Part shown: one piece after another, positions 1-64,000 of the stretch
Numbering within the stretch: the first letter of the stretch is position 1
Layout of the letters: every line of letters starts with the position of its first letter
Origin: Candidatus Sulfopaludibacter sp. SbA3
GTDB taxonomy: Bacteria; Pseudomonadota; Alphaproteobacteria; Caulobacterales; Hyphomonadaceae
Direction of reading: 5' to 3'
Assembly (NCBI GenBank): GCA_945888325.1
Contig: CAMDAC010000005.1
Location: 1 to 64,000 of the forward strand
DNA length: 64,000 nucleotides
Notes under the pieces: model-generated
The model's input: only the letters and a program-made list of their open reading frames with translations
Database searches by the model: none
Told to the model about the DNA's origin: nothing
Position numbers and translations under genes: made by a program

Positions 1-2
1 AG

Positions 3-206
3 TCCGGCGACAAGCAACTCGTGAGCTTCTATGGGGGTGTTAACCCTACGGCGAAGAAGCTTCGGGCCTCCCAGAAGGTCCAAGGTTCGCTCAAGCTGTC
101 CGCTTTGAGAAGAGGTTTGATAGAAGATGGTCTGAGACATTGGGCACCTACGCGTCATCTGTCAGATGAATTTACGACACGTGACGTAAAAACTCAAGAG
201 CACTAA
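3..206 (+). CDS. C-terminal end of an unidentified protein (cut by window edge)
   Basis: The frame is open from the first bases of the window and runs to a TAA, giving about 67 residues of a C-terminus. An internal GTG at 21 could be a start but has no convincing ribosome-binding site, so the piece is more likely the tail of a gene that begins upstream. The peptide is basic and polar, with the stretch GGVNPTAKKLRASQKVQGSL, and has no membrane segment or motif that I recognise. The base composition is lower in GC than the genes that follow, which would fit a foreign or phage-type gene, but nothing proves that. Confidence 0.35.
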   Translation, partial: SGDKQLVSFYGGVNPTAKKLRASQKVQGSLKLSALRRGLIEDGLRHWAPTRHLSDEFTTRDVKTQEH

Positions 207-287
207 TGGATAAGCGGCCATTCCAATCCAAGTTGTCGTCCGGCAGATTTGGGCCAAATTTGGCCATACCGGCCCACCTGTACGCCG

Positions 288-364
288 CCGCTCATCCCCG
301 CGCAGGCGGGGATATGATCTGGCGCAAGACTTCCCGAGGTCCCCGCCTTCGCGGGGGTGAGCGG
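288..364. repeat. Paired REP-like inverted repeat
   Basis: Two GC-rich hairpins face each other: CCCCGC/GCGGGG at 296-311 with loop GCAG, and CCCCGC/GCGGGG at 341-356 with loop CTTC. The outer 14-nt arms (288-301 and 351-364) are inverted copies with one mismatch, so the whole block can also fold as one long structure. It lies between the end of the first partial gene and the YihY gene. This organisation is typical of intergenic REP/BIME-type elements; it may also serve as a transcription terminator. Confidence 0.7.
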
Positions 365-438
365 ATATCTGAATGACAATTCGGTAAAGCCTTGGCGTGC
401 GCTTTGCGGGGGCGGCGGCGCGTGGCACAACGGCCCGG

Positions 439-1311
439 ATGACCATTGTTTGGCGCACAGACATTATCGAACCGTTGCGGCGCGCCGTGATCCGGCTGTT
501 CCGGCCGGACGTTCGGATCGTCACCGGCGGCATTGCCTTCTACGCGCTGTTCTCGATCTTTCCGCTGATCTACCTGACGCTGACCCTGCTCACTGTCTTC
601 CTGCCGCCGGACCTCGCCGTGCAGCTGGCGACGCCGATCAGCAATTTCTTCAGCCAGAATGTCGAGGCGCTGTCGACGGCGGATGTCGACGTGATCCGCA
701 AGATGACGCCGGTGGGCCTCAGCCTGCGGGCGTTCGGCGCGCTGATCCTTGTGCTGATCACGGCGACCTCCGGCGCCAAGGCGGCGATCACCGGCATCCG
801 CATGATTGCGGGCACAGCGGGGCGGACGCGGTTTGCGCGCTTCCAGGGCGTGTCGCTGCTGCTGACCGGGTCGCTCGTGCTGCTGGTCTGGCTACTCGGC
901 GCGCTGCAGCTGATCATCACGGTGATCTCTGCCGAAGGGGGCTACGAGATCGGCCAGTTTGCTGCGGAAATCGCGGCGATTGCCGACACGTTGTGGATTT
1001 CCAAGGCGATTGCAGGCTTTGCGATCTTCTATCTGATCCTCGTGCTCAGCCTGCGGGGGCACTTGAACCGGGGAACGAAGGCCATTGCGGCCGGGGCGGC
1101 GGCGGGCACGGTCGCCTTCGTCTTCGTGACGTTCCTGTTCCAGCTTTACCTGAACTATTCCGTGCTCGGAACACTCTACGGGGCGCTGGCCTCGCTGATC
1201 CTCGGCTTTGTCTGGCTGTCGGCGTCGGTGATGTCGCTGCTGCTGGGGGCGGCGCTGGCGGCGGAATGGTCTCAGGCCTGGGGCGAGGACGGCGCTGACG
1301 CTGCCGCATAG
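439..1311 (+). CDS. YihY/BrkB-family inner-membrane protein
   Basis: A 290-residue polytopic membrane protein of the YihY/virulence factor BrkB family (once mis-annotated as ribonuclease BN). The family hallmarks are visible: an N-terminal region leading into the first membrane segment with ITGGIAFYALFSIFPLIYL-type sequence, and further hydrophobic segments spread to the C-terminus, ending in LILGFVWLSASVMSLLLGAAL. The start is placed at the ATG giving MTIVWRTDII, because the family begins shortly before the first helix; the in-frame ATG 42 bases upstream is less likely. Function is unknown; a transport or envelope role is often assumed. Its 3' end overlaps the convergent amidase gene by 40 bases. 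Confidence 0.85.
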   Translation: MTIVWRTDIIEPLRRAVIRLFRPDVRIVTGGIAFYALFSIFPLIYLTLTLLTVFLPPDLAVQLATPISNFFSQNVEALSTADVDVIRKMTPVGLSLRAFGALILVLITATSGAKAAITGIRMIAGTAGRTRFARFQGVSLLLTGSLVLLVWLLGALQLIITVISAEGGYEIGQFAAEIAAIADTLWISKAIAGFAIFYLILVLSLRGHLNRGTKAIAAGAAAGTVAFVFVTFLFQLYLNYSVLGTLYGALASLILGFVWLSASVMSLLLGAALAAEWSQAWGEDGADAAA

Positions 1312-2003
1312 GCCTCGGCCACCTGGGTCAGCCGGCGCAGCGTGCGTGCGTCGGCCATCCCGGTGATCGCATCCGGCATGAAGCGCCGCTGGAAGGCGCG
1401 CAGGGAGGCGGGCACGTCGGTGATGTCATAGCCGATGGCGCCGAGCTGGCGGTTGAGGCCGCCCGGATCGCCGCCCATCCAGACGCAGCCTGCGCCGCCG
1501 GCTTCTTCCGGCCAGAGACCGATTCCCGCCGCCGCGAGCCGGGGCCAGGGGAAATGCTCGCCCGGATCAATCTTGCGCTTCGGGGCGATGTCGGAATGGC
1601 CGACGATGCGGACTTGCGGAATGGCATGGCGCGCAATGATCTGGGCGGCGAGTTCAATGACCGCCTCGATCTGCGCGTCCGGATAAGGCGGAAGCTGTTT
1701 GCCGGGCAGCGGAAAGTCGTGGCCGCCATTGACGATCTCGATGCCGACGGAGCGGGAGTTGAGGTCGTCATCGCCTTGCCAGCTGGAAAGGCCCGCATGC
1801 CAGGCGCGCCGGCTCTCGTCGACGAGATTGGCGATGCGTCCGTCTTCCCAGACCATGTAATGGGCGGCGACCTTCGCCTCGGGATCGCGCATCCGGTCCA
1901 GCGCCGCCTGCCCCGATTGCATGCCGGTATAGTGCATCACGAGCAGGTCCACCTTGTGGCGGCGCTCATCGTGATTGGGGCTCGGCGTCTCTTCAAGGCG
2001 CAT
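1272..2003 (-). CDS. AmpD-like N-acetylmuramoyl-L-alanine amidase with C-terminal peptidoglycan-binding-like region
   Basis: A 243-residue amidase_2 protein that should cleave the bond between N-acetylmuramic acid and L-alanine in peptidoglycan fragments. Zinc ligands are recognisable: H24 in MHYTG, H136 in GHSDIAP and D146 in KIDPG, with the ExN-type segment VGIEIVNGG near residue 90. Residues 190-235 resemble a small peptidoglycan-binding domain, giving the longer AmiD-like layout. No signal peptide is seen, so it probably acts in the cytoplasm on recycled muropeptides. Its ATG overlaps the stop of the upstream EamA gene (ATGA), showing a two-gene operon. Known AmpD enzymes influence beta-lactamase induction; no ampC is seen here. 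Confidence 0.85.
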   Translation of the reverse strand: MRLEETPSPNHDERRHKVDLLVMHYTGMQSGQAALDRMRDPEAKVAAHYMVWEDGRIANLVDESRRAWHAGLSSWQGDDDLNSRSVGIEIVNGGHDFPLPGKQLPPYPDAQIEAVIELAAQIIARHAIPQVRIVGHSDIAPKRKIDPGEHFPWPRLAAAGIGLWPEEAGGAGCVWMGGDPGGLNRQLGAIGYDITDVPASLRAFQRRFMPDAITGMADARTLRRLTQVAEAYAAASAPSSPQA

Positions 2004-2905
2004 CAGGAATCTCCGGAAGCGTACTTCTTTCCGAGGGCTGCTTCTGGAAGCACGCTATTCGGCCTGATCGCAATGAGGAAGACCCCGGCGAGCGAAACTG
2101 CGCCGCCGATGACGAGTTTCCAGGTGAAAGGCTCGCCCAGAAGCGTCACGCCGAAGAGGACGCCCCAGAGCGGCGTCATCAGCGTCAGCGGCGAAAGGAG
2201 CGAGACGTCGTGGCGTTTGAGCAGCGTGTAGAAGGCCGAGTGTGCGAAGATCGAGACGCCGACGATGGCGAAGAGGCTGGCGGCCCAGACTTGCCAGCCG
2301 CCGGCGACATAGGCGGCGACTTGGCCGGTTTCGAGCACGGCGGAGATGGCGAATAGCGGCGCGAAGCTGAACAGGCCGACCCAGGCGGAGAGGTTCAGCG
2401 GGTGCATTTCCGGCATGCGCTTCATGATGATGCCGCCCGCCGAGCCGAGCACGGCGGCGAAGAAGATCAGCAGCAGGCCGAAGGACAGGCTGAACGAGCC
2501 GGGATCGAAGGCGATGACGACGACGCCGGCAAAGGCGAGCGAGATGCCGAGCGCGCGGCGCCAGCCGATCTTCTCGCCGAGGAAGATCATGCTCATGATC
2601 GTCGACATCGGCACGCCGAGCTGTCCGGTCACGGCAGCGGCGGAGACATCGGCGTTGGCGAGGCCGACGAAGAGGAGGCCGAAGTTGAGGCAGCCGATCA
2701 GCATCGCGATCACGAACAGGGTGCCGAGGTTCTTGGGCACTGGCCGCAGGAACGGGATCAGGAAAACGGCGACGCCGAGAAAGCGGATCGCGGCGAAGAA
2801 CAGCGGCGGCACGGCGAAATCGGCGACGACCCAGCGGGTCATCACGAGGTTCACGCCCCAGACGAAGCAGATGAGAAAGAGGAGGCCGAAGTCACGCAAT
2901 GACAT
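2003..2905 (-). CDS. EamA/DMT-family transporter
   Basis: A 300-residue protein of the drug/metabolite transporter superfamily with two EamA repeats and about ten membrane helices. The N-terminus (DFGLLFLICFVWGVNLVMTRW) and the second-repeat signature LTPLWGVLFGVTLLGEPFTW near residue 245 are typical. It probably exports or imports a small metabolite such as an amino acid; the substrate cannot be read from the sequence. It is translationally coupled to the amidase gene, which follows with a one-base stop/start overlap. Confidence 0.85.
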   Translation of the reverse strand: MSLRDFGLLFLICFVWGVNLVMTRWVVADFAVPPLFFAAIRFLGVAVFLIPFLRPVPKNLGTLFVIAMLIGCLNFGLLFVGLANADVSAAAVTGQLGVPMSTIMSMIFLGEKIGWRRALGISLAFAGVVVIAFDPGSFSLSFGLLLIFFAAVLGSAGGIIMKRMPEMHPLNLSAWVGLFSFAPLFAISAVLETGQVAAYVAGGWQVWAASLFAIVGVSIFAHSAFYTLLKRHDVSLLSPLTLMTPLWGVLFGVTLLGEPFTWKLVIGGAVSLAGVFLIAIRPNSVLPEAALGKKYASGDS

Positions 2906-2984
2906 GCTTCGGCCCTATCAGTCTTTTTCCGGCCCGGGCAGGGGGGACGCGGCGTGAAGTTTGGCAGCGCTGCTATGCTTGTTC

Positions 2985-3028
2985 GCGGCGTTTTCCCGAA
3001 AATCGGTTCCCACTTTTCGGAACGCCGC
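2985..3028. repeat. Long hairpin after the MBL gene (repeat or terminator)
   Basis: GCGGCGTT followed by CCGAAAA at 2985-3002 pairs with TTTTCGG and AACGCCGC at 3014-3028, giving a 15-bp stem with a small bulge and an 11-nt loop. It ends one base before the TAA of the metallo-hydrolase gene on the minus strand. There is no U-tract, so it may be a Rho-assisted terminator, an mRNA-stabilising hairpin or a dispersed alphaproteobacterial repeat. Confidence 0.6.
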
Positions 3029-3029
3029 T

Positions 3030-3896
3030 TTATGCGGCGCCGAGCCGGTTCACGGGAAGCTTCAGGTAGACCTGGCCGTCCGCCTCCGCCGGCGGCAGGG
3101 CGCCGGCGCGGATGTTGACCTGCAAGGACGGCAGGATGAGGCGGGGCGCGGCGAGCGTCTTGTCGCGCGCTTCGCGCATTTCGACGAAGTCATCCTCGGT
3201 CACGCCGTCATGGACGTGGACGTTGCGGGCGCGTTCCTCGGCCACGGTGGTCTCCCAGACGAAGGTGTCGCGGGACTGGGGCAGGTAGTCGTGGCCGACG
3301 AAGATGCGGGTCTCGGGCGGCAGGGCGAGGATCTTGCGGATCGAGCGGTAAAGAGTCGCCGCGTCACCGCCGGGAAAGTCAGCGCGGGCGGTGCCATAGT
3401 CCGGCATGAACAGCGTGTCGCCGACGAAGGCCATGTCGTCGATCAGGTAGGTGACGCAGGCCGGCGTGTGGCCGGGCGTATGCAGCACGCCGATCTCGAG
3501 ATGGCCGAGGGGCAGCCGGTCGCCTTCGTTGAGAAGGACATCAAAGACCTGCTCGCCGGGGGCATCGCTGGTGGCGCCGAAGAGCGGCACGAAGGCTTTC
3601 TGCACCTTGGTGATCTGGGCGCCGATGCCGAGTTTCGCGCCGGTCAGGCGGCGCAGGTAGTCGGCGCCGGACAGGTGGTCGGCATGCGCGTGGGTGTCGA
3701 GAATCCAGTCGACGCGGAGATTTTCTGCTGCGGCGGCAGCGAGCACGGCGTCGGCAGACCCGGTGCTGAGGCGGCCGGCATTGGGGTCGAAGTCCAGCAC
3801 CGGATCAATGATCGCGGCGGCGCGGGTGGCGGGGTCCCAGACCAGGTAGGTGACCGTGTTGGTGACCGCGTCGAAGAAGGATTTGAGCATCGCCAT
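3030..3896 (-). CDS. Metallo-beta-lactamase-fold persulfide dioxygenase-like protein (Blh/ETHE1 type)
   Basis: A 288-residue MBL-fold hydrolase. The metal motif THAHADH is at residues 68-74, with the later ligands in GHTPACVTYL, VGDTLF and GHDY. The N-terminus (FFDAVTNTVTYLVWDPATRAAAIIDPVLD) is characteristic of the ETHE1/Blh group, which oxidise glutathione persulfide to sulfite in sulfide detoxification. The start is set at MAMLKSFF because an AGGAG box sits 9 bases upstream; a longer frame has no such signal. It is divergent from a BigR/SqrR-like repressor, rhodanese and TSUP exporter, exactly the partners expected for this role. A plain glyoxalase-II-like activity is the less likely alternative. 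Confidence 0.85.
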   Translation of the reverse strand: MAMLKSFFDAVTNTVTYLVWDPATRAAAIIDPVLDFDPNAGRLSTGSADAVLAAAAAENLRVDWILDTHAHADHLSGADYLRRLTGAKLGIGAQITKVQKAFVPLFGATSDAPGEQVFDVLLNEGDRLPLGHLEIGVLHTPGHTPACVTYLIDDMAFVGDTLFMPDYGTARADFPGGDAATLYRSIRKILALPPETRIFVGHDYLPQSRDTFVWETTVAEERARNVHVHDGVTEDDFVEMREARDKTLAAPRLILPSLQVNIRAGALPPAEADGQVYLKLPVNRLGAA

Positions 3897-3972
3897 GGGG
3901 CGTCTCCTGTAATTGCTGAGACCGTTATATATAAACACTTGCTAATTTAACAAGAACTAATATATAGGGGCC
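3897..3972. promoter_or_regulatory. Divergent promoter/operator of the sulfide-response genes
   Basis: This short AT-rich gap separates the persulfide dioxygenase-like gene from the ArsR repressor gene. It holds a palindrome with CTTG at 3938-3941 and CAAG at 3951-3954, flanked symmetrically by TATATA runs at 3926-3933 and 3961-3966. BigR/SqrR-type repressors are known to bind AT-rich dyads in such divergent regions, so this is probably the operator for both directions. The exact operator has not been matched base by base. Confidence 0.6.
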
Positions 3973-4287
3973 ATGAGACAGACGACCTTTGACCCCGCCC
4001 TGTTCCGCGAACGTGCCGGTGAAGCTGCCAAGCTGCTGCGCACGATGTCCAACGAGCACCGCCTGATGATCCTCTGCCGGCTTGAAGGCGGGGAAGTTTC
4101 GGCCGGTGAACTGCTGGCCGGGACGACGCTGTCGCAATCTGCGCTTTCCCAGCACCTCGCGGTGCTGCGGGAGGACGGGCTTGTGGTGACACGCCGGGCC
4201 GGCCTCAACATCTACTACCGGATCGCGGACCCCTCCGCGCTTCGGGTCATCGCAACGCTGGCAGAAATCTTCTGCCCCGAGGAGTGA
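3973..4287 (+). CDS. bigR: BigR/SqrR-type ArsR-family persulfide-sensing repressor
   Basis: A 104-residue winged-helix ArsR-family regulator; the recognition helix lies in LSQSALSQHLAVLREDGLV and the wing in GLNIYYRI. It has exactly two cysteines where sulfide sensors need them, C35 (MILCRLEGG) and C101 (FCPEE). Their spacing of 66 residues equals that of Cys41/Cys107 in SqrR, which form a polysulfide bridge and release DNA. No arsenic or metal-site CxC motif is present. The gene is divergent from the persulfide dioxygenase-like gene and heads an operon with rhodanese and TSUP genes, so it should repress all of them until sulfide or persulfide appears. Confidence 0.85.
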   Translation: MRQTTFDPALFRERAGEAAKLLRTMSNEHRLMILCRLEGGEVSAGELLAGTTLSQSALSQHLAVLREDGLVVTRRAGLNIYYRIADPSALRVIATLAEIFCPEE

Positions 4288-4292
4288 AAACC

Positions 4293-4619
4293 ATGAGTAC
4301 ACTGACGAAAATCAAACCTGCCGATGTTGCTGAAGGCCTGAAGGCCGGCCGCCTGCACCTGATCGATATCCGCGAACCGGACGAACATGCGCTTGAGCAC
4401 ATTCCGGGCGCCGTGCTGATCCCGCTGTCCAGCCTTGAAGCGGCGGACGTGAAGATTGAAGCGGGCCGCACGGCGGTGTTCCATTGCAAGTCCGGCATGC
4501 GCACCGAGAAGAACTGCGTGCGCCTGGCGGAGCGGGTGGACGGCGAGGCCCTCGTGCTTGAAGGCGGACTGGATGCCTGGAAGCGGGCCGGGCTGCCGGT
4601 CGCGGGCAGCGCCAGGTAA
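4293..4619 (+). CDS. Single-domain rhodanese (sulfurtransferase)
   Basis: A 108-residue single rhodanese domain. The active-site loop is CKSGMR with catalytic C65, preceded by the CH2A-type segment LIDIREPDEHALEHIPGA. It should move sulfane sulfur, for example from persulfides to cyanide, sulfite or glutathione, in the cytoplasm. The start chosen is ATG at 4293, eight bases after a GAGGAG box that overlaps the end of the regulator gene; a GTG nine bases earlier is unlikely. It is second in the bigR operon, in line with a role in sulfide oxidation together with the dioxygenase. Confidence 0.88.
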   Translation: MSTLTKIKPADVAEGLKAGRLHLIDIREPDEHALEHIPGAVLIPLSSLEAADVKIEAGRTAVFHCKSGMRTEKNCVRLAERVDGEALVLEGGLDAWKRAGLPVAGSAR

Positions 4620-4628
4620 GCCGGGCGC

Positions 4629-5426
4629 ATGATCGAACTCACCGCCTCCGTGATCGTCGCGGCGCTGCTCAGCGGGGCGCTGATCGGCCTGTTTCTCGGC
4701 ACGTTCGGGGGCGGGGGATCGGTGCTGGCGGCGCCGCTGCTACTCTATGCCGTGGGCGTCACCGATCCGCACCTTGCGATCGGCACCTCGGCGGCGGCGG
4801 TCGCGGCGATCGCGCTGGTCAGCCTGACCGGGCACTGGCGCGCCGGCCGCGTGAAGTGGCCGTGCGCCACGGTGTTTGCGCTGGCGGGGATCATCGGCTC
4901 CCTGATCGGCTCCACCCTGGCTTTGCGGATTGACGGGGACATGCTGCTGTTTGCCTTCGCGTTTGCGATGGCGGCGATCGGCCTTTCGATGCTGCGCAGG
5001 CCCAAGAGTGAGGGCGACCCGGATGTGCACATCACGGCGAAGCTGATGGCGCGAATCGCGCCGATGGGACTGGGCGTCGGCGGCGCCGCGGGTTTCTTCG
5101 GGATCGGCGGCGGTTTCCTGATCGTGCCGGGCCTGATGATGGCGACCGGCATGACGCTGGCGAATGCCACCGCGTCGTCCCTTGTCTCGGTCGCGGTGTT
5201 TGGCGCGGCGACCGCCTCGAACTATGCGCTGCACGGCGAAGTCGACCTGCCGCTGGCAGGGCTGCTGCTCGCCGGCGGGGCGGTCGGCGGCGGGCTAGGC
5301 GTGTTGCTGTCGCGGGCGCTGGCAACCCGCGTGCGTCTGGCGCGTTCCGCCTTTGCTGTCCTGATTGTCATCGTTGCGGTCTATGTCGGGTGGAAAGCAG
5401 CCAGCGCGCTGGGCTGGACGGGTTGA
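4629..5426 (+). CDS. TSUP/TauE-family sulfite (anion) exporter
   Basis: A 265-residue polytopic membrane protein of the TSUP family (TauE/SafE, DUF81). The glycine-rich repeats GTFGGGGSVLAAPLL near residue 23 and GIGGGFLIVPGLM near residue 158 are the family signatures, one in each half. It most likely exports sulfite or thiosulfate produced by the persulfide dioxygenase and rhodanese. It follows the rhodanese gene by 9 bases and is the last gene of the bigR operon; a DUF81 protein is a recurring member of such clusters in other alphaproteobacteria and Xylella. Confidence 0.88.
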   Translation: MIELTASVIVAALLSGALIGLFLGTFGGGGSVLAAPLLLYAVGVTDPHLAIGTSAAAVAAIALVSLTGHWRAGRVKWPCATVFALAGIIGSLIGSTLALRIDGDMLLFAFAFAMAAIGLSMLRRPKSEGDPDVHITAKLMARIAPMGLGVGGAAGFFGIGGGFLIVPGLMMATGMTLANATASSLVSVAVFGAATASNYALHGEVDLPLAGLLLAGGAVGGGLGVLLSRALATRVRLARSAFAVLIVIVAVYVGWKAASALGWTG

Positions 5427-5542
5427 AGCAAGTGCAGCGGCGGCTGTGGATGGTTGCTAATTCTGCCTTAAAGCGCTGATATAAGTCTTGAGGTGGGTTG
5501 ACCGGCCCGCGCAGCCTTGCGCGGCCATAAGGGAGAGAGCTG

Positions 5543-6265
5543 ATGAGCCTGATCTGGTGGATACTTCCGTCTGTTGCAGGCGTTCTAGGCCTGATTCTCC
5601 TGTTCGCGGGCTTTGCGAAGATGGCCGGGCTGAAACCCTTTGCCGGCGTGGCGCGTCTGGCGTTCGGGTCCGGCTTTCTGGGTCTGGCGGGCGTGATCGC
5701 CTTTGCGGGCCTGAACATCCAGACCTACAAACGCCTCACCTATGAACGCCCGGTGGCGACGGTGAAGTTCACCGCCGTTCCTGACCAGGCCAATGCCTAC
5801 CGCGCGGACGTGGTTTTCTCCGACGGCCAGACCCTGCTGCAGGCCGATGGCAGCGCGCCGGTTTTCCGGGGCAACGAGTGGCAGATGGGCGCCAAGGTCA
5901 TCAAATTCAAACCGATGGCCAACATCCTCGGCTATGATTCGATCTACCGGCTCGAGCACATGCGCTCGCTGGACGCGATGCAGTTTTCCTCGGAAGTCGT
6001 CACCGAAGGCAAGATCGACGGGTTGAAGATTGTCGAGACCGAACCCGGCATTGATGTCGGCGGGCTGGCGGCAAAGTATGGCTCGCAATTCGGGATCGAC
6101 GCCGAGTATGGCTCGGCCACCTACCAGCCGATGGGCGACGGGTTCGAGTATGAAGTCTCGATCACGCAGGACGCGCTGATCGCGCGCCCGAGCGAGGCGA
6201 CGAAATCCAAGATCCAGGACGGCGCCTATCCGGGCTTCCGGCCGATTGGCGGATCGGGCGGATGA
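5543..6265 (+). CDS. Conserved membrane-anchored protein of unknown function
   Basis: A 240-residue protein with two N-terminal hydrophobic helices (about residues 5-25 and 40-60), followed by a soluble region that probably sits in the periplasm. The soluble part is rich in short beta-type segments such as YRADVVFSDGQTLLQADG. No catalytic motif or named domain is recognised; similar proteins are sometimes labelled as efflux pump components, which the sequence does not justify. It has a GGGAGAG ribosome-binding site, and its stop overlaps the start of the downstream methyltransferase gene by four bases, so the two are coupled. Confidence 0.7.
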   Translation: MSLIWWILPSVAGVLGLILLFAGFAKMAGLKPFAGVARLAFGSGFLGLAGVIAFAGLNIQTYKRLTYERPVATVKFTAVPDQANAYRADVVFSDGQTLLQADGSAPVFRGNEWQMGAKVIKFKPMANILGYDSIYRLEHMRSLDAMQFSSEVVTEGKIDGLKIVETEPGIDVGGLAAKYGSQFGIDAEYGSATYQPMGDGFEYEVSITQDALIARPSEATKSKIQDGAYPGFRPIGGSGG

Positions 6266-6888
6266 ATCCCTGGGAGCGGTATGTCGTTCCGAACCTGATT
6301 TCGTGCGCGTGTTCCTCGCGCCCGATCATGAAGCAGCGGGCGAAAGTTGTTCCGAAGGCGGACGGTGTGGTGCTGGAACTCGGCTGCGGGTCGGGCACCA
6401 ACTTCGCGATGTATGATGCCGGCATGGTCGAGAAGCTCTACGCGCTGGAGCCGGCGCCCGGCATGATCGTCAAGGCGAGGCGCACGGCGGGCGAACTCGG
6501 CATCGGCAAGAGTATCGAGTTCCTCGAGACGGGCGCCGAGAACATTCCGCTGCCAGACAAATCGGTCGACACGGCGGTGATCACCTTCGTGCTGTGCACG
6601 ATCCCCGACTGGGCAGGGGCCCTCGCCGAAACGCGGCGCGTGCTGAAGCCGGGCGGGAAGATCCTGTTCACCGAGCATGGCCTTGCGCCGGACGAAGGCA
6701 TCTCCAAATGGCAGCGCCGGGTGGAGCCTGTCTGGAAATCCCTCGCGGGGGGATGTCACCTGACGCGCGACACGCTGGGCCTGCTGCGCGAAGGCGGCTT
6801 TGCCTGCGACGACGCCGAGACGATGTACCTGCCGAATACGCCGAAGATCGCCGGCTTTGTCAGCTGGGGTTCGGCCCGGCTCGCCTGA
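6262..6888 (+). CDS. Class I SAM-dependent methyltransferase
   Basis: A 208-residue methyltransferase_11-type enzyme. Motif I VLELGCGSGTNFAMY (about residues 35-50) binds S-adenosylmethionine, the acidic residue after beta-2 is in LEPAPGMI, and RRVLKPGGKILFTEHG is the post-II segment. The small size and CTIPDWAGALAETRRVL-type region resemble methyltransferases that act on small molecules or lipids. It is coupled by overlaps to the unknown membrane protein upstream (ATGA) and to the DUF3445 gene downstream (TGATG), so these three genes form one operon. The substrate is unknown. Confidence 0.85.
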   Translation: MNPWERYVVPNLISCACSSRPIMKQRAKVVPKADGVVLELGCGSGTNFAMYDAGMVEKLYALEPAPGMIVKARRTAGELGIGKSIEFLETGAENIPLPDKSVDTAVITFVLCTIPDWAGALAETRRVLKPGGKILFTEHGLAPDEGISKWQRRVEPVWKSLAGGCHLTRDTLGLLREGGFACDDAETMYLPNTPKIAGFVSWGSARLA

Positions 6889-7706
6889 TGCGGCGGCCGC
6901 CCTACCTGCCATTTCTCAACGGACCGCTCAGCCTTGCGCCCGGGCTGAAGCCGATTGCGCCGGAGGCTTGGCTGTCGCCGGATACCGAGGCGCATGCGCT
7001 GGCGGACAAGCATGCCGTGATGCGGCGCCATCGCAGCGACGTGTATGGCGCGCGTGAGGGCAGCGAGATGGCCTCGCTGGAGCTGGCGTCTGCCGTGCAC
7101 GCGGTCGCCGGGTCGGGCGAGGGGGCATGGGCGAGCGCACTGGAAGGCGCCGCGAGTGCAGTGTCCGATGACCTCTGTATACTGATCAAAGACAGCGAAG
7201 GGCTGTGGCGGCTGGAAGCGGCGAGCTTGTGTGCGCCGACTTTCTGGCGCCTCGGCGAGAAGCTCGGCGAGCCGCTCGGCGGCCTGCACGGGCCGGTGCC
7301 GGGGGCGAACCCGGGCATGGTCTCGCGCATTCACCGGATGTTCGATGCGGTTCAGCCCGGGCAGGTGCTGGAACGGTTCAACTGGACCGTCCAGCCCGGC
7401 ACGGCGCGGTACACGCCGGAACAGACGCCCTTCAAGAAGATCGCGGCGGACATGCCCTCGGCCGGCGCGCTGGACGCGCTGTGGTTTCGGGTGGAGCGGC
7501 AGACGATTTCGAAGCTGCCGATGTCCGGCGCCGTGGTGTTCACGATCCGCGTGGCGATCGATCCCTTGCGGGCGGCTCTGGCGGACGGCGCGCAGGTCGC
7601 TGCGTTTCGCGCGGCCTGGGACGGGATCGATCCGGTGCTGGCCGATTACAAGGGCTGGCCGAATTACGAGCGGCTGGTGCGCGCGGCGCTTGCGGAAGCG
7701 ATCTGA
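6888..7706 (+). CDS. DUF3445 haem-dependent oxidative N-demethylase-like protein
   Basis: A 272-residue protein resembling the DUF3445/HODM family, whose studied member oxidatively demethylates dimethylamine using haem with a PAS-like fold. Recognisable stretches are the N-terminal LPFLNGPLSLAPGLKPI, the central LCAPTFWRLGEKLG and the late RVERQTISKLPMSGAVVFTIR. The start is the ATG that overlaps the methyltransferase stop by one base. The partner oxidoreductase subunits known from HODM complexes are not nearby, so it may work with redox partners elsewhere. Its tight link to a methyltransferase suggests methyl-group chemistry on a shared compound, which is inference. Confidence 0.75.
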   Translation: MRRPPYLPFLNGPLSLAPGLKPIAPEAWLSPDTEAHALADKHAVMRRHRSDVYGAREGSEMASLELASAVHAVAGSGEGAWASALEGAASAVSDDLCILIKDSEGLWRLEAASLCAPTFWRLGEKLGEPLGGLHGPVPGANPGMVSRIHRMFDAVQPGQVLERFNWTVQPGTARYTPEQTPFKKIAADMPSAGALDALWFRVERQTISKLPMSGAVVFTIRVAIDPLRAALADGAQVAAFRAAWDGIDPVLADYKGWPNYERLVRAALAEAI

Positions 7707-7787
7707 GGTATCCGGCCTTTCCGGCGCGCCCGCGATATCCTACATCGCAAGCACACGGCCCATTTCAAACAGAAAGTGAGACACGCC

Positions 7788-8486
7788 ATGGACTTCCAGC
7801 AGATCCTTCTCGACCTCCAGAAGCAGGCGAAACAGGCCGCCAAGGAACATGACCTCGAAGGCAAGCTGAAGAAGGGCAAGGACCTTGGTGAAGCGGCGCT
7901 GGAACGCTTGAAGACCGACCGGAACACGCAGATTGCGGCGGCGGGGGCGGGCGCGCTGATCACGGCGATGCTGCTCGGCACCAAGGGCGGGCGCAGGTTC
8001 ATCGGCGGCACGGCGAAGACCGGCGCGGTCGCAGGCCTTGGCGCGCTCGCCTATCATGCCTGGATGAAGTCGCAGGGGCAGAAACCCGATGCGAAAGTCG
8101 AGCCCGCGCAGCTCGGCTATGTCACCGCGAAGAAGGCGGAGCCGGAATTTGCCGAAGCGCTGGTGCGCACGATCGTGGCCGCGGCCTGGGCGGACGGTGT
8201 TTTGGACGAGGCGGAGAAAGTGGTGATCGACGGCGCGCTGAAGGAAGGCGGCGTTGGCGGCAAGGACCGCGCGATCCTGGAGAACACACGGCCGGAAGCC
8301 GAGACGCTGGACAAGATTGCGGCCGGCGCGCTGTCGCCGAACCATGCGGCGCAGCTCTACACGGCGGCCTGCGTGGTGACGGGTGATCCGACGGCGGAAG
8401 AAGCGGGCTTCCTCGGGCGGCTGGCGGCGCGCCTTGGCATTGCCGAGGCGCATGCGGCGGCGATCCGGGCGGAAGCCAAAGGCTGA
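7788..8486 (+). CDS. DUF533/TerB-like protein
   Basis: A 232-residue protein of the DUF533 group. Residues 1-45 are charged and helical (QKQAKQAAKEHDLEGKLKKG), followed by a glycine/alanine-rich hydrophobic stretch (AAAGAGALITAMLLGTKGG and beyond). The C-terminal half is a TerB-like helical domain with VAAAWADGVLDEAEKVVI. TerB domains bind metal and appear in tellurite and stress-response systems; the role of DUF533 itself is not known. The start is at MDFQQ, preceded by GAAAGTGAG; a GTG four codons earlier is possible. The stop overlaps the EVE gene start by one base. Confidence 0.78.
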   Translation: MDFQQILLDLQKQAKQAAKEHDLEGKLKKGKDLGEAALERLKTDRNTQIAAAGAGALITAMLLGTKGGRRFIGGTAKTGAVAGLGALAYHAWMKSQGQKPDAKVEPAQLGYVTAKKAEPEFAEALVRTIVAAAWADGVLDEAEKVVIDGALKEGGVGGKDRAILENTRPEAETLDKIAAGALSPNHAAQLYTAACVVTGDPTAEEAGFLGRLAARLGIAEAHAAAIRAEAKG

Positions 8487-8923
8487 TGCGGTACTGGTTG
8501 TTGAAGTCGGAGCCGGACGCCTGGAGCTGGGAACAGCAGGTGGCGAAGGGCGAGGCGGGCGAGATGTGGTCCGGCGTGCGCAACTATACCGCGCGCAACC
8601 ACATGCGCGCGATGAAGATCGGCGACCGGGCGTTTTTCTACCACTCGAACGAAGGCCTCGCCGTGGTCGGCGTGGTGGAAGTCTGCGCACTGTCGGCGCC
8701 TGATCCGACCACGGACGATTTGCGCTGGGACTGCGTGACGGTGAAGGCGCTGGCCCCGATGCCGAAGCCCGTGACGCTCAAAGAGGTGAAAGCCAATCCG
8801 AAGCTGGCGGAAATGAGCCTCGTCGCTTCGTTCCGGCTTTCCGTTCAGCCGGTGCTGCCGGCGGAGTGGAAGGAAGTGTGCAAGATGGGCGGGATGGACT
8901 GGAAGACGCTGAAGGCGGTGTAG
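8486..8923 (+). CDS. EVE-domain protein
   Basis: A 145-residue single EVE domain of the PUA-like fold, close to the human THYN1 group. The family start MRYWLLKSEPDAWSWEQ and the central GVRNYTARNHMRAMKIGDRAFFYHSNE are unmistakable. Bacterial EVE domains are thought to bind modified bases such as 5-hydroxymethylcytosine or tRNA modifications. The gene begins on the last base of the DUF533 stop, so the two are co-translated. Its TAG stop codon lies inside the left arm of a 34-bp inverted repeat. Confidence 0.92.
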   Translation: MRYWLLKSEPDAWSWEQQVAKGEAGEMWSGVRNYTARNHMRAMKIGDRAFFYHSNEGLAVVGVVEVCALSAPDPTTDDLRWDCVTVKALAPMPKPVTLKEVKANPKLAEMSLVASFRLSVQPVLPAEWKEVCKMGGMDWKTLKAV

Positions 8924-9003
8924 GGTGCATTAGGCCGAAGGCCGTAATGCACCATTCCAACGTTGCCGCGGTGCATTACGGCCTTCGGCCTAATGCACCC
9001 TAC
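8920..9003. repeat. Perfect 34-bp inverted repeat with 16-nt spacer
   Basis: The arms at 8920-8953 and 8970-9003 are exact inverted copies. Each arm is itself nearly palindromic around GGCCGAAGGCC flanked by TGCATTA and GTAATGCA, so it is a doublet of REP-like units. It spans the stop codon of the EVE gene and ends five bases before the convergent GmhB-like gene, so the transcript from either side can form a very strong hairpin. It probably works as a bidirectional terminator or mRNA end protector and may be a dispersed family in this genome. Confidence 0.85.
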
Positions 9004-9007
9004 GGGC

Positions 9008-9538
9008 TCAACCCCTGTGCCCATCCTCAAAGCCCGCCAGTGTCCATTCCGCGAAGGTGGCGAGGTTGCCGCCGGTGAAGAGGAAGCCGGCGACGCCGGC
9101 GGCGCGGGCGGCTTCGAGGTCGGCGTCCTTGTCGCCGATCAGGAAGCTCGACTCGCGCTTCACGGGAAAGTCCGCCATCGCGCGCAGCAGCATGCCGGGC
9201 TTCGGCTTGCGGTCGAAACTGTCACGCCGGTAGCGGGGGTTCTCGCCCTCTTCGTGGTAGGGGCAGTAGTAGATCCGGTCGATCTTCGCGCCGGCCTCCG
9301 CGAGGCGCGCTTCCATCCAGGCGTGGAGCGCATGCATATCGTCTTCGGTGTAGTAATTGCGGGCGATTCCGGACTGGTTGGTAACGACGAAGACATACCA
9401 GCCGCGCGCATTGAAGGCGGCAATCGCCTCGGCCGCGCCTTCGATGAATTCGAAATCCTCGACGCGGCTGACATAGCCCTTGTCTGCATTGATGACGCCA
9501 TCGCGGTCAAGGAACAGGGCGGGCTTGTGGACGATCAT
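9008..9538 (-). CDS. gmhB: HAD-superfamily GmhB-like phosphatase (heptose bisphosphate / histidinol phosphatase type)
   Basis: A 176-residue HAD subclass III phosphatase. The DxD motif is in LFLDRDGVIN near residue 10, the threonine motif in VVTNQSGIARNYY, and the late acidic motif in FLIGDKDADLEAA. The family zinc loop is partly kept: CPYH is present, but the second pair of cysteines is replaced (RRDSFDRKPKPG). The likely substrate is D-glycero-D-manno-heptose 1,7-bisphosphate for lipopolysaccharide core synthesis. The start at MIVHKPALFLD follows an AAGAGGGG box; the longer frame upstream has no family similarity. No other heptose genes are nearby. Confidence 0.82.
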   Translation of the reverse strand: MIVHKPALFLDRDGVINADKGYVSRVEDFEFIEGAAEAIAAFNARGWYVFVVTNQSGIARNYYTEDDMHALHAWMEARLAEAGAKIDRIYYCPYHEEGENPRYRRDSFDRKPKPGMLLRAMADFPVKRESSFLIGDKDADLEAARAAGVAGFLFTGGNLATFAEWTLAGFEDGHRG

Positions 9539-9654
9539 GCGCCCCTCTTGGCGTAACCGGGCGGCGCCCGCAATCCTCGCCGGTAAGGGGAAGGTGGTGG
9601 ACCCGGCCCGGACGCCGCGCAAACCTCCACGGGTTGAACCGGCGGGGGGGCGCA

Positions 9655-9960
9655 ATGGACGCTTATGTGGCGCTGCTTCTGAGCGCGTTGGGCGGCACGG
9701 TGTTCGGGCCGATCCTTGTGCGCGTTGCTCGCGGCGATGCCACGGCCGGGGTGGTGGCAGGGCTGCTCGGCGGAGTGGCGGCGCATTACGGGGCGGGGGC
9801 GCTGGGCGTAGGCGAGGTGCTGGGGCCCGTGATCGGGCCGATGCTGGGCGAGACCTATGGCCGGCCGGACCTGATGCGGCATGCGCAGGATTTTCTCGAG
9901 GGTGCGATCGGCGGCGCCGCAGCGGCCTGGCTCACCGGGCTGGTGATCCGGAAAGCGTAG
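9655..9960 (+). CDS. Small glycine/alanine-rich membrane protein, unknown
   Basis: A 101-residue protein, MDAYVALLLSALGGTVFGP at the N-terminus, with two or three hydrophobic segments rich in glycine and alanine (about residues 5-22, 30-50 and 83-98). A G-rich stretch just before the ATG could act as the ribosome-binding site. No family is recognised. The 3' end faces the MFS transporter gene on the other strand with only five bases between them. It is accepted as a gene because of its codon pattern and coherent hydrophobic layout, but could be a weak call. Confidence 0.55.
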   Translation: MDAYVALLLSALGGTVFGPILVRVARGDATAGVVAGLLGGVAAHYGAGALGVGEVLGPVIGPMLGETYGRPDLMRHAQDFLEGAIGGAAAAWLTGLVIRKA

Positions 9961-9965
9961 GCGGA

Positions 9966-11228
9966 TTACTCCGCCGGATTCGCGACGGCGACGACGGCGT
10001 CGCGATTTGCGCGCACGCCGATCAGGAACGGGATCATCGACAGGGCAGCGATGATCGCGGCGAGCACGAAGGCGGCGCCGGCAAAATGCACCGGCGCGCC
10101 GGGCGCCGTGTAGGCGGAAAAGGTCTGCGTCATCAGGATGGGGCTGAAGATCAGCGTGAAGGCCATGATCGAGGATTGCGCGCCCTGCAGTTCGCCCTGC
10201 GCGTTCATCGGCGTGAGATTGGCCGTGATCGTGTTGATCGCCGGCATCACGACGCCGCCGACGGCGGAGACGGCGATCATCGCGAAGGCCATCCAGGGAT
10301 GGATCGCAAAGGCAAAGCCGGTCATCGCGATGACGTGGACACCGAGGCCGAGCATCGCGGCGCGCATGGCGCCGAGGCGTTTGATCAGCCAGCCCGACAG
10401 CACCGCTTGCGACAGGGCCGAGCCGAGGCCGACCGCGCCGAGGGAGAGGCCGATTTCCCATTCCGACCAGCCGTAGCGCGATGCACCGTGATAGTTCCAG
10501 GTCGTCGGGTAGACCGAATGGGCAATCTGGAAGACGCCGATGGTGACAATGAACCAGGCGACGCGCGGCAGTTTCGAAAAGTGCTTCACGGTGCCGAACG
10601 GGTTGGCGCGGGCGAGGCTGAACTCGCGGCGATTCTCGTGGGCGAGGCTCTCGGGCAGCACGAAGTAGCCATAAAGGAAGTTGAGGCCTGCAATGCCGGC
10701 AGCGACGAAGAAGGGCAGGCGCGTGTGGATCTCGCCGAGCAGGCCGCCGAAGACCGGGCCGAGGATGAAGCCGAAGCCGAAGGCGGCGCCGAGGATGCCG
10801 AAGGCGCGGCCACGCTCTTCCGGCGCGGTGACATCGGCGACATAGGCATTGGCGACCGAGACGGTGCCGGAGAAGACGCCGGCGAGCGCGCGGCCGAGGA
10901 AGAGGATGCCGAGCGTCGGGGCGAGGCCAAGGATCACCATGTCGACGCCGAGCATCGCGATCGAGATCAGCAGGATCGGGCGGCGGCCATACTTGTCGGA
11001 CAGGCCGCCGAGCAGCGGCATGGCGAGGAAATTGGCGACTGCGAAGACGACAGCAAGCCAGCCGTTCGACTTGATCGCGATCTCGATAGGCTGGTTGGTC
11101 AACTCTGCCAGCAGGGCCGGCATGATCGGCATGATCAGGCCGAAGGACAGCATGTTGAGGGCCACCGCGACCACCACAAACAGGAAGGCATTCTTTCCGG
11201 GCAGGCGGGCAGGGGTGGGCATTGTCAT
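9966..11228 (-). CDS. MFS transporter, Tet(A)-like
   Basis: A 420-residue twelve-helix major facilitator protein. The cytoplasmic loop 2-3 signature [14 protein letters not shown] and the motif-C-type segment [20 protein letters not shown] are those of the drug:H+ antiporter (TCR/Tet) group. It should pump out a drug-like or metabolite substrate with protons; tetracycline itself is not implied. The start is taken at [13 protein letters not shown] since the first helix follows at once; MPTPA six bases later is equally possible and the ribosome-binding site is weak. The upstream gap to the GNAT gene is AT-rich and probably carries divergent promoters. Confidence 0.82.
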
Positions 11229-11423
11229 GCGGTACCATTGGTTGTGGCGGAAGGCGGCGTCAATCGCGGCGTGCAAGTCCAGGTGCCGTGGGCGGCGGCA
11301 GCGGGATGTTTTCTGTAGCGACAATATTTCTAATAAAGTAAAAGTATATAGTCAAGCGCAAGGGACGAACGCGCAGGATAGGGCTCTTGCATTCCACGGC
11401 GTCAGGGGGAGGAGAATTTCTCC

Positions 11424-12035
11424 ATGGCTGGTGAATTGCCCCTGACGCGCAACGCGGTATCGCCCGGGACAGCCGCGGCGATCCGTGCGGCGGTGCGCGG
11501 GGCAACGCAGATGGGCGAGTCGCGGCTGGCGCGCCCGGAGGATGCGGGCGGCCTGTTTGCGCTCCTGTCCGATCCGCTGGTGCATGCCCCGATCTATACG
11601 CTGCCGCGGCCCCTGACGGAGGCGAGTGTGGCGGCGTTCATTGCGATGCACCTTGAGGAGCGTGCGGCGGGCGAAGGGCTGCTGTTCGTGCGCGAAGGCG
11701 AGGACGGGCAAGTGATGGGATATTCCGATGTGCAGGTCTGGCCGGACTGGGGGGCGGGCGAACTCGGCGGGGCGCTGCATCCCTCGCTGCACGGCAAGGG
11801 CGCGGGCGGGCGCGGGGCGGCGGCGAGCTTTGCTTGGATGTTCGAGGCGCTGGGTCTGGACCTGCTGTGCGAGACGGCGGCGCTGGACAATGTTCCGACG
11901 CAGCGGATGCTCGATGGGCTGGGGTTCCGGCGGATGGGCGAAACGTTCAGTACACGGCCGGACGGCACAACGCGGGCGAGCCTCGTCTGGGAGATGACCC
12001 GGTCCGAATGGGCGGCGCGGCATGGCTTTGGCTGA
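11424..12035 (+). CDS. GNAT-family N-acetyltransferase (RimJ/RimL-like)
   Basis: A 203-residue acetyltransferase_3-type GNAT protein. The acetyl-CoA-binding region is in GGALHPSLHGKGAGGRGAAASFAWMF, and the C-terminal family segment is DNVPTQRMLDGLGFRRMGE. GNAT members with this arrangement modify amino groups of proteins or small molecules such as aminoglycosides or amino acids; the target here is unknown. A GGAGGAG box precedes the ATG. It is the first of a short run of + strand genes. Confidence 0.82.
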   Translation: MAGELPLTRNAVSPGTAAAIRAAVRGATQMGESRLARPEDAGGLFALLSDPLVHAPIYTLPRPLTEASVAAFIAMHLEERAAGEGLLFVREGEDGQVMGYSDVQVWPDWGAGELGGALHPSLHGKGAGGRGAAASFAWMFEALGLDLLCETAALDNVPTQRMLDGLGFRRMGETFSTRPDGTTRASLVWEMTRSEWAARHGFG

Positions 12036-12070
12036 TTGATCCGGCGCGCGCCCCGGGCTAGGGCGCGGGC

Positions 12071-12331
12071 ATGACAGTTTCATTGTTCCTGATAGAAGCC
12101 GCCGGTTGGGCCGGCGCGTGCCTGATCCTGCTGGCCTATATCCTGCTGTCGGCCGGCAAGCTGAAGGGCAATTCGCCCGCCTATCAGTGGATGAACGTGG
12201 TCGGCGGGGCCGGATTCGTGATCAACAGCGGATATCACGGCGCAGTGCCGTCGGTGGCGATCAACGTGGCCTGGATCGCGATTGGCGCATTTGCTTTGTG
12301 GCGGATTTATAAAGGCGTCAAACCGGTATAG
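12071..12331 (+). CDS. Small CBU_0592-like membrane protein
   Basis: An 86-residue protein with three predicted membrane helices: EAAGWAGACLILLAYILLS, VVGGAGFVINSGYHGAVPS and AINVAWIAIGAFALWRIY. This pattern matches the small membrane family often labelled CBU_0592, whose function is unknown. The gene lies 35 bases after the GNAT gene and 41 before the uridine-kinase-like gene, so co-transcription is likely. Confidence 0.7.
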   Translation: MTVSLFLIEAAGWAGACLILLAYILLSAGKLKGNSPAYQWMNVVGGAGFVINSGYHGAVPSVAINVAWIAIGAFALWRIYKGVKPV

Positions 12332-12372
12332 AAAGTCCGGGGCGGGCTCAGGCCGACAGAGGGAGCGCCGGG

Positions 12373-12966
12373 ATGATGCAACGGTTTGATGCGTTAGAGC
12401 CCCTGGTGCAGGCGCTTGCCAGCCGCGCCGCCGGGCTGGAGCGGCCTTACGTGATCGCCGTGGACGGACGAAGCGCGGCGGGCAAGACGGTGCTGGCCGC
12501 AGCGCTGGCTGAACGGCTGGACGCGACGGTGATTGCCGGCGATGATTTCTATGCGGGGGGCACGCAGGTCCGGTCAGAGCGGCCGGCGGCGCTGGTGTCT
12601 GCCTGCATCGACTGGCGGGAACAGCGCAGTGTTCTGGAGGCCCTGAGATCTGGTCAGGACGCGTCCTGGCATGCGTTCGACTGGGATGCTTTCAATGGCA
12701 GCACGTGCGAAGCGCTGACCACGAAGTCGCCCAGCCCCTTCGTGATCCTGGAAGGCGTCTATGCGGCGCGGCCTGAACTGGCTGACCTGATCGACCTCGC
12801 GGTGCTGGTTCGCGTGGACGAGGGGGTGCGCGAAGCAAGGCTCAATGCGCGCGAGGGCGGGATCGGCCCATGGGAGCGCCAGTGGCATGCAGCGGAAGAC
12901 TATTATTTCGAGTTTGTCCGTCCGCTGAAGAGTTTCGACATCATGACAAGCGATCTCGCGCTGTAA
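12373..12966 (+). CDS. Uridine kinase-like P-loop NTPase
   Basis: A 197-residue P-loop kinase. The Walker A motif is in VDGRSAAGKTVLA (about residues 31-43), and GDDFYAGG and ILEGVYAARPELADLIDLAVLV match the nucleoside/uridine kinase layout with a phosphoryl-acceptor aspartate pair. It probably phosphorylates a nucleoside or other small alcohol in the cytoplasm. The length is close to that of stand-alone uridine kinases. Pairing with the small membrane gene upstream gives no clear hint to the substrate. Confidence 0.78.
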   Translation: MMQRFDALEPLVQALASRAAGLERPYVIAVDGRSAAGKTVLAAALAERLDATVIAGDDFYAGGTQVRSERPAALVSACIDWREQRSVLEALRSGQDASWHAFDWDAFNGSTCEALTTKSPSPFVILEGVYAARPELADLIDLAVLVRVDEGVREARLNAREGGIGPWERQWHAAEDYYFEFVRPLKSFDIMTSDLAL

Positions 12967-12981
12967 GACCTTCGCGTTGAT

Positions 12982-13824
12982 TTAACGGGGCGCGGGCTTC
13001 GGGGTCAGCGTGGCGAGCGCAACGCCGCCGAGGATCACGGCGCTGGCGGCAAGAAACCGCAAGGTGACCGGTTCACTGAGGACGACTGCGCCGAGGATGG
13101 CTGCCATGGCGGGGACGCTGAGCTGCGCCATGCCCGCGGTGCTAGCCGAGAGGCCCTTCAGCGCCGTGTACCAGATAGCATAGCCGAGGCCGGACGTGAT
13201 CGCGCCGGAGGCGATGGCCAGCGCGGCGCCCTTCAGGGTCAGGCCGGATTCCGGCCAGAGCAGGAAGACCGGGACCGAGAGGATCACGGCCATGGCGGCG
13301 GCCAGCAGGAAGTTCCCGGCAGTGGCCTGCGTGGGATCGCCCGCGCCCCGGCCACGAAGCGAATAGACACCCCAGGCCATGCCGGCGAGGGCCATCATTG
13401 CGGCGCCGAGGGGAGAGGGCGCTGTGAGGCCCGGACCGAGCAGCGCCACCAGACCCGTGAGCGCGAGCGCCCCGCCGCCAAGCTGGGCCGGGCCGAGCCG
13501 CTCGCCGCCGAGAAGACCAGCGCCGATCATCGTGACCTGAACCGCGCCGAACAGGATGAGGGCGCCTGTGCCCGCGGTCAGCGTAATATAGGCAAGGGAG
13601 AAGAAGCCGGCATAGGCGAGCAGCGCGAGCGCCGAGAGAGGATCGCCGGCAGACAGGGCGCGTCTCGGCCCGGCGAGCCAGGCGAGAATGACGGCGCCGG
13701 AGACGAGCCGGATGAGCGTGAAGGTTCCGGGGCCCGCTTCGCTCCCGGCAAGGGCAATCCGTGTAAGGACCGAGTTGCCGGCAAACGCCAGCATGGCCAG
13801 AAGGGTGAGCAGGGCGATGCGCAT
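12982..13824 (-). CDS. EamA/DMT-family transporter
   Basis: A 280-residue transporter with ten likely helices in two EamA repeats. The N-terminus LLAMLAFAGNSVLTRIAL and the second-repeat end SVPAMAAILGAVVLSEPVTLRF are typical of the drug/metabolite transporter family. It is convergent with the uridine-kinase-like gene (15 bases apart) and stands alone on the minus strand. The substrate is not predictable. It is only distantly similar to the other EamA gene in the window. Confidence 0.85.
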   Translation of the reverse strand: MRIALLTLLAMLAFAGNSVLTRIALAGSEAGPGTFTLIRLVSGAVILAWLAGPRRALSAGDPLSALALLAYAGFFSLAYITLTAGTGALILFGAVQVTMIGAGLLGGERLGPAQLGGGALALTGLVALLGPGLTAPSPLGAAMMALAGMAWGVYSLRGRGAGDPTQATAGNFLLAAAMAVILSVPVFLLWPESGLTLKGAALAIASGAITSGLGYAIWYTALKGLSASTAGMAQLSVPAMAAILGAVVLSEPVTLRFLAASAVILGGVALATLTPKPAPR

Positions 13825-13931
13825 CAGAGGCCGGTCAGCAGGTGCAATGGCCGCTCATGTCTTGATTGTCAGAGAGGGAGGACCTTAGCCTTCCTTCCGT
13901 CCTCAGCCGCAAGCGGCGGAGGGAGGGAGGC

Positions 13932-15113
13932 TCAGCGGCTCAGTTCCTTCATCGCTTCGTCCAGCCCGCCGAGCGTCAGTTCGAACATCCGGTGTGCGCC
14001 GATCAGCTCACGGATGAGTTTGATCGAGCCGGTATATTCCCAGGCGCCTTCTTTCGTCGGGTTCAGCCAGACGAAGTGCGGATAGCGCTGGACGAAGCGC
14101 TGGATCCAGATGCCGCCGGCTTCCTCGTTCCAGTGCTCGACCGAGCCGCCGGCATAGGTGATCTCGTAGGGGCTCATCGTGGCGTCGCCGACGACGATGA
14201 CCTTGTACTCCGACGGGTACTTGTTCAGAACGTCCCAGGTCGGGATGCGATTGTTCATCCGGCGGCGGTTGTCCTTCCACAGGCCTTCATACGGGCAGTT
14301 GTGGAAGTAGTAGAAATCGAGGTTCTTGATCTCGGATTTGGCGGCGGAGAACAGCTCCTCCATGATCCGCACATAGGGGTCCATCGAGCCGCCGACATCC
14401 AGCAGCAGAAGGACGGAGACCGTGTTGCGCTTCTCGGCGCGCATCTCGATGTCGAGATAGCCCTTGCGGGCCGTGTTGCGGATCGTCTGGTCGAGGTCCA
14501 GTTCATCCTGCGCGCCCTTGCGGGCCCATTTGCGCAGGCGCTTCATCGCGATCTTGATATTCCGTGTACCGAGTTCGACCTTGTCGTCGTAATTCTTGAA
14601 CTCGCGCTTGTCCCAGACCTTCACGGCGCGGCGGTGGCGGGATTTCTCCTGGCCGATACGCACGCCTTCGGGGTTGTAGCCATTGGCGCCGAAGGGCGAG
14701 GTGCCGCCCGTGCCGATCATCTTGTTGCCGCCCTCGTGGCGCTTCTTCTGCTCCTCGAGGCGCTGTTTGAGCGTTTCCATCAGCTTCTCGAAGCCGCCCA
14801 TGGCTTCAATCTCGGCCATCTCTTCGGGGGTCAGGAATTTCTCGCTCATCTTCTTGAGCCATTCCTCGGGCAGGTCGGTCACGTTGACTGCGTCGGCGAG
14901 CGTGTCGAGGCCCTTGAAGACATGGGAGAAGACGCGGTCGAACTTGTCGATATTGCGCTCATCCTTCACGAGGGCGGCGCGGGCGAGGTAATAGAATTCC
15001 TCGACCTCCATGGCGATGACCTGCTTGTCCATCGCCTCCATGAGGGTCAGGTATTCCTTCAGCGTGACCGGGACCTTGGCGGTGCGGAGTTCATTGAAGA
15101 AATTCAGGAACAT
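13932..15113 (-). CDS. CoxE-like VWA-domain protein (partner of MoxR ATPase)
   Basis: A 393-residue cytoplasmic protein. The N-terminal part (FFNELRTAKVPVTLKEYLTLMEAM) and the lysine-rich middle are shared by the CoxE-like VWA family, and the C-terminal half holds a von Willebrand factor A domain. The metal-ion-dependent adhesion site is DVGGSMDPY (about residue 245), a D-x-G-G-S variant of DxSxS. Such proteins act with MoxR AAA+ ATPases as chaperones that mature or insert metal into other proteins. The MoxR gene lies upstream on the same strand, but a secreted-protein gene in opposite orientation separates them. The start is MFLNFFNEL; the 14-residue-longer form is not supported. Confidence 0.85.
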   Translation of the reverse strand: MFLNFFNELRTAKVPVTLKEYLTLMEAMDKQVIAMEVEEFYYLARAALVKDERNIDKFDRVFSHVFKGLDTLADAVNVTDLPEEWLKKMSEKFLTPEEMAEIEAMGGFEKLMETLKQRLEEQKKRHEGGNKMIGTGGTSPFGANGYNPEGVRIGQEKSRHRRAVKVWDKREFKNYDDKVELGTRNIKIAMKRLRKWARKGAQDELDLDQTIRNTARKGYLDIEMRAEKRNTVSVLLLLDVGGSMDPYVRIMEELFSAAKSEIKNLDFYYFHNCPYEGLWKDNRRRMNNRIPTWDVLNKYPSEYKVIVVGDATMSPYEITYAGGSVEHWNEEAGGIWIQRFVQRYPHFVWLNPTKEGAWEYTGSIKLIRELIGAHRMFELTLGGLDEAMKELSR

Positions 15114-15234
15114 GGGGCGTATCCGTACTGTTTCGGAATTCAAGATAACCCGCATGGGGGCGCCTGTCCAAGCTGACGCAGCGAAAACTTCGCGGTTATC
15201 CTGTGTTCACGGCGAGCCGTTTAAGGATGGCGGC

Positions 15235-15990
15235 ATGATACGGGCGGCGGCTTTTGCGATTTTGATGGCTTTCGGGCCGCTGGCGGGCGCTTCGGCGCAG
15301 GGCGCAGCCTGCCCGGCCAAGAACGAGGCGGCCTGCATGCTGGAGGCGGCCTGGACGGCGGCCGAGGCGCTGCCGGAGAAGAAACAGGCCCGGCTGAAGC
15401 CACTTTTTGCCCCGCTGGCGCTGAAGCTGACGGATCCGAAGGCCCGCGCCGTCTGGGACGCCCGGCTGGGCGAGACCGGCATCGACGTGGCGGGCACCGA
15501 TTATGTGCGGCAGACGGCGGAGACCGTGATCCGCGAGTATGGCTGGGAGACGTTCCTGCAGCGGGCCCGGGACGGCCTCGCGCCCCTGCACATGGGCCGG
15601 CCGGAGATCATGGGCGCAGCGATCGATCTGGCGCCGGATACGAAGCAACGCGCGCGCATAATCGAGATGATGTTCTCCCTCGCCGGCACGCCCGACAGCC
15701 GCAAGATCAGCGGCATCAGCGTCAACGCGTTCGAACGCGCAGACTTTGGCCATGTGCTGGCCGAGCGGATGATGCGCGATTGCCGGCTGGCGGAGTTTGA
15801 CCGGGCGTTGGCTTTGACGGCCGCGCCGGAGTCCTTGCGCTATGCGCTATGGCGCGCGCGGATTACGGGCGGGGCGGGAACACTTGCGCCGGATATCCGC
15901 GCAGGCGACGGCAGCGATGACACGAGTCATGTGCGCCAGGCCTTGGAAGGCTATGGCGCGGTGATGGCGCTGGGGTATTGCCCGAAATAG
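15235..15990 (+). CDS. Secreted/periplasmic protein of unknown function
   Basis: A 251-residue protein with a clear signal peptide (MIRAAAFAILMAFGPLAGASAQG, cleavage after ASA-Q), then a mature region starting with a CPAKNEAAC pair of cysteines. The rest is alpha-helical, with repeated alanine-rich helices and further cysteines near the C-terminus (RDCRLAEF, GYCPK), so disulfides are likely. No known domain is recognised. It occupies the gap between the MoxR and VWA genes on the opposite strand. Confidence 0.7.
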   Translation: MIRAAAFAILMAFGPLAGASAQGAACPAKNEAACMLEAAWTAAEALPEKKQARLKPLFAPLALKLTDPKARAVWDARLGETGIDVAGTDYVRQTAETVIREYGWETFLQRARDGLAPLHMGRPEIMGAAIDLAPDTKQRARIIEMMFSLAGTPDSRKISGISVNAFERADFGHVLAERMMRDCRLAEFDRALALTAAPESLRYALWRARITGGAGTLAPDIRAGDGSDDTSHVRQALEGYGAVMALGYCPK

Positions 15991-16002
15991 ACTGTGTGCG
16001 GA

Positions 16003-16035
16003 CCGTCTGGACCCCGGCTTTCGCCGGGGTTGTTG
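16003..16035. repeat. REP-like hairpin between convergent genes
   Basis: CCCCGGC at 16012-16018 pairs with GCCGGGG at 16023-16029 across a TTTC loop. It is of the same general type as the CTTC-loop hairpin near 341-356. It sits between the stop codons of the secreted-protein gene and the MoxR gene and can terminate both transcripts. Confidence 0.6.
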
Positions 16036-16040
16036 ATCGG

Positions 16041-16925
16041 TCAGCCCGCCGGGCCTCTGCGCCCGCCGCCGCCTTGGCCGCCGCCGTCAGTGCGGCGCGA
16101 CAGGAAGGCGAGGCGTTCGAAGAGGGCGACGTCCTGTTCGTTCTTCAGCAGCGCGCCGTGCAGCGGCGGCGTCAGACGGTCGGGATCTTTCTCGCGCAGG
16201 GTTTCGAGGTCGATGTCCTCGTTCATCAGTAGCTTCAGCCAGTCGAGCAGTTCGGATGTAGACGGCTTCTTTTTGACGCCCGGCAGTTCGCGCATGGCGT
16301 AGAAGGTGGCGAGCGCGTCGCCGACGAGCTTTTTCTTGATGCCGGCGAAGTGGACATCAATGATGGCGCGCATCGTCGGCTCGTCCGGGAACTTGATGAA
16401 GTGGAAGAAGCAGCGGCGCAGGAAAGCGTCCGGCAGCTCTTTCTCGTTGTTCGAGGTGATGATCACGATCGGGCGGACTTTCGCCTTCACGGTCTCGTTG
16501 GTCTCGTAGACAAAGAACTCCATCCGGTCGAGTTCCTGCAGGAGGTCGTTCGGAAATTCGATGTCTGCCTTGTCGATCTCGTCGATCAGCAGCACGGGGC
16601 GTTTCTTGGCGGTGAACGCCTCCCAGAGCTTGCCCTTCTTGATGTAGTTCTTGACGTCCTTGGCGCGCTCTTCGCCCATCTGGCCGTCGCGCAGGCGGCT
16701 GACCGCGTCATACTCATAGAGACCCTGGTTCGCCTTGGTGGTGGACTTGATGTGCCACTCGATCAGGTCGAGGCCGAGCGACTTGGCGACTTCCTGCGCC
16801 AGCACGGTCTTGCCGGTGCCCGGTTCGCCCTTGATCAGCAGCGGGCGCTCCAGCGCGATGGCTGCGTTGACGGCGACGCGCAGGTCGTCGGTTGCCACAT
16901 AGTTGGTCGTGCCTTCGAAGCGCAT
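16041..16925 (-). CDS. MoxR-family AAA+ ATPase
   Basis: A 294-residue AAA+ protein. Walker A is GEPGTGKTVLAQ (about residues 37-48), Walker B is VLLIDEIDKADIEF, sensor 1 is in VIITSNNEKELPDAFLRRCFF with the arginine finger pair. The C-terminal tail GGGQGGGGRRGPAG is disordered and glycine-rich. MoxR ATPases assist folding or metal-cofactor loading together with VWA proteins. The expected VWA partner follows on the same strand, but only after an intervening gene on the other strand. A weak ribosome-binding site (GAGGAACGAGGGTCC) precedes the ATG. Confidence 0.9.
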   Translation of the reverse strand: MRFEGTTNYVATDDLRVAVNAAIALERPLLIKGEPGTGKTVLAQEVAKSLGLDLIEWHIKSTTKANQGLYEYDAVSRLRDGQMGEERAKDVKNYIKKGKLWEAFTAKKRPVLLIDEIDKADIEFPNDLLQELDRMEFFVYETNETVKAKVRPIVIITSNNEKELPDAFLRRCFFHFIKFPDEPTMRAIIDVHFAGIKKKLVGDALATFYAMRELPGVKKKPSTSELLDWLKLLMNEDIDLETLREKDPDRLTPPLHGALLKNEQDVALFERLAFLSRRTDGGGQGGGGRRGPAG

Positions 16926-17333
16926 GGACCCTCGTTCCTCTCACATATTTGTCACGTCACCATAAGGCCCGCCCCGCGCCGGGCAAGCGCTGACCTATAG
17001 GAAAGCGCTGCAACGCAACATCGAATTCACTTAAGGGAAGGGGCGTCTTGTGCTAGACAGAACTGGCCATGCGCGACGCCACAGCGGCTCAAGCTTCAGA
17101 CACGCGCCGCACCTTGCCTGATCGATCCGGCTGCATGCCGGTGTGCCCGGGTAAACGTGCAGGACTTATGATCCTACGCCCTCCTGACGACACCAGCGCA
17201 TGGCACCCCGGGGGGATTTTCCTGAGGCGAAATGGTTCCCTGCGGCGGCGCCGGGTGGGTAAATCCACGGCAATCAAGCGTTAACGCCTGTGTGCGAACT
17301 TGGCGCAGTCCGCAGGACGAGGCTCAGCGCAGT
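16926..17333. other. Intergenic region upstream of flbT
   Basis: This 408-base stretch separates the divergent MoxR and FlbT genes. An open frame of 71 codons exists here but has an arginine-rich, unbiased composition and no ribosome-binding site, so it is not annotated. A single TTAAC half-site at 17281 lies 53 bases before the flbT start; a full CtrA box or sigma-54 promoter is not evident. It presumably holds the promoters for both flanking genes. Confidence 0.5.
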
Positions 17334-17714
17334 ATGCCACTCAAACTCTCCCTCAAGCCTGGCGAAACCTTCGTCGTGAACGGCGCGGTCGTCCGCAATG
17401 GTGACCGCCGCGGCGTGCTCCTCCTCGAAACGCAGGCGCGTGTTTTGCGCGAAAAAGACATTCTCCGTCCCGCCGACGCCGCGACCCCCGCCGGGCGCGC
17501 ATATTTTGCTGTGATGCAGATGTACCTGCTCGGCGAAGTGGATGGGCCGCTCTATACGCAGACCGCCGATGCGTTGGCAGGCCTTTTGGCCGAGATGCCG
17601 GACGCGCATGACGATGTGCTGCAGATTTCGGCGGATGTGGTGGCGGGCGACCTTTACCGCGCGCTCAGCCGTTGCCGGAAGCTGATGCCGCCATCCGCGT
17701 CGGAGGACGTGTGA
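17334..17714 (+). CDS. flbT: Flagellin post-transcriptional regulator FlbT
   Basis: A 126-residue protein matching FlbT: MPLKLSLKPGETFVVNGAVVRNGDRRGVLLLET at the N-terminus and the central REKDILRPADAATPAGRAYFAVMQMYL. In Caulobacter, FlbT binds the 5' region of flagellin mRNA and destabilises it until the hook is complete. The usual neighbours flaF and flagellin genes are absent from this window; instead a 104-residue unknown protein is coupled by a TGATG overlap. The start is fixed by the family N-terminus, 34 codons into a longer open frame. Confidence 0.9.
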   Translation: MPLKLSLKPGETFVVNGAVVRNGDRRGVLLLETQARVLREKDILRPADAATPAGRAYFAVMQMYLLGEVDGPLYTQTADALAGLLAEMPDAHDDVLQISADVVAGDLYRALSRCRKLMPPSASEDV

Positions 17715-18028
17715 TGGCCGAAGGCAATACGCTGCGCGTGCCGCTGTCCCTGAACCTGCCACCGGCGGTGAGCGTCGACGAGGCGATCCGTCTGATCGAG
17801 GCGGGCAAGGGCGAAGGCCTGCGCGTCGAGCTGGGCGGCGGGCGCTTTGCCTCGGCCGACACGCCGCGCGGCACCGACGGCCTGCTGCAGCGCCTTCGCG
17901 GCCACAAGATGCTGACCGCCCTGTCGCAGGATGGCGGCGACCTCTCCCGGCTGAAACCGCCGGCAACGGAAGTCACGGTCGCCCCGGCTGTGCGGGAAAT
18001 ACTGGACGCCGCGATGCGGAAGCCTTAG
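17714..18028 (+). CDS. Unknown 104-residue protein coupled to flbT
   Basis: A small soluble protein starting on the last base of the flbT stop codon. The sequence includes LRVPLSLNLPPAVSVDEAIRLIEAGKG and a C-terminal helix with VAPAVREILDAAM. No family is recognised. Because translation is coupled to flbT, a flagellar role is plausible but not shown. Confidence 0.65.
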   Translation: MAEGNTLRVPLSLNLPPAVSVDEAIRLIEAGKGEGLRVELGGGRFASADTPRGTDGLLQRLRGHKMLTALSQDGGDLSRLKPPATEVTVAPAVREILDAAMRKP

Positions 18029-18039
18029 GGCGCCGACGC

Positions 18040-18690
18040 ATGACCCCCGAACTGATCTCCCTCTTCACGGCAGCCTTTGTCACATTCTTCGTGCTGATCG
18101 ACGCGCCCGGCGTGGCGCCGATCTTCGCGACGCTGACGGCCGGCACCCCTGCGGCGCACCGCCGGAAGATGGCGTACAAGTCGGTTTTCGTCGCCTCGCT
18201 GATCATGCTGTTCTTCGCCTTTGGCGGCGCCTGGCTGCTGGAGGCGATGCATATCTCGCTGGACGCGTTCCGGATGGCGGGCGGGGCGCTCTTGTTCCTG
18301 ATCGCACTGGACATGGTGTTCGAGAAACGCACCGAACGGCGCGAGAACCGGGCCGAAGAAGTGCTGGAAGAGCACAAGAACGATCCGGAGCCGGATGATA
18401 TCTCGGTCTTCCCGATGGGCATTCCGATGATCGCCGGGCCGGGCTCGATCGCCACGGCCATGTTCTACATGTCGGAAGCCGCAAACTGGCAGGAACAGGG
18501 CGTCGTGCTGGCCGCAATCGGCCTCAACCTGGTGATCACGCTGGTCATCTTCCTGCTTGCCGGCCCCATTGTCCGCCTGATCGGGGCGAGCGTCGCCGGC
18601 GCGATCACGCGCATCCTCGGCGTGATCCTTTCGGCGCTGTCGGCGCAGCTGCTGATCGACGGGATCCGGGGCGCCTTCAACCTGGGTTGA
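18040..18690 (+). CDS. MarC-family integral membrane protein
   Basis: A 216-residue six-helix MarC (UPF0056) protein. The N-terminus AAFVTFFVLIDAPGVAPIFATLT and the later FPMGIPMIAGPGSIATAMF are the two conserved loops of the family. The function is uncertain; despite its name, MarC is not involved in multiple antibiotic resistance. A charged cytoplasmic loop (residues 95-120, EKRTERRENRAEEVLEEHKN) divides the two halves. It follows the flbT-linked gene by 11 bases and ends 6 bases before a convergent gene. Confidence 0.9.
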   Translation: MTPELISLFTAAFVTFFVLIDAPGVAPIFATLTAGTPAAHRRKMAYKSVFVASLIMLFFAFGGAWLLEAMHISLDAFRMAGGALLFLIALDMVFEKRTERRENRAEEVLEEHKNDPEPDDISVFPMGIPMIAGPGSIATAMFYMSEAANWQEQGVVLAAIGLNLVITLVIFLLAGPIVRLIGASVAGAITRILGVILSALSAQLLIDGIRGAFNLG

Positions 18691-18696
18691 CCCCTG

Positions 18697-19968
18697 TCAG
18701 ATGCCCTGTGGCAGGGCTTTCGGCGGGGCCTTGCGGAAATAGATCCGGAAGGTCGACAGCGCGACCCAGAAGAGCAAGAGCCCTGCCGCCGTCAGGCTCA
18801 TGATTTCCAGCACGATTGTATTGTCCCAGCGCACGCCGGCATCCGCGACGCGCAGGGCTTCGTTGCCGCGTTCCTTGACCAGCGCGACGGCCTGCATGCC
18901 GCCGGCTTCGGCGAGCATCCGGGCGCGGCGCAGGTCTGTGCCGTCCTCGGCGACCGAGAGCAGGGTCAGTGTCGCGGCGGGGCTGGTCAGCGTGGCGATC
19001 TTGTCGATCTGCTCCAGATCGACTTCGAGACGCTTGAGGCCGGCAGGGTCGATCGACTGCGCGAACGCATCGCGCACACGGGCGCCGCGCACGTCGGTGG
19101 TCGCAATTTCGCCCAGTACCGCTTCGACCGCCGGCAGCAGCACGTCCTGCGGTACTGCAGCGCTGGTCAGCGCGTCCAGGTATTCCGTGAACTGAGGGGG
19201 CAGGCGCTTCGAACGGCTGGCAGACTTGACGATGGAGACGGCGCGGATGTGGCCGTCCGACAGGCCGTCGCTGATGCCCTGCTGGACGAGGCCGATGCCG
19301 GTCAGCTTGAACACGATACTGTCCGACCAGTCGCCGCCGACCCAGCGCTGGGACATGGCCGCCAGGTCGCCATAGCTGCCGAGCAGCCGGAAGCGCCAGT
19401 CGAGTTCCGGGCGCACGCCCGCCTCGATCACTTCGCCGATCTCCTCGCCTGCAATCTCTTCCGGGACCGGCGCCGTCACGGAGGGTTCCGGCGGCGTGAT
19501 CGGTGCCTGCGGCAGGCCGATCTCGTATTCGATGGCGCGGGCGACGCTTTCGGGCATTTTCTGCAGGGCGGCGCGGATCAGGCGCTCGTCGGCCGTGCCT
19601 TTCGATTCGGCCTCGGCGCGGGCGCGCACCTGCTTGCCGAGGTCATTGCCCAGCATCGCGGGCGCCGCAATCAGATAACCGCGCAGTGCATCGACGTCCT
19701 TTTCCTCGAGCGCGCGCTGCACCTTGTCCTGCCAGAAGGGAAGCTTGCGGTCGGCCTCGTTGGGCGACAGTTCCTCGAACGCGTGGTCGATCCGGTCCTT
19801 GGTCTGCATGATCGCGTCGATGGTCGGCTGTTCGGCCACGCCGACGCCCTCGTACGCCTTGCGCACGGTGTTGGCGCCAATCACCGGCAACAGGATGAGC
19901 AGCGAATTGAACATCACCGCCAGCATCCAGCCAGCCTGCTTGGTCGGTTGTTTGCGTTGTCTGGCCAT
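18697..19968 (-). CDS. Unknown protein with a membrane helix at each end
   Basis: A 423-residue protein. A helix at about residues 12-32 (AGWMLAVMFNSLLILLPVIGA) and another near residues 385-405 (IMSLTAAGLLLFWVALSTF) flank a large, mainly helical domain that is probably periplasmic. The central part holds a proline-rich acidic linker (PPEPSVTAPVPEEIAGEEIGE). No enzymatic motif is seen. The start MARQRKQPTKQ puts the positively charged end inside; the upstream in-frame ATG lacks support. It stands alone on the minus strand, convergent with marC. Confidence 0.6.
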   Translation of the reverse strand: MARQRKQPTKQAGWMLAVMFNSLLILLPVIGANTVRKAYEGVGVAEQPTIDAIMQTKDRIDHAFEELSPNEADRKLPFWQDKVQRALEEKDVDALRGYLIAAPAMLGNDLGKQVRARAEAESKGTADERLIRAALQKMPESVARAIEYEIGLPQAPITPPEPSVTAPVPEEIAGEEIGEVIEAGVRPELDWRFRLLGSYGDLAAMSQRWVGGDWSDSIVFKLTGIGLVQQGISDGLSDGHIRAVSIVKSASRSKRLPPQFTEYLDALTSAAVPQDVLLPAVEAVLGEIATTDVRGARVRDAFAQSIDPAGLKRLEVDLEQIDKIATLTSPAATLTLLSVAEDGTDLRRARMLAEAGGMQAVALVKERGNEALRVADAGVRWDNTIVLEIMSLTAAGLLLFWVALSTFRIYFRKAPPKALPQGI

Positions 19969-20198
19969 TCGGGCGGGGGGAACCGTGGAAAAGGCGTCTA
20001 TCGGGGGCGAAGCCCATAGAGACTGCCGGGGTCCCAAAGATCAAGTGCCGGTGTGCAACTTGCAGTGCGCGGAGCGCCTCGCGGCACCAAAAGGGTCGAA
20101 AACTACTTATAAATGTCGTAAATTTGGCGTAAGAGGTTGAAAATACTAGGTTTAACTTAGCAGCTTACGCGATTGCGCCGAATCGAGGGTCGATCTAT

Positions 20199-20645
20199 AT
20201 GGCACGGAAACGAGTGAAGGAGCCTGCGGTGAGCATCGATCTTTCAGACGACTATCGCCCTTCCGAAGACGAAGAGTTCATGAACGAGCGCCAGCGCGCT
20301 TACTTCCGGCGCCTGCTCGAAGCTTGGAAAGCCGACATTCTCGACGGCGCCAAGCAGACCATCCACAATCTCCAGGACGAGTCGGGCTCGCTGCCGGATA
20401 TCGTCGACCGCGCCTCCGCCGAGAGCGACAAGGCCCTCGAGCTGCGCACCCGCGACCGCCAGCGCAAGCTGATCTCCAAGATCGACTCCGCGATGCGCCG
20501 CATCGAGGACGGCACCTACGGCTATTGCGAAGCGACCGGCGAGCCGATCGGCCTGCGCCGCCTCGAAGCCCGCCCGACCGCCACCCTGAGCCTCGAGGCG
20601 CAGGAGCGCCACGAGCGCAAGGAACGCACGCTGCGCGACGACTAG
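20199..20645 (+). CDS. dksA: DksA/TraR-family RNA polymerase-binding regulator
   Basis: A 148-residue DksA. The coiled-coil arms carry the catalytic pair in the tip region SLPDIVDRASAESD, and the C-terminal segment GTYGYCEATGEPIGLRRLEARPTATLSLEAQERHE is diagnostic. Only one of the four zinc-finger cysteines of the E. coli protein is left, as is common for the main DksA of alphaproteobacteria. With ppGpp it binds the secondary channel of RNA polymerase and shifts transcription in starvation. An AT-rich region upstream (20098-20165) probably carries its promoter, and a strong terminator follows. Confidence 0.92.
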   Translation: MARKRVKEPAVSIDLSDDYRPSEDEEFMNERQRAYFRRLLEAWKADILDGAKQTIHNLQDESGSLPDIVDRASAESDKALELRTRDRQRKLISKIDSAMRRIEDGTYGYCEATGEPIGLRRLEARPTATLSLEAQERHERKERTLRDD

Positions 20646-20671
20646 CGCGCTGCCCTGACCCCGGAAACCCG

Positions 20672-20710
20672 AAAGGCGGCGTCCTCCCAAGGAACGCCGC
20701 CTTTCTTGTT
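20672..20710 (+). terminator. Rho-independent terminator of dksA
   Basis: An 11-bp perfect stem, AAAGGCGGCGT at 20672-20682 with ACGCCGCCTTT at 20694-20704, has an 11-nt loop and is followed by TTCTTGTT-type T-rich sequence. It lies 27 bases after the dksA stop. Confidence 0.88.
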
Positions 20711-20889
20711 CAGACCATCACATCCCAACGCTTTGGCGGACTCTCAGGGGTTTCCCTTCAGCGATGGGAGGAGAATGCGCCCAACTTCCGAATCGCGCCT
20801 TACCGGGGCGTCACCGGGGGGTTAAATTTGGCGATTAGTTGTGAATTCGAGGCGGGCAACGGCTTAACACCTCGGCCGAAACGGTTTCC

Positions 20890-20905
20890 CTAACGCATCG
20901 TTAAC
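20890..20905 (+). promoter_or_regulatory. CtrA-like binding box upstream of fliM
   Basis: CTAA, seven bases, TTAAC matches the CtrA consensus TTAA-N7-TTAAC at all but one position. The box ends 22 bases before the fliM start, a position where CtrA could activate or repress. CtrA control of class II flagellar genes is established in Caulobacter; here it is inferred from the motif and from the presence of cckA nearby. Confidence 0.55.
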
Positions 20906-20927
20906 CGGAAACGGCGATGAAAGTAGA

Positions 20928-22010
20928 ATGACCCGGATTGCTGCCGCGCGAGAGCCTGCGCCGGCGCTGACTGACAGCGCCGATGACGGCTGGGACATGC
21001 CGCCGCGCCGGGAAGGGCAGGTGATGGCCGAGATGCCGAGACCTTTCGAACGGGCCGAACCCGACCGCATGCTGCTGACCGCCAGCGGCAAGCTTTCGGC
21101 GGCCGAGATCGAGGCGCTGCTACGCCCGGACCTGTCGGACCTGCCGCCCGAGCCGCCGGTCGCCGCCTCCGCCCGTCCGGTGGAAGACTTCGGCGCGCCG
21201 CCCAAAACCAGTTCGCACGACCATGACTTCGCCCGCCGTCTGGCCGCCCGCCTGTCCATGACGATGCGCGAAAGCTGCGGCCTGCCGATCGCCGCCATGG
21301 CGCCCGTCATTTCGCGCGCCCCGTTTGAAGCCGCCGTGCGCCAGTGCGGCGACGCGCGCGGCCAGGCGATTGCCTGCTTTGCGACCCGCACCGGCGATAT
21401 CGGCGCGATGCTGGTCCTCTCGCCGGGCCTTGCCCAGCTGCTGATCGAGACGGCTTGCGGCGCGACCGGGCGCACCGGCGCCGCCAAACCGCTCAGCCCC
21501 ATCGACCTGGCGCTGCTGGAAGCGCTGCTGCGCCCGCTGGCCGGTGCGATCTCGCCGGACCTCGGTTTTTCGAGCCTCGAGACCGAAGCGCTGTTTGCCG
21601 CCTCGATCGCGCCGCCCGCCGAGGCGCTGGCCGCCGAGTTCTCGATGCGCGTGCACGCCGAAGCATTTCAGGCGCAGGTCATACTGGTGCGCGCGCTTGC
21701 GGCGCCGGTCCAGCCGGACGCGGACGCTGCAGCGCCCGGTATAGTCCATCCGGTACAAGGTGCGCTGTCGGCGACGCTCACGGCCCGCGTGGCGAGCCTG
21801 TCGGTGCCGCTGTCGAAACTCTCCGGCCTGAAGCCCGGCGCGACGCTCCTGCTCGGCGTGCCGGCAGACCAGCCGATCGAACTGATTTCCGGCGGCGAAG
21901 GCGGCGTGCGCGTCGCCGAAGCCGAAATCGGCCGCCGGGGCGGGCGCATCGCGCTACGCATCACGCGGCGGTGCGCCGCGCTCGGGCCCGCTATTCGTCC
22001 GGCGTCCTGA
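20928..22010 (+). CDS. fliM: Flagellar motor switch protein FliM (divergent)
   Basis: A 360-residue protein with FliM features. LSAAEIEALL at about residues 56-65 matches the N-terminal CheY-P-binding motif (LSQxEIDALL), but it lies behind a 50-residue extension. The middle part (residues 100-250) is a CheC-like core, and residues 270-345 form a SpoA domain (LTARVASLSVPLSKLSGLKPG). FliM sits in the C-ring and sets rotation direction. No other motor genes adjoin it. A CtrA-like box precedes it. The ATG has a weak ribosome-binding site, so a later start (for example MAEMPRPFERAEP) is possible. The 3' end overlaps yceI by 20 bases. Confidence 0.78.
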   Translation: MTRIAAAREPAPALTDSADDGWDMPPRREGQVMAEMPRPFERAEPDRMLLTASGKLSAAEIEALLRPDLSDLPPEPPVAASARPVEDFGAPPKTSSHDHDFARRLAARLSMTMRESCGLPIAAMAPVISRAPFEAAVRQCGDARGQAIACFATRTGDIGAMLVLSPGLAQLLIETACGATGRTGAAKPLSPIDLALLEALLRPLAGAISPDLGFSSLETEALFAASIAPPAEALAAEFSMRVHAEAFQAQVILVRALAAPVQPDADAAAPGIVHPVQGALSATLTARVASLSVPLSKLSGLKPGATLLLGVPADQPIELISGGEGGVRVAEAEIGRRGGRIALRITRRCAALGPAIRPAS

Positions 22011-22629
22011 CGAATTCAGCCTCGATTTCCAGCAGGACCTCGTCGGTGATCAGGCCGGCATATTTGTCGATGCCAAAGGCCGAGCGGCTGATCGGCAGGG
22101 TCGCCGAAAAGCCCACGACATCGGCGCCGCGCAGGCGGTCATAGGCGCTGCCATTCAGCCGTGCCCGGATGATCACTGCCTGCGTCTTGCCCTTGAGGGT
22201 CAGGTCACCGCTGATGTCCGCTTCGTTCTCGCCGACGATCTTCAGCCCGTAGGTCTTGAACGAGGCCTGCGGAAAGCCTTCGGCGTCCAGCCAGTCGGGG
22301 CCCATCAGTTCGGCGGCAAAGTCCGGATTCGCGATGTTCAACGAGGTCATGTCGACGGTCGCCGTCACCTGCGCCGATTCCGGGCTTGCCGGATCGCCGG
22401 TCAGGCTCGCCTCGAAACGCTCGAAGCGGCCGACATAGGTGGAGTAACCCAGGTGGTCGATCTTGAAGAGGATCGAGGCATGAGACGGGTCGAGCGTATA
22501 GTCACCCGCGGGTACGCTGACAGGCGCGGCCTGCACGTCCGGTTTCAGGACGGCCGCCGCGAGCGAATTGCAGGACGCCAGCGCCAGGGCCGACGCGATG
22601 GCGATTGCCGCCAGCCCGCCGCGTTTCAT
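21991..22629 (-). CDS. YceI-family lipoprotein
   Basis: A 212-residue YceI-like protein with a lipoprotein signal (lipobox LALASC, lipidated cysteine about residue 20). The lipocalin-like fold is shown by GDYTLDPSHASILFKIDHLGYSTYVGRF and the end segment SRSAFGIDKYAGLITDEVLLEIEAEF. YceI proteins bind polyisoprenoids in the periplasm. Its start overlaps the stop of the upstream DUF885 gene (ATGA), so the two are one operon. The 3' end overlaps fliM tail-to-tail. Confidence 0.9.
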   Translation of the reverse strand: MKRGGLAAIAIASALALASCNSLAAAVLKPDVQAAPVSVPAGDYTLDPSHASILFKIDHLGYSTYVGRFERFEASLTGDPASPESAQVTATVDMTSLNIANPDFAAELMGPDWLDAEGFPQASFKTYGLKIVGENEADISGDLTLKGKTQAVIIRARLNGSAYDRLRGADVVGFSATLPISRSAFGIDKYAGLITDEVLLEIEAEFVRTPDE

Positions 22630-24473
22630 GCCTTCTTGCCTGCGAGCCATGCGTCCACCGTTTCTTCCAGCACCGCGAGCGGCACGGCCCCGTCCCTTAG
22701 CACGACATCGTGGAACTCGCGAATGTCGAACTGGTCACCCAGCTGCGCGCGGGCGCGCTCGCGTAGCTCGACGATCTTCAGCATGCCGATCTTGTAGGCG
22801 GTCGCCTGGCCCGGCATCACGATATAGCGCTCGATGGCCTTCTCGCAGTCGCCCTGAGGGTTTGGCGTGTTGTCCATGAGGTACTGGATCGCCTGCTCGC
22901 GCGTCCATTTTTTGCTGTGGATTCCGGTATCGACAACGAGGCGTGCGGCGCGCCAGATTTCCATCGCGAGGCGGCCAAAGTCCGAGTACGGATCAGAATA
23001 ATAGCCCATCTCCTTCGGCACGAGTTCCGAATAGAGGCCCCAGCCTTCGGAATAGGCTGTGTAGCCGCCGAACTTGCGGAAGCTCGGGATGCTGTCCAGT
23101 TCCTGCGCGATGGCGATCTGCATGTGGTGGCCGGGGATGCCTTCATGGAAGGCAAGCGCTTCCAGCTGGTAGGTCGGCATGTCCGCCATGGAATAGAGGT
23201 TGGCATAGTAGATGCCCGGCCGGCTGCCATCCGGGGCAGGGCGCGAATAGAAGGCCTTGCCGGCAGACTTTTCGCGGAACGGCTCCACGGCCTTCACTTC
23301 CATGTCGGCCTTCGGGAAGGTGTTGAACAGTTTCGGCAGGTCGCCTTTCATCTTCTCGATCGCGGCTTCCGCGTCGGCGAGATATTCCGCTTTGCCTTCC
23401 GGCGTTTCCGGTTTGTAGAAGCGCGGATCGGTCCGCATGAACTCGAAGAAGTCCTGCAGGCTGCCTTCGAAACCGACCTGCGTCATGATCGCCTGCATCT
23501 CGCCGTGGATGCGGGCCACCTCATCGAGGCCGATCTGGTGGATTTCATCCGCCGTCAGACTTGTCGTCGTGTTCTGGGCCAGGCGGTTGTTATAGTAGGC
23601 TTCCCCGTCCGGCAGCTTCCAGGCGCCGTCATCGGCCGTGGCGGCCGCCTGCTGGCGGACGAGTTCGGCAATCGCGGCCTCATAGGCCGGGCCGACCGAG
23701 GCCTTGATCGCTTCGGCGGCGCGCGAGGCAAGCCTCCCGGCTTCCTCCTCGGTGATCGTGCTGTTCGAGGCCAGCGCCGCGACCTTGCCGCGGAAGTCTT
23801 CCATCAGCGGGCTGTCCCCCTCGCCCTCGAACGGATAGCCGGTGATCACGCCGCGCGCATCCGAGAGCACATAGTCATAGACGAACAGCGGCGGCTGGAT
23901 GCCTTTTTCGGCCGAGGCACGGGCGTTCGCGACATGCTGGCCGAGATAGGCCGGCACGCCCTCGAGGCGCGCGATATAGGCCTCGGCGTCGGACGCGCTC
24001 GTCACCTTGTGCTGGTTGATCAGGAAGGCCGGGATGCCGGATTGCACGCCGAACATCTGGTTGAAGGTGTAGTCATGGTCCCGGTACGGCCATTCGGCCT
24101 CGGCGCGCTCCAGTTCGTATTCCGCCAGCCGCCAGGAGAGTTTGGTCTGGTCGTCCAGCTTGTCGAAATCGAACGTCGCTTTCATTTCGGCGACATCGGC
24201 GCGTTGGAATTCCAGCTCGGCCCGTTTGAACGCCTCGGACGGGTCGGTCCATTCACTGTAGCGGTCCTTGATGCCCAGGTAGGTCTGGCGCATCGGGTCA
24301 CGGGCCACGGCCTCGTCGAATTTCTGCTCGAACCAGGCATTCAGGCGCACTGATTCGGCCGTGATGGCCTCCTGGGTAAATGCCGGGCCGGCCGCGTCCC
24401 GGTGGGCTGGGGCGGCGCAGGCGGCCGCAGTGGCTAGGAGGGCAAGCGCAAACGCAGAGCGCATTATCGTCAT
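22626..24473 (-). CDS. DUF885 lipoprotein metallopeptidase-like protein
   Basis: A 615-residue DUF885 protein. The N-terminus MTIMRSAFALALLATAAACA is a lipoprotein signal. The zinc motif FHEGIPGHHMQ, with H443, E444 and H449/H450, is the family hallmark and indicates a peptidase-like active site; downstream YSEGWGLYSELVPKEMGYY carries the third ligand. The substrate is probably a peptide in the periplasm. The ATG is divergent from cckA across 175 bases that contain TTAAC motifs at 24517 and 24538. It is co-transcribed with yceI. Confidence 0.88.
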   Translation of the reverse strand: MTIMRSAFALALLATAAACAAPAHRDAAGPAFTQEAITAESVRLNAWFEQKFDEAVARDPMRQTYLGIKDRYSEWTDPSEAFKRAELEFQRADVAEMKATFDFDKLDDQTKLSWRLAEYELERAEAEWPYRDHDYTFNQMFGVQSGIPAFLINQHKVTSASDAEAYIARLEGVPAYLGQHVANARASAEKGIQPPLFVYDYVLSDARGVITGYPFEGEGDSPLMEDFRGKVAALASNSTITEEEAGRLASRAAEAIKASVGPAYEAAIAELVRQQAAATADDGAWKLPDGEAYYNNRLAQNTTTSLTADEIHQIGLDEVARIHGEMQAIMTQVGFEGSLQDFFEFMRTDPRFYKPETPEGKAEYLADAEAAIEKMKGDLPKLFNTFPKADMEVKAVEPFREKSAGKAFYSRPAPDGSRPGIYYANLYSMADMPTYQLEALAFHEGIPGHHMQIAIAQELDSIPSFRKFGGYTAYSEGWGLYSELVPKEMGYYSDPYSDFGRLAMEIWRAARLVVDTGIHSKKWTREQAIQYLMDNTPNPQGDCEKAIERYIVMPGQATAYKIGMLKIVELRERARAQLGDQFDIREFHDVVLRDGAVPLAVLEETVDAWLAGKKA

Positions 24474-24648
24474 GGGCCGAATCCTGTTCTGGTTACGCAA
24501 ATGTATAGCCCTTGTCTTAACGCCATTTTTGGATTCGTTAACCTTTGACGTGCGAGAACAGGTTATCCATGAAAGTCCTGTGCGCGGCGGTGCTCGTGCC
24601 GGGGCATTTGCGCTTCCGGCAGCGGGCCGGGTCAATTGGCGGTAGACT

Positions 24649-27255
24649 ATGAAAAAAGACTCAGAAGCCCTTGATTTGTCTCAGGTCCTCGGCACGCCCG
24701 AGGAGACTGACGCGGACACCGGCAGCGCAGCAGGCCGCAAGGTTGACCTGTTTCAGCTCGGCTTCTGGGCCTGTCTCCTGCTGTCGATTGCCGCAGCCAG
24801 CGTCTCGCTGGTGCGCCCGCATGCGTCCGGCGCGACCGGATCGATTCTGCTGATCACCATGGCCTCCGGCGGCCTCGTTTTCCTGCTGTGGACCGTGCGC
24901 GGCGCCGGCCGGTTCATCGGCCTCTTCCCTGAGCGCGGCGCTGCGGCCCGCTTCACCGATGCGGCTGCCCCGCGCTTTCCCTGGATCGAGGCGCTGGATG
25001 AAGCCGTCCTCGTCACCGAACCGGGCGGCGCGCCTGTCGCGGCGAACCCCGCCTTCAACGAACTGGCCGCGATGGCCCTGATCACCGGCCCGAGCGAATC
25101 GGGCCCGGTCACGGTCGACCGCCTGTTCGGCGCCAATCCCGGCCTCGCTGCCCCCGTCTACCGCCTGTCGAAGGCCGCCAAGGCGGGCACCCGCCGGCGC
25201 GAACTGCTGCCGCCCGTGGCGCTCGGCCCGGAACAAGTCCCCGCCCAGTTTGAAGTCACCGTGGCACCTCTGCCGCGCGGGCGCGTCCTCTGGCGCATCC
25301 GCCGCATCGCCGGACAGCTTGAGGCGACCGGCGCCGCCGACATGAAATCCCTCTACGTCGAAGATGCGCCGATGGGCTTCTTCGCCGCCCGGCCGGATGG
25401 CACGATCACCTATGCCAACGGCTACCTGCGCGAACTGCTCGGCCTGCCGGAAACTGCCAAGAACATCCGCCTCGACGACATCATGCGTCCGGAATTCGTC
25501 AAGCTGCTCGGCCGCGACCGCAAGTCCGGCGCGCCGGGCCGCGCCGACATCCAGCTGCGCGCCCGCGATGGCGTGGAAATCCCAGTCCAGGCGATCACCA
25601 CCTGGTCGGGCCGCGGCGCCGACGCCAATGGCCGCACGATCCTGCTGCCGAGCCCGCAGATCCTCAACGGGGAAGGCGACCGCTTTGCCCTGCAGGGCGC
25701 CTCGCGTCCGATGCGGGCCGACGGCGACCCGATGTTCGACGATGCGCCCTTCGGCGCCGTGCGCCTTGACGGCGACCGTGTGGACGGCGCGATCATCCTC
25801 GACGCCAACCGCGCCCTGATGGAACTCAGCGGCGGGCGCGCAACGCCCGGCTCGCGCTTCTCCGACCTGTTCGATTTTGACGAAGACGGCGCCAAGGGCG
25901 CCGCCGCAGCCCTTGTGCAGGCGGTCGACAAACCGGTGGCGCTGAAGCTCGCCGGCGCGGTCAGCGAAGACAAGGTCAAGCACGTCAACGTCTTCGTGAC
26001 GCTCAACGCAACCGGCCGGCCATCGGTCGCCTATGTCGTGGACATCTCCGAGCACCGGCTGCTGGAGCAGCGCCTCGCGCACGGCGAAAAGATGCAGGCC
26101 ATCGGCAACATTGCCGGCCGGATCGCGCACGAGATCAACAACATGCTGCAGGTCACGCAGGGCAATTGCGAGTTCCTCGAGAGCCGCCACCCGCTCGGTG
26201 ATCCGTCCTATGACAATCTCAAGGCGATCCACGAATCGACCGTTCGCTCCGCCGATCTGGTGCGCGGCCTGCTCGCCTATGCGCGCGAGCAGACCTTCAA
26301 GCGCGAAGTGTTCAACACGACCGACTTCCTCACGCATTTCTCGCTGCTGCTGCGCGGCGCGGTGGACGAACGCATCGCCTTCGAAGTGGTGCACGGGCGC
26401 GACGTGCCATGGATCCGCGCCGACAAGAGCCAGATCGAGACGGCGATCATCAACCTCGTCACCAATGCGCGCGACGCGATGCTGTCGCACCGCGATGGCG
26501 GCAGGCTGACGATCCGCACCAGCCGCTCCACCGGCCGCGAGGCGCAGGCCAAGGGCTTCGACTATGTGGAAGACGGCGACTACCTGCTGATCGAGGTGGA
26601 AGACACCGGCGGCGGCATTCCGAAGGAGCTTCGCGAGAAGATCTTCCACCCCTTCTTCACCACCAAGGAAAAGGGCAGCGGCACCGGCCTCGGCCTCGCC
26701 ACCGTGTTCGGCATCATCAAACAGTCCGGCGGCTATATCGAGCCTGTCTCGGTGATGGGCAAAGGCACCAATTTCCACGTCTACCTGCCGGCCCTTGCGG
26801 CGGAAGACATTCCGCAGGCGGAAGATCCGGCCGTTGCGCAGCGCGCCCAGGCGCGCCCGATCGACCTGTCCGGCCGCGGCCGCATTCTCGTGATCGAGGA
26901 CGAAGCCGGCGTGCGCAATATCGCGGTCACCGTGCTGCGTTCGCGCGGCTATGAAGTGGAAGAGGCCGAGGACGGCGAAGAGGCGCTGGAGATCATCAAC
27001 GCCAAGCCGGGCCATTTCGACCTCGTGATCTCGGACGTCGTGATGCCGGGCATGAACGGGCCGACGCTGATCAAGCAGGCCCGCGAGAAGCTGGGCCATG
27101 CGCGCGTGATCTTCATCTCGGGCTATGCCGAACAGGAACTCGCCAAGCAGCTCGACGACCGTGCGGTCTCGTTCCTGCCGAAGCCCTTCTCGGTCCGTCA
27201 GCTCTCGGAGCTTGTCAAAACCGAGATCGGCACGCCCCAGCAGGAAGCGGCCTGA
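24649..27255 (+). CDS. cckA: Hybrid sensor histidine kinase CckA
   Basis: An 868-residue cell-cycle kinase. Two membrane helices (about residues 34-54 and 62-84) are followed by PAS-type sensor regions (about 110-230, 235-330 and 360-460). The H-box is GRIAHEINN with phospho-acceptor H494, the ATP-binding domain has [10 protein letters not shown] near residue 602 and [20 protein letters not shown], and a C-terminal receiver domain carries the phospho-acceptor D796 in [11 protein letters not shown]. CckA passes phosphate through ChpT to CtrA and CpdR. The H-box and the missing histidine phosphotransfer domain match CckA rather than other hybrid kinases. It is longer than the 691-residue Caulobacter protein because of extra sensor sequence. 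It stands alone. Confidence 0.93.
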
Positions 27256-27265
27256 AGCCTTTCGT

Positions 27266-27997
27266 CTAACGCGACCAGTGCGCCGCAAGCAGTATGGCAA
27301 ACTCCTCGGCGCGTTCGTGGCAAGCCCAGTGGCCGGCGCCGCGCGCCACGTGCAGCGGCGTGCCCCACATCTTCGAGAACCGCTCGGCGACCGAGATGTC
27401 CACGAACGGGTCCGTCTCGCCCCAGAACAGCTGGCCGCGTTTCGGCAGCTTGGCGAGATCATCGACCCAGGCGCCGCGGAAGTTGAGGCCGAGGGCCGAG
27501 CGGTAAAGTTTCAGGATCGACTGGCGCATCACCTTGTCGATATGCGGCACCTCTTCGCGCGCAAGGCTCGCGGGCATGCCGCCTTCGACCAGCGCAGGCT
27601 CCAGCCGTTCCTTGTTGCGCATGCCGAGCATCACGAGTTCGCCCAGCAGGGGCGTCGCCCACATCCGGGCCGTGCGGTGGCCGTTGTATTCCTTGTCGAT
27701 CAGCGCATTGGTCACGCACCAGCTGGACACAAGGTCCGGCCGCATCGACGCCGCCCGCAGCACCAGCAGCGCGCCCCAGTCATGCCCGACAATGTGCACG
27801 GGCTCGCCCGCCGCTTCCATCTGCGAGACCAGCCAGCCGGCATATGCGTCCTTGGTACAGCTGAAGCCCGCCGGAACCGGGTTGCCAAAGCCGGGCAGGG
27901 ACAGCGCGCGGTAGGAATCCGGCTGCAGCCCGAGAGCCCGTATCAGCGGATCCCAGAGGACCGCCGTATCCGGTACGCCGTGTACGAACAGAATCAT
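27266..27997 (-). CDS. Alpha/beta hydrolase
   Basis: A 243-residue alpha/beta-hydrolase. The oxyanion segment FVHGVPDTAVLWDPL is at the N-terminus, the nucleophile elbow is GHDWGA (aspartate nucleophile, as in haloalkane dehalogenases and epoxide hydrolases), and the catalytic histidine is in GAGHWACHER. It is therefore likely an epoxide hydrolase or dehalogenase-type enzyme with unknown substrate. The LysR gene lies 12 bases upstream on the same strand, suggesting an operon. The gene is convergent with cckA, 10 bases from its stop. Confidence 0.85.
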   Translation of the reverse strand: MILFVHGVPDTAVLWDPLIRALGLQPDSYRALSLPGFGNPVPAGFSCTKDAYAGWLVSQMEAAGEPVHIVGHDWGALLVLRAASMRPDLVSSWCVTNALIDKEYNGHRTARMWATPLLGELVMLGMRNKERLEPALVEGGMPASLAREEVPHIDKVMRQSILKLYRSALGLNFRGAWVDDLAKLPKRGQLFWGETDPFVDISVAERFSKMWGTPLHVARGAGHWACHERAEEFAILLAAHWSR

Positions 27998-28009
27998 GGT
28001 GCCATCCCC

Positions 28010-28891
28010 TCAGCCCGCAAAGTGCTTCTTCTCTTTAGACAACCGTTTGCCGACAAAATCCAGAAAAGCCCGCACCCTCGGATTGTTGCGCATGTCCGGA
28101 TGGGTCAACAGCCAGAGGCTGGTTGCGTGCGGCGCGTCCATCAAGTGATCGAGAGGCACCAGATCGGGCAGGCGCACTGCGTAAGCCTTGGGCAGCATCG
28201 CGACGCCGCGCCCGAGACGGCAGGCCTCGGCGATCGCGATGAAACTGTCCGCCCGCAGCACGCGCCGCTCGGGCGGAATGAAGGCGTCCATCCACCGCCC
28301 CGGCGGCGAAGCGCTCATGCCGTCGCTGACGGTCAGCCAGGCGTGTTCCTCGCGCCGGCGTCCGGCGTTTTGCTCCAGGTACCTGCGGCTGGAATATACC
28401 CCGAAGGCGAGCTCGCAGATCCGGCGGCCGACGAAATGTTCAGGCGGCGCGTCGGAGGGCCGGATGGCGACGTCGGATTCCATTCGGTCGAGTTGCAGCC
28501 GCCGCGTCGTCACCGACAGGTCGATGCGCAGGGCAGGGTGGCGCTCCTGGAAGGCATTGATCATCTCGCTGACGCCGGACATGTAGATCGAGTCGGTCGT
28601 GGTGACGGCCAGGTTGCCCGCCAGCGTCTCGCCCTTGGTGGGAGAGGCCGCCGGATTCATCGCCGATTCCAGCGTGCGCGCCGCCGCAAGGATCGGCTGC
28701 GCTTCGGCCAGCGGCTTGTATTTCGTGCCGTTCTTGAGGAAGAGGCTGTAGCCCAGCCGCGCCTCCAGCCCCTTGATGCGCCGTTGCACGGTCGAGCGGT
28801 CCACGCCGAGCAGCCGGCTGGTTTCAGTCAACGAGCCGGTGCGCGCGAGCACCGCAACAAAGCGATAATCGTCCCAGTTCTGGACGTGCAT
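28010..28891 (-). CDS. LysR-family transcriptional regulator
   Basis: A 293-residue LysR protein. The winged HTH is WDDYRFVAVLARTGSLTETSRLLGVDRSTVQRRIKGLE, and the C-terminal two-lobe effector domain follows (LAGNLAVTTTD; GVYSSRRYLE; MLPKAYAVRLP). The start at MHVQNWDD is favoured over a GTG seven codons upstream. It is transcribed ahead of the alpha/beta hydrolase and may regulate it. The inducer is unknown. Confidence 0.85.
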   Translation of the reverse strand: MHVQNWDDYRFVAVLARTGSLTETSRLLGVDRSTVQRRIKGLEARLGYSLFLKNGTKYKPLAEAQPILAAARTLESAMNPAASPTKGETLAGNLAVTTTDSIYMSGVSEMINAFQERHPALRIDLSVTTRRLQLDRMESDVAIRPSDAPPEHFVGRRICELAFGVYSSRRYLEQNAGRRREEHAWLTVSDGMSASPPGRWMDAFIPPERRVLRADSFIAIAEACRLGRGVAMLPKAYAVRLPDLVPLDHLMDAPHATSLWLLTHPDMRNNPRVRAFLDFVGKRLSKEKKHFAG

Positions 28892-29252
28892 TTTTGCCCC
28901 ACCCCTGTGCAAAACTGCCTAAGCGGGCGCATTGACACATACCCCAATGGTTAATTCAATGTGTGCTGACGTAGATACCCGTCGCGGGGAAGTCTGGGAG
29001 GGAGCCACTCGCGAAATCGGGGAATTGCGCCCGCAGAAGCGCGGCGAACAGGTTAGTCTCGGCGGTCACGTGCGTCCCCCACCCAGCCCGTGCCGTCTTA
29101 AGGGTCGCCTGCCGAGCCGTTGTCCCCATCAGGCTCTGCAGGCGGCCCTTTACCCCAGCCCACCTTGCCGTTGACCCAATGACACGCTTGCGGCGTGGCG
29201 CCCGCTTGTCCAAGGATGGCGTACATCCAGAAACTCTTGGGAGACCCACGCG
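28892..29252. other. Intergenic region between LysR and nitronate monooxygenase genes
   Basis: A 361-base gap between divergent genes. TTGACA at 28932-28937 followed about 17 bases later by TTCAAT could be a promoter reading towards the oxygenase gene. ACACAT and ATGTGT form a spaced inverted repeat around it (about 28936-28967), as an operator would. Otherwise no open frame with coding character was found. Confidence 0.35.
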
Positions 29253-30230
29253 ATGAAAACCCGCATCACTGAAATGCTCGGCATCCAGCACCCCATCGTG
29301 CAGGGCGGCATGCACTTTGTCGGCTTTGCCGAAATGGCGGCGGCGGTCTCCAATGCCGGCGGCCTCGGCATCATCACGGCGCTGACCCAGCGCACCCCGG
29401 CGGACCTCGCCAACGAGATCGCCCGCTGCCGCGACATGACGACGAAGCCGATCGGCGTGAACCTGACCTTCCTGCCGTCGGTCAACCAGCCGGACTATCC
29501 GGGCTATGTCAAAGCCATCATCGAGGGCGGCGTGAAGGTCGTCGAGACGGCCGGCAACAACCCGGTCCAGGTGCTGCCCATCCTCAAGGAACACGGCATC
29601 AAGGTCGTCCACAAGTGCACCGCCGTGCGCCACGCCCTGAAGGCTCAGAAGATCGGCTGCGACGCCGTCTCGGTCGACGGCTTCGAGTGCGGCGGCCACC
29701 CCGGCGAGGATGATATCCCGAACTTCATCCTGCTGCCGCGCGCAATGGACGAGCTCGACATTCCTTTCATCGCTTCCGGCGGCATGGCCGATGGCCGCTC
29801 GCTGGTCGCCGCCATGGCGCTCGGCGCAGAGGGCATGAACATGGGCACACGCTTCATCGCGACGAAAGAAGCCCCCGTGCACGAGAACGTGAAGCAGGCC
29901 CTCGTCGCCGCCTCCGAACTCGACACCCGCCTCGTCATGCGCCCACTGCGCAATACCGAACGTGTGCTGACGAACCCGGCGGTCGAGCGCCTTCTGCAGA
30001 AGGAAAAGGAACTCGGCGCCGCGCTCAAGTTCGAGGACATCATCGAGGAAGTCGCGGGCGTCTATCCGAAGATCATGCTCGACGGGCAGATGGACGCAGG
30101 CGCCTGGTCGTGCGGCATGGTCGCCGGCCTGATCTACGATATCCCGACCTGCAAGGAGCTGATCGACCGGATAATGGCCGAGGCCGAAGAGATCATCACG
30201 AAGCGTCTCGCGGGCTTCCTGAAGAACTGA
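29253..30230 (+). CDS. Nitronate monooxygenase-family FMN enzyme
   Basis: A 325-residue TIM-barrel flavoprotein of the nitronate monooxygenase / 2-nitropropane dioxygenase family. The start (ITEMLGIQHPIVQGGMHFVGFAEMAAAVSNAGGLGII) and the phosphate-binding segments VDGFECGGHPGED and IASGGMADGRSLVAAMALGAEGMNMGTRF are diagnostic. It would oxidise alkyl nitronates, or act as a related FMN oxidoreductase such as FabK-type enoyl reductase; the exact substrate is not known. The C-terminal helical extension (KEKELGAALKFEDIIEEV) is present in many family members. It appears to be a single-gene unit. Confidence 0.85.
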   Translation: MKTRITEMLGIQHPIVQGGMHFVGFAEMAAAVSNAGGLGIITALTQRTPADLANEIARCRDMTTKPIGVNLTFLPSVNQPDYPGYVKAIIEGGVKVVETAGNNPVQVLPILKEHGIKVVHKCTAVRHALKAQKIGCDAVSVDGFECGGHPGEDDIPNFILLPRAMDELDIPFIASGGMADGRSLVAAMALGAEGMNMGTRFIATKEAPVHENVKQALVAASELDTRLVMRPLRNTERVLTNPAVERLLQKEKELGAALKFEDIIEEVAGVYPKIMLDGQMDAGAWSCGMVAGLIYDIPTCKELIDRIMAEAEEIITKRLAGFLKN

Positions 30231-30386
30231 TCCGGGGTCGGCGTTCCCGGTCTGGTCACGCCAGTTAACCCTTGTGTTCCGGGGCTGTGGATTTCCCCAG
30301 CCGGGGGCAGCGTGCTCGCCCGTCAGGTGTAGACAGCGCCCCCGCGTTCCAATTATGTTCTGGCGACCCTGTTTGAAGGATGCGCC

Positions 30387-31697
30387 ATGACCCCCGTTAT
30401 CGTGATCGGCTCGGCCGGCTTCGACCTCGTGCACGTCGTGCTGGCGCTCGCCTTGATCGGGCTCGCCGTTTACCTCTGGCAGGCCCGGCAGAGCGCGGGT
30501 TTCGAGCGCGCAGAGCTGACGCGGCTGCGCCAACGGAACCAAACGCTGGAAGCGGTTGCCCGCGACGCGGAGCTCAAGCTGGCCGCGTCCCAGGCGCGGA
30601 GCGAGGACGAGGAACGCAAGTTCGCGCAACTGGCGCAAGGCGTCCTCTCCCAGGCGAATGCCCTTTTCCTCGAACGCGCCGACGAAACCTTCAAACGCCA
30701 CCGCGAAGGCGCGCAGGGCGAACTGAAGGAGTTGATGAAACCGATCGGCGAGAATTTCGAAACCTTCCGCCAGAAGGTCGAAGCGATCGAGAAGGTGCGC
30801 ACCGAGGACAAGTCGGCGCTGAAGGAACAGGTCGATGCGATCCACCTCAGCCTCAAGGTCCACACGGCCGAGACCGGGAAGCTTGTGAGTGCGCTGACCG
30901 CGCCCAAAGGCGGCGGGCGCTGGGGCGAGATGACGCTTCGCAACGTGATGGAACAGGCGGGCCTGTCCCAGCATTGCGACTTTTCCGAACAGGTCAGCGA
31001 AGCCGGAGAGACCGGCCGCCAGCGGCCGGACGCGATCATCCACCTGCCGGGCGGGCGCCAGATCGTGGTCGACTCCAAGGTGTCGCTGGAATCCTACATG
31101 GCCGCGACTGCCACCGATGATACCGCCCAGCGCGCGCTGCTCCTGAAGGCGCATGCCGCCAGCGTCCAGCGGCACGTCAACCTGCTCTCGTCGAAGGACT
31201 ATCAGTCCAATCTCGGTAACCGGTTCGACTACGTCGCGATGTTCATTCCCGGCGAGAATTTCTTCGCCGCCGCGCTCGAAGAGACGCCGGACCTGATCGA
31301 GAAGGCAATGGGCAAGGCGGTGATCGTGACCACGCCGACGACGCTGATCGCCCTTGCCCGCACGGTCGCCCACCTCTGGCGCCAGCACGAGATGAACGCC
31401 AACGCCATGGAAGCCGCCGAGCTGGGCGCCGAACTCTATGTCCGCATCGGCAAGATGCTGGAGCACATGCAGAAGCTCGGCAAATCGCTCAACGGTTCGG
31501 TAGATGCCTTCAACGACGTCATGGGCTCCGTCGACAAGCGCGTGATGCCGACGCTGCGACGGTTCGAGGAATTGTCGATCGCCCCGCCCGCCAAGACGGC
31601 CGCCGAACCGAAGCTGGTCGAGGCCCGGGCCAGGCTCTCCGGCGCCTCCGGCGAGCTCGACCTGCCGCCGCCGCGCAGGGCGCTGGCAACGGAATAG
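30387..31697 (+). CDS. rmuC: DNA recombination protein RmuC
   Basis: A 436-residue RmuC-like protein. An N-terminal membrane helix ([19 protein letters not shown]) is followed by a coiled coil (residues 35-150, [19 protein letters not shown]) and the nuclease-like RmuC domain, containing [19 protein letters not shown] and [11 protein letters not shown]. RmuC limits DNA inversions and is thought to be a membrane-linked nuclease-like protein. It precedes def-fmt in the same direction, 40 bases before def. Confidence 0.9.
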
Positions 31698-31737
31698 ACC
31701 CGTTGACGCATACGTAAGGCGTGCATATCTGAGCCGC

Positions 31738-32268
31738 ATGGCTATCCGCGAAATCCTCACTGTCCCTGATCTGCGCCTGAAAGAGGTGTCAAAGCCCGTT
31801 GCGGGCCCCGTCACCGACGAGCACCGGGCCCTGATGGATGACATGCTGGAGACCATGTACGACGCGCCCGGCATTGGCCTTGCGGCCATCCAGATCGGCG
31901 TGCCGCTGCGCATCATCGTGATGGATCTCTCCCGCGAGGAAGACGCCCGCGCGCCGCGCTATTTCGTGAACCCGGAAATCCTCGAAACCGTCGAGGAAAA
32001 GAAGCCCTATGAAGAAGGCTGCCTCTCGGTGCCGGACATCTTCGACGAGGTCGAACGCTCCGTCCGCTGCCGCCTGCGCTATCTCGACTATAACGGCAAC
32101 CCGGTCGAGGAATGGGCCGAAGACCTCTACGCCGTCTGCATCCAGCACGAGATGGACCATCTCGAAGGCACGCTGTTCATCGACCACCTGTCGCGCCTGA
32201 AACGCCAGCGCGCGATCGACAAGGTGAAGAAGGCCAAACTCCGCGCCATCCGCGAAGACGCGAACTAG
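31738..32268 (+). CDS. def: Peptide deformylase
   Basis: A 176-residue class I peptide deformylase that removes the formyl group from nascent proteins. All three active-site motifs are intact: [10 protein letters not shown] (residues 43-52), EEGCLSVP and QHEMDHLEG, the last two supplying the metal ligands Cys and two His. It stands just before fmt, the usual pair linking formylation and deformylation. A small hairpin (AGGCCGC/GCGGCCT) follows the stop. Confidence 0.97.
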
Positions 32269-32295
32269 GCCGCTGTTGGCGGCCTAAGCGTGCTG

Positions 32296-32324
32296 CCCAT
32301 CCTTCGACTTCGCTCACGATGAGC
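32296..32324. repeat. Short dispersed repeat-like dyad between def and fmt
   Basis: CATCCTTCGACTTCGCTCAC followed by GATGAGC forms an imperfect inverted repeat with CATC and GATG ends. Sequence of this type is frequent in intergenic regions of alphaproteobacteria, so it may be a dispersed element. Only one copy was seen here. Confidence 0.4.
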
Positions 32325-32374
32325 TATTCCGTTTGGCCAGCGTGTCGCTTTCCAAGCCTTCGCTTAGCCGATAA

Positions 32375-33331
32375 ATGCTCCGCATGACCCAGCCTCTCCG
32401 CATCGCCTTCATGGGAAGCCCTTCCATTGCGCTCGGCGTGCTCGAGGCGCTGATCGCGGCGGGCTACGAGATCGCCTGCGTCTATTCCCAGCCGCCGCGA
32501 CCTGCGGGAAGGGGCCAGAAGCTGACGCCAACGCCGGTGCACGCCTTCGCCGAAGCGCGCGGCCTCGACGTGCGCACGCCGAAATCGCTGAAGAAGGCGG
32601 AAGAGCAGGCGGCGTTTGCCGCGCTGAATCTCGATGCGGCTGTCGTCGTCGCCTACGGCCTGATCCTGCCGCAACCGATCCTTGATGCGCCGCGCCTCGG
32701 CTGTCTCAACATGCACGCCTCGATCCTGCCGCGCTGGCGCGGCGCCGCGCCGATCCAGCGGGCGATCATGGCCGGCGATACCGAAACCGGTGTCGATGCC
32801 ATGATGATGGAAGCCGGCCTCGATACCGGCCCGGTTCTCGCCTCCGTCCGTACACCGATCACCCCCGAGGATACCGCCGGCACGCTGCATGACCGGCTCG
32901 CGCGTCTCGCCGCAGAGCTCGCCCCACGCGCCCTTGCCGGCCTCGCCGATGACAGCCTGAAGCCCGTACCGCAGATCGAGGGCGGCATGACCTACGCCGC
33001 CAAGATCACGGCTGATGACCAGCGTATCGACTGGTCCAAACCCGCCGCCGAGGTGGACTGCCGCATCCGCGGCCTCGCGCCCGCCCCCGGCGCCTGGTGC
33101 GAAGCGGACCTCGGACAAGGGCCCGTCCGTCTGAAGCTTCTGTTCAGTGAACTGACGAACCTCTGGAACCCTGCGCCGCCCGGAACCCTCCTCGACGACC
33201 AGCTCGCTGTCGCCTGCGGTGATGGCCGCGCCATCCGCCTCCTCAAGCTCCAGAAGCCCGGCGGCAAGCCGCTGGACGCGCGCGACTTCCTGGCCGGTAC
33301 ACCGCTCGCGGCCGGTACGAGGCTGACATGA
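32375..33331 (+). CDS. fmt: Methionyl-tRNA formyltransferase
   Basis: A 318-residue enzyme that formylates initiator Met-tRNA with 10-formyl-tetrahydrofolate. The N-terminal domain carries [17 protein letters not shown] and the catalytic [18 protein letters not shown] (N and H of the SLLP motif), and the C-terminal OB-like domain starts near residue 205. Two ATGs, here or nine bases later (MTQPLRIAF), are possible; neither has a strong ribosome-binding site. It overlaps the next acetyltransferase gene by four bases. Confidence 0.96.
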
Positions 33332-33831
33332 TCGATTTCTGGACCCGCGCCGCCCGCCCTGAAGACATGGACGCCATTGCCGCGCTCAGTGACGAAGCCT
33401 TCGGCCTTGCCTTCAATTCAAAGGACGAGAGCCGGCTCATTCGCCAACTGCACGCCGACGGTGACAGCCTTGTGTCGCTCGTCGCCGAGAGCGACAAGGG
33501 AATCGTCGGACATATCGAGTTCTTCCGTATCCTGATCGATGGACAGCCCATCGGCGCGGGGCTCGGCCCGATGAGTGCAAAGCCCGGCCTGCAGAAATCC
33601 GGCATCGGCAGCTACCTCGTTCGCACCGGCCTCGAGGAACTCGACATGCTCGGCGAGACAATTGTCTTCGTGCTGGGGCACAAGAAATACTATCCACGTT
33701 TCGGTTTTGAAGCGGAGACGGCCGCGCCCTTCACGGCCCCCTGGTCCGGCCCCCACTTCATGGCCATCCGCCTCGCCCCCGGCTGCCCGGCCTCCGGCAC
33801 GCTCACCTATCCCCGCGCATTCTCAGGCTGA
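33328..33831 (+). CDS. GNAT-family N-acetyltransferase
   Basis: A 167-residue YhbS-like GNAT protein. [27 protein letters not shown] carries the acetyl-CoA-binding motif, and the end [16 protein letters not shown] is typical for this subgroup. The start overlaps the fmt stop (ATGA), so the two genes are co-translated. The target is unknown. Confidence 0.82.
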
Positions 33832-33843
33832 AAGGCCCCCGCC

Positions 33844-34116
33844 ATGCAAATCGCCCCCATCGAACTCCTCGGCCTCGTCGCCGGCGCGTTCGGCACCTTT
33901 GCGGCCGCGCCGCAGGCCGTGAAGATCATCCAGACCAAACAGGCGCGCGACATCTCGCTGACGACCTATCTGATGGCGATGACCGGCGGCATCCTCTGGG
34001 GCCTCTATGGCTGGTTCGAAGGCTCGCTCAGCATCGTCTTCTGGAACGGCGTCTCGCTCTTGATGTGCGCCTCGATCATCTGGCTGAAACTGCGCCACTC
34101 GGGCGAGCCCGGTTGA
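33844..34116 (+). CDS. SemiSWEET-type PQ-loop transporter
   Basis: A 90-residue three-helix protein. The PQ motif is in [24 protein letters not shown] near residues 21-42, and the later tryptophan-rich segment [12 protein letters not shown] fits the SemiSWEET family. Such proteins dimerise to form a sugar or small-molecule transporter. It follows the acetyltransferase gene by 12 bases. Confidence 0.85.
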
Positions 34117-34147
34117 CCAAACCGCCCCGGGCTGGCAGCGCCGTCTC

Positions 34148-34888
34148 ATGCCGCGCTACAAGCTCCTGATCGAATACCATGGCGGCCCGTACCAGGGCTG
34201 GATGAGGCTGCCGGGCATCCCCACTGTCCAGGGCGCGCTTGAAGAGGCGGCGGCGAAGATCGAAGGCGCCCCGGCCGAGGTGATCGGCGCCGGGCGCACC
34301 GATTCCGGTGTCCATGCGACGGGGCAGGTAGCGCACATCGATCTCTCCCTCGACCGGCCCGAGAAGATCGCCGACGCGATGAACTTCCATTTGCGCCCGC
34401 ACCCGATTGCCGTGCTCAGGGCCGAACAGGTCAGCGGAGAGTTCCACGCCCGGTTCAGCGCCGCCGCGCGTCACTACCGCTATGTGATCCTCAACCGCCG
34501 CGCCGATCTCACGCTGGAGCGCGGCCTCGCCTGGCGCGTCGCGTCAAAGCTGGACGCCGCGGCGATGCACGCCGCCGCGCAGCTTCTCCTCGGCAACCAC
34601 GACTTCACCACCTTCCGCGACACTGGCTGCCAGGCGGCGAGCCCCGTCAAGACGCTGGACCGGCTCGATGTTTCCCGCTCCGGCGACCGGGTCGAGATCA
34701 CCTGCAGCGCGCAAAGCTTCCTGCACCGCCAGGTCCGCTCAATGGTCGGCAGCCTCGTCGAGGTCGGGCGCGGCTATCAGCGTCCCGAATGGATGGCCGA
34801 AATCCTTGCCGCTGCCGACCGCACCGCCTGCGGCCCGGTGGCCCCGCCGGACGGCCTGTTCCTCGAGCGTGTCGACTACCCGGCCTGA
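34148..34888 (+). CDS. truA: tRNA pseudouridine(38-40) synthase TruA
   Basis: A 246-residue TruA. The catalytic aspartate is in [17 protein letters not shown] (about residues 50-66), and the C-terminal [19 protein letters not shown] is a conserved family segment. It makes pseudouridine at positions 38-40 of the tRNA anticodon arm. It may be transcribed with the fmt cluster. Confidence 0.95.
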
Positions 34889-34958
34889 CGCGAAGGCAAT
34901 CTTTGCCCCCTGCCGGTTCAGGGATAGCCTCCCGCTCAAACGAACAGGGAGAGAAGCA

Positions 34959-36194
34959 ATGGCCATCGATTTCACGATTCCGGAAGACGCCAAGGAAGTG
35001 CGCGAGCGCGTGCGCCTCTGGGTGCAGAACGAGTGCCTTCCCGCCGAAAAGGAAATGGCGGCCGGCAAGCCCTACAAGACCGTGCTGAAGGAGCTGCGCA
35101 CGAAAGCCCGCAAGCAGGGCCTCTGGCTTCCCTTCTTCCCGGTCGAGCATGGCGGCATGGGCCTCGGGCCGCTCGCCAATGCGCTGGTGCAGATGGAACT
35201 CGGCCACAGCCATCTCGGCGCCCTGTCGATGAATTCTCAAGGCCCGGACGATGCGACCATGCTGACGCTGCTTGCCCACGGCACGGATTTCCAGAAAGAG
35301 AAATACCTGAAGCCGCTGATCAATGGCGAAAAACGCATCTGCTATTCGATGACCGAGAAAGCCGCGGGCGCCGACGCGACCGGCATGCAGACCACTGCCG
35401 TCAAGGACGGCAAGGGCAACTACGTGCTGAACGGCGAGAAATGGTTCTCGTCCGCGGCGACCGCCGCCGACATTGCCGTCGTGATGGCGAAGACCAATCC
35501 GGAAGCGCCGCGCCACCAGCAATACTCCACCTTCATCGTCGAGCTGCCGAACCCCGGCTACCGCATCATCCGCGACATCCCGACCATGGCTGTCCACGGC
35601 AAGCACTATACCGAGATGGGCGGCGGCCATGCCGAAGTCGCCATCGAGAACCTGATCTTGCCGGAAGAAAACCTGCTCGGCGGGGAAGGGATGGGCTTCG
35701 CCATGGGCCAGCACCGGCTCGCTTATGGCCGCCTGCGCCACGGCATGCACAACGTCGCCATGGCCCAGCGCGCACTTGATCTGGCCACGGAACATGTCAC
35801 CAAGCGCACGACTTTCGGCAAGGGCCTCGAGGACCGCCAGGGCGTCCAGTTCATGCTCGCCGACTGCGCCAGCAAGATCTACATCGCCCGCCTGATGCTG
35901 ATGCACATCGCCTACAAGGCCGAGAACGGCATGGACATCCGTCAGGAGAACGGCATCGCCAAGGTCTACCTCGCCAACATGGTGCACGATGTCGTCGACA
36001 CCGCCATCCAGCTCCACGGCGCGCTCGGCTATTCGCTCGATACGCCGCTCGCTGCTTGGTACACGCACATCCGCTCCCAGCGCCTGGTTGATGGCCCGGA
36101 CGAGGTCCACAAGTGGATCACCGGCAAGAACGTCATCCGCGCCTTCAAGAAGGATGGCACGACGGCCGCAGCCGCCGGCGGCGACCTGCTCTAG
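34959..36194 (+). CDS. Acyl-CoA dehydrogenase family protein
   Basis: A 411-residue flavoenzyme that oxidises acyl-CoA to the trans-2-enoyl-CoA. FAD-binding segments CYSMTEKAAGADATG and WFSSAATAADIAVV are present, and the C-terminal helical domain contains QLHGALGYSLDTPLA and the RLAYGRLRHGMHNV region. The ACAD10/11 type of length and layout fits. The start is the ATG after AGGGAGAGAAGC. The gene ends in a CTAG that contains the stop codons of both this gene and the small membrane gene on the other strand. Confidence 0.9.
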   Translation: MAIDFTIPEDAKEVRERVRLWVQNECLPAEKEMAAGKPYKTVLKELRTKARKQGLWLPFFPVEHGGMGLGPLANALVQMELGHSHLGALSMNSQGPDDATMLTLLAHGTDFQKEKYLKPLINGEKRICYSMTEKAAGADATGMQTTAVKDGKGNYVLNGEKWFSSAATAADIAVVMAKTNPEAPRHQQYSTFIVELPNPGYRIIRDIPTMAVHGKHYTEMGGGHAEVAIENLILPEENLLGGEGMGFAMGQHRLAYGRLRHGMHNVAMAQRALDLATEHVTKRTTFGKGLEDRQGVQFMLADCASKIYIARLMLMHIAYKAENGMDIRQENGIAKVYLANMVHDVVDTAIQLHGALGYSLDTPLAAWYTHIRSQRLVDGPDEVHKWITGKNVIRAFKKDGTTAAAAGGDLL

Positions 36195-36397
36195 TCCTTG
36201 CGGCGGAAGAGGCCGCGAAACAGCGGCCATTGCCACATCACGAGGCCGGTCAGCGCGAGGCCGGGGAAAATCACGTACTTCGTCGTGTCGGCGAAGAACG
36301 GATTTTCCACCAGCGGCGTATAGACATAGGCAAACAGGATCATGCCGCCGGTGATGTGCAACCAGCGCATGATTTCCTTCGTGAAACTTCCGCCCAT
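36191..36397 (-). CDS. Small two-helix membrane protein, unknown
   Basis: A 68-residue protein with helices WLHITGGMILFAYVYTPLV and YVIFPGLALTGLVMWQWPLF and a basic C-terminus (RGLFRRKD). An AAGGAG box lies 8 bases before the ATG, which supports it as a true gene. It overlaps the acyl-CoA dehydrogenase stop by four bases, tail-to-tail. Its family is not recognised. Confidence 0.65.
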   Translation of the reverse strand: MGGSFTKEIMRWLHITGGMILFAYVYTPLVENPFFADTTKYVIFPGLALTGLVMWQWPLFRGLFRRKD

Positions 36398-36500
36398 CGC
36401 CCGTCTCCTTGCCGATGTCCCAATATGGCGCGCTACGCGCAGCCCGGCGAGCCCCGGCGTCAATCTGGACAGGCCGGGTCCGCCGCCCTAGCCTCGCACC

Positions 36501-36869
36501 ATGATCAAGCTCACCTTCTGCCTGCGCCGCCTGCCGCATCTCAGCCGCGAGGATTTCCAGCGCTATTGGCGCGAAACCCATGCGCCTCTCGTGGCTGCCC
36601 GGGCGAAAACGCTCGGCATCGTAAAGTACGAGCAGGTCCACACCGGCTTTGACGCCCTGAACGTCGGCATCCAGGCCTCTCGCGGCGGACCGGAGCCGTA
36701 TGACGGCATTGCCGAAATCTGGTTCGAGAGCGAAGAGTCCATGGCCACCGCGGGCCAGAACCCCGGCGCCGCCGAAGCGGCCCGCGACCTGCTGGAAGAC
36801 GAGCGCAAGTTCATCGACCTTGTCAGCTCGCCCCTCTGGTTCAACCGCGTGCACACGATAGTCAGCTAG
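36501..36869 (+). CDS. EthD-domain protein
   Basis: A 122-residue EthD-like protein of the dimeric alpha/beta-barrel fold. LSREDFQRYWRETHAPLVAA with the WRxxHAPL motif identifies the family. EthD members take part in oxidative degradation of small compounds or act as ligand-binding partners. No degradation genes of this type are adjacent; its role here is unknown. Confidence 0.85.
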   Translation: MIKLTFCLRRLPHLSREDFQRYWRETHAPLVAARAKTLGIVKYEQVHTGFDALNVGIQASRGGPEPYDGIAEIWFESEESMATAGQNPGAAEAARDLLEDERKFIDLVSSPLWFNRVHTIVS

Positions 36870-36921
36870 TGCGGCCCTCTGACCATAGGCGCCGCCCGCA
36901 AACCTGCTATCCTGACGCCCG

Positions 36922-39768
36922 ATGACCTCCCCGCCCATTCCCCCGCCCACCCTGACCAACCGGACGACCCGAACCCCGGTTTCCCGCCGGCCGGGCAAAT
37001 GGCGCATTGCCGACATCATCGACGGCCGCGCGCTGCGCGTGAAGCTCACCGCCGCGGCGCTCGACAACATGAACAGCCCGCAGGTCGCCCGCAAACAGGC
37101 GCTGAACCTGCTGCACGGCGCCATGTTCCGGGGCCGCCTGATCGCGCAGGAACGCCTGCAGCAGGGCGCCGACGGGCTCGACACCGCCCGCCTCCTCGCC
37201 GCCGTGCAGGACGAGGTGATCCACGCGCTCTATGATTTCACGGTCACCCACGTCCACCGCGCCTCCAACCCGACCGAGGCCGAGCGTCTCGCGATCGTCG
37301 CCACCGGCGGCTACGGCCGCGGCGTGATGGCGCCGTCCTCCGATACCGACCTTCTCTTCCTGCGCGCCTACAAGGCCAGTCCGCATACGGAGAGCGTGAT
37401 CGAATACATGCTCTATGCCCTCTGGGACATGGGCCTGAAAGTCGGCAACGCCTTCCGTACACCGATGGAATGCGTCAAGCTCGCCCAAGATGACGTGACG
37501 ATCAAGACCAGCATGCTGGACGCCCGCTTCATCTGCGGTGACGAGACGCTCGCCACCGACATGATGGCCCTGTTCCAGCGCGAGTCGGTCAAAGGCAAGG
37601 ACGCCCAGTTCATCGCCGACAAGCTGGCCGAGCGCGATGCCCGCCACGCCCGCACCGGAGATGCCCGCTATGTCGTCGAGCCGAACCTCAAGGAAGGCAA
37701 GGGCGGCCTGCGCGACCTGCAGACGCTCTACTGGATCGGCAAGCACATGTATGGCGGCGGCTCGCTCGAAGAGGTGATGAAGGCCGGTCCGTTCACGGAT
37801 CATGAGTACGCCGTGTTCATCCGCGCCGCGCGGTTCCTCTGGACTGTGCGCTGCCATGTCCATTTCGTCACCGGCCGCGCCGAAGACCGCCTCAGTTTCG
37901 ACCTGCAGCCCGAGATCGCTGCCCGCATGGGCTACCGCGACCGCGAGGGCCAGCAGGGCGTCGAACGCTTCATGAAGCGCTACTTCCTCGTCGCCAAGGA
38001 TGTCGGCGGCCTGACGCGCATTCTCGCCGCGAAGCTGGAAGCCGACCACAAGAAAAAGCCGGAAGGCCTGCGCCGTTTCCTGCCCGCCCGCCCGCCGCAG
38101 CCGCTGCCGGAGCCGGGCTTCATGATCGACACCGGCCGCATCAGCATCACGGGCGACACCGTGATGGCGAGCGATCCGCTCAACATGATCCGCCTGTTCA
38201 CCCTCGCGCGCCGCGAGCAGAAGGACATCCACCCCGCTGCCCTCACCGCGCTGACGCGCAACCTGCGCGGCTTCACCGAATCGGTGCGCGAGATGCCGGA
38301 AGCGCGCGAGCTGATCCTCGACACGATCCTCGGCGGCAAGGAGCCCGGCCCGACGCTGCGCCGGATGAACGAGGCCGGCGTGCTCGGCCGCGCGATCCCC
38401 GAATTCGGCTCGATCGTCGCGCAGACCCAGTTCAACATGTATCATCATTATACGGTCGATGAGCACACGCTGCGCGCCGTCGAGACCATCGCCGATCTCG
38501 AACACGGGCGCGGCGACATCGCCCCGCTTGCGCACGAACTGTTCGGCCAGATCGAGAACCGCCGCGCGCTGTATCTCTCGATGCTGCTCCACGATACCGG
38601 CAAGGGGAAGGGCGACCAGCAGGAAGCCGGCATGATCACCTCGCGCCGCGCCTGCGAGCGCCTCGGCCTGCCGGATGACGAAACCGATCTCGTCGTCTGG
38701 ATGGTCGGCCACCATCTCGAGATGAGCGAGACCGCCCAGAAGCGCGACATTTCCGATCCGCGCACGGTCGCGACCTTCGCGCGCCTCGTCGGCTCGCTGG
38801 AACGCCTGCGCATGCTCTACATTCTCACCGTCGCGGACATCAAAGCCGTCGGCCCCGCCGTCTGGAACGCCTGGAAGGGCCAGCTGCTGGCGGACCTTTA
38901 CCGCAACACCGCCGCCGCCCTGCGCGGTGGGCGCGCGGATGAGGCCGGCGTACAGGGCGAGCTCGAACGCCGCGCCGAGGACCGCCGCGCCGCGATCATC
39001 GACCGGCTCGGCGCGCTGCCACCGCTGCTGCTCGAACTTGAAACCGCTTACTGGACCGGCTTCGACGAAGGCGACATCGCCTGGCATGCCGCCGCCCTCG
39101 CCAAGGGCGGCGATGTCGTCACCACGCGCACGGCGCCGGAAGGCGGCGCCGTTGCGCTGCTCGTCTCCGGCAAGGACCGCGCAGGCCTGTTCGCCGATCT
39201 CGCCGGCACGCTCGCCCATCTCGGCGCCAACATCGTCGCGGCCCAGGTCTTCACCTCGCGCGGCGGCCAGATCGTCGACGTCTTCATGCTGCAGGACATC
39301 CGCGGGCTGCCGTTCGGCGAGGGCGATGCGCAGCGTCTCGTGGCGCTCGAGAAGGCCATCCGCGCCGCGCTGGCCGGCAATGCGCCGAAGGGCGGTCTCA
39401 AGTCCCGCGCCGGGCGGCGCGAAGCCGCCTTCCTGGTCCAGCCCTCGGTCCAGATCCACGACGACATTTCGGCCGACTATACGGTGATCGACGTCGCCGC
39501 GCGCGACCGCCCCGGTCTCCTGCACGAGGTCGCCGAAGTGCTGGCCGAGCTGAAACTGTCGATCCACTCGGCGCATGTCGGCTCATATGGCGAGCGGGTG
39601 TTCGATGCTTTCTATGTCCAGCCGGACGGCGCCGCCGGCGGCCTGTCAAAGGCCTGCAAAGAGGCCCTGAAAGACCGTCTTATGGCCGTCTTGTCGCGCG
39701 AAGAACCGGACGGTCCGCAAACGCCGGCCCGGAAACTCAAACGGTCACGCGCCGTGGACAGCTTCTGA
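36922..39768 (+). CDS. glnD: [Protein-PII] uridylyltransferase / uridylyl-removing enzyme GlnD
   Basis: A 948-residue GlnD, the nitrogen sensor that uridylylates PII proteins when glutamine is low and deuridylylates them when it is high. Domains: nucleotidyltransferase with GGYGRGVMAPSSDTDLLF near residue 129, an HD domain with HDTGKGKGD near residue 557, and two C-terminal ACT domains near residues 745 and 855 (VSGKDRAGLFADLAG, ARDRPGLLHEVAEVL) that bind glutamine. Two genes, murJ and trpS, follow on the same strand, the conserved order in many alphaproteobacteria. Confidence 0.97.
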   Translation: MTSPPIPPPTLTNRTTRTPVSRRPGKWRIADIIDGRALRVKLTAAALDNMNSPQVARKQALNLLHGAMFRGRLIAQERLQQGADGLDTARLLAAVQDEVIHALYDFTVTHVHRASNPTEAERLAIVATGGYGRGVMAPSSDTDLLFLRAYKASPHTESVIEYMLYALWDMGLKVGNAFRTPMECVKLAQDDVTIKTSMLDARFICGDETLATDMMALFQRESVKGKDAQFIADKLAERDARHARTGDARYVVEPNLKEGKGGLRDLQTLYWIGKHMYGGGSLEEVMKAGPFTDHEYAVFIRAARFLWTVRCHVHFVTGRAEDRLSFDLQPEIAARMGYRDREGQQGVERFMKRYFLVAKDVGGLTRILAAKLEADHKKKPEGLRRFLPARPPQPLPEPGFMIDTGRISITGDTVMASDPLNMIRLFTLARREQKDIHPAALTALTRNLRGFTESVREMPEARELILDTILGGKEPGPTLRRMNEAGVLGRAIPEFGSIVAQTQFNMYHHYTVDEHTLRAVETIADLEHGRGDIAPLAHELFGQIENRRALYLSMLLHDTGKGKGDQQEAGMITSRRACERLGLPDDETDLVVWMVGHHLEMSETAQKRDISDPRTVATFARLVGSLERLRMLYILTVADIKAVGPAVWNAWKGQLLADLYRNTAAALRGGRADEAGVQGELERRAEDRRAAIIDRLGALPPLLLELETAYWTGFDEGDIAWHAAALAKGGDVVTTRTAPEGGAVALLVSGKDRAGLFADLAGTLAHLGANIVAAQVFTSRGGQIVDVFMLQDIRGLPFGEGDAQRLVALEKAIRAALAGNAPKGGLKSRAGRREAAFLVQPSVQIHDDISADYTVIDVAARDRPGLLHEVAEVLAELKLSIHSAHVGSYGERVFDAFYVQPDGAAGGLSKACKEALKDRLMAVLSREEPDGPQTPARKLKRSRAVDSF

Positions 39769-39790
39769 GAATTCAGGGAAAGCGGTTCGC

Positions 39791-41347
39791 ATGAGCCTGG
39801 TTCGCAACACCGCCGTACAGGCGTCCCTCACCTTCGCCAGCCGTATCCTCGGCTTTGCGCGCGACATCATCCTCGCCGCCAAGATCGGCGCCGGGCCGGT
39901 CGGCGATGCCTGGGCTACCGCGCAGCAGTTCCCGAACCTGTTCCGACGCATCTTCGCCGAGGGCGCCTTCGCCTCGGCCTTCGTGCCGACCTACGCGCGC
40001 ACGCTGGAGGCTGACGGCCCGGAGGCCGCCCGCGCGGTCGCCGAAGACGCGCTGAAGGTCCTGTTCGCCGCCACTGCCGCCCTCACCATCCTCGCGCAAG
40101 TCTTCATGCCCTGGGTGCTGCTGATCATCCATGGCGGCCAGGCCGGCGATACCGAGAACTACAATCTCGCCGTGCTGCTCACCCGCATCACGATGCCCTA
40201 CCTAACCTTCATGGCCATTGCCGCACTGTTCTCGGGCGTGCTGAACTCGCTGGAGCGCTTCATCCTCTCGGCCGGCGCGCCGACCCTGCTGAACCTCTGC
40301 CTCATTCCGGCGGGCCTCCTCGGGCGCACACCGGAAGAGACCACCATCTTCGCCGCCATCGCCTTCTTCATCGCCGGCCTCCTGCAGGCCGGGGTGCTCT
40401 GGTGGGGCATGTCGCACCAGAAGGTGAAGGTCAGCCTGATCGGCTGGCCGCGCCTCACCCCCGCCGTGAAAAAGGTGCTGCTGCTGGCCGTGCCCGGCAC
40501 GATCGCGGCCTCCGGCACGCAGATCAACATCATCGTCAGCCAGTCGCTCGCGAGCTTCGAGGTCGGCGCCAAGAGCTGGCTCTACGCCGCTGACCGGCTC
40601 TACCAGCTGCCGCTTGGCCTCGTCGGCGTTGCGGTCGGCGTCGCCATCCTGCCGCGCCTCAGCCGCGCCGCGCGGGCAGGGGACACCGCCGCCGGCGCCC
40701 GCACGATGGACGAAGGCCTCGGCCTCGCCATGGCGCTGACCTTTCCCGCCGCTGCCGGCCTGATTATCGCGCCGGTCTACCTGATCGATGCCTTCTTCGT
40801 GCGCGGCGCCTTCCTGCCTTCGGACGCCGCCGCCGCCGGCGCCGCCCTATTCCACTTCGCCTGGGGCGTACCGGCCTTCGTGCTGATCAAGGTTCTCGCG
40901 CCGCCCTTCTTCGCCCGCGAAGACACGAAAACGCCGATGCGCTTCGCCCTCGTCTCTGTAGTCGTGAACACGCTCCTCGGGGCAGGCCTCTTCTTCTGGC
41001 TCAAGCAATCCGGCCAGGACGGCTTTCCCGGCCTCGCCATCGCCACCAGCACGGCCGCATGGGTCAACGCCGGCCTGCTCGCGCTCAGCCTCGCCCGGCG
41101 CGGCTGGTACCGGCCCGGCCCCCGGCTCTGGACAGGTCTCCTGCGGGCGGCGCTCGCCACCGCGATCCTCGGCGCCGGCATCTGGCTGATGCTCTGGCAG
41201 CAGCCCGCCATCATCGAGGCCGTGGGCGGCTCCCATGCCCTGGCGGCCGGTGCCACGGTCACCGCCGCCGCCGTCATCTACGGCCTTGCCGCCCTGATCA
41301 CCGGCGCCCTCCGGATCAGCGACATCCGGCAGGCTTTGCGGCGCTGA
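39791..41347 (+). CDS. murJ: Lipid II flippase MurJ
   Basis: A 518-residue polytopic membrane protein of the MviN/MurJ family with 14 likely helices. The N-terminus (VRNTAVQASLTFASRILGFARDIILA) and FPNLFRRIFAEGAFASAFVP are the family signatures. It flips lipid II across the inner membrane for peptidoglycan synthesis. It sits 22 bases after glnD and 25 before trpS. Confidence 0.96.
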   Translation: MSLVRNTAVQASLTFASRILGFARDIILAAKIGAGPVGDAWATAQQFPNLFRRIFAEGAFASAFVPTYARTLEADGPEAARAVAEDALKVLFAATAALTILAQVFMPWVLLIIHGGQAGDTENYNLAVLLTRITMPYLTFMAIAALFSGVLNSLERFILSAGAPTLLNLCLIPAGLLGRTPEETTIFAAIAFFIAGLLQAGVLWWGMSHQKVKVSLIGWPRLTPAVKKVLLLAVPGTIAASGTQINIIVSQSLASFEVGAKSWLYAADRLYQLPLGLVGVAVGVAILPRLSRAARAGDTAAGARTMDEGLGLAMALTFPAAAGLIIAPVYLIDAFFVRGAFLPSDAAAAGAALFHFAWGVPAFVLIKVLAPPFFAREDTKTPMRFALVSVVVNTLLGAGLFFWLKQSGQDGFPGLAIATSTAAWVNAGLLALSLARRGWYRPGPRLWTGLLRAALATAILGAGIWLMLWQQPAIIEAVGGSHALAAGATVTAAAVIYGLAALITGALRISDIRQALRR

Positions 41348-41372
41348 TCAAACACGCTAGACGCCTGTCACC

Positions 41373-42407
41373 ATGACAGAAAACACGCCCGCCTATACCG
41401 GCCCGAAACGAGTATTCTCCGGCATCCAGCCGACGGGAAACCTGCACCTTGGCAACTATCTCGGCGCCCTGAAGAAGTTCGCCGACCTGCAGGCCGAAGG
41501 CCATGACTGCGTCTTCTGCGTGGTCGACCTCCACGCCATCACGATGCCCATTGAGCGCGGCGCCCTGATCGACCAGACCCGCCAGATCGCCGCCGCCTTC
41601 ATGGCCGCCGGGGTGGACCCGTCGAAATCCGTGATCTTCGCGCAATCCTCCGTGCTCGCACATGTCGAACTCGCCTGGATCTTCAACTGCGTCGCCCGCA
41701 TGGGCTGGGTCGAGCGGATGACCCAGTTCAAGGACAAGGCCGGCAAGGATGCCGAACGCGCCTCCGTCGGCCTGTTCACCTATCCGGTGCTGCAGGCCGC
41801 CGACATCCTCGCCTACAAGGCGACCCATGTGCCCGTCGGCGAAGACCAGAAACAGCACATCGAACTCAGCCGCGACATCGCCGACCGGTTCAACCGCGAA
41901 TACGGCGTACCCGGATTTTTCCCGCTGCCGGAGCCGATGATCAAGGGCCCCGGCGCCCGGATCATGTCGCTCAAGGACGGCACCAAGAAGATGTCGAAGT
42001 CCGACCCCTCGGACCTCTCGCGCATCACGTTGGTCGATGACGCCGACGCGATCTCGAAGAAGATCAAGAAGGCGACCACCGATACCGGCGTCATCCCGGC
42101 CACGGCCGAGGAACTGAAAGGCCGCCCCGAAGTCGAAAACCTTGTCGGCATTTACGCCGCCCTCTCGGGCCGCACCGTCGAGAGCGTGCTCGCGGAGTTC
42201 GAAGGCAAGGGCTTCGGCGTCTTCAAGCCCGCCCTCGCCGATGTCACGGTTGCCCACATGGCGCCGATCACCACGCGTTTCCGCGATATCCTCGCCGATC
42301 CGGCGGGCATCGACCGCGTCCTCGCCGAGGGCGCCCGCCGGGCGAATGCGATCGCCGCGCCGATCATGGATGATGTCCGCCGCGTCGTGGGGTTCTGGCG
42401 GCCCTGA
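41373..42407 (+). CDS. trpS: Tryptophanyl-tRNA synthetase
   Basis: A 344-residue class I synthetase. The HIGH-like motif is GNLHLGNYL (residues 22-30), and KMSKS is intact in KKMSKSDPS near residue 207; [13 protein letters not shown] at the N-terminus is diagnostic. It charges tRNA-Trp. The third gene of the glnD-murJ-trpS run. Confidence 0.97.
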
Positions 42408-42488
42408 GGCCTGACAACCCCGTGCGAAGGGTTGCCAGATCGGGCGGCGCAGGTCATCTTGCGCCCATCGATTCTGGAGGATCATCCC

Positions 42489-42992
42489 ATGCGTTTGTTG
42501 ACTAGCCTTGTCCTGCCTGCCGCCCTTCTGCTCGGTGCTTGCGGCGCCAGCGAAACCACTGCTGCGCCCGTCGCAGAAACGGAAACCGCGGCTGAGCCGG
42601 CAGCGGAAGAGGCTGCAATCGCCGTCGAGGTGCGGGACGCCTTCATTGTTCAACCTCCGGAAGGACGCGATGTCACTGGCGGCGGCCTCTATGCCTCCGT
42701 CTCCGGCGGCGCACTGACGCTGATCGGCGCAACGACGCCTGCGGCTTCAAATGTCGAGCTGCACACCATGTCGATGGAAAACGACATGATGCAGATGCGC
42801 AAGGTTGAGAGCTTCCCGGTGACAGCCGAAACCCCCCTCGTGCTTGAGCGCGGCGGCAATCACCTGATGTTCTTCGGTCTCGGCCCGATCGAAGTCGGCT
42901 CGCAGGTTGACCTGTCGCTGACGTTCACGGACGAGTCCGGCACCGAGATCAAGGTTGATACCAAGGCGGAAGTCGTTCCGCCGGCTGGTTAA
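42489..42992 (+). CDS. PCu(A)C-family periplasmic copper chaperone (lipoprotein)
   Basis: A 167-residue protein with a lipoprotein signal (LLGAC lipobox, cysteine about residue 18) and an acidic alanine-rich linker before the PCu(A)C domain. The copper ligands are readable: ELHTMSMENDMMQMRKVE and, later, NHLMFFGL, a variant of the H-M-H-M set. It should deliver Cu(I) to cytochrome c oxidase. The ATG is preceded by GGAGGATCATCCC. It is a single gene after trpS. Confidence 0.85.
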   Translation: MRLLTSLVLPAALLLGACGASETTAAPVAETETAAEPAAEEAAIAVEVRDAFIVQPPEGRDVTGGGLYASVSGGALTLIGATTPAASNVELHTMSMENDMMQMRKVESFPVTAETPLVLERGGNHLMFFGLGPIEVGSQVDLSLTFTDESGTEIKVDTKAEVVPPAG

Positions 42993-43084
42993 TGCCGTTT
43001 CTGTAGTCAATCCGGGCGCTTATCCGAAATTTCATGCAGTGCCGCCCTGTTATTGCCATGCTGATGACCGCATAGTCCGGTCAG

Positions 43085-44215
43085 ATGACATCGACCCGGC
43101 CACCCGCTCAGGACAGGCGTAAACCCATGCCCTCACGCTCTGCTGCAGCGAAGCTTCCGAAGGCGTACGACGAAGACCTGCGCGCCAAGCCGCGCCCCAC
43201 GCCGATCCCGCCGGAACACTTCATTTCGCTGGAGCATGCCGAGCCGAGCCCGATGATGCTCAGCTTCCAGAAAGGCTGGCGGCGGATCGTCGGCTTCTTC
43301 AAGCTGACGCTCGTTCTGGCCGTCATCGGCGCCTATCCGGCGGCCGTGGCGATCTCCAGCCATATCGATGACAGCCCGGTGGTCTTCCCGCCGAACGAGA
43401 GTTGGTCCGTGTCCGGCGTAGGCGTCGCCATCCACAAGGTCGCGCGCGAACTCGCCGGGGCAGGCTGGGCCGATGACCGCGCCGAATGGCATCCGCAGGC
43501 CCGCCTCACCGCGCTGCCCGCCTGGCAGGAAGCGACCGCCGCAGGCCTCTCGGACCACGTCAAGCTGCTCTCGGAAGTTGCTGCCAACGCCGATGGCCCG
43601 GACGATGACCTCGCCGCCGCCTCGCGCCTCCTGATGGCCGTACCGGGGGAGGATATGCTGCCCCGCCTCACCGCCGCCGCCGAAGCGCTCAACCGCTTTG
43701 ACACGCGCGCCTCGCGCGGCCTTGCCCTGCGCCCCTCACCGGAAGAAACCCTGCCGCTCGAGATGGCCCTGTTTGCGAGCTGGGCGAAGGAAGACATCGC
43801 CGCCCTGTCGGACCGGATCAATGCCCAACAGAGCGCCTGGCTCGCCAGCAAGGAAGACATCACCGCCTTCTACACCGCCAAGGCCCGCGCCCACCTGGCG
43901 CATGAGCTGATCCTCGCCGGCAAGGCCCGCGCCTACGGCCTGACGGGCAACGCCGAACTGGCCGCCACCCTGGCCCGCGCCGAAGCCTCGTGGAAACGCG
44001 CCGCCGCGATGAAGCCCGTCTTCGTGTCGAACCAGCACGGCTCGGGCGCCATCCTGCCCAACCATCTCTCCAGCATGGCCTATTACCTGGTCGAAGCGGA
44101 GAAGGCCTCGGGCGACCTCGCCGCCCGCCTGGCGCCCCCGCCTGCCGCCGTCGAAGACGTCGCTGTGACCGATGCCGCCGCTGACCCGGCCGCCACCGAA
44201 GTCGCTGTCCCTTGA
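43085..44215 (+). CDS. DUF2333-like membrane-anchored protein
   Basis: A 376-residue protein with one membrane helix (about residues 75-95, FFKLTLVLAVIGAYPAAVA), a cytoplasmic proline-rich N-terminus and a large helical periplasmic region. The segment MKPVFVSNQHGSGAILPNHLSSMAYYLVEAE near the C-terminus resembles DUF2333 proteins. Its role is not known. The start could also be the ATG 14 codons later (MPSRSAAAK). It precedes the nfu-nitroreductase-tsaB run. Confidence 0.65.
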   Translation: MTSTRPPAQDRRKPMPSRSAAAKLPKAYDEDLRAKPRPTPIPPEHFISLEHAEPSPMMLSFQKGWRRIVGFFKLTLVLAVIGAYPAAVAISSHIDDSPVVFPPNESWSVSGVGVAIHKVARELAGAGWADDRAEWHPQARLTALPAWQEATAAGLSDHVKLLSEVAANADGPDDDLAAASRLLMAVPGEDMLPRLTAAAEALNRFDTRASRGLALRPSPEETLPLEMALFASWAKEDIAALSDRINAQQSAWLASKEDITAFYTAKARAHLAHELILAGKARAYGLTGNAELAATLARAEASWKRAAAMKPVFVSNQHGSGAILPNHLSSMAYYLVEAEKASGDLAARLAPPPAAVEDVAVTDAAADPAATEVAVP

Positions 44216-44262
44216 ACTGAGTGGCCTTGTAGGCCATCTCTGGGGCCAGACAGCGAGGCGCC

Positions 44263-44832
44263 ATGTTCATTCAGACTGAAGCGACACCGAACCCCGATAC
44301 CGTGAAATTCCTGCCCGGCCTTCCCGTGGCGGGCTTCCACGGACCCTTCGACTATCCGGACGCCGCCAGCGCCAAAGCGAGCCTGCTGGCCCGCGCCCTG
44401 TTCCAGGTGGACGGCGTCGACCGGGTCTTCCTAGGCGCCGATTTCGTCTCGATCAGCAAGGCCGCCGCGAAAGACTGGAAACACGTCAAGCCGATGGTGC
44501 TCGCTGCCATCATGGACCATTACATGGCCGGCCTGCCGGTCGTGGATACCGACGCCGCTTCCGATGAGGACGAGATCGCCTACGAAGGCGAGACCGCCGA
44601 GATCGTCAACGAGATCAAGGAACTCCTCGAAACCCGCATCCGACCCGCCGTGGCGCAGGATGGCGGCGACATCACTTTCCGCAGCTTCGATGCCGCCACC
44701 GGCGTCGTGATGCTCAGCATGCGCGGCGCCTGCGCCGGCTGCCCGTCCTCCACGCAGACGCTGAAGATGGGCATCGAGAACATGCTGCGCACCTATGTGC
44801 CGGAAGTCACCGCCGTCGAGGCTGTGATCTGA
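44263..44832 (+). CDS. NifU-family iron-sulfur carrier protein (Nfu)
   Basis: A 189-residue Nfu protein. The N-terminal Nfu_N domain starts MFIQTEATPNPDTVKFLPG, and the C-terminal NifU domain has the Fe-S cysteine pair in MRGACAGCPSS near residue 157. It carries and delivers [4Fe-4S] clusters to target proteins. It lies upstream of the nitroreductase and tsaB in the same direction, a gene neighbourhood (nfu, tsaB, rimI, fur) often conserved in alphaproteobacteria. Confidence 0.93.
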   Translation: MFIQTEATPNPDTVKFLPGLPVAGFHGPFDYPDAASAKASLLARALFQVDGVDRVFLGADFVSISKAAAKDWKHVKPMVLAAIMDHYMAGLPVVDTDAASDEDEIAYEGETAEIVNEIKELLETRIRPAVAQDGGDITFRSFDAATGVVMLSMRGACAGCPSSTQTLKMGIENMLRTYVPEVTAVEAVI

Positions 44833-44886
44833 TCTCCCCGCGCCCCGCGCGTCTCCCGTTCCCAGACCTCCCACAAGGACCCGCCC

Positions 44887-45486
44887 ATGGCCCATCCCGT
44901 CAACGACCACGCCCTTGATGTCATCTTCCGCGACGCGCGCAGCCAGAACGGCTTTGTCGACAAGGACGTGCCCGAAATCCTGATCCGCGCCGTCTACGAC
45001 CTGACCAAGATGGGCCCGACCAGCGCCAACTGCTCACCCGCCCGCTTCGTCTTCGTCCACACCCCCGCCGGCAAGGAACGCCTCCTCCCGCTGATGAGCG
45101 CCGGCAACCGCGAGAAGACCGCGCAGGCCCCCTGGACCGTGATCATCGCCCACGATCTCGCCTTCCAGGAAAAGATCCCGAAACTCTTCCCCCACGCCCC
45201 CGGCGCCAAGGACTGGTTCAACTCGAACCGCGACGAAACCGCGATCCGCAACGGCACCCTGCAGGGCGCCTATCTGATGATCGCCGCCCGCGCCATCGGT
45301 CTCGATTGCGGCCCGATGAGCGGCTTCGACATGGCCGGCGTCAACCGCGAATTCTTCGAGAACGACGAAGGCGAGCTCAAGAACTGGCGTGCCAACTGGA
45401 TCTGCAATCTCGGTTACGGCGACAAGACCAAACTGTTTGACCGCAGCCCCCGCCTCGAATTTGACGAGGCCTGCCGCATCCTCTAA
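44887..45486 (+). CDS. RutE-like nitroreductase (malonic semialdehyde reductase type)
   Basis: A 199-residue FMN-dependent nitroreductase-fold enzyme. GPTSANCSPARFVFVHTPAGKERL and AIGLDCGPMSGFDMAGVNREFF match RutE/HadB-type malonic semialdehyde reductases. No other rut genes are present, so it may reduce another carbonyl or nitro compound. It lies 54 bases after nfu and 9 bases before tsaB. Confidence 0.85.
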   Translation: MAHPVNDHALDVIFRDARSQNGFVDKDVPEILIRAVYDLTKMGPTSANCSPARFVFVHTPAGKERLLPLMSAGNREKTAQAPWTVIIAHDLAFQEKIPKLFPHAPGAKDWFNSNRDETAIRNGTLQGAYLMIAARAIGLDCGPMSGFDMAGVNREFFENDEGELKNWRANWICNLGYGDKTKLFDRSPRLEFDEACRIL

Positions 45487-45495
45487 CCGCGAGGA

Positions 45496-46140
45496 ATGTT
45501 GGTTCTAGGCCTCAACACTGCTTTCAGCACGATGGAAGCCGCCCTCGTCCGGGACGGCGAAATCCTGTGTGACTGCCGCGAGGCGATGCCGCGCGGCCAG
45601 GAGCGGCGCTTGCCCGGCCTAGTCGCCGAGCTCTGCGCCGAAGCCGGCGTCACCCTCGCCGAGCTGACGCGCATCGGCGTCGTCGCGGGCCCCGGCAGCT
45701 TCACTGGCCTGCGCATCGGCGTCGCCTATGCGCGCGGCCTCGCCCTCGTCACCGGCGCCCAGGTCCTCGGCATCACCAGTCTCGAAGCCGCGATTCCGGC
45801 CGGCCTCGAAGGCCCCGCCCTCGGCTGCCTGCAAGCCCAGCGCCGCCCGCCCGAGCAGACCTGGTGGGTGCAGGGCATCTCGGAAGGGGAGGGCATCGCC
45901 GGCGTCATGGAAGTTCCGCTCACGGAGCTTCTCCCCATGCTCACGGGTTTCCACGCCCCCGCCTTCATGGATGGCAGCGAGGCCCTCGGAGAACTCGCCG
46001 CCAAACTTGACCTGCGCCCGATGCAACCGAGCGCGATCACCGCCGCCCTGAAAGCCGGCCTCTTCGATCCAGCCAAACACCCGCCCGCACCCGTTTATGC
46101 CCGCGCACCGGATGCGGCGCTTCCAGCCGTGAAGGGTTAG
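45496..46140 (+). CDS. tsaB: tRNA threonylcarbamoyladenosine biosynthesis protein TsaB
   Basis: A 214-residue TsaB. LGLNTAFSTMEAAL and VVAGPGSFTGLRIGVAYARGLAL are the ASKHA-fold signatures of this group. It pairs with TsaD and TsaE to make the t6A modification at position 37 of tRNAs reading ANN codons. A GAGG box precedes the ATG. The expected neighbour rimI is found about 9.6 kb downstream, beyond an inserted segment. Confidence 0.92.
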   Translation: MLVLGLNTAFSTMEAALVRDGEILCDCREAMPRGQERRLPGLVAELCAEAGVTLAELTRIGVVAGPGSFTGLRIGVAYARGLALVTGAQVLGITSLEAAIPAGLEGPALGCLQAQRRPPEQTWWVQGISEGEGIAGVMEVPLTELLPMLTGFHAPAFMDGSEALGELAAKLDLRPMQPSAITAALKAGLFDPAKHPPAPVYARAPDAALPAVKG

Positions 46141-46491
46141 GTGCAAGCGCAAGCCTAACGGCGCGGTTTGGCCCATTCCTGTCGTTGGTATCGATCAGCG
46201 TGCCCACGGAACCGAGCCGGTAACCTCAAAGGATGTTGCCGGCTACTACGGCATCGCTACAGGCAGCGCAGGCACAGGAACCGGCGGCCCGGCGTGAGCG
46301 GAGTCCCTGAGGCAAAAAAGCGGCTTGGCGATTTCATCGGGCAAGTAGTCAGGAAAATCGCAGAAAGAGCACAATCAATATTGAACACGAATCGTACGTA
46401 TAAGCTCTACGATAGGCCGAATTGTGCACGATAGAAATATCTGCGACCCTGCATCGAACGATCAGAAAAAGACGTGTGCGGGAGGTGCATC
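46141..46491. other. Intergenic region and left edge of the lower-GC island
   Basis: This 351-base gap leads from tsaB to the first TonB receptor gene. The left part has a weak inverted repeat (GTTAGG/CCTAAC at 46136-46158). GC content falls clearly from about 46,340 on. An 88-codon open frame is present but arginine-rich and without family or ribosome-binding site, so it is not called. The right part carries a shared regulatory motif listed separately. Confidence 0.5.
46409..46429 (+). promoter_or_regulatory. Shared putative operator, copy 1 (upstream of TonB receptor)
   Basis: A 21-nt motif reading ACGATAG, three variable bases, GAATTGT, one variable base, CAC. A near copy stands upstream of the tartrate dehydrogenase gene. 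Here it is followed by a second ACGATAG at 46428-46434, and the centre GTGCAC is palindromic. It begins 83 bases before the receptor start. It is probably the binding site of the LysR regulator encoded next to the island's enzymes. Confidence 0.6.
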
Positions 46492-49400
46492 ATGAAACAT
46501 AAGACAACAACTCAAACAGGATTGGCAGCCACGGCTCTCAAATCAGTCCTATTGTCCTCGGTTTGCCTTTCAATTGCAGGCCCGAGTTTCTCTCAAGGCG
46601 CGCCGGCAGAAGAAGAAAGCCGCCAGGAAACTGTCACCGTCACGGGAACGCAGATCAAAGGCGCCAAGATCGATGACGTATTGCCAGTCACAAAAGTCGA
46701 CACGATCGATATCGAGACGTCGGGCGTGGTTTCAGGAGACGAGTTGTTTCGCTCCATTCCCCAGGCCGGTGCCGTGAACTTTCAGGACAATAAAACTTCG
46801 GGCGGCATAAACGATGCTCGTGGCGACGTTGCGTCAATAAACCTGCGCGAACTGGGAACCGGAAACACCCTGCTGCTCATCAACGGCCGCCGCATGGTTC
46901 TGAACCCCGGCTTCCAGACTGAACTCCTGGTTCCCGTTGTCTCGCCAAACACAAACACGATTCCTGCAAGCGGCGTGCAAAGGGTTGAAGTGTTGCGTGA
47001 CGGCGCCTCGGCCATCTACGGCGCCGACGCAGTCGGCGGCGTTGTCAACACGATCCTGAAGTCGAACAGGAAGGGTGGCTTTGCGACCGGGCAATACGGC
47101 GAGGCGGAAGAGACCGGCCAATATGAAGTGAACCTCTCTGCCGGCTACGGCTTCGACTTCAATGGCGGCCGCAGTAATCTCACGCTGTATGCGGACTATT
47201 TCGACACCAACACCGTCTTGTCCGGCGAACGAGACTTCTCGGCGAACGATGACAAACGGCCATTCCTCGTTGGAACTCCTTTTGAAGGCGATGTAAACTT
47301 TGACGGCAGGAGCGTTGGCGCGCCATGGGGACGGTTCAGAGCGTCGGCCCGTATTCCAGGCGTCAATGATGACGATTTTCATATTCAACCTGACACGTTG
47401 GCCGGTTGCCGGCTCTCCCTCGGCAATGGAATTTGTATCGATGACGGCAGCACAACGATTGACAGAGACATCCGATATGACGTTTCAACAGACAGAGATC
47501 TGTTTTCGGCACGCCAACGCCTGAACCTGAACACCCTCTTCACGCACGAGATTGGTGCGGATCTCGAACTGTATGCCGAGGCTCACTACTACACATTCGA
47601 CTCCTTGCGGGAGCGGGAGAGCGGGCAGATCCTTTCCGGTCAGGAAATCGGCATCACGCCAGACGCTTATTATAACCCCTTCGGAGCTGTGCTGCGTCCG
47701 GATGGTTCGCCAAATACGAGCCGCATACCTGGGCTTACTGGCGTTCCGGCCGGAGGCCTCTCAATTCAGGCGATTGCTTACCGGGTTGCCGACTCTGGGC
47801 CGCGACGCGTCGATGTGACCGGCGATACCTACCGACTGCTTGGCGGGCTGCGCGGCGCTTGGGGTGATTGGGATTACGATACCGCTGTTCTTTATTCGAA
47901 GGCCCAAGTCGATGACATCCAGCGCAATTCAACGTCACTGACAGCGCTTCAGGATTCCATCAACCGGTCGACTCCCGACGCTTACAACCCCTTCAATGGA
48001 ACTGGTCTGCAGAACTTTAATTCCGGCGACGGCACTCCCAGTGATCCTGCCGCGATCGAGGCCATCAAGGTTGATGTTTTCCGAAAGGGTGAGACGGACC
48101 TTTTCCTCGCAGACTTCAAACTCTCGCGCGATGACCTTTTCGTGCTACCGGGCGGAAACCTGGGTGTCGCAACGGGAGTCGAGTTCCGGCAGGAATCCTT
48201 TATCGACGACCGTGACCCGAGACTTGATGGCACCATCACTTTCACTAACGCCATAACGGGAGAAGTATATGGCGGAGACTTGCTTAGCAACAGCCCCACG
48301 CCGGACTCCTCCGGTGAACGTGACGTGTTCTCCGCTTATGTTGAAGCCTTTGTGCCTCTCATCGGCGATGAGATGGACATCCCGCTGGTGAAGAACCTCG
48401 ACGTTCAGCTCGCCGGTCGCTATGAAAGTTTCTCTGACTCAGGCGAAACATTTGTCCCGCGGGTGGCTGCTTCATGGGGCGTGACAGACGGACTCCTGTT
48501 CAGGGCTGCCTGGTCAGAAGGATTCCGCGCGCCAAACCTCGTCCAGGTCAACGATGACGGTGTTCAGCGCTCAAACGTTCGCGACGATTATGTCCGCTGC
48601 CAGGCGCAGGTTGAGCAGGGACTTCTCAGCAGCCTGGGGGCCTGTGCGGGGCAACGTACAACAGATCTACGAAGCGGCAGTGAAAGTCTTGAGCCTGAAG
48701 ACACGGAAAGCATCAACCTTGGCGTCGTCTTCTCGCCGCAATTCCTGCCCGGGCTCACCTTCACGGCCGATTATTGGGAGATCGAGCAGAGCGGCATCGT
48801 CGGACTGTTCGGGACCCAGAACCACATCGCGCTCGATCTGCTGCTTCGCCAGCAAGGCAGTTTCAATCCGGCGGTCATTCGCGATGCGCCTGATCAGGAT
48901 ACGATTGATCTGTTCGCCGGCACCTCGCTTTCGCCCGCCGGTGAGATCGACTTTGTGTCCGATACCTATGTGAACCTCGACCAACGCAAGACGGAGGGCG
49001 CTGATTTCGGCGTCTATTACGACCTCGAGGATACGGCATGGGGTGACTTCCGGTTCCGGTTCAACGCCGCACGGCTGTACACATTCTTCCAGACTCCCGG
49101 TGAGCTTGGCCAGACATTGCTCGATGCTGTGGACTCCGGCGCACTGCCGAATGATGTCGAGATCGCAGGCCTGGGAGAATTGCTGGAGGAGGACGGCAGG
49201 CCAAAATGGCAATTCAGCACAGGACTGAACTGGAGCGCCGGAAACTGGGACGCGGGCCTGTTCGGTCGATATGTTGGCAGGTTCGATGACTCAAGCGCGA
49301 TCCAGGACGATGACGGATCGCTCTGGGAAGTGAAGCCCTGGTTCGTCACCAACGCTTCCCTCAGCTACACGTTCGACGGTGACAATGCGCTTAAGGATAC

Positions 49401-49533
49401 GCGCCTGCGCTTCCGCATCAATAACCTGCTCAATGAAGATCCACCGTTGGCGGATGAAACCAATGGATTCTTCGGCGAGTATCATAGCGCGAAGGGACGC
49501 TTTTACTCAGTAGAAGTTCGCAAGAATTTCTGA
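46492..49533 (+). CDS. TonB-dependent outer-membrane receptor (island)
   Basis: A 1013-residue TonB-dependent receptor. An N-terminal signal (SVLLSSVCLSIAGPSFSQG) is followed by a plug domain (ETVTVTGTQIKGAKIDD; LRELGTGNTLLLINGRRM; GVQRVEVLRDGASAIYGADAVGG) and a long beta-barrel that ends in aromatic YSVEVRKNF. A GGGAGG box lies upstream of the chosen ATG; a start 6 codons earlier is less likely. The barrel has no siderophore-specific feature, and the neighbouring dicarboxylate genes suggest a plant- or algal-derived organic acid ester as substrate. Composition is lower in GC than the flanking genes. Confidence 0.92.
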   Translation: MKHKTTTQTGLAATALKSVLLSSVCLSIAGPSFSQGAPAEEESRQETVTVTGTQIKGAKIDDVLPVTKVDTIDIETSGVVSGDELFRSIPQAGAVNFQDNKTSGGINDARGDVASINLRELGTGNTLLLINGRRMVLNPGFQTELLVPVVSPNTNTIPASGVQRVEVLRDGASAIYGADAVGGVVNTILKSNRKGGFATGQYGEAEETGQYEVNLSAGYGFDFNGGRSNLTLYADYFDTNTVLSGERDFSANDDKRPFLVGTPFEGDVNFDGRSVGAPWGRFRASARIPGVNDDDFHIQPDTLAGCRLSLGNGICIDDGSTTIDRDIRYDVSTDRDLFSARQRLNLNTLFTHEIGADLELYAEAHYYTFDSLRERESGQILSGQEIGITPDAYYNPFGAVLRPDGSPNTSRIPGLTGVPAGGLSIQAIAYRVADSGPRRVDVTGDTYRLLGGLRGAWGDWDYDTAVLYSKAQVDDIQRNSTSLTALQDSINRSTPDAYNPFNGTGLQNFNSGDGTPSDPAAIEAIKVDVFRKGETDLFLADFKLSRDDLFVLPGGNLGVATGVEFRQESFIDDRDPRLDGTITFTNAITGEVYGGDLLSNSPTPDSSGERDVFSAYVEAFVPLIGDEMDIPLVKNLDVQLAGRYESFSDSGETFVPRVAASWGVTDGLLFRAAWSEGFRAPNLVQVNDDGVQRSNVRDDYVRCQAQVEQGLLSSLGACAGQRTTDLRSGSESLEPEDTESINLGVVFSPQFLPGLTFTADYWEIEQSGIVGLFGTQNHIALDLLLRQQGSFNPAVIRDAPDQDTIDLFAGTSLSPAGEIDFVSDTYVNLDQRKTEGADFGVYYDLEDTAWGDFRFRFNAARLYTFFQTPGELGQTLLDAVDSGALPNDVEIAGLGELLEEDGRPKWQFSTGLNWSAGNWDAGLFGRYVGRFDDSSAIQDDDGSLWEVKPWFVTNASLSYTFDGDNALKDTRLRFRINNLLNEDPPLADETNGFFGEYHSAKGRFYSVEVRKNF

Positions 49534-49554
49534 GCGAGCAGAAGTATCGTGTTC

Positions 49555-49585
49555 GGAGGCCGCCCAGTTAAGCTGGGTGGCCTTC
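49555..49585 (+). terminator. Hairpin terminator after the TonB receptor
   Basis: GGAGGCC-G-CCCAG pairs with CTGGG-T-GGCCTTCC around a TTAAG loop, 22 bases after the receptor stop. The T-run is short, so Rho may assist. It also lies just after the LysR gene's 3' end on the other strand. Confidence 0.65.
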
Positions 49586-49593
49586 CTGCATTC

Positions 49594-50517
49594 TCAGGAA
49601 AGGTGGCGCGCCGTGCTGTCCTTGAGCGGAGCAAGGTACTCCCTGAAGAAGGCGACGACGGTGGTGATCTTGCGTGTATCGCGCAGCTCCGGCGGATAAA
49701 CCGCCCAAATGTTTGCCGCTTGTGAATAATCGGTGAGAATGTGGACAAGCTTTCCCGAAGACAGATGCTGGTGAACGTCCCATACGGACCGAAGCAGAAT
49801 GCCGAGGCCTGACAGGGCCCAGTCAACCGCGATCTCGCCATTATTAGTCGAGAGTGCGTCGTTCACGTTGACCGTTTCCTCATTGCCCTTCCGTTCGAGA
49901 CGCCAGACGCCAACCGGGTGATCTCGCTCCTTGATGGCAATACACCGGTGGGCGGACAAGTCGGTCAGGCGCACTGGCGTGCCATTTCGCGCGAGGTAAT
50001 CCGGAGATGCAAGGATGATGCGTTTGTTATCGGCGAGTTTTCTTGCAATCAGGTGCGCAGCAATCTCGTCTCCGATCCTGATATCCAGATCGAAACCTTC
50101 CGCACCGGGATCGATAACCCTGTCGAGCACTTCAAACCTGACCTGCAGTTCAGGATGAGCGGCCGCCAATTCGGATATTATGGGGCCTACGTGGTTCCGG
50201 CCAAACCCGAAGCTGCTGCAGATGCGGAGCCGTCCCCGAAGAGACTCTGAACCTGAGCCGCTTTCAACGATCAGCTGATCGAGCTTGTCCAGGATCTCAG
50301 CGGACAAGGAAACAAGACGGTCTCCCTCATCCGTCAGCGTCACGTTGCGTGTCGTTCTGTGAAACAACTTCGTCTGAAGCTGTTCCTCGAGAAGCCGGAT
50401 GCGTTTTGAGACGAATGCTGGCGACATCCCGAGTTCCTTGGCCGCCGTTTTGAAGTTCGATAGCCGGGCAATTGCGCAGAATACCGCAAGGTCTTCAGGG
50501 CGAGGCAGATTGTGCAT
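49594..50517 (-). CDS. LysR-family regulator of the tartrate/malate genes (DmlR-like)
   Basis: A 307-residue LysR protein. The HTH is LAVFCAIARLSNFKTAAKELGMSPAFVSKRIRLLE, a pattern close to DmlR/TtuA-type regulators, with LFHRTTRNVTLTDEGDRL next. The effector domain runs from residue 90 (GRLRICSSFGFGRNHVGP). The start MHNLPRPEDL is the family start; a 67-residue upstream extension is not credible. It is divergent from the tartrate dehydrogenase operon and should control it, and probably also the TonB receptor, through the shared motif. Confidence 0.87.
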   Translation of the reverse strand: MHNLPRPEDLAVFCAIARLSNFKTAAKELGMSPAFVSKRIRLLEEQLQTKLFHRTTRNVTLTDEGDRLVSLSAEILDKLDQLIVESGSGSESLRGRLRICSSFGFGRNHVGPIISELAAAHPELQVRFEVLDRVIDPGAEGFDLDIRIGDEIAAHLIARKLADNKRIILASPDYLARNGTPVRLTDLSAHRCIAIKERDHPVGVWRLERKGNEETVNVNDALSTNNGEIAVDWALSGLGILLRSVWDVHQHLSSGKLVHILTDYSQAANIWAVYPPELRDTRKITTVVAFFREYLAPLKDSTARHLS

Positions 50518-50537
50518 GAAATGTATCCAAACAAAGC

Positions 50538-50558
50538 ACGATAGAGGGAATTGTTCAC
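50538..50558 (+). promoter_or_regulatory. Shared putative operator, copy 2 (upstream of tartrate dehydrogenase)
   Basis: The same 21-nt motif as upstream of the TonB receptor, identical except at four positions. It lies in the 145-base gap between the LysR gene and the dehydrogenase gene. A further ATTGTGCA at 50509-50516 runs over the LysR start codon and may be a third, weaker site for autoregulation. Confidence 0.6.
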
Positions 50559-50662
50559 CAAATAGAGTTGGCTGTAAAGCGTGGGGGTAGCGGATTTTCC
50601 CCCTCAGGAAGCTTGCAGCACCGGCAGACGGTGCCAGCGGGTTTGGAAACAGTGAGACCTGC

Positions 50663-51802
50663 ATGGCTGCCCAGACATCATACTCGATCGCCTGCATTCC
50701 AGGCGATGGCATCGGCAAGGAAGTGGTCCCCGAAGGTGTCCGGGTTCTCGACAGAGCGGCTCAGATTTACGGTTTCAGCTTTGACTGGACGGAGTATCCT
50801 TGGTCCTGCGAATATTATGCACGCCACGGCAGGATGATGCCGCCCGATGGGATCGACCAGCTGCGCCGCCACGATGCGATATTTCTTGGCGCGGTCGGAT
50901 TTCCGGGCGTGCCGGATCACGTGTCCCTCTGGGGGCTGTTGCTCCCCATCCGCCGAAAGTTCGATCAGTATGTAAATCTTCGTCCGATACGCCTTATGCC
51001 GGGAATGGACTCCCCTCTGGCGCGGGCCGTACCCGGTGAAATAGATTTCCTAATCGTGCGCGAAAACACTGAAGGCGAATACTCCGACCAGGGAATGGTT
51101 CTGGCGCCGGACTCAGCTGAAGAAACCATCGTTCAACATTCCGTCTTCACCCGGAGGGGCGTTGACCGGATACTGCGCTACGCTTTCGAAACCGCGATGA
51201 AACGGAATCGCAAGCTGACCTGGGCCACGAAATCGAACGGCGTTTTTGTCGCGATGCCGTATTGGGACCGGCGCGCCGAACTCATCGGGCAGGTGTACCC
51301 GGAGGTTCGCGCACAACAGTACCATATCGATATCCTTGCAGCCCATTTTGTGAGCCGGCCTGAAAGCTTCGATGTTGTCGTCGCCTCAAACCTTATGGGC
51401 GACATTCTTTCCGACCTTGGTGCAGCCTGCACAGGAACGATCGGCGTGGCGGCTTCAGCCAATCTCAATCCCGAGCGGGAGCATCCGTCGATGTTCGAGC
51501 CCGTGCACGGCTCGGCTCCCGACATCTATGGTCGCAACATCGCGAATCCAATCGGCCAAATCTGGTCCGGAGCGATGATGCTTGAACATCTTGGACAGCA
51601 CAAAGCTGCTCAGGCAGTTATGAACGCCATAGAGGCGGTTCTGGCCGGTGGCCCCCGAACGCCGGACATGGGCGGGACCGCATCGACCAGCGAGGTCGGT
51701 CAAGCGATTGCGGCAGCATTACCAAGCCTTCAAAAGGAAACGCTCGGCGCAGGCCGAGGTGCGTTTGAAGCGCGTGAAGAATCGCATCCGACCAGAACAT
51801 AG
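50663..51802 (+). CDS. ttuC: Tartrate / D-malate dehydrogenase (decarboxylating)
   Basis: A 379-residue NAD-dependent beta-decarboxylating dehydrogenase of the isocitrate/isopropylmalate family. IPGDGIGKEVVPEG at the N-terminus and IDFLIVRENTEGEYSDQG, KSNGVFV, ASNLMGDILSDLGAACTGTIG and EPVHGSAPDIYGRNIANP are the family motifs. The GMDSPLA region and overall best fit are to TtuC/DmlA enzymes, which oxidise tartrate or D-malate. Isopropylmalate dehydrogenase (LeuB) is less likely, since no leucine genes are near. It starts the operon with the SGNH lipoprotein and DASS transporter. Confidence 0.9.
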   Translation: MAAQTSYSIACIPGDGIGKEVVPEGVRVLDRAAQIYGFSFDWTEYPWSCEYYARHGRMMPPDGIDQLRRHDAIFLGAVGFPGVPDHVSLWGLLLPIRRKFDQYVNLRPIRLMPGMDSPLARAVPGEIDFLIVRENTEGEYSDQGMVLAPDSAEETIVQHSVFTRRGVDRILRYAFETAMKRNRKLTWATKSNGVFVAMPYWDRRAELIGQVYPEVRAQQYHIDILAAHFVSRPESFDVVVASNLMGDILSDLGAACTGTIGVAASANLNPEREHPSMFEPVHGSAPDIYGRNIANPIGQIWSGAMMLEHLGQHKAAQAVMNAIEAVLAGGPRTPDMGGTASTSEVGQAIAAALPSLQKETLGAGRGAFEAREESHPTRT

Positions 51803-51832
51803 TCTGAACGGGTATTGGGACGGGAGGAAATA

Positions 51833-52693
51833 ATGAGGCAATCGGGAAAGACGTGGGCGCTCGGAGGGTTGCTGCTGGTGGCTGTTGCCTGCGCTACGCC
51901 TGCAGACCTTGCCGCGGATCCGGGGCCTGCAACAGACGTTTCGCGGTCTGCGGAACCGGAGATCAAGCGTCTCCGCACAGCGAGGCCGACGCATATCCTG
52001 TTTGTAGGCAACAGCTACCTCTATTACGGCGACAGTGTGCATAATCACGTCTCAAGAATGGTCGTCGCCGCAGGCTTGCTGGAAGAGTCTGAGCTGTCAT
52101 TCAAGTCCTCGACGATCGGCGGCGCAGCGCTTTTCGACCACAATATCGATCACCTGATTGAGCCGAAAAACCTCCGCGTGGACAGACCTTTCGAAGTCGT
52201 AGTTCTGCAGGGCGGAAGCGCCGCGCCGCTGTCGCAGGAACGGCGCCGACGTTTTGCTGAAACAGCAGCGGAATTTTCAGAGAAGATCAGGCGCAGTGGC
52301 GGCGAAACTGTCCTCTACATGACGCACGCCTATGTCGCACCGCATCCGCGACATCGTCCGGACATGATCGACGACATATCGTCTCTGTATATCGAGACGG
52401 GCAACGAGATCGGGGCGCTTGTTGTGCCGGTCGGCCTTGCCTTTGAGGAAGCTTATCGACGGAGACCAGAACTCCAGCTTCACAAGTCCTTTGATGGATC
52501 TCACCCCGATCTGCCTGGGACTTATCTTGCGGCCGCAACCGTTTTTGCGAGCCTTTACGGGATATCTCCCGTCGGCAACAGCTACGACTATTATGCGGCG
52601 ATCGATGCCGAAACGGCGCTTTTCCTGCAGACTGTAGCGCGGGATACGGTCGAATCCTTCTATGGCCAGGAACTTGCGGAAGCGCCCAAGTGA
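51833..52693 (+). CDS. SGNH/GDSL-like lipoprotein hydrolase
   Basis: A 286-residue exported protein. GGLLLVAVACATP is a lipoprotein signal with cysteine about residue 21. HILFVGNSYLYYGD (block I, GNS serine, about residues 54-67) and DGSHPDLPGTYLAA (block V, D-x-x-H) are the catalytic serine and histidine blocks of SGNH hydrolases of the DUF4886 type. It would cleave esters in the periplasm or at the cell surface. GGGAGGAAATA precedes the ATG. It is placed between the dehydrogenase and the transporter, so it may release an acid such as tartrate or malate from an ester or polymer. Confidence 0.8.
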   Translation: MRQSGKTWALGGLLLVAVACATPADLAADPGPATDVSRSAEPEIKRLRTARPTHILFVGNSYLYYGDSVHNHVSRMVVAAGLLEESELSFKSSTIGGAALFDHNIDHLIEPKNLRVDRPFEVVVLQGGSAAPLSQERRRRFAETAAEFSEKIRRSGGETVLYMTHAYVAPHPRHRPDMIDDISSLYIETGNEIGALVVPVGLAFEEAYRRRPELQLHKSFDGSHPDLPGTYLAAATVFASLYGISPVGNSYDYYAAIDAETALFLQTVARDTVESFYGQELAEAPK

Positions 52694-52772
52694 TGGAGCC
52701 GCACAAGAAGCGCTCGGTAACAGGGTGGTTGGCGCAGGTCGGTCCCGTCCTTCATAAGGGCTCAGTTCCAGG

Positions 52773-54245
52773 ATGACAGAAACAGCAGAAGACATTGCTG
52801 CCGGCGAGTCTCGGAACCTGAACCTTTTTGGCTTGATTGCCGGGATTGCCGCGTTCGCTGCCATGATGGTCTGGTTCAGGTCAGACAACCTTGAAAAGCC
52901 AGCTGAGATTGTTGCCGCCATCGGCGTCTTGATGGCGATATGGTGGGCCACAGATGCGATCCCGCTTCCGGTCACGGCGCTCGTTCCGCTCGTCGTCTTC
53001 CCGATCACAGGGGTCATGTCGTTGCCGGACAGTGCAGCGCCCTATGCCAATCCGATAATCTTTCTGTTTCTCGGCGGCTTTCTTGTCGCCCTCGCAGTGG
53101 AGCGCAGCCAGCTTCATCGCCGCGTCGCACTTCTCATTTTCAGGGCGCTCGGGCGCAGCGGGGCAGGACTCGTGGGCGGCTTCATGCTGGTCTCTGCTAT
53201 CATCAGCATGTGGATTTCGAACACCTCGACCGTTCTGATGCTCTTTCCGATCGCGACCTCGCTCGGACTCGTGGTCAGCGAGACATCTTCGCAGCTCTCT
53301 CCAAAGGAAAAGCGTGACTTCCAGATCGCTCTGCTGTTGGGCCTCGCCTATGGGGCTTCGATCGGCGGTATTGCCACGCTGGTCGGGACGCCGACTAACG
53401 CCTTCATGGTCGGCTTCCTGCAGTCTGAGTATGAGGTCGAGATACCCTTCGGCCGATGGATGCTGATAGGTTTGCCGGTAACGATCATACTGCTTCCCGT
53501 TGGGTGGCTACTTTTGACTCGCGTTTTGTTCCCGGTACGGTTCATGTCATCTGCCGAGACGAGACTGGAGTTGAAGCGTCGGCATGACGCGCTCGGATCG
53601 ATGTCCCAGGCTGAATGGCGCACGGGATTTCTTTTCACGCTACTGGTAACCGGCTGGCTTTTGCGCGAACAGATTTCCGTCTGGACGGGCTTTGATGCGC
53701 TGTCCGACACGGGTATAGCACTGGCCGCCGCCATACTTGCCTTCATCATTCCGAGCGGCACGGACCGTCAAGCACTGGTGACATGGGAAGATACCAAGCG
53801 CCTGCCGTGGGGCGTTCTCGTCCTGTTTGGCGGCGGCCTTGCACTCGCTGCAGCACTTTCCTCCTCCGGACTGACTCTTTGGCTGGGTCAACAGCTCGCT
53901 CCCCTCGGTGCAATAAATCACGTGCTCCTCGTGGTCGTCCTGACGGCGCTTGTCGTGTTCCTGACGGAGCTCACGAGTAACGTGGCGACAACAGCAACAC
54001 TTCTCCCAGTCGTCGCGGCGCTCGCTGTCGAACTCGGGATGGATCCCCTGATGTTTGTTGTGCCGGTCTCCATAGCGGCAAGTTGTGCGTTCATGCTGCC
54101 GGTCGCGACGCCGCCGAATGCGATTGTCTTCAGCACGGGCGCAGTTAGGATCTTTGATATGGTGAGGGCTGGATTTTGGCTCAACATTGTCGCGATTATC
54201 CTCATCTCGGTCATCGCCCTGTTTCTTGTCCCCGCAGTTCTTTGA
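52773..54245 (+). CDS. DASS-family (SLC13) dicarboxylate transporter
   Basis: A 490-residue polytopic symporter of the divalent anion:sodium family. The two SNT-type motifs that bind sodium and carboxylate are seen: WISNTSTVLMLFPIA (about residue 148) and LTSNVATTATLLPVVAALA (about 405), followed by PVATPPNAIVFSTGAVR. It should take up tartrate, malate or a similar acid with sodium. It ends the operon; an AGG ribosome-binding site precedes the ATG. Confidence 0.92.
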   Translation: MTETAEDIAAGESRNLNLFGLIAGIAAFAAMMVWFRSDNLEKPAEIVAAIGVLMAIWWATDAIPLPVTALVPLVVFPITGVMSLPDSAAPYANPIIFLFLGGFLVALAVERSQLHRRVALLIFRALGRSGAGLVGGFMLVSAIISMWISNTSTVLMLFPIATSLGLVVSETSSQLSPKEKRDFQIALLLGLAYGASIGGIATLVGTPTNAFMVGFLQSEYEVEIPFGRWMLIGLPVTIILLPVGWLLLTRVLFPVRFMSSAETRLELKRRHDALGSMSQAEWRTGFLFTLLVTGWLLREQISVWTGFDALSDTGIALAAAILAFIIPSGTDRQALVTWEDTKRLPWGVLVLFGGGLALAAALSSSGLTLWLGQQLAPLGAINHVLLVVVLTALVVFLTELTSNVATTATLLPVVAALAVELGMDPLMFVVPVSIAASCAFMLPVATPPNAIVFSTGAVRIFDMVRAGFWLNIVAIILISVIALFLVPAVL

Positions 54246-54374
54246 GAGGGTGATGCCAGAGTGACCTGAGCCCCAACAGGTCCCCCATTTCAGTGGAGGA
54301 TTTGCCGATTATCAGCTGTTCGACGGCAAGCGGCCTATGACCGTTTCCGGCGAAAACTTGCCGGTCGCCTGCTC

Positions 54375-55673
54375 CTACAATCTCGCCAGCCACGGCTCCA
54401 GATGCTCCTCCTGCGCGATCAGCGCCAGGCCGTTGGCAATCGACACGAACTGGTCGCCTGTCTCCACCTTTCCCGCGCCAAAGCGGTCCTCGAAACTGCG
54501 GCGCAGCGCTGGCACGTAAGACGTGCCGCCGGTGAGGAACACGCGGTCGATGCCCGCCTCGCCAAGGTTTGCGCGCCGCAGCGCTTCGCTCACCGTCGCC
54601 TGGATCGCGCGCACGTCCTCGCCGATCCAGCCCTCGAACTCGGCGCGCGCAATCGTCCGATGCAGCTTTAGCCGCCCGGCTTCCAGATCGAACCGCGCGT
54701 CCTCCGCATGCGACAGCGCCGTCTTCAGCTGCGCCACCGCGCGGTAAAGTAGGTAGGTCGCGTCCGCATCGAGGAAGGCGATGAACGCCTCGATCAGGCG
54801 CGGATCATCCGCCATGTTCGCGAGCTTCACGAGGTCGGCATAATCCTTCGTGTGCCGCATGATCGAAAGCTGGTTCCATTGCGCAAACCGGCTGTAGAAG
54901 GCGGCCGGCACGGGCAACGTCTTGCCGTCGCTCTTGAACGTGCTGCCCTTGCCCAGCAGCGGCGAGACGACATGGTCGATGATCTTCTGGTCGAACGCGT
55001 CGCCCGCAATCCCGATGCCCGCATGCGAGAGGGCCTGCGCGCGCACTTTGCCCGCACGCGGATCAAACCGCAGGATCGAGAAGTCGCTCGTCCCCCCGCC
55101 GAAATCCGCCACCAGGATCGTCGCGGGTTCGCTGAGCCGCTGCGCATAGAAGAACGCCGCCGCCACCGGCTCGTAGACGTGATGGATGGTCTCGAAGCCG
55201 AGCCGCTTCAGCGCCGTCTCGTAGCGTTCTTGCGCCAGTTTCTCATCCGGCTGCGCGCCCGCAAACTGCACGGGCCGCCCCATCACGACTTGGCGGGGCC
55301 AGTCCGCGCCAGAGCGTTCCGACAGGCGCCGCAGGTAGGCCGCCAGCAGGTCCTCGAAATACCAGTTCTTGTTGTGGATCACGGTCGAGGAAAACAGCGG
55401 GCTCGCCGCGAAGGTCTTGAACGACTGGATGAACCGGCAATCCCCGCCGAGTTCCAGGAACTGGTCGATCGCCCAGGGCCCGATCTCCATCATGGCGCGC
55501 GCGCCGCCCCGGTCCTCATCCTTCCAGAAGCAGAGGACCGAGCGGCACGCCTCGAACGCCGCATTGTCATGCCGGAAACTCATCGCCTGCGTTGAGCCAT
55601 CCGCTTCGGCGAGCACAGCAACGCTGTTGGTCGTGCCGAAGTCCAGGCCGAGCGTGGGGGCAGCTTGTGTCAT
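54375..55673 (-). CDS. Hsp70-family ATPase without substrate-binding domain (YegD-like)
   Basis: A 432-residue protein with the Hsp70/actin nucleotide-binding fold only. Phosphate 1 motif LGLDFGTTNSVAVL, phosphate 2 VADFGGGTSDFSIL and adenosine motif VFLTGGTSYVPALRRSFEDRFG are intact, and YEPVAAAFFYAQ is the connect 1 segment. It lacks the C-terminal peptide-binding domain of DnaK, as does E. coli YegD. The role is not known. It is GC-rich like the backbone and ends 129 bases from the island transporter gene, tail-to-tail. Confidence 0.88.
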   Translation of the reverse strand: MTQAAPTLGLDFGTTNSVAVLAEADGSTQAMSFRHDNAAFEACRSVLCFWKDEDRGGARAMMEIGPWAIDQFLELGGDCRFIQSFKTFAASPLFSSTVIHNKNWYFEDLLAAYLRRLSERSGADWPRQVVMGRPVQFAGAQPDEKLAQERYETALKRLGFETIHHVYEPVAAAFFYAQRLSEPATILVADFGGGTSDFSILRFDPRAGKVRAQALSHAGIGIAGDAFDQKIIDHVVSPLLGKGSTFKSDGKTLPVPAAFYSRFAQWNQLSIMRHTKDYADLVKLANMADDPRLIEAFIAFLDADATYLLYRAVAQLKTALSHAEDARFDLEAGRLKLHRTIARAEFEGWIGEDVRAIQATVSEALRRANLGEAGIDRVFLTGGTSYVPALRRSFEDRFGAGKVETGDQFVSIANGLALIAQEEHLEPWLARL

Positions 55674-55780
55674 CGCGGGCTCTTGTGCTGCGGCAAAGGG
55701 CAGGCGAACTAGCAGCTAGGCGGGCCCGCAATCAATCCCGCGTTTCTGTCCCCGCCACTTTTCTTCGTTGCTGCACGCCG

Positions 55781-56257
55781 ATGGTCCAGATTACGCGTCC
55801 CTTGAGGCCGGCCGATGCGCCCGCCGCCGCTGCCCTTCATGCAATGGGCTTTGCCGATGCCTGGAGCGAAGCCGCATTTGCCAGCCAGATCGCAGACCCC
55901 GCGACCCTCTCCTTTGCCCATTTCGAAGAGCGCGATCTGGTGGCTTTCGCGCTGGTGCGGGTGGTTGCCGGCGAGGCAGACATCCTGACGGTCGCAACCC
56001 ATCCGGCGCGCCGGGGGCAGGGCCTCGCCTTTGCCCTTCTGACCGTCCTCATGCATTGGCTTGTCGATGACCGCGTCTCCCGCATCACCCTCGATGTCGC
56101 CGAAGACAACACGTCTGCCCGCCGCCTCTACGACCGCCTCGGCTTCACCCTCGATGGCCGCCGCAAGGGCTACTACACGGCGGGCCGCGCCGCGCCCGTG
56201 GACGCGCTGCTGATGTCGCGCCCGCTTACACAACAAAATCCGCCCTTCCCGAAGTAA
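55781..56257 (+). CDS. rimI: Ribosomal-protein-S18-alanine N-acetyltransferase RimI
   Basis: A 158-residue GNAT protein. VATHPARRGQGLAFALLTVLM holds the acetyl-CoA-binding R/Q-x-x-G-x-G/A motif, and DVAEDNTSARRLYDRLGFTLDGRRKGYY is the RimI signature. It acetylates the N-terminus of S18 and perhaps other proteins. The start at MVQITRPLRP is set by the family; there is no clear ribosome-binding site. It is normally near tsaB and fur in this class. Confidence 0.88.
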   Translation: MVQITRPLRPADAPAAAALHAMGFADAWSEAAFASQIADPATLSFAHFEERDLVAFALVRVVAGEADILTVATHPARRGQGLAFALLTVLMHWLVDDRVSRITLDVAEDNTSARRLYDRLGFTLDGRRKGYYTAGRAAPVDALLMSRPLTQQNPPFPK

Positions 56258-56728
56258 AATCCGCAACCGCCTCAAGCGCTTGAGAGTTTTCGCCGCAAAC
56301 CTTGCGCCACACCCCTCTGCGCGGGGCTATACTCAGCCTCACCCCCGCACCCCGGCAATCCGTAGGTCGGATAGAGGCCAAAGGCCGAAATCCGACACCC
56401 CCGAGAGCCAGCGATACGGACTCGATACCAAGTGATAAAAAATGAAAATCAATGAGAAAAACTCGGCACGGGGAATACAAAGCCTGAGACAGGATGAGGC
56501 TGACTGACGAGGCAAAGTGAGCACTTGCGCCTACAGAAAACAGGGCTGCGGAATAATAAAACCCATCCCCGTCAAACCGTTATGAAATCCGCCCCCGACC
56601 CTTGCGCAACACCTCCGCCCACGGACCAATGGAAAACAGGTCCAAAAGACCCTCAATTCTCATCACCGAGAGCAGTAGCCACAATCGGGCACCGGCCTAT
56701 AGTTCCACCCACGCAAAGGGAGACCCAC
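56258..56728. other. Intergenic region before the dienelactone hydrolase gene
   Basis: This 471-base stretch holds a hairpin repeat (listed separately) and an AT-rich patch (56430-56465) that could contain a promoter. Open frames on both strands here have no coding bias or ribosome-binding site. No RNA gene is recognised. Confidence 0.5.
56366..56396. repeat. GGCC-AAA-GGCC hairpin repeat
   Basis: GTCGGAT at 56366-56372 pairs with ATCCGAC at 56390-56396, and GGCC with GGCC at 56376-56386 around AAA. The same kind of core (GGCC-GAA-GGCC) occurs in each arm of the 34-bp repeat at 8920-9003, although the outer arms differ. Confidence 0.65.
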
Positions 56729-57616
56729 ATGGCCGACACCGAACAGAAGATCGACGTCCCACCGGAAGTCTTCAAACTCTACGACGCCTATTGCCATGGC
56801 GACCTCTCCCGCCGCGCCTTCTTCTCGAAGCTCTCGACCTACGCCGTCGGCGGCCTCACGGTCTCGATGCTCGCCGCCTGCGTGATGCCGGACTATGGCC
56901 GCGCCCAGACCGCCGAAGGCGAGCCGGGCCTGATCGAGGAAACTGCGATCTACCCATCCCCGAACGGCGCCGGCGAAATGTCGGGCTACCTCGTCCGCCC
57001 GGCAAAAACCAAGGGCAAGCTCGCAGGCATCATCGTCGTGCACGAGAATCGCGGCCTCAATCCGCACATCCGCGATGTCACCCGCCGCGCCGCCAAAGCC
57101 GGCTACGTCGCCTTCGCGCCGGACGCATTGCACCCCCTCGGCGGCTATCCCGGCAATGATGATGCCGGCCGCGAACTGCAGGCCAAACGCACCCCCGCCG
57201 AAATGTATGCCGACTTCGCTGCCGCCGCCGAATTCCTGCGCGACCATGACGCCACCAACGGCAAGATTGCCTGCACCGGATTCTGCTTCGGCGGCGCCAT
57301 CACCAACCAGATGGCGGTGAACCTGCCCTGGCTGAAAGCTTCCGTGCCCTATTATGGCGGCTGGCCCACCGCCGAGGACGCCGCCAAGGTCGAGGTCCCG
57401 CTGCAGATCCACCTCGCCAGCGAAGACGAGCGCGTCAACGCTGGCTGGCCGACCTACGAAGCCGCCCTGCAAGCTGCCGGCAAGGCCTATGAGGTCCACT
57501 GGTACGAAGGCGCCCAGCACGGCTTCCACAATGACACGACGCCCCGCTACAACCCCGAAGCCGCCGCCCTCGCCTGGAGCCGCACGCTGGACTTCTTCGC
57601 GAAACACCTCGCCTAG
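56729..57616 (+). CDS. Dienelactone hydrolase family protein, Tat-exported
   Basis: A 295-residue alpha/beta-hydrolase. SRRAFFSKLSTYAVGGLTVS (residues 27-46) is a twin-arginine signal, followed by LAAC, a possible lipobox. The nucleophile is cysteine in GFCFGG, the histidine is in GAQHGFHND, and the acidic residue is in ASEDERV, matching the Cys-Asp-His triad of dienelactone hydrolases. The start after AAAGGGAGACCC fits. The N-terminal extension before the signal is usual for this group, which works on lactone or ester substrates in the periplasm. Confidence 0.9.
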   Translation: MADTEQKIDVPPEVFKLYDAYCHGDLSRRAFFSKLSTYAVGGLTVSMLAACVMPDYGRAQTAEGEPGLIEETAIYPSPNGAGEMSGYLVRPAKTKGKLAGIIVVHENRGLNPHIRDVTRRAAKAGYVAFAPDALHPLGGYPGNDDAGRELQAKRTPAEMYADFAAAAEFLRDHDATNGKIACTGFCFGGAITNQMAVNLPWLKASVPYYGGWPTAEDAAKVEVPLQIHLASEDERVNAGWPTYEAALQAAGKAYEVHWYEGAQHGFHNDTTPRYNPEAAALAWSRTLDFFAKHLA

Positions 57617-57623
57617 ACGGCCT

Positions 57624-58208
57624 ATGGACAAGCCGGGGAACATGTCTGATGTTCCCCGAATGTTCAGCGCGGCCACCGCCTTGGACACACCCGCCGGCGC
57701 CTGCGGCCTCGCCTGGTCTGGCGCAGGCCTGACGCGCGTGCGCCCGTTCGAGGACGGCCTGGCCTGCGCCGCCGCGCGCGTATCGAAGCAGGGCGCGGTC
57801 CTCGTCCCCGGACCCGAAGTACCGCCCCACATCGCAGCCGTGATCGCCGCGCTCCGGGCCTTCCTCTCCGGCGTGCCTACCGCCTTCGACGACGTGACGC
57901 TCGACTTCAGCGGCCTCTCGGATTTCGAAGCCGCGCTCTACGGCGCCTTGCGCGCTGTCCCTTGGGGCTAGACGGTCTCCTATGGCGACCTCGCCCGCCA
58001 AATAGGGGAGGGCAACGGCGCCGCCCGCGCCGTCGGCGTCGCGATGGGCCGCAATCCCTGGCCACTGATCGTGCCCTGCCACCGTGTGCTCACCTCCGAT
58101 GGCAAGCTCGGCGGATTCTCCGCCCCTGGCGGCGGGCGCACAAAATCTGCGCTCCTCGCGCGCGAAGGTGTCCACCTGGACGGCGGTCAGCTCGCCCTGT
58201 TCGACTGA
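57624..58208 (+). pseudogene. ogt: Methylated-DNA-protein-cysteine methyltransferase (ogt) with one in-frame amber codon
   Basis: The frame encodes an Ogt protein of about 194 residues, broken only by TAG at 57969-57971 (codon 116). Upstream is TPAGACGLAWSGAGLTRV and ALYGALRAVPWG; downstream reading in the same frame gives [20 protein letters not shown] and the active site IVPCHRVL with C152. The stop replaces the residue after VPWG, where the family has E, Q or K, so a single GAG or CAG to TAG change explains it. The C-terminal part holds the reactive cysteine, so the truncated protein would be dead unless TAG is read through. A start at 57660 is also possible. Confidence 0.9.
57634..57658. 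other. Perfect 10-bp palindrome at the start of ogt
   Basis: CGGGGAACAT at 57634-57643 and ATGTTCCCCG at 57649-57658 flank a five-base loop. It lies between the two possible ogt start codons, so it could be the end hairpin of the hydrolase transcript or an operator. It does not match the alphaproteobacterial LexA box GTTC-N7-GTTC. Confidence 0.55.
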
Positions 58209-58269
58209 GCCCCCAAGCCGCGCGCCGCCAATCTGGACATTCCGGGCGCAGGGAGGCAAAAGGGCCGCC

Positions 58270-58683
58270 ATGGACCGTTTGGAAAAACTCTGTATCGAAA
58301 AAGGCCTCCGGATGACTGAGCCCCGGCGCATCATTGCGCGGGTCCTGTCGAGCTCGGATGACCACCCGGACGCCGAGGAACTGCACCGCCGCGCCAACTC
58401 GCTCGACGGTTCGATCTCGCTGGCCACCGTCTACCGGACCGTGAAGCTGTTCGAGGACGCCGGCATCATCCAGACGCACGCCTTCCGCGATGGCCGCGCG
58501 CGCTACGAGGAAGTGCCCGAAGAGCACCACGACCACCTGATCAATGTGAAGACCGGGGCCGTCGTCGAGTTCCACTCGGAAGAGATCGAGAAGCTGCAGG
58601 AGGAAATCGCCCTCAAGCTCGGCTTCCGCCTCGTCGATCACCGTCTCGAACTCTACGGCATCCCCATCAAGGACGGGGAGTGA
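58270..58683 (+). CDS. fur: Fur-family metal-responsive repressor
   Basis: A 137-residue Fur-family protein. The winged-helix region includes RMTEPRRIIARVLSSSDDHPDAEELHRRAN and ISLATVYRTVKLFEDAGII; metal ligands are in EEHHDHLINVKTG and RLVDHRLELYG. The usual CxxC zinc pairs of the E. coli protein are absent, as in alphaproteobacterial Fur/Mur. It should control iron (or manganese) uptake genes. It comes soon after ogt, and its normal partners rimI and tsaB lie to the left. Confidence 0.93.
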   Translation: MDRLEKLCIEKGLRMTEPRRIIARVLSSSDDHPDAEELHRRANSLDGSISLATVYRTVKLFEDAGIIQTHAFRDGRARYEEVPEEHHDHLINVKTGAVVEFHSEEIEKLQEEIALKLGFRLVDHRLELYGIPIKDGE

Positions 58684-58695
58684 TCCCCTTCGGCC

Positions 58696-59835
58696 TTACT
58701 CCGCCAGTACGACCTTGAAGATGCCGTCGAAATCCTTGTTGGCAACATAGAGATACCCGTCGGGGCCCTGCACCACATCGCGGAAGGACTGATTGGCTTC
58801 GCGCAGCAGGTCTTCCTTGCCGATCACCTTGCCGCCTTCCAGATCGATCCGTACAAGTACGAGTCCGCTCGGCCCGTTCATGCCGCCGACGAACAGGTCG
58901 CCCTTCCAGCCCGGATAGACATCGCTGGTGAGCATGGTCAGGCCCGACGGCGCAATCGACGGCACCCAGTAGGTCTCCGGCGGCGTGATGCCTTCGGCCT
59001 CTGTCTTGTCGGAAATGACGGTGCCATCATAGTCGACACCATAAGTCACTTTCGGCCAGCCATAATTGGCGCCCTTGGTGATGATGTTGAGTTCGTCGCC
59101 GCCCTTCGGGCCATGCTCGGTCTCCCAGAGCGTACCGGACACCGTGTCGAAATACAGACCCTGCAGGTTGCGGTGGCCATAGGACCAGACCGCCGGGTTG
59201 CCGGCCGTGCCGTCCGCAAACGGATTGTCCGCCGGGATAGAGCCGTCCGGATTGATCCGCACGATCTTGCCCAGCACCTTAGTCGGGTCCTGCGCCAGTT
59301 CCTTGTACTTGTAGGCCTCGCCCACCGTGATGAAGAGCGTGCCGTCATTGCCGAAGGCGAGGCGCGAGCCGTAATGGTAGGTCGTGTCGCGCGTATCGGC
59401 GCGGAAAATCTCCTCGACAGACTCGATCGCCGTGTTCGTCTCGTTGAGCCGTCCGCGCACCACAGCGGTGGCGTTCGCTTCCGGCGTACCAGACGACAGC
59501 GCGACATAGACCAGCCGGTTCGCCGCAAAGTCCGGGTCCAGCGCAAGGCCGAGATATCCGGCCTGGTCCTGCGTCAGGGCAGGGGGCAATCCGGTCACCG
59601 GCGCCGACGCGGCGGCGCCCGGCGCGAGATATTTCAGACCGCCTTCTTTCTCCGTGAACAGCAGGCTGCCATCGGCGAGGAACACCATGCCCCAGGGCTG
59701 CTCGGCCGCCACCAACGGCTCGAGCTTCACTTTCGTGTCGCTGACCGCGAGGGGCGCCGATGGCTCCACCGGTTCGGAGCAGGCGGCGAGCGCGGCAATG
59801 ACAGCAAGGGCAGGCAGGCGGGCAAGGGTATTCAT
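58696..59835 (-). CDS. PQQ-dependent sugar (aldose/sorbosone-type) dehydrogenase lipoprotein
   Basis: A 379-residue six-bladed propeller enzyme of the glucose/sorbosone dehydrogenase (YliI-like) family. The signal ALAVIAALAACSEP has a lipobox. LLFTEKEGGLKYL, GYLGLALDPDFA, VWSYGHRNLQGLYF, WETEHGPKGGDELN and GDLFVGGMNG are family segments that line the PQQ site. It would oxidise aldoses in the periplasm and pass electrons to the respiratory chain. No pqq genes are present in the window. It is convergent with fur. Confidence 0.88.
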   Translation of the reverse strand: MNTLARLPALAVIAALAACSEPVEPSAPLAVSDTKVKLEPLVAAEQPWGMVFLADGSLLFTEKEGGLKYLAPGAAASAPVTGLPPALTQDQAGYLGLALDPDFAANRLVYVALSSGTPEANATAVVRGRLNETNTAIESVEEIFRADTRDTTYHYGSRLAFGNDGTLFITVGEAYKYKELAQDPTKVLGKIVRINPDGSIPADNPFADGTAGNPAVWSYGHRNLQGLYFDTVSGTLWETEHGPKGGDELNIITKGANYGWPKVTYGVDYDGTVISDKTEAEGITPPETYWVPSIAPSGLTMLTSDVYPGWKGDLFVGGMNGPSGLVLVRIDLEGGKVIGKEDLLREANQSFRDVVQGPDGYLYVANKDFDGIFKVVLAE

Positions 59836-59904
59836 GGCGCGGGCTCCGGGCAGTGTCGTGGAAGTTGCCTGCAGGCATAAAAGGTTCCGCGCCGCCGCGC
59901 CAAT

Positions 59905-59934
59905 GAAAAAGGGGCGGCCCCGAAAGGCCGCCCC
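59905..59934 (-). terminator. Rho-independent terminator of the second TonB receptor gene
   Basis: A 9-bp stem, GGGGCGGCC at 59911-59919 with GGCCGCCCC at 59926-59934, has the loop CCGAAA. On the minus strand it is followed by a T-run (the + strand reads GAAAAA just before it), 28 bases past the receptor stop. Confidence 0.88.
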
Positions 59935-59961
59935 TCGATCAGGTTACGCCTGAGGCGTCTG

Positions 59962-62868
59962 TTACCAGGACTTCGTGACCGACACGCCGTAGGTGCGCGG
60001 CTCGGTGAGGAAGATGTTGGTGAACAGGCCCGAGGAGTCGTCGGTCAGGTAGGCACCGGTGATGACTTCCTCATCGGTGATGTTCTTGCCGAACAGGTCG
60101 ACCCGGATGCCGTTCTCGTCGTTGAAGAGCGAGACGGTGGCGTTGAGGTTGTCCCAGGCTGGCAGCTCGTCGCGCGGCGTGTTGTAGACGCGGCTAAAGC
60201 TGTCGGACTGGCGGTAGTAGTCAACCCGGCCGGTCAGGCCCCAGTTGCCGAACGAGCCCGGCTCCCAGGTGTATTCGACACCGACGTTGAAGGTCGATTC
60301 CGGTGCGCCCGGCTGCGAGTTACCATCGAGGCTCTTCGCGTCGCCGTCGATCGGCTGGAAGGCAGTTGCAGTGCGCGTTGCGCCGGTCGAGTCAGTGTAC
60401 GTAACCGTAGCACCGGCAAGGCCGAATGAGGCTTCCGCTCCGACGAACGCGCCGGAGCAGAGGCCCCGTGTTGCGCCGGCCGGCAGCAGGCTGGCCTGGA
60501 TGGCGCCGAGGACCGTAGCATAGCCTTGGGCCGAGACGACGCAGTTGGCGAAGGACGCCGCGTTCTTGATCGTCACGAGGTCAGAACGGCCGTTCGTGCG
60601 GTCGAGCACGTCGATGCCCCAGGTGTCCTGGATCTCGGTATTGAGCAAGCCGAGGTTGGCGTTGACGATCAGGGTCGACACCGGGTTCCAGATCGTTTCG
60701 ATCTCGAGGCCCTGGATCTTGGTGTCGATGTTGAAGTTCGCCGACGACCGGTTCACGATCTGCGTGATCTGGTAGCCTTCATAGTCATACATGAAGCCCG
60801 TGAGGTTGGCCTGCAGCGCGCCACCTGCCAGCGTGTTCTTCGTGCCGAGTTCGTAGGAGTTGATGAACTCAGGATCGAAGACCGGCGGGAACAGGTTTGA
60901 ACCAGCGGGCTGGGGCGGGTTGATACCGCCGCCTTTATAACCGCGCGAGTAGAAGCCGTAGATCAACGTGTCTTCAGTCATTCCCAGGTCCGGCGTCCAG
61001 TCGAAACCGGCGCGGCCCGTGGTTTCTGCAAAGTTCGCGTTCAGGGTGCCGTCACCGCCTTCGTCCGGCGAAGCGCCGACGATCGGACGCGGTTGAAGCG
61101 GGTCACCGCCCGGAATGGCCGCGGCCGGCGTGAACAGGAAGGTCGGGATGATGTCCTGTTCCTTCTTGTCGTTCGTATAGCGCAGGCCCAGCGTGAACTT
61201 CAGGTCTTCGGTAAGGTCGTAATAGCCTTCACCAAACACGGCATAGGAATCGAGCGTGTAGGGTGAAAGTGAGCGGAAGTAGTTGCCGCCGGTGCCGGTG
61301 ATCGAGCCGCCAAAGACCGGTTCACCGCCAACGCCTGTATCGACCGGCACCAAGCCGCCAAAAAGGGCGCCGCCAGCTGCGTTGTTGATCTGTGTCAAGG
61401 CCGTCAGGGAGTTCGAGAGAACCGCATAGCCATCGGTCGGAACCTGCGGGTCGATCGACTCGAAATCCACCTTGATGGCGCCAAGGTTGAAGTTGAACGG
61501 GCCATCATAGGACGACTGCAGGCGAACCTCGTGCGTCGTCTGTTCGCTGCCACCGCCGGCGATGTCGAAAGTGCGGAACCGGTTCGAGGCACCGAGCTGC
61601 GGATCGTTGACCACACCACCCGGGAACAGGAGCCCGTAGAGAGGTGCAAGCCCGCCCGCAAAGGCACCTGCTGTCGCGTTGAAGCTTATCGTCGGCGCGA
61701 TCTTGTTATAGTCCTCGAGCGACTGCAGCGAGGTTTCGCTGTAGCTGCCGATATAGCTTAGCTTCAACGAGTCGGTGACGTCGTACTCGCCCTTGAGGGT
61801 GTAGAGCGTCTGGTCTGCAAAATAGGTCGGGTCGAAGGACGACTCGATATTGCGCAGGTTCGGATCGACCGGCGTCGTGAAGGCATCGCCGTTCAGAAGG
61901 CCGGCAATGATCGCGAGACCGCCGCCGAGTGTGGCGACAGAGTTCACGCGATCGTTCATGTCTTCGAGGCGATCTTCGCGGCAGCCGAGCGAGGTGACCA
62001 GCTGGTCAAGCGCGCCGATGGCAATGCCGTTGAAGGACGTCTTCAGCGGGTCCTTGGTGCACAGCTGCTTGCCTGCGCGAAGGCGGTCATCTTCTTCTTC
62101 GAAGTGCTCGGCGATGAACGTCGCGCGGAAATTGTCGGTCGGTTCGAACAGGATCGAGCCGCGAATACCATACAGTTCCCGTCCGTCGATAGACTGGCCG
62201 GTGACGGTGTTGTTTGCAAACCCGTCGCGCTCAAGATAGCTGCCAGCCACGCGAACGGCGAGCATGTCGCCGATCGGCACGTTCAGCATGCCTTTGTACT
62301 TGGTCGTGTTGTAGTTGCCGAGGGTGATGGTGGCGCTGCCCTCATACTCGTCCAGGATCGGCTTCGCGGTGATGGCGTTGAACACGCCGCCGGTGGCGTT
62401 ACGGCCGTAGAGCGTACCTTGCGGGCCGCGCAGAACCTCGACGCGCTCCATGTCGAAGAACTCGGCTTCGAGGAGGCGGTTGGCGCCCAGCGGCACGTCG
62501 TTCTGGTGGATACCCACGCCCGCGTCGCTCGACTGGGCGACGGCGTCGACGCCGATACCGCGGATACGGAAGTTGAAGCCGCCAAAGTTGCCGGCCGTGA
62601 AGGCGGTGTTCGGGATGGCTTTCAGGAGGTCAGGGCCGCCGGTCAGCTGCATCTTGTCGAGGGCAGCCTCGTCAAAGGCCGAAACGGCGATCGGAACGTC
62701 CTGGATGGACTGTTCGACTTTTTGGGTGGTGACGGTGACCGTGCCAAGGCGGCGGTCATCTTCCGGTGCGGCGTCTTCCTGGGCGACTGCCAGGGGGCCG
62801 AACAGGCTCATCGCCAGGGCCGAAGCACCTGCCAACAAGACGTATTTCGAGTCTGTGATTCGGGTCAT
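59962..62868 (-). CDS. TonB-dependent outer-membrane receptor
   Basis: A 968-residue receptor. Signal peptide (LLAGASALAMSLFGPLAVAQ), TonB-box-like LGTVTVTTQKVEQSIQDVP, and plug signatures IRGIGVDAVAQSSDAG and MERVEVLRGPQGTLYGRNATGG are clear; the barrel ends TYGVSVTKSW with a terminal aromatic. The ATG follows GGGAGGAAAATTCG. The type is common in Hyphomonadaceae and sphingomonads, where substrates are sugars, aromatics or unknown organics; no Fur box was seen upstream, so iron is not implied. It is next to a sugar dehydrogenase gene on the same strand but separated by a terminator. Confidence 0.92.
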   Translation of the reverse strand: MTRITDSKYVLLAGASALAMSLFGPLAVAQEDAAPEDDRRLGTVTVTTQKVEQSIQDVPIAVSAFDEAALDKMQLTGGPDLLKAIPNTAFTAGNFGGFNFRIRGIGVDAVAQSSDAGVGIHQNDVPLGANRLLEAEFFDMERVEVLRGPQGTLYGRNATGGVFNAITAKPILDEYEGSATITLGNYNTTKYKGMLNVPIGDMLAVRVAGSYLERDGFANNTVTGQSIDGRELYGIRGSILFEPTDNFRATFIAEHFEEEDDRLRAGKQLCTKDPLKTSFNGIAIGALDQLVTSLGCREDRLEDMNDRVNSVATLGGGLAIIAGLLNGDAFTTPVDPNLRNIESSFDPTYFADQTLYTLKGEYDVTDSLKLSYIGSYSETSLQSLEDYNKIAPTISFNATAGAFAGGLAPLYGLLFPGGVVNDPQLGASNRFRTFDIAGGGSEQTTHEVRLQSSYDGPFNFNLGAIKVDFESIDPQVPTDGYAVLSNSLTALTQINNAAGGALFGGLVPVDTGVGGEPVFGGSITGTGGNYFRSLSPYTLDSYAVFGEGYYDLTEDLKFTLGLRYTNDKKEQDIIPTFLFTPAAAIPGGDPLQPRPIVGASPDEGGDGTLNANFAETTGRAGFDWTPDLGMTEDTLIYGFYSRGYKGGGINPPQPAGSNLFPPVFDPEFINSYELGTKNTLAGGALQANLTGFMYDYEGYQITQIVNRSSANFNIDTKIQGLEIETIWNPVSTLIVNANLGLLNTEIQDTWGIDVLDRTNGRSDLVTIKNAASFANCVVSAQGYATVLGAIQASLLPAGATRGLCSGAFVGAEASFGLAGATVTYTDSTGATRTATAFQPIDGDAKSLDGNSQPGAPESTFNVGVEYTWEPGSFGNWGLTGRVDYYRQSDSFSRVYNTPRDELPAWDNLNATVSLFNDENGIRVDLFGKNITDEEVITGAYLTDDSSGLFTNIFLTEPRTYGVSVTKSW

Positions 62869-63098
62869 TCGAATTTTCCTCCCCTCGGGCCGCACTTTGC
62901 AAGGCACCGATTTTGTTGCTGATTTACGAGAAGCCCTCATTGGCGGGACCGCTTCGACCTTCACACAAGTGCAGGAACAGTGCCGTGTCAATTGGTCTCG
63001 CTGGGAGAGGGGCCAAACACTTGGCCGGGGTGTCAAAAATGTGACGCAAGCTTCCCTTGCGTCTTGGCCGCTCCCGGCCGGACTGTTAGACGCCGCCG
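62869..63098. other. Intergenic region between the TonB receptor and queC
   Basis: A 230-base gap between divergent genes. I saw no preQ1 riboswitch-like structure ahead of queC. It should hold both promoters. Confidence 0.4.
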
Positions 63099-63806
63099 AT
63101 GTCTCAGCATTCCGACACCGCCCTTGTCTTGTTCTCCGGAGGCCAGGATTCCGCCACCTGCCTCGCCTGGGCGCTGGAGCGTTATGCCCGGGTCGAGACG
63201 GTCGGGTTCGACTATGGCCAGCGCCACCGAATCGAACTCGCCTGCCGCGAGACCTTCCGGGGCCGCCTGATCGAGGCCTTCCCCGGCTGGGCGGCCCGTC
63301 TGGGTCCGGATCACCTGCTGGATGCCGGCGTGCTCAAATCCCTCGGCCAGACCGCGATGACCGAGGATGTCGAGATCGAGATGCAGGCGAACGGCCTGCC
63401 GTCCACCTTCGTGCCGGGCCGCAACCTCCTTTTCTTTACCCTCGCTGGCGCTCTCGCCCTGCGCCGCAGCGCCGCCGTCCTCGTCGGCGGCATGTGCGAG
63501 ACGGACTATTCCGGCTATCCCGACTGCCGCGCCGTGACCCTCAAAGCCCAGGAAAAGACGCTGCAGCTGGGCCTCGAGTCCGACCTGATCATCGAAGCGC
63601 CGCTCATGTATATTGACAAGGCCGGCACCTGGGCCCTCGCCGAAACCCTCGGCGGCGAGGCGCTCCTCGGCCTGATCGCCGAGCATACCCACACCTGCTA
63701 TCTCGGCGACCGCACCCGCCGCCATCCCTGGGGCTATGGCTGCGGCACCTGCCCGGCCTGCGAGCTGCGCGCCAATGGCTGGTCCCGCTGGCAGGCCGCG
63801 CGATGA
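63099..63806 (+). CDS. queC: 7-cyano-7-deazaguanine synthase QueC
   Basis: A 235-residue QueC. The PP-loop [11 protein letters not shown] is at the N-terminus, [20 protein letters not shown] is the conserved middle, and the zinc cysteines are in [11 protein letters not shown] near the C-terminus. It converts 7-carboxy-7-deazaguanine to preQ0 with ATP and ammonia for queuosine. The stop overlaps the queE start by four bases. Confidence 0.97.
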
Positions 63807-64000
63807 CCTACTCGGTCAAGGAAGCCTTCTATACGCTGCAAGGGGAGGGCGCCCAAACGGGGCGCGCCGCCGTCTTCCTGCGCTTCGCCGGCTGCAACCT
63901 CTGGAGCGGCCTCGAACGTGACCGCGCCTCAGCCGTCTGCCGGTTCTGCGACACCGATTTCGTCGGCACGAACGGCGAGGGCGGCGGCAAGTTCCGCGAG
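63803..64000 (+). CDS. queE: 7-carboxy-7-deazaguanine synthase QueE (partial, cut by window edge)
   Basis: The first 66 residues of Que[33 protein letters not shown] is the family start, and the radical SAM cysteines are C-x14-C-x2-C (GCN to CRFC), the extended cluster motif of the proteobacterial type. It forms the ring-contracted 7-carboxy-7-deazaguanine from 6-carboxytetrahydropterin. It is coupled to queC. Confidence 0.96.

Follow-up and report, generated by a model that had tools for sequence, protein, structure and literature searches.

Two matching dyads as candidate operators of a DmlR-like LysR regulator beside a TonB receptor gene and a tartrate/D-malate dehydrogenase operon

On the stretch of DNA analyzed here (64 kb, the window), the gene of a LysR-type regulator lies between a TonB-dependent receptor gene and an operon that starts with a dehydrogenase gene. 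A preliminary description proposed that a 21-base motif upstream of both ties the receptor to the operon. This raises the question of whether the two copies are operators of the LysR protein and whether uptake and catabolism are thereby placed under one regulator. The features concerned are listed below.

About 46187 to 54338, no strand: island holding both boxes and the receptor, LysR, dehydrogenase, DUF4886 and DASS genes (from the alignment break against sister genome L068 and from G+C)
46409 to 46425, forward: box A, dyad ACGATAGGCCGAATTGT (other strand ACAAT-N7-ATCGT), ending 66 bases before the receptor ATG
46428 to 46434, forward: second ACGATAG directly after box A, which may be a weak extra half-site
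46492 to 49533, forward: TonB-dependent receptor (Plug and beta-barrel; Pfam PF07715, PF00593)
49557 to 49583, forward: strong hairpin 3′ of the receptor gene without a T run, only a possible terminator (49550 to 49600: −29.1 kcal/mol, z −5.03)
49594 to 50517, reverse: LysR-type regulator, DmlR/TtdR-like (PF00126 73.7 bits, PF03466 119 bits, both above cut-off)
50538 to 50554, forward: box B, dyad ACGATAGAGGGAATTGT, at −37 to −21 of the LysR gene, with 108 bases from its end to the dehydrogenase ATG
50663 to 51802, forward: tartrate/D-malate-type dehydrogenase (TIGR02089, 529.1 bits; cut-off 470.4)
51833 to 52693, forward: DUF4886 protein, possibly a secreted SGNH-type hydrolase (PF16227, 26.8 against 26.7 bits; hydrolase reading and signal by eye)
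52773 to 54245, forward: DASS-family sodium-coupled anion symporter (TIGR00785, 302.3 against 198.6 bits)

The regulator carries an N-terminal HTH_1 and a C-terminal LysR_substrate domain, as expected of its family. Its best NCBIfam model was TtdR (NF007315) with 314.6 bits, below the cut-off of 398, and the protein is therefore not filed as TtdR. The name tartrate dehydrogenase, given earlier to the neighboring enzyme, is that of its family, and D-malate is an equally possible substrate. The DUF4886 relative in Paraglaciecola passed PF16227 at 31.6 bits. Because the receptor gene stands tail to tail with the LysR gene and the strong hairpin follows it, the receptor needs its own promoter. The hairpin was not among the calls of the terminator scan, and the sigma-70 promoter and terminator scans were both at chance level.

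The island is acquired, foreign DNA. Alignment to the sister genome stops at window position 46186 and resumes at 54339, with 967 other bases lying between in the sister, and a remnant of the island sought in this 967-base gap gave no significant match (best E 0.30). Its G+C is 56–59% (1-kb bins, 46000–53999), compared with 65–68% on the left and 62–68% on the right. Three of 11 relatives' loci (L073, L077 and L078) have an Hsp70-like gene within about 75 bases after tsaB, and about 835 bases separate the two genes in L071 and L072; the Hsp70-like gene was not seen in the other five within the 1.5-kb flank.

The two 21-mers were found where they had been described. The box A 21-mer ACGATAGGCCGAATTGTGCAC lies at 46409–46429, starting 83 bases 5′ of the receptor ATG (46492), and the box B 21-mer ACGATAGAGGGAATTGTTCAC lies at 50538–50558 inside the LysR–dehydrogenase gap (50518–50662); they are identical at 17 of 21 positions. 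The accompanying argument, that a match of this length at two promoters is improbable by chance, failed: 737 same-strand 21-mer pairs with at least 17 matches lie within 5 kb of each other in the window (143, 153 and 181 in three shuffles), so the pair by itself is not improbable. The frequency of such pairs and the post hoc pairing both favor an alternative in which box B is a true LysR operator and the receptor match is a coincidence or serves some unrelated regulator. Allowing up to 3 mismatches, the 21-mer pattern gave 2 sites in the window (expected 0.06) and, in the whole genome, both sites plus one more at 3 mismatches (reversed control, 1); these counts are post hoc, the pattern having been derived from the two sites.

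The segment ACGATAG-NNN-GAATTGT is a dyad, read on the opposite strand as ACAAT-N7-ATCGT, with the core ACAAT-N7-ATYGT. The classical LysR operator rule is T-N11-A, from which many members of the family are said to depart. The present dyad departs from it as well: by eye, its center is T-N7-A, and its letters at the two T-N11-A positions are A and T. In the 3.28-Mb genome the exact dyad ACAAT-N7-ATYGT occurs at 4 places: box A, box B and two within coding frames recognized by Pfam, those of a dicarboxylate symporter (SDF) and of an oxidoreductase. A slightly different palindrome pattern has a third exact place in the genome, within a TonB receptor reading frame. The search for many unrelated genomic copies thus found the motif to be rare, both as 21-mer pattern and as exact dyad; the rarity of the dyad argues against a chance match at the receptor. 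The presence of both 21-mers on an acquired island would suit their being traces of an island repeat or mobile element and not operators; this is very improbable given that the genome holds just two good copies, that likeness between the two stretches fades beyond the dyad and the next few bases, and that the spacer differs among species as in an operator. A recurrence of ATTGTGCA at the LysR start had also been put forward as an autoregulatory site. The sequence is indeed present (50509–50516, over the start codon), and it was rejected as a site because it is coding (codons M-H-N) and the partner half of the dyad is absent.

Relatives of the LysR locus were collected by scanning genome contigs with the LysR protein. 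Seven loci were obtained and four were usable: L020 from a gammaproteobacterial MAG (LysR identity 75%), L021 from Paraglaciecola (68%), L022 from Sphingomonas canadensis (64%) and L023 from Cupriavidus numazuensis (53%). The footprint did not include loci L024 and L025 (24–32%) or L026 (39-residue match), and 11 further LysR loci were drawn from a 60-record search, all of them plasmid-collection records. L020, L021 and L023 lie outside the alphaproteobacteria; Sphingomonas lies within, and so probably does the window's organism. The dehydrogenase gene is divergent from the LysR gene in all four loci, and a dehydrogenase of the DmlA/tartrate dehydrogenase kind stands beside the LysR gene in 24 of the 30 loci examined.

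In the window and in L020–L023, three of which come from other classes, the dyad starts exactly 37 bases 5′ of the LysR start codon. Such a dyad, conserved across species upstream of the regulator's own, divergent gene, is expected of a LysR-type regulator. Pairwise comparison of the five regions showed agreement in 50 of 50 cells for the first half (ACAAT), 28 of 50 for the second half and 19 of 70 for the spacer; agreement was 77 of 230 in the upstream flank and 91 of 200 between the dyad and the LysR start. The window's own motif had no match in L020–L023 at 2 or fewer mismatches and 0, 4, 1 and 0 at 3 mismatches, because the letters adjoining the spacer vary and the core ACAAT-N7-ATnGT alone is conserved. 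Across 30 upstream regions, at least 8 of 10 half-site letters were present at −37 in six (the window, L020–L023 and L027), 7 of 10 in two (L032 and L043) and fewer in 22, the full dyad being absent at −37 in 24 of the 30. A bare AAT was found at the matching place in 16 of the 30, that of E. coli included, and one base downstream in 5 more.

For the receptor site, a matrix was built from the four foreign sites (L020–L023) alone, with the window sites excluded. When the half-sites were scored, 46409 and 50538 tied for first in the 64 kb in both the symmetric and the one-sided form; when all 17 letters were scored, the two sites ranked 2nd and 5th. The symmetric form gave 16.71 to 49726–49742, which lies within the LysR coding region, compared with 16.87 for the boxes. 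Two places scoring as well were present in 1 of 200 window shuffles, and in short-region shuffles the score was reached in 8 of 5000 for the receptor upstream region and 3 of 5000 for the LysR–dehydrogenase gap. In the relatives' loci, the box in the LysR–dehydrogenase gap ranked first in L020 and L021, third in L022 and fifth in L023. The L020 genome has at least 4 exact dyad places, three of them within coding frames and the fourth being the LysR–dehydrogenase box. Its receptor is the closest to that of the window, and the contig stops 51 bases upstream of this gene. The genome G1129 is AT-rich, and one-mismatch pattern counts were uninformative there (684 forward, 637 in the control). The receptor of Paraglaciecola had no comparable box within 500 bases (best 9.93). 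In the same locus, position 6783 ranked second; it overlaps the third-ranked place and is close to where the DUF4886 gene probably starts.

A second receptor box was found in S. canadensis. With a matrix made without this locus's own site, a perfect dyad at L022 5631–5647 ranked first of 16,872 places, and its score was attained in 1 of 500 shuffles of the locus. The dyad is flanked by a metallo-hydrolase gene and a TonB receptor gene (Pfam) whose product matches the window receptor at only 26% over about half its length. It is about 80 bases upstream of the receptor gene if translation starts at 5550, where a good ribosome site was noted by eye; an alternative start at 5628 would abut the box. 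In the S. canadensis genome this dyad is one of three exact places among the matches listed, the other two lying inside a 295-codon frame and in no frame of more than 100 codons, respectively. The second-ranked place at this locus, 12706, was considered as a target before a flavoprotein gene and rejected, as it overlaps the start of an opposite-strand TetR-family gene and 70 of 500 shuffles gave an equal score.

The receptor box of S. canadensis, the genomic rarity of the dyad and the level scores of the receptor site and box B under the foreign half-site matrix all count against a chance or unrelated match at the receptor. The Paraglaciecola receptor without a box counts for it; on balance, that alternative appears unlikely. 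What box A does when bound is a separate matter. The Sphingomonas receptor box is immediately preceded by a TATAAT, so that repression is possible instead of activation; in this sub-case of the reading in which the LysR protein binds both boxes, the protein would repress the receptor. The distance of box A from the receptor ATG suits activation also, and the promoter scan was at chance level; repression of the receptor is rather improbable.

Gene content around the relatives was compared with the island. L020 has its receptor (68%) likewise tail to tail with the LysR gene. L021 carries, on one strand, genes for the dehydrogenase, DUF4886, a receptor (39%) and DASS, with a sigma-factor-like gene between DUF4886 and the receptor. 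L022 has a metallo-hydrolase, the TonB receptor and an SDF-type symporter after the dehydrogenase. The Sphingomonas locus thus has another hydrolase and another symporter, seemingly in the same roles, which fits one pathway with exchanged parts.

Within the genus, 8 of 42 genomes gave LysR matches at E 1e-40, the best among the 41 other genomes being 4.0e-46 with 35% identity. The window's own genome was the only one with a close homologue among 398 of the order (1e-70) and 385 of the class (1e-80), and across the phylum 15 of 398 had one at 1e-80, own genome counted. In the Sphingomonas family (377 genomes, 1e-110) and the Paraglaciecola family (335 genomes, 1e-105), only the center genome had a LysR match at these cut-offs. 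Receptor relatives on plasmids were found in 3 of 72,556 records; two such loci, L065 and L066, were without this dehydrogenase, a close LysR relative or the box (best 5.97 and 6.16).

The −37 position, the foreign matrix, the rarity in the genome and the Sphingomonas receptor box together support the proposal that a shared LysR site ties the receptor to the operon. Judged from sequence, there is a high probability that boxes A and B are operators of the DmlR-like LysR protein and that the resulting two-box regulon of the island couples receptor uptake to catabolism. That one acquired island holds the boxes together with the regulator and its proposed targets also speaks for this. One LysR protein very probably controls the adjoining operon and the separate receptor, and a nutrient's uptake and its breakdown would likely be co-induced. 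The LysR protein is predicted to bind both boxes and to respond to a hydroxy-dicarboxylate of the tartrate or D-malate type. When induced, it would activate the divergent dehydrogenase–DUF4886–symporter operon from box B and control the TonB receptor from box A, presumably by activation. Autoregulation of the LysR gene through box B (50538) is likely; since this box spans −37 to −21 of the gene, the protein probably represses its own promoter from there. The receptor would then take in the substrate, as such or conjugated, and DUF4886 may cleave it before import by the symporter and oxidation.

The DmlR–DmlA and TtdR systems comprise LysR regulators of D-malate and tartrate use. The island resembles them in that its LysR gene is divergent from a TIGR02089-type dehydrogenase gene, that its LysR protein is 52% identical to an E. 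coli homologue and 52% to the product of a Klebsiella aerogenes gene annotated dmlR, and that an -AAT half-site is found at −37 in E. coli (L042) as well. It differs from them in its full two-sided dyad, in the second copy before a TonB receptor and in the missed TtdR cut-off. In the Acinetobacter carnitine cluster, CarR is a LysR-type activator binding the gap between its own gene and a catabolic operon with a D-malate dehydrogenase (PMC11353897). The island shares the regulator type, a predicted binding site in the corresponding gap and a dehydrogenase of this kind, whereas the Acinetobacter pathway is one for carnitine and its cluster, as listed there, has no TonB receptor (PMC11353897). 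The same text contrasts a D-malate-specific enzyme with the broader E. coli DmlA among relatives (PMC11353897); D-malate and tartrates are both possible substrates of the island dehydrogenase. DdvT of Sphingobium SYK-6 is a TonB receptor that transports a carbon source rather than iron through the outer membrane; its substrate is aromatic (PMC6874591). In Sphingobium SHPJ-2, effects of the catabolic regulator PheR extend to TonB/ExbBD functions; unlike the island's LysR protein, PheR is an IclR-family repressor, and its reach is documented by transcriptomics rather than by a second operator (PMC13273656). Within mostly non-subscription literature, no paper was found joining a TonB-dependent receptor with LysR and tartrate dehydrogenase or dicarboxylate/tartrate utilization, nor one on the DmlR binding site at dmlA, where E. 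coli DmlR work may be missed; DmlR is mentioned together with D-malate and LysR in nine papers.

A wider reading is possible and quite tentative: on two or more occasions, gain of a box in front of the gene may have brought unrelated TonB receptors under DmlR-type regulators. The clusters would then be mobile systems for a bulky hydroxy-dicarboxylate conjugate (an ester, lactone or polymer of tartrate or malate), with import by the receptor, an exchangeable hydrolase (DUF4886 or metallo-hydrolase), an exchangeable symporter (DASS or DctA type) and oxidation, all under one LysR protein. The boxes provide a concrete candidate operator for one branch of LysR regulators and lead to the prediction that the TonB receptor serves tartrate or malate catabolism and not iron uptake. 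Dissimilar receptors apparently came under this kind of regulator in each of two lineages; if so, they would illustrate how outer-membrane uptake is wired into a transferable catabolic operon.

The island of about 8.15 kb (46187-54338 of the window) that carries the LysR gene has tsaB and an Hsp70-like gene as its two neighbours, and its G+C content is lower than that of the flanking DNA. At the corresponding place, the sister genome (locus L068) contains 967 bases unrelated to the island. Within this stretch (L068:2192-3158) runs an open frame that measures 258 codons from stop to stop and matches none of the island proteins significantly; the stretch may stem from a separate insertion at the same hot spot.

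Dyads resembling the putative LysR operator (ACAAT-N7-ATYGT) were also found at other places. Of the two further exact matches to the dyad in the own genome, one (L062:1501-1517) lies deep within the coding sequence of an SDF-type dicarboxylate symporter and is likely due to chance, although the function of this gene is suggestive. Within the LysR coding region, the near-dyad ATAATCGGTGAGAATGT (49726-49742) ranks third in the window with the half-site matrix, which was built from four foreign LysR sites. The palindrome ACATTTGAAATGAATGT of Sphingomonas canadensis (L022:12706-12722) overlaps with the beginning of a gene of the TetR family (CecR_C), which adjoins a flavoprotein gene, and is probably the operator of this TetR-family regulator itself.

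The TonB receptor gene of Paraglaciecola lacks a LysR box, and a sigma-factor-like gene (Sigma70_r4_2, L021:5242-5907) is located 5' of this receptor. An ECF-type system may have taken over its control from LysR.

The LysR upstream regions of the window and of 29 relatives (L020-L023 and L027-L051; n = 30) were compared. A bare AAT was present at the matching place, 35-33 bases 5' of the LysR start, in 16 of the 30 regions, and the spacer of L028-L031 appeared by eye to be one base shorter. The recurrence of AAT at this place suggests that the operator may keep a constant position throughout the wider DmlR family even as its letters drift.
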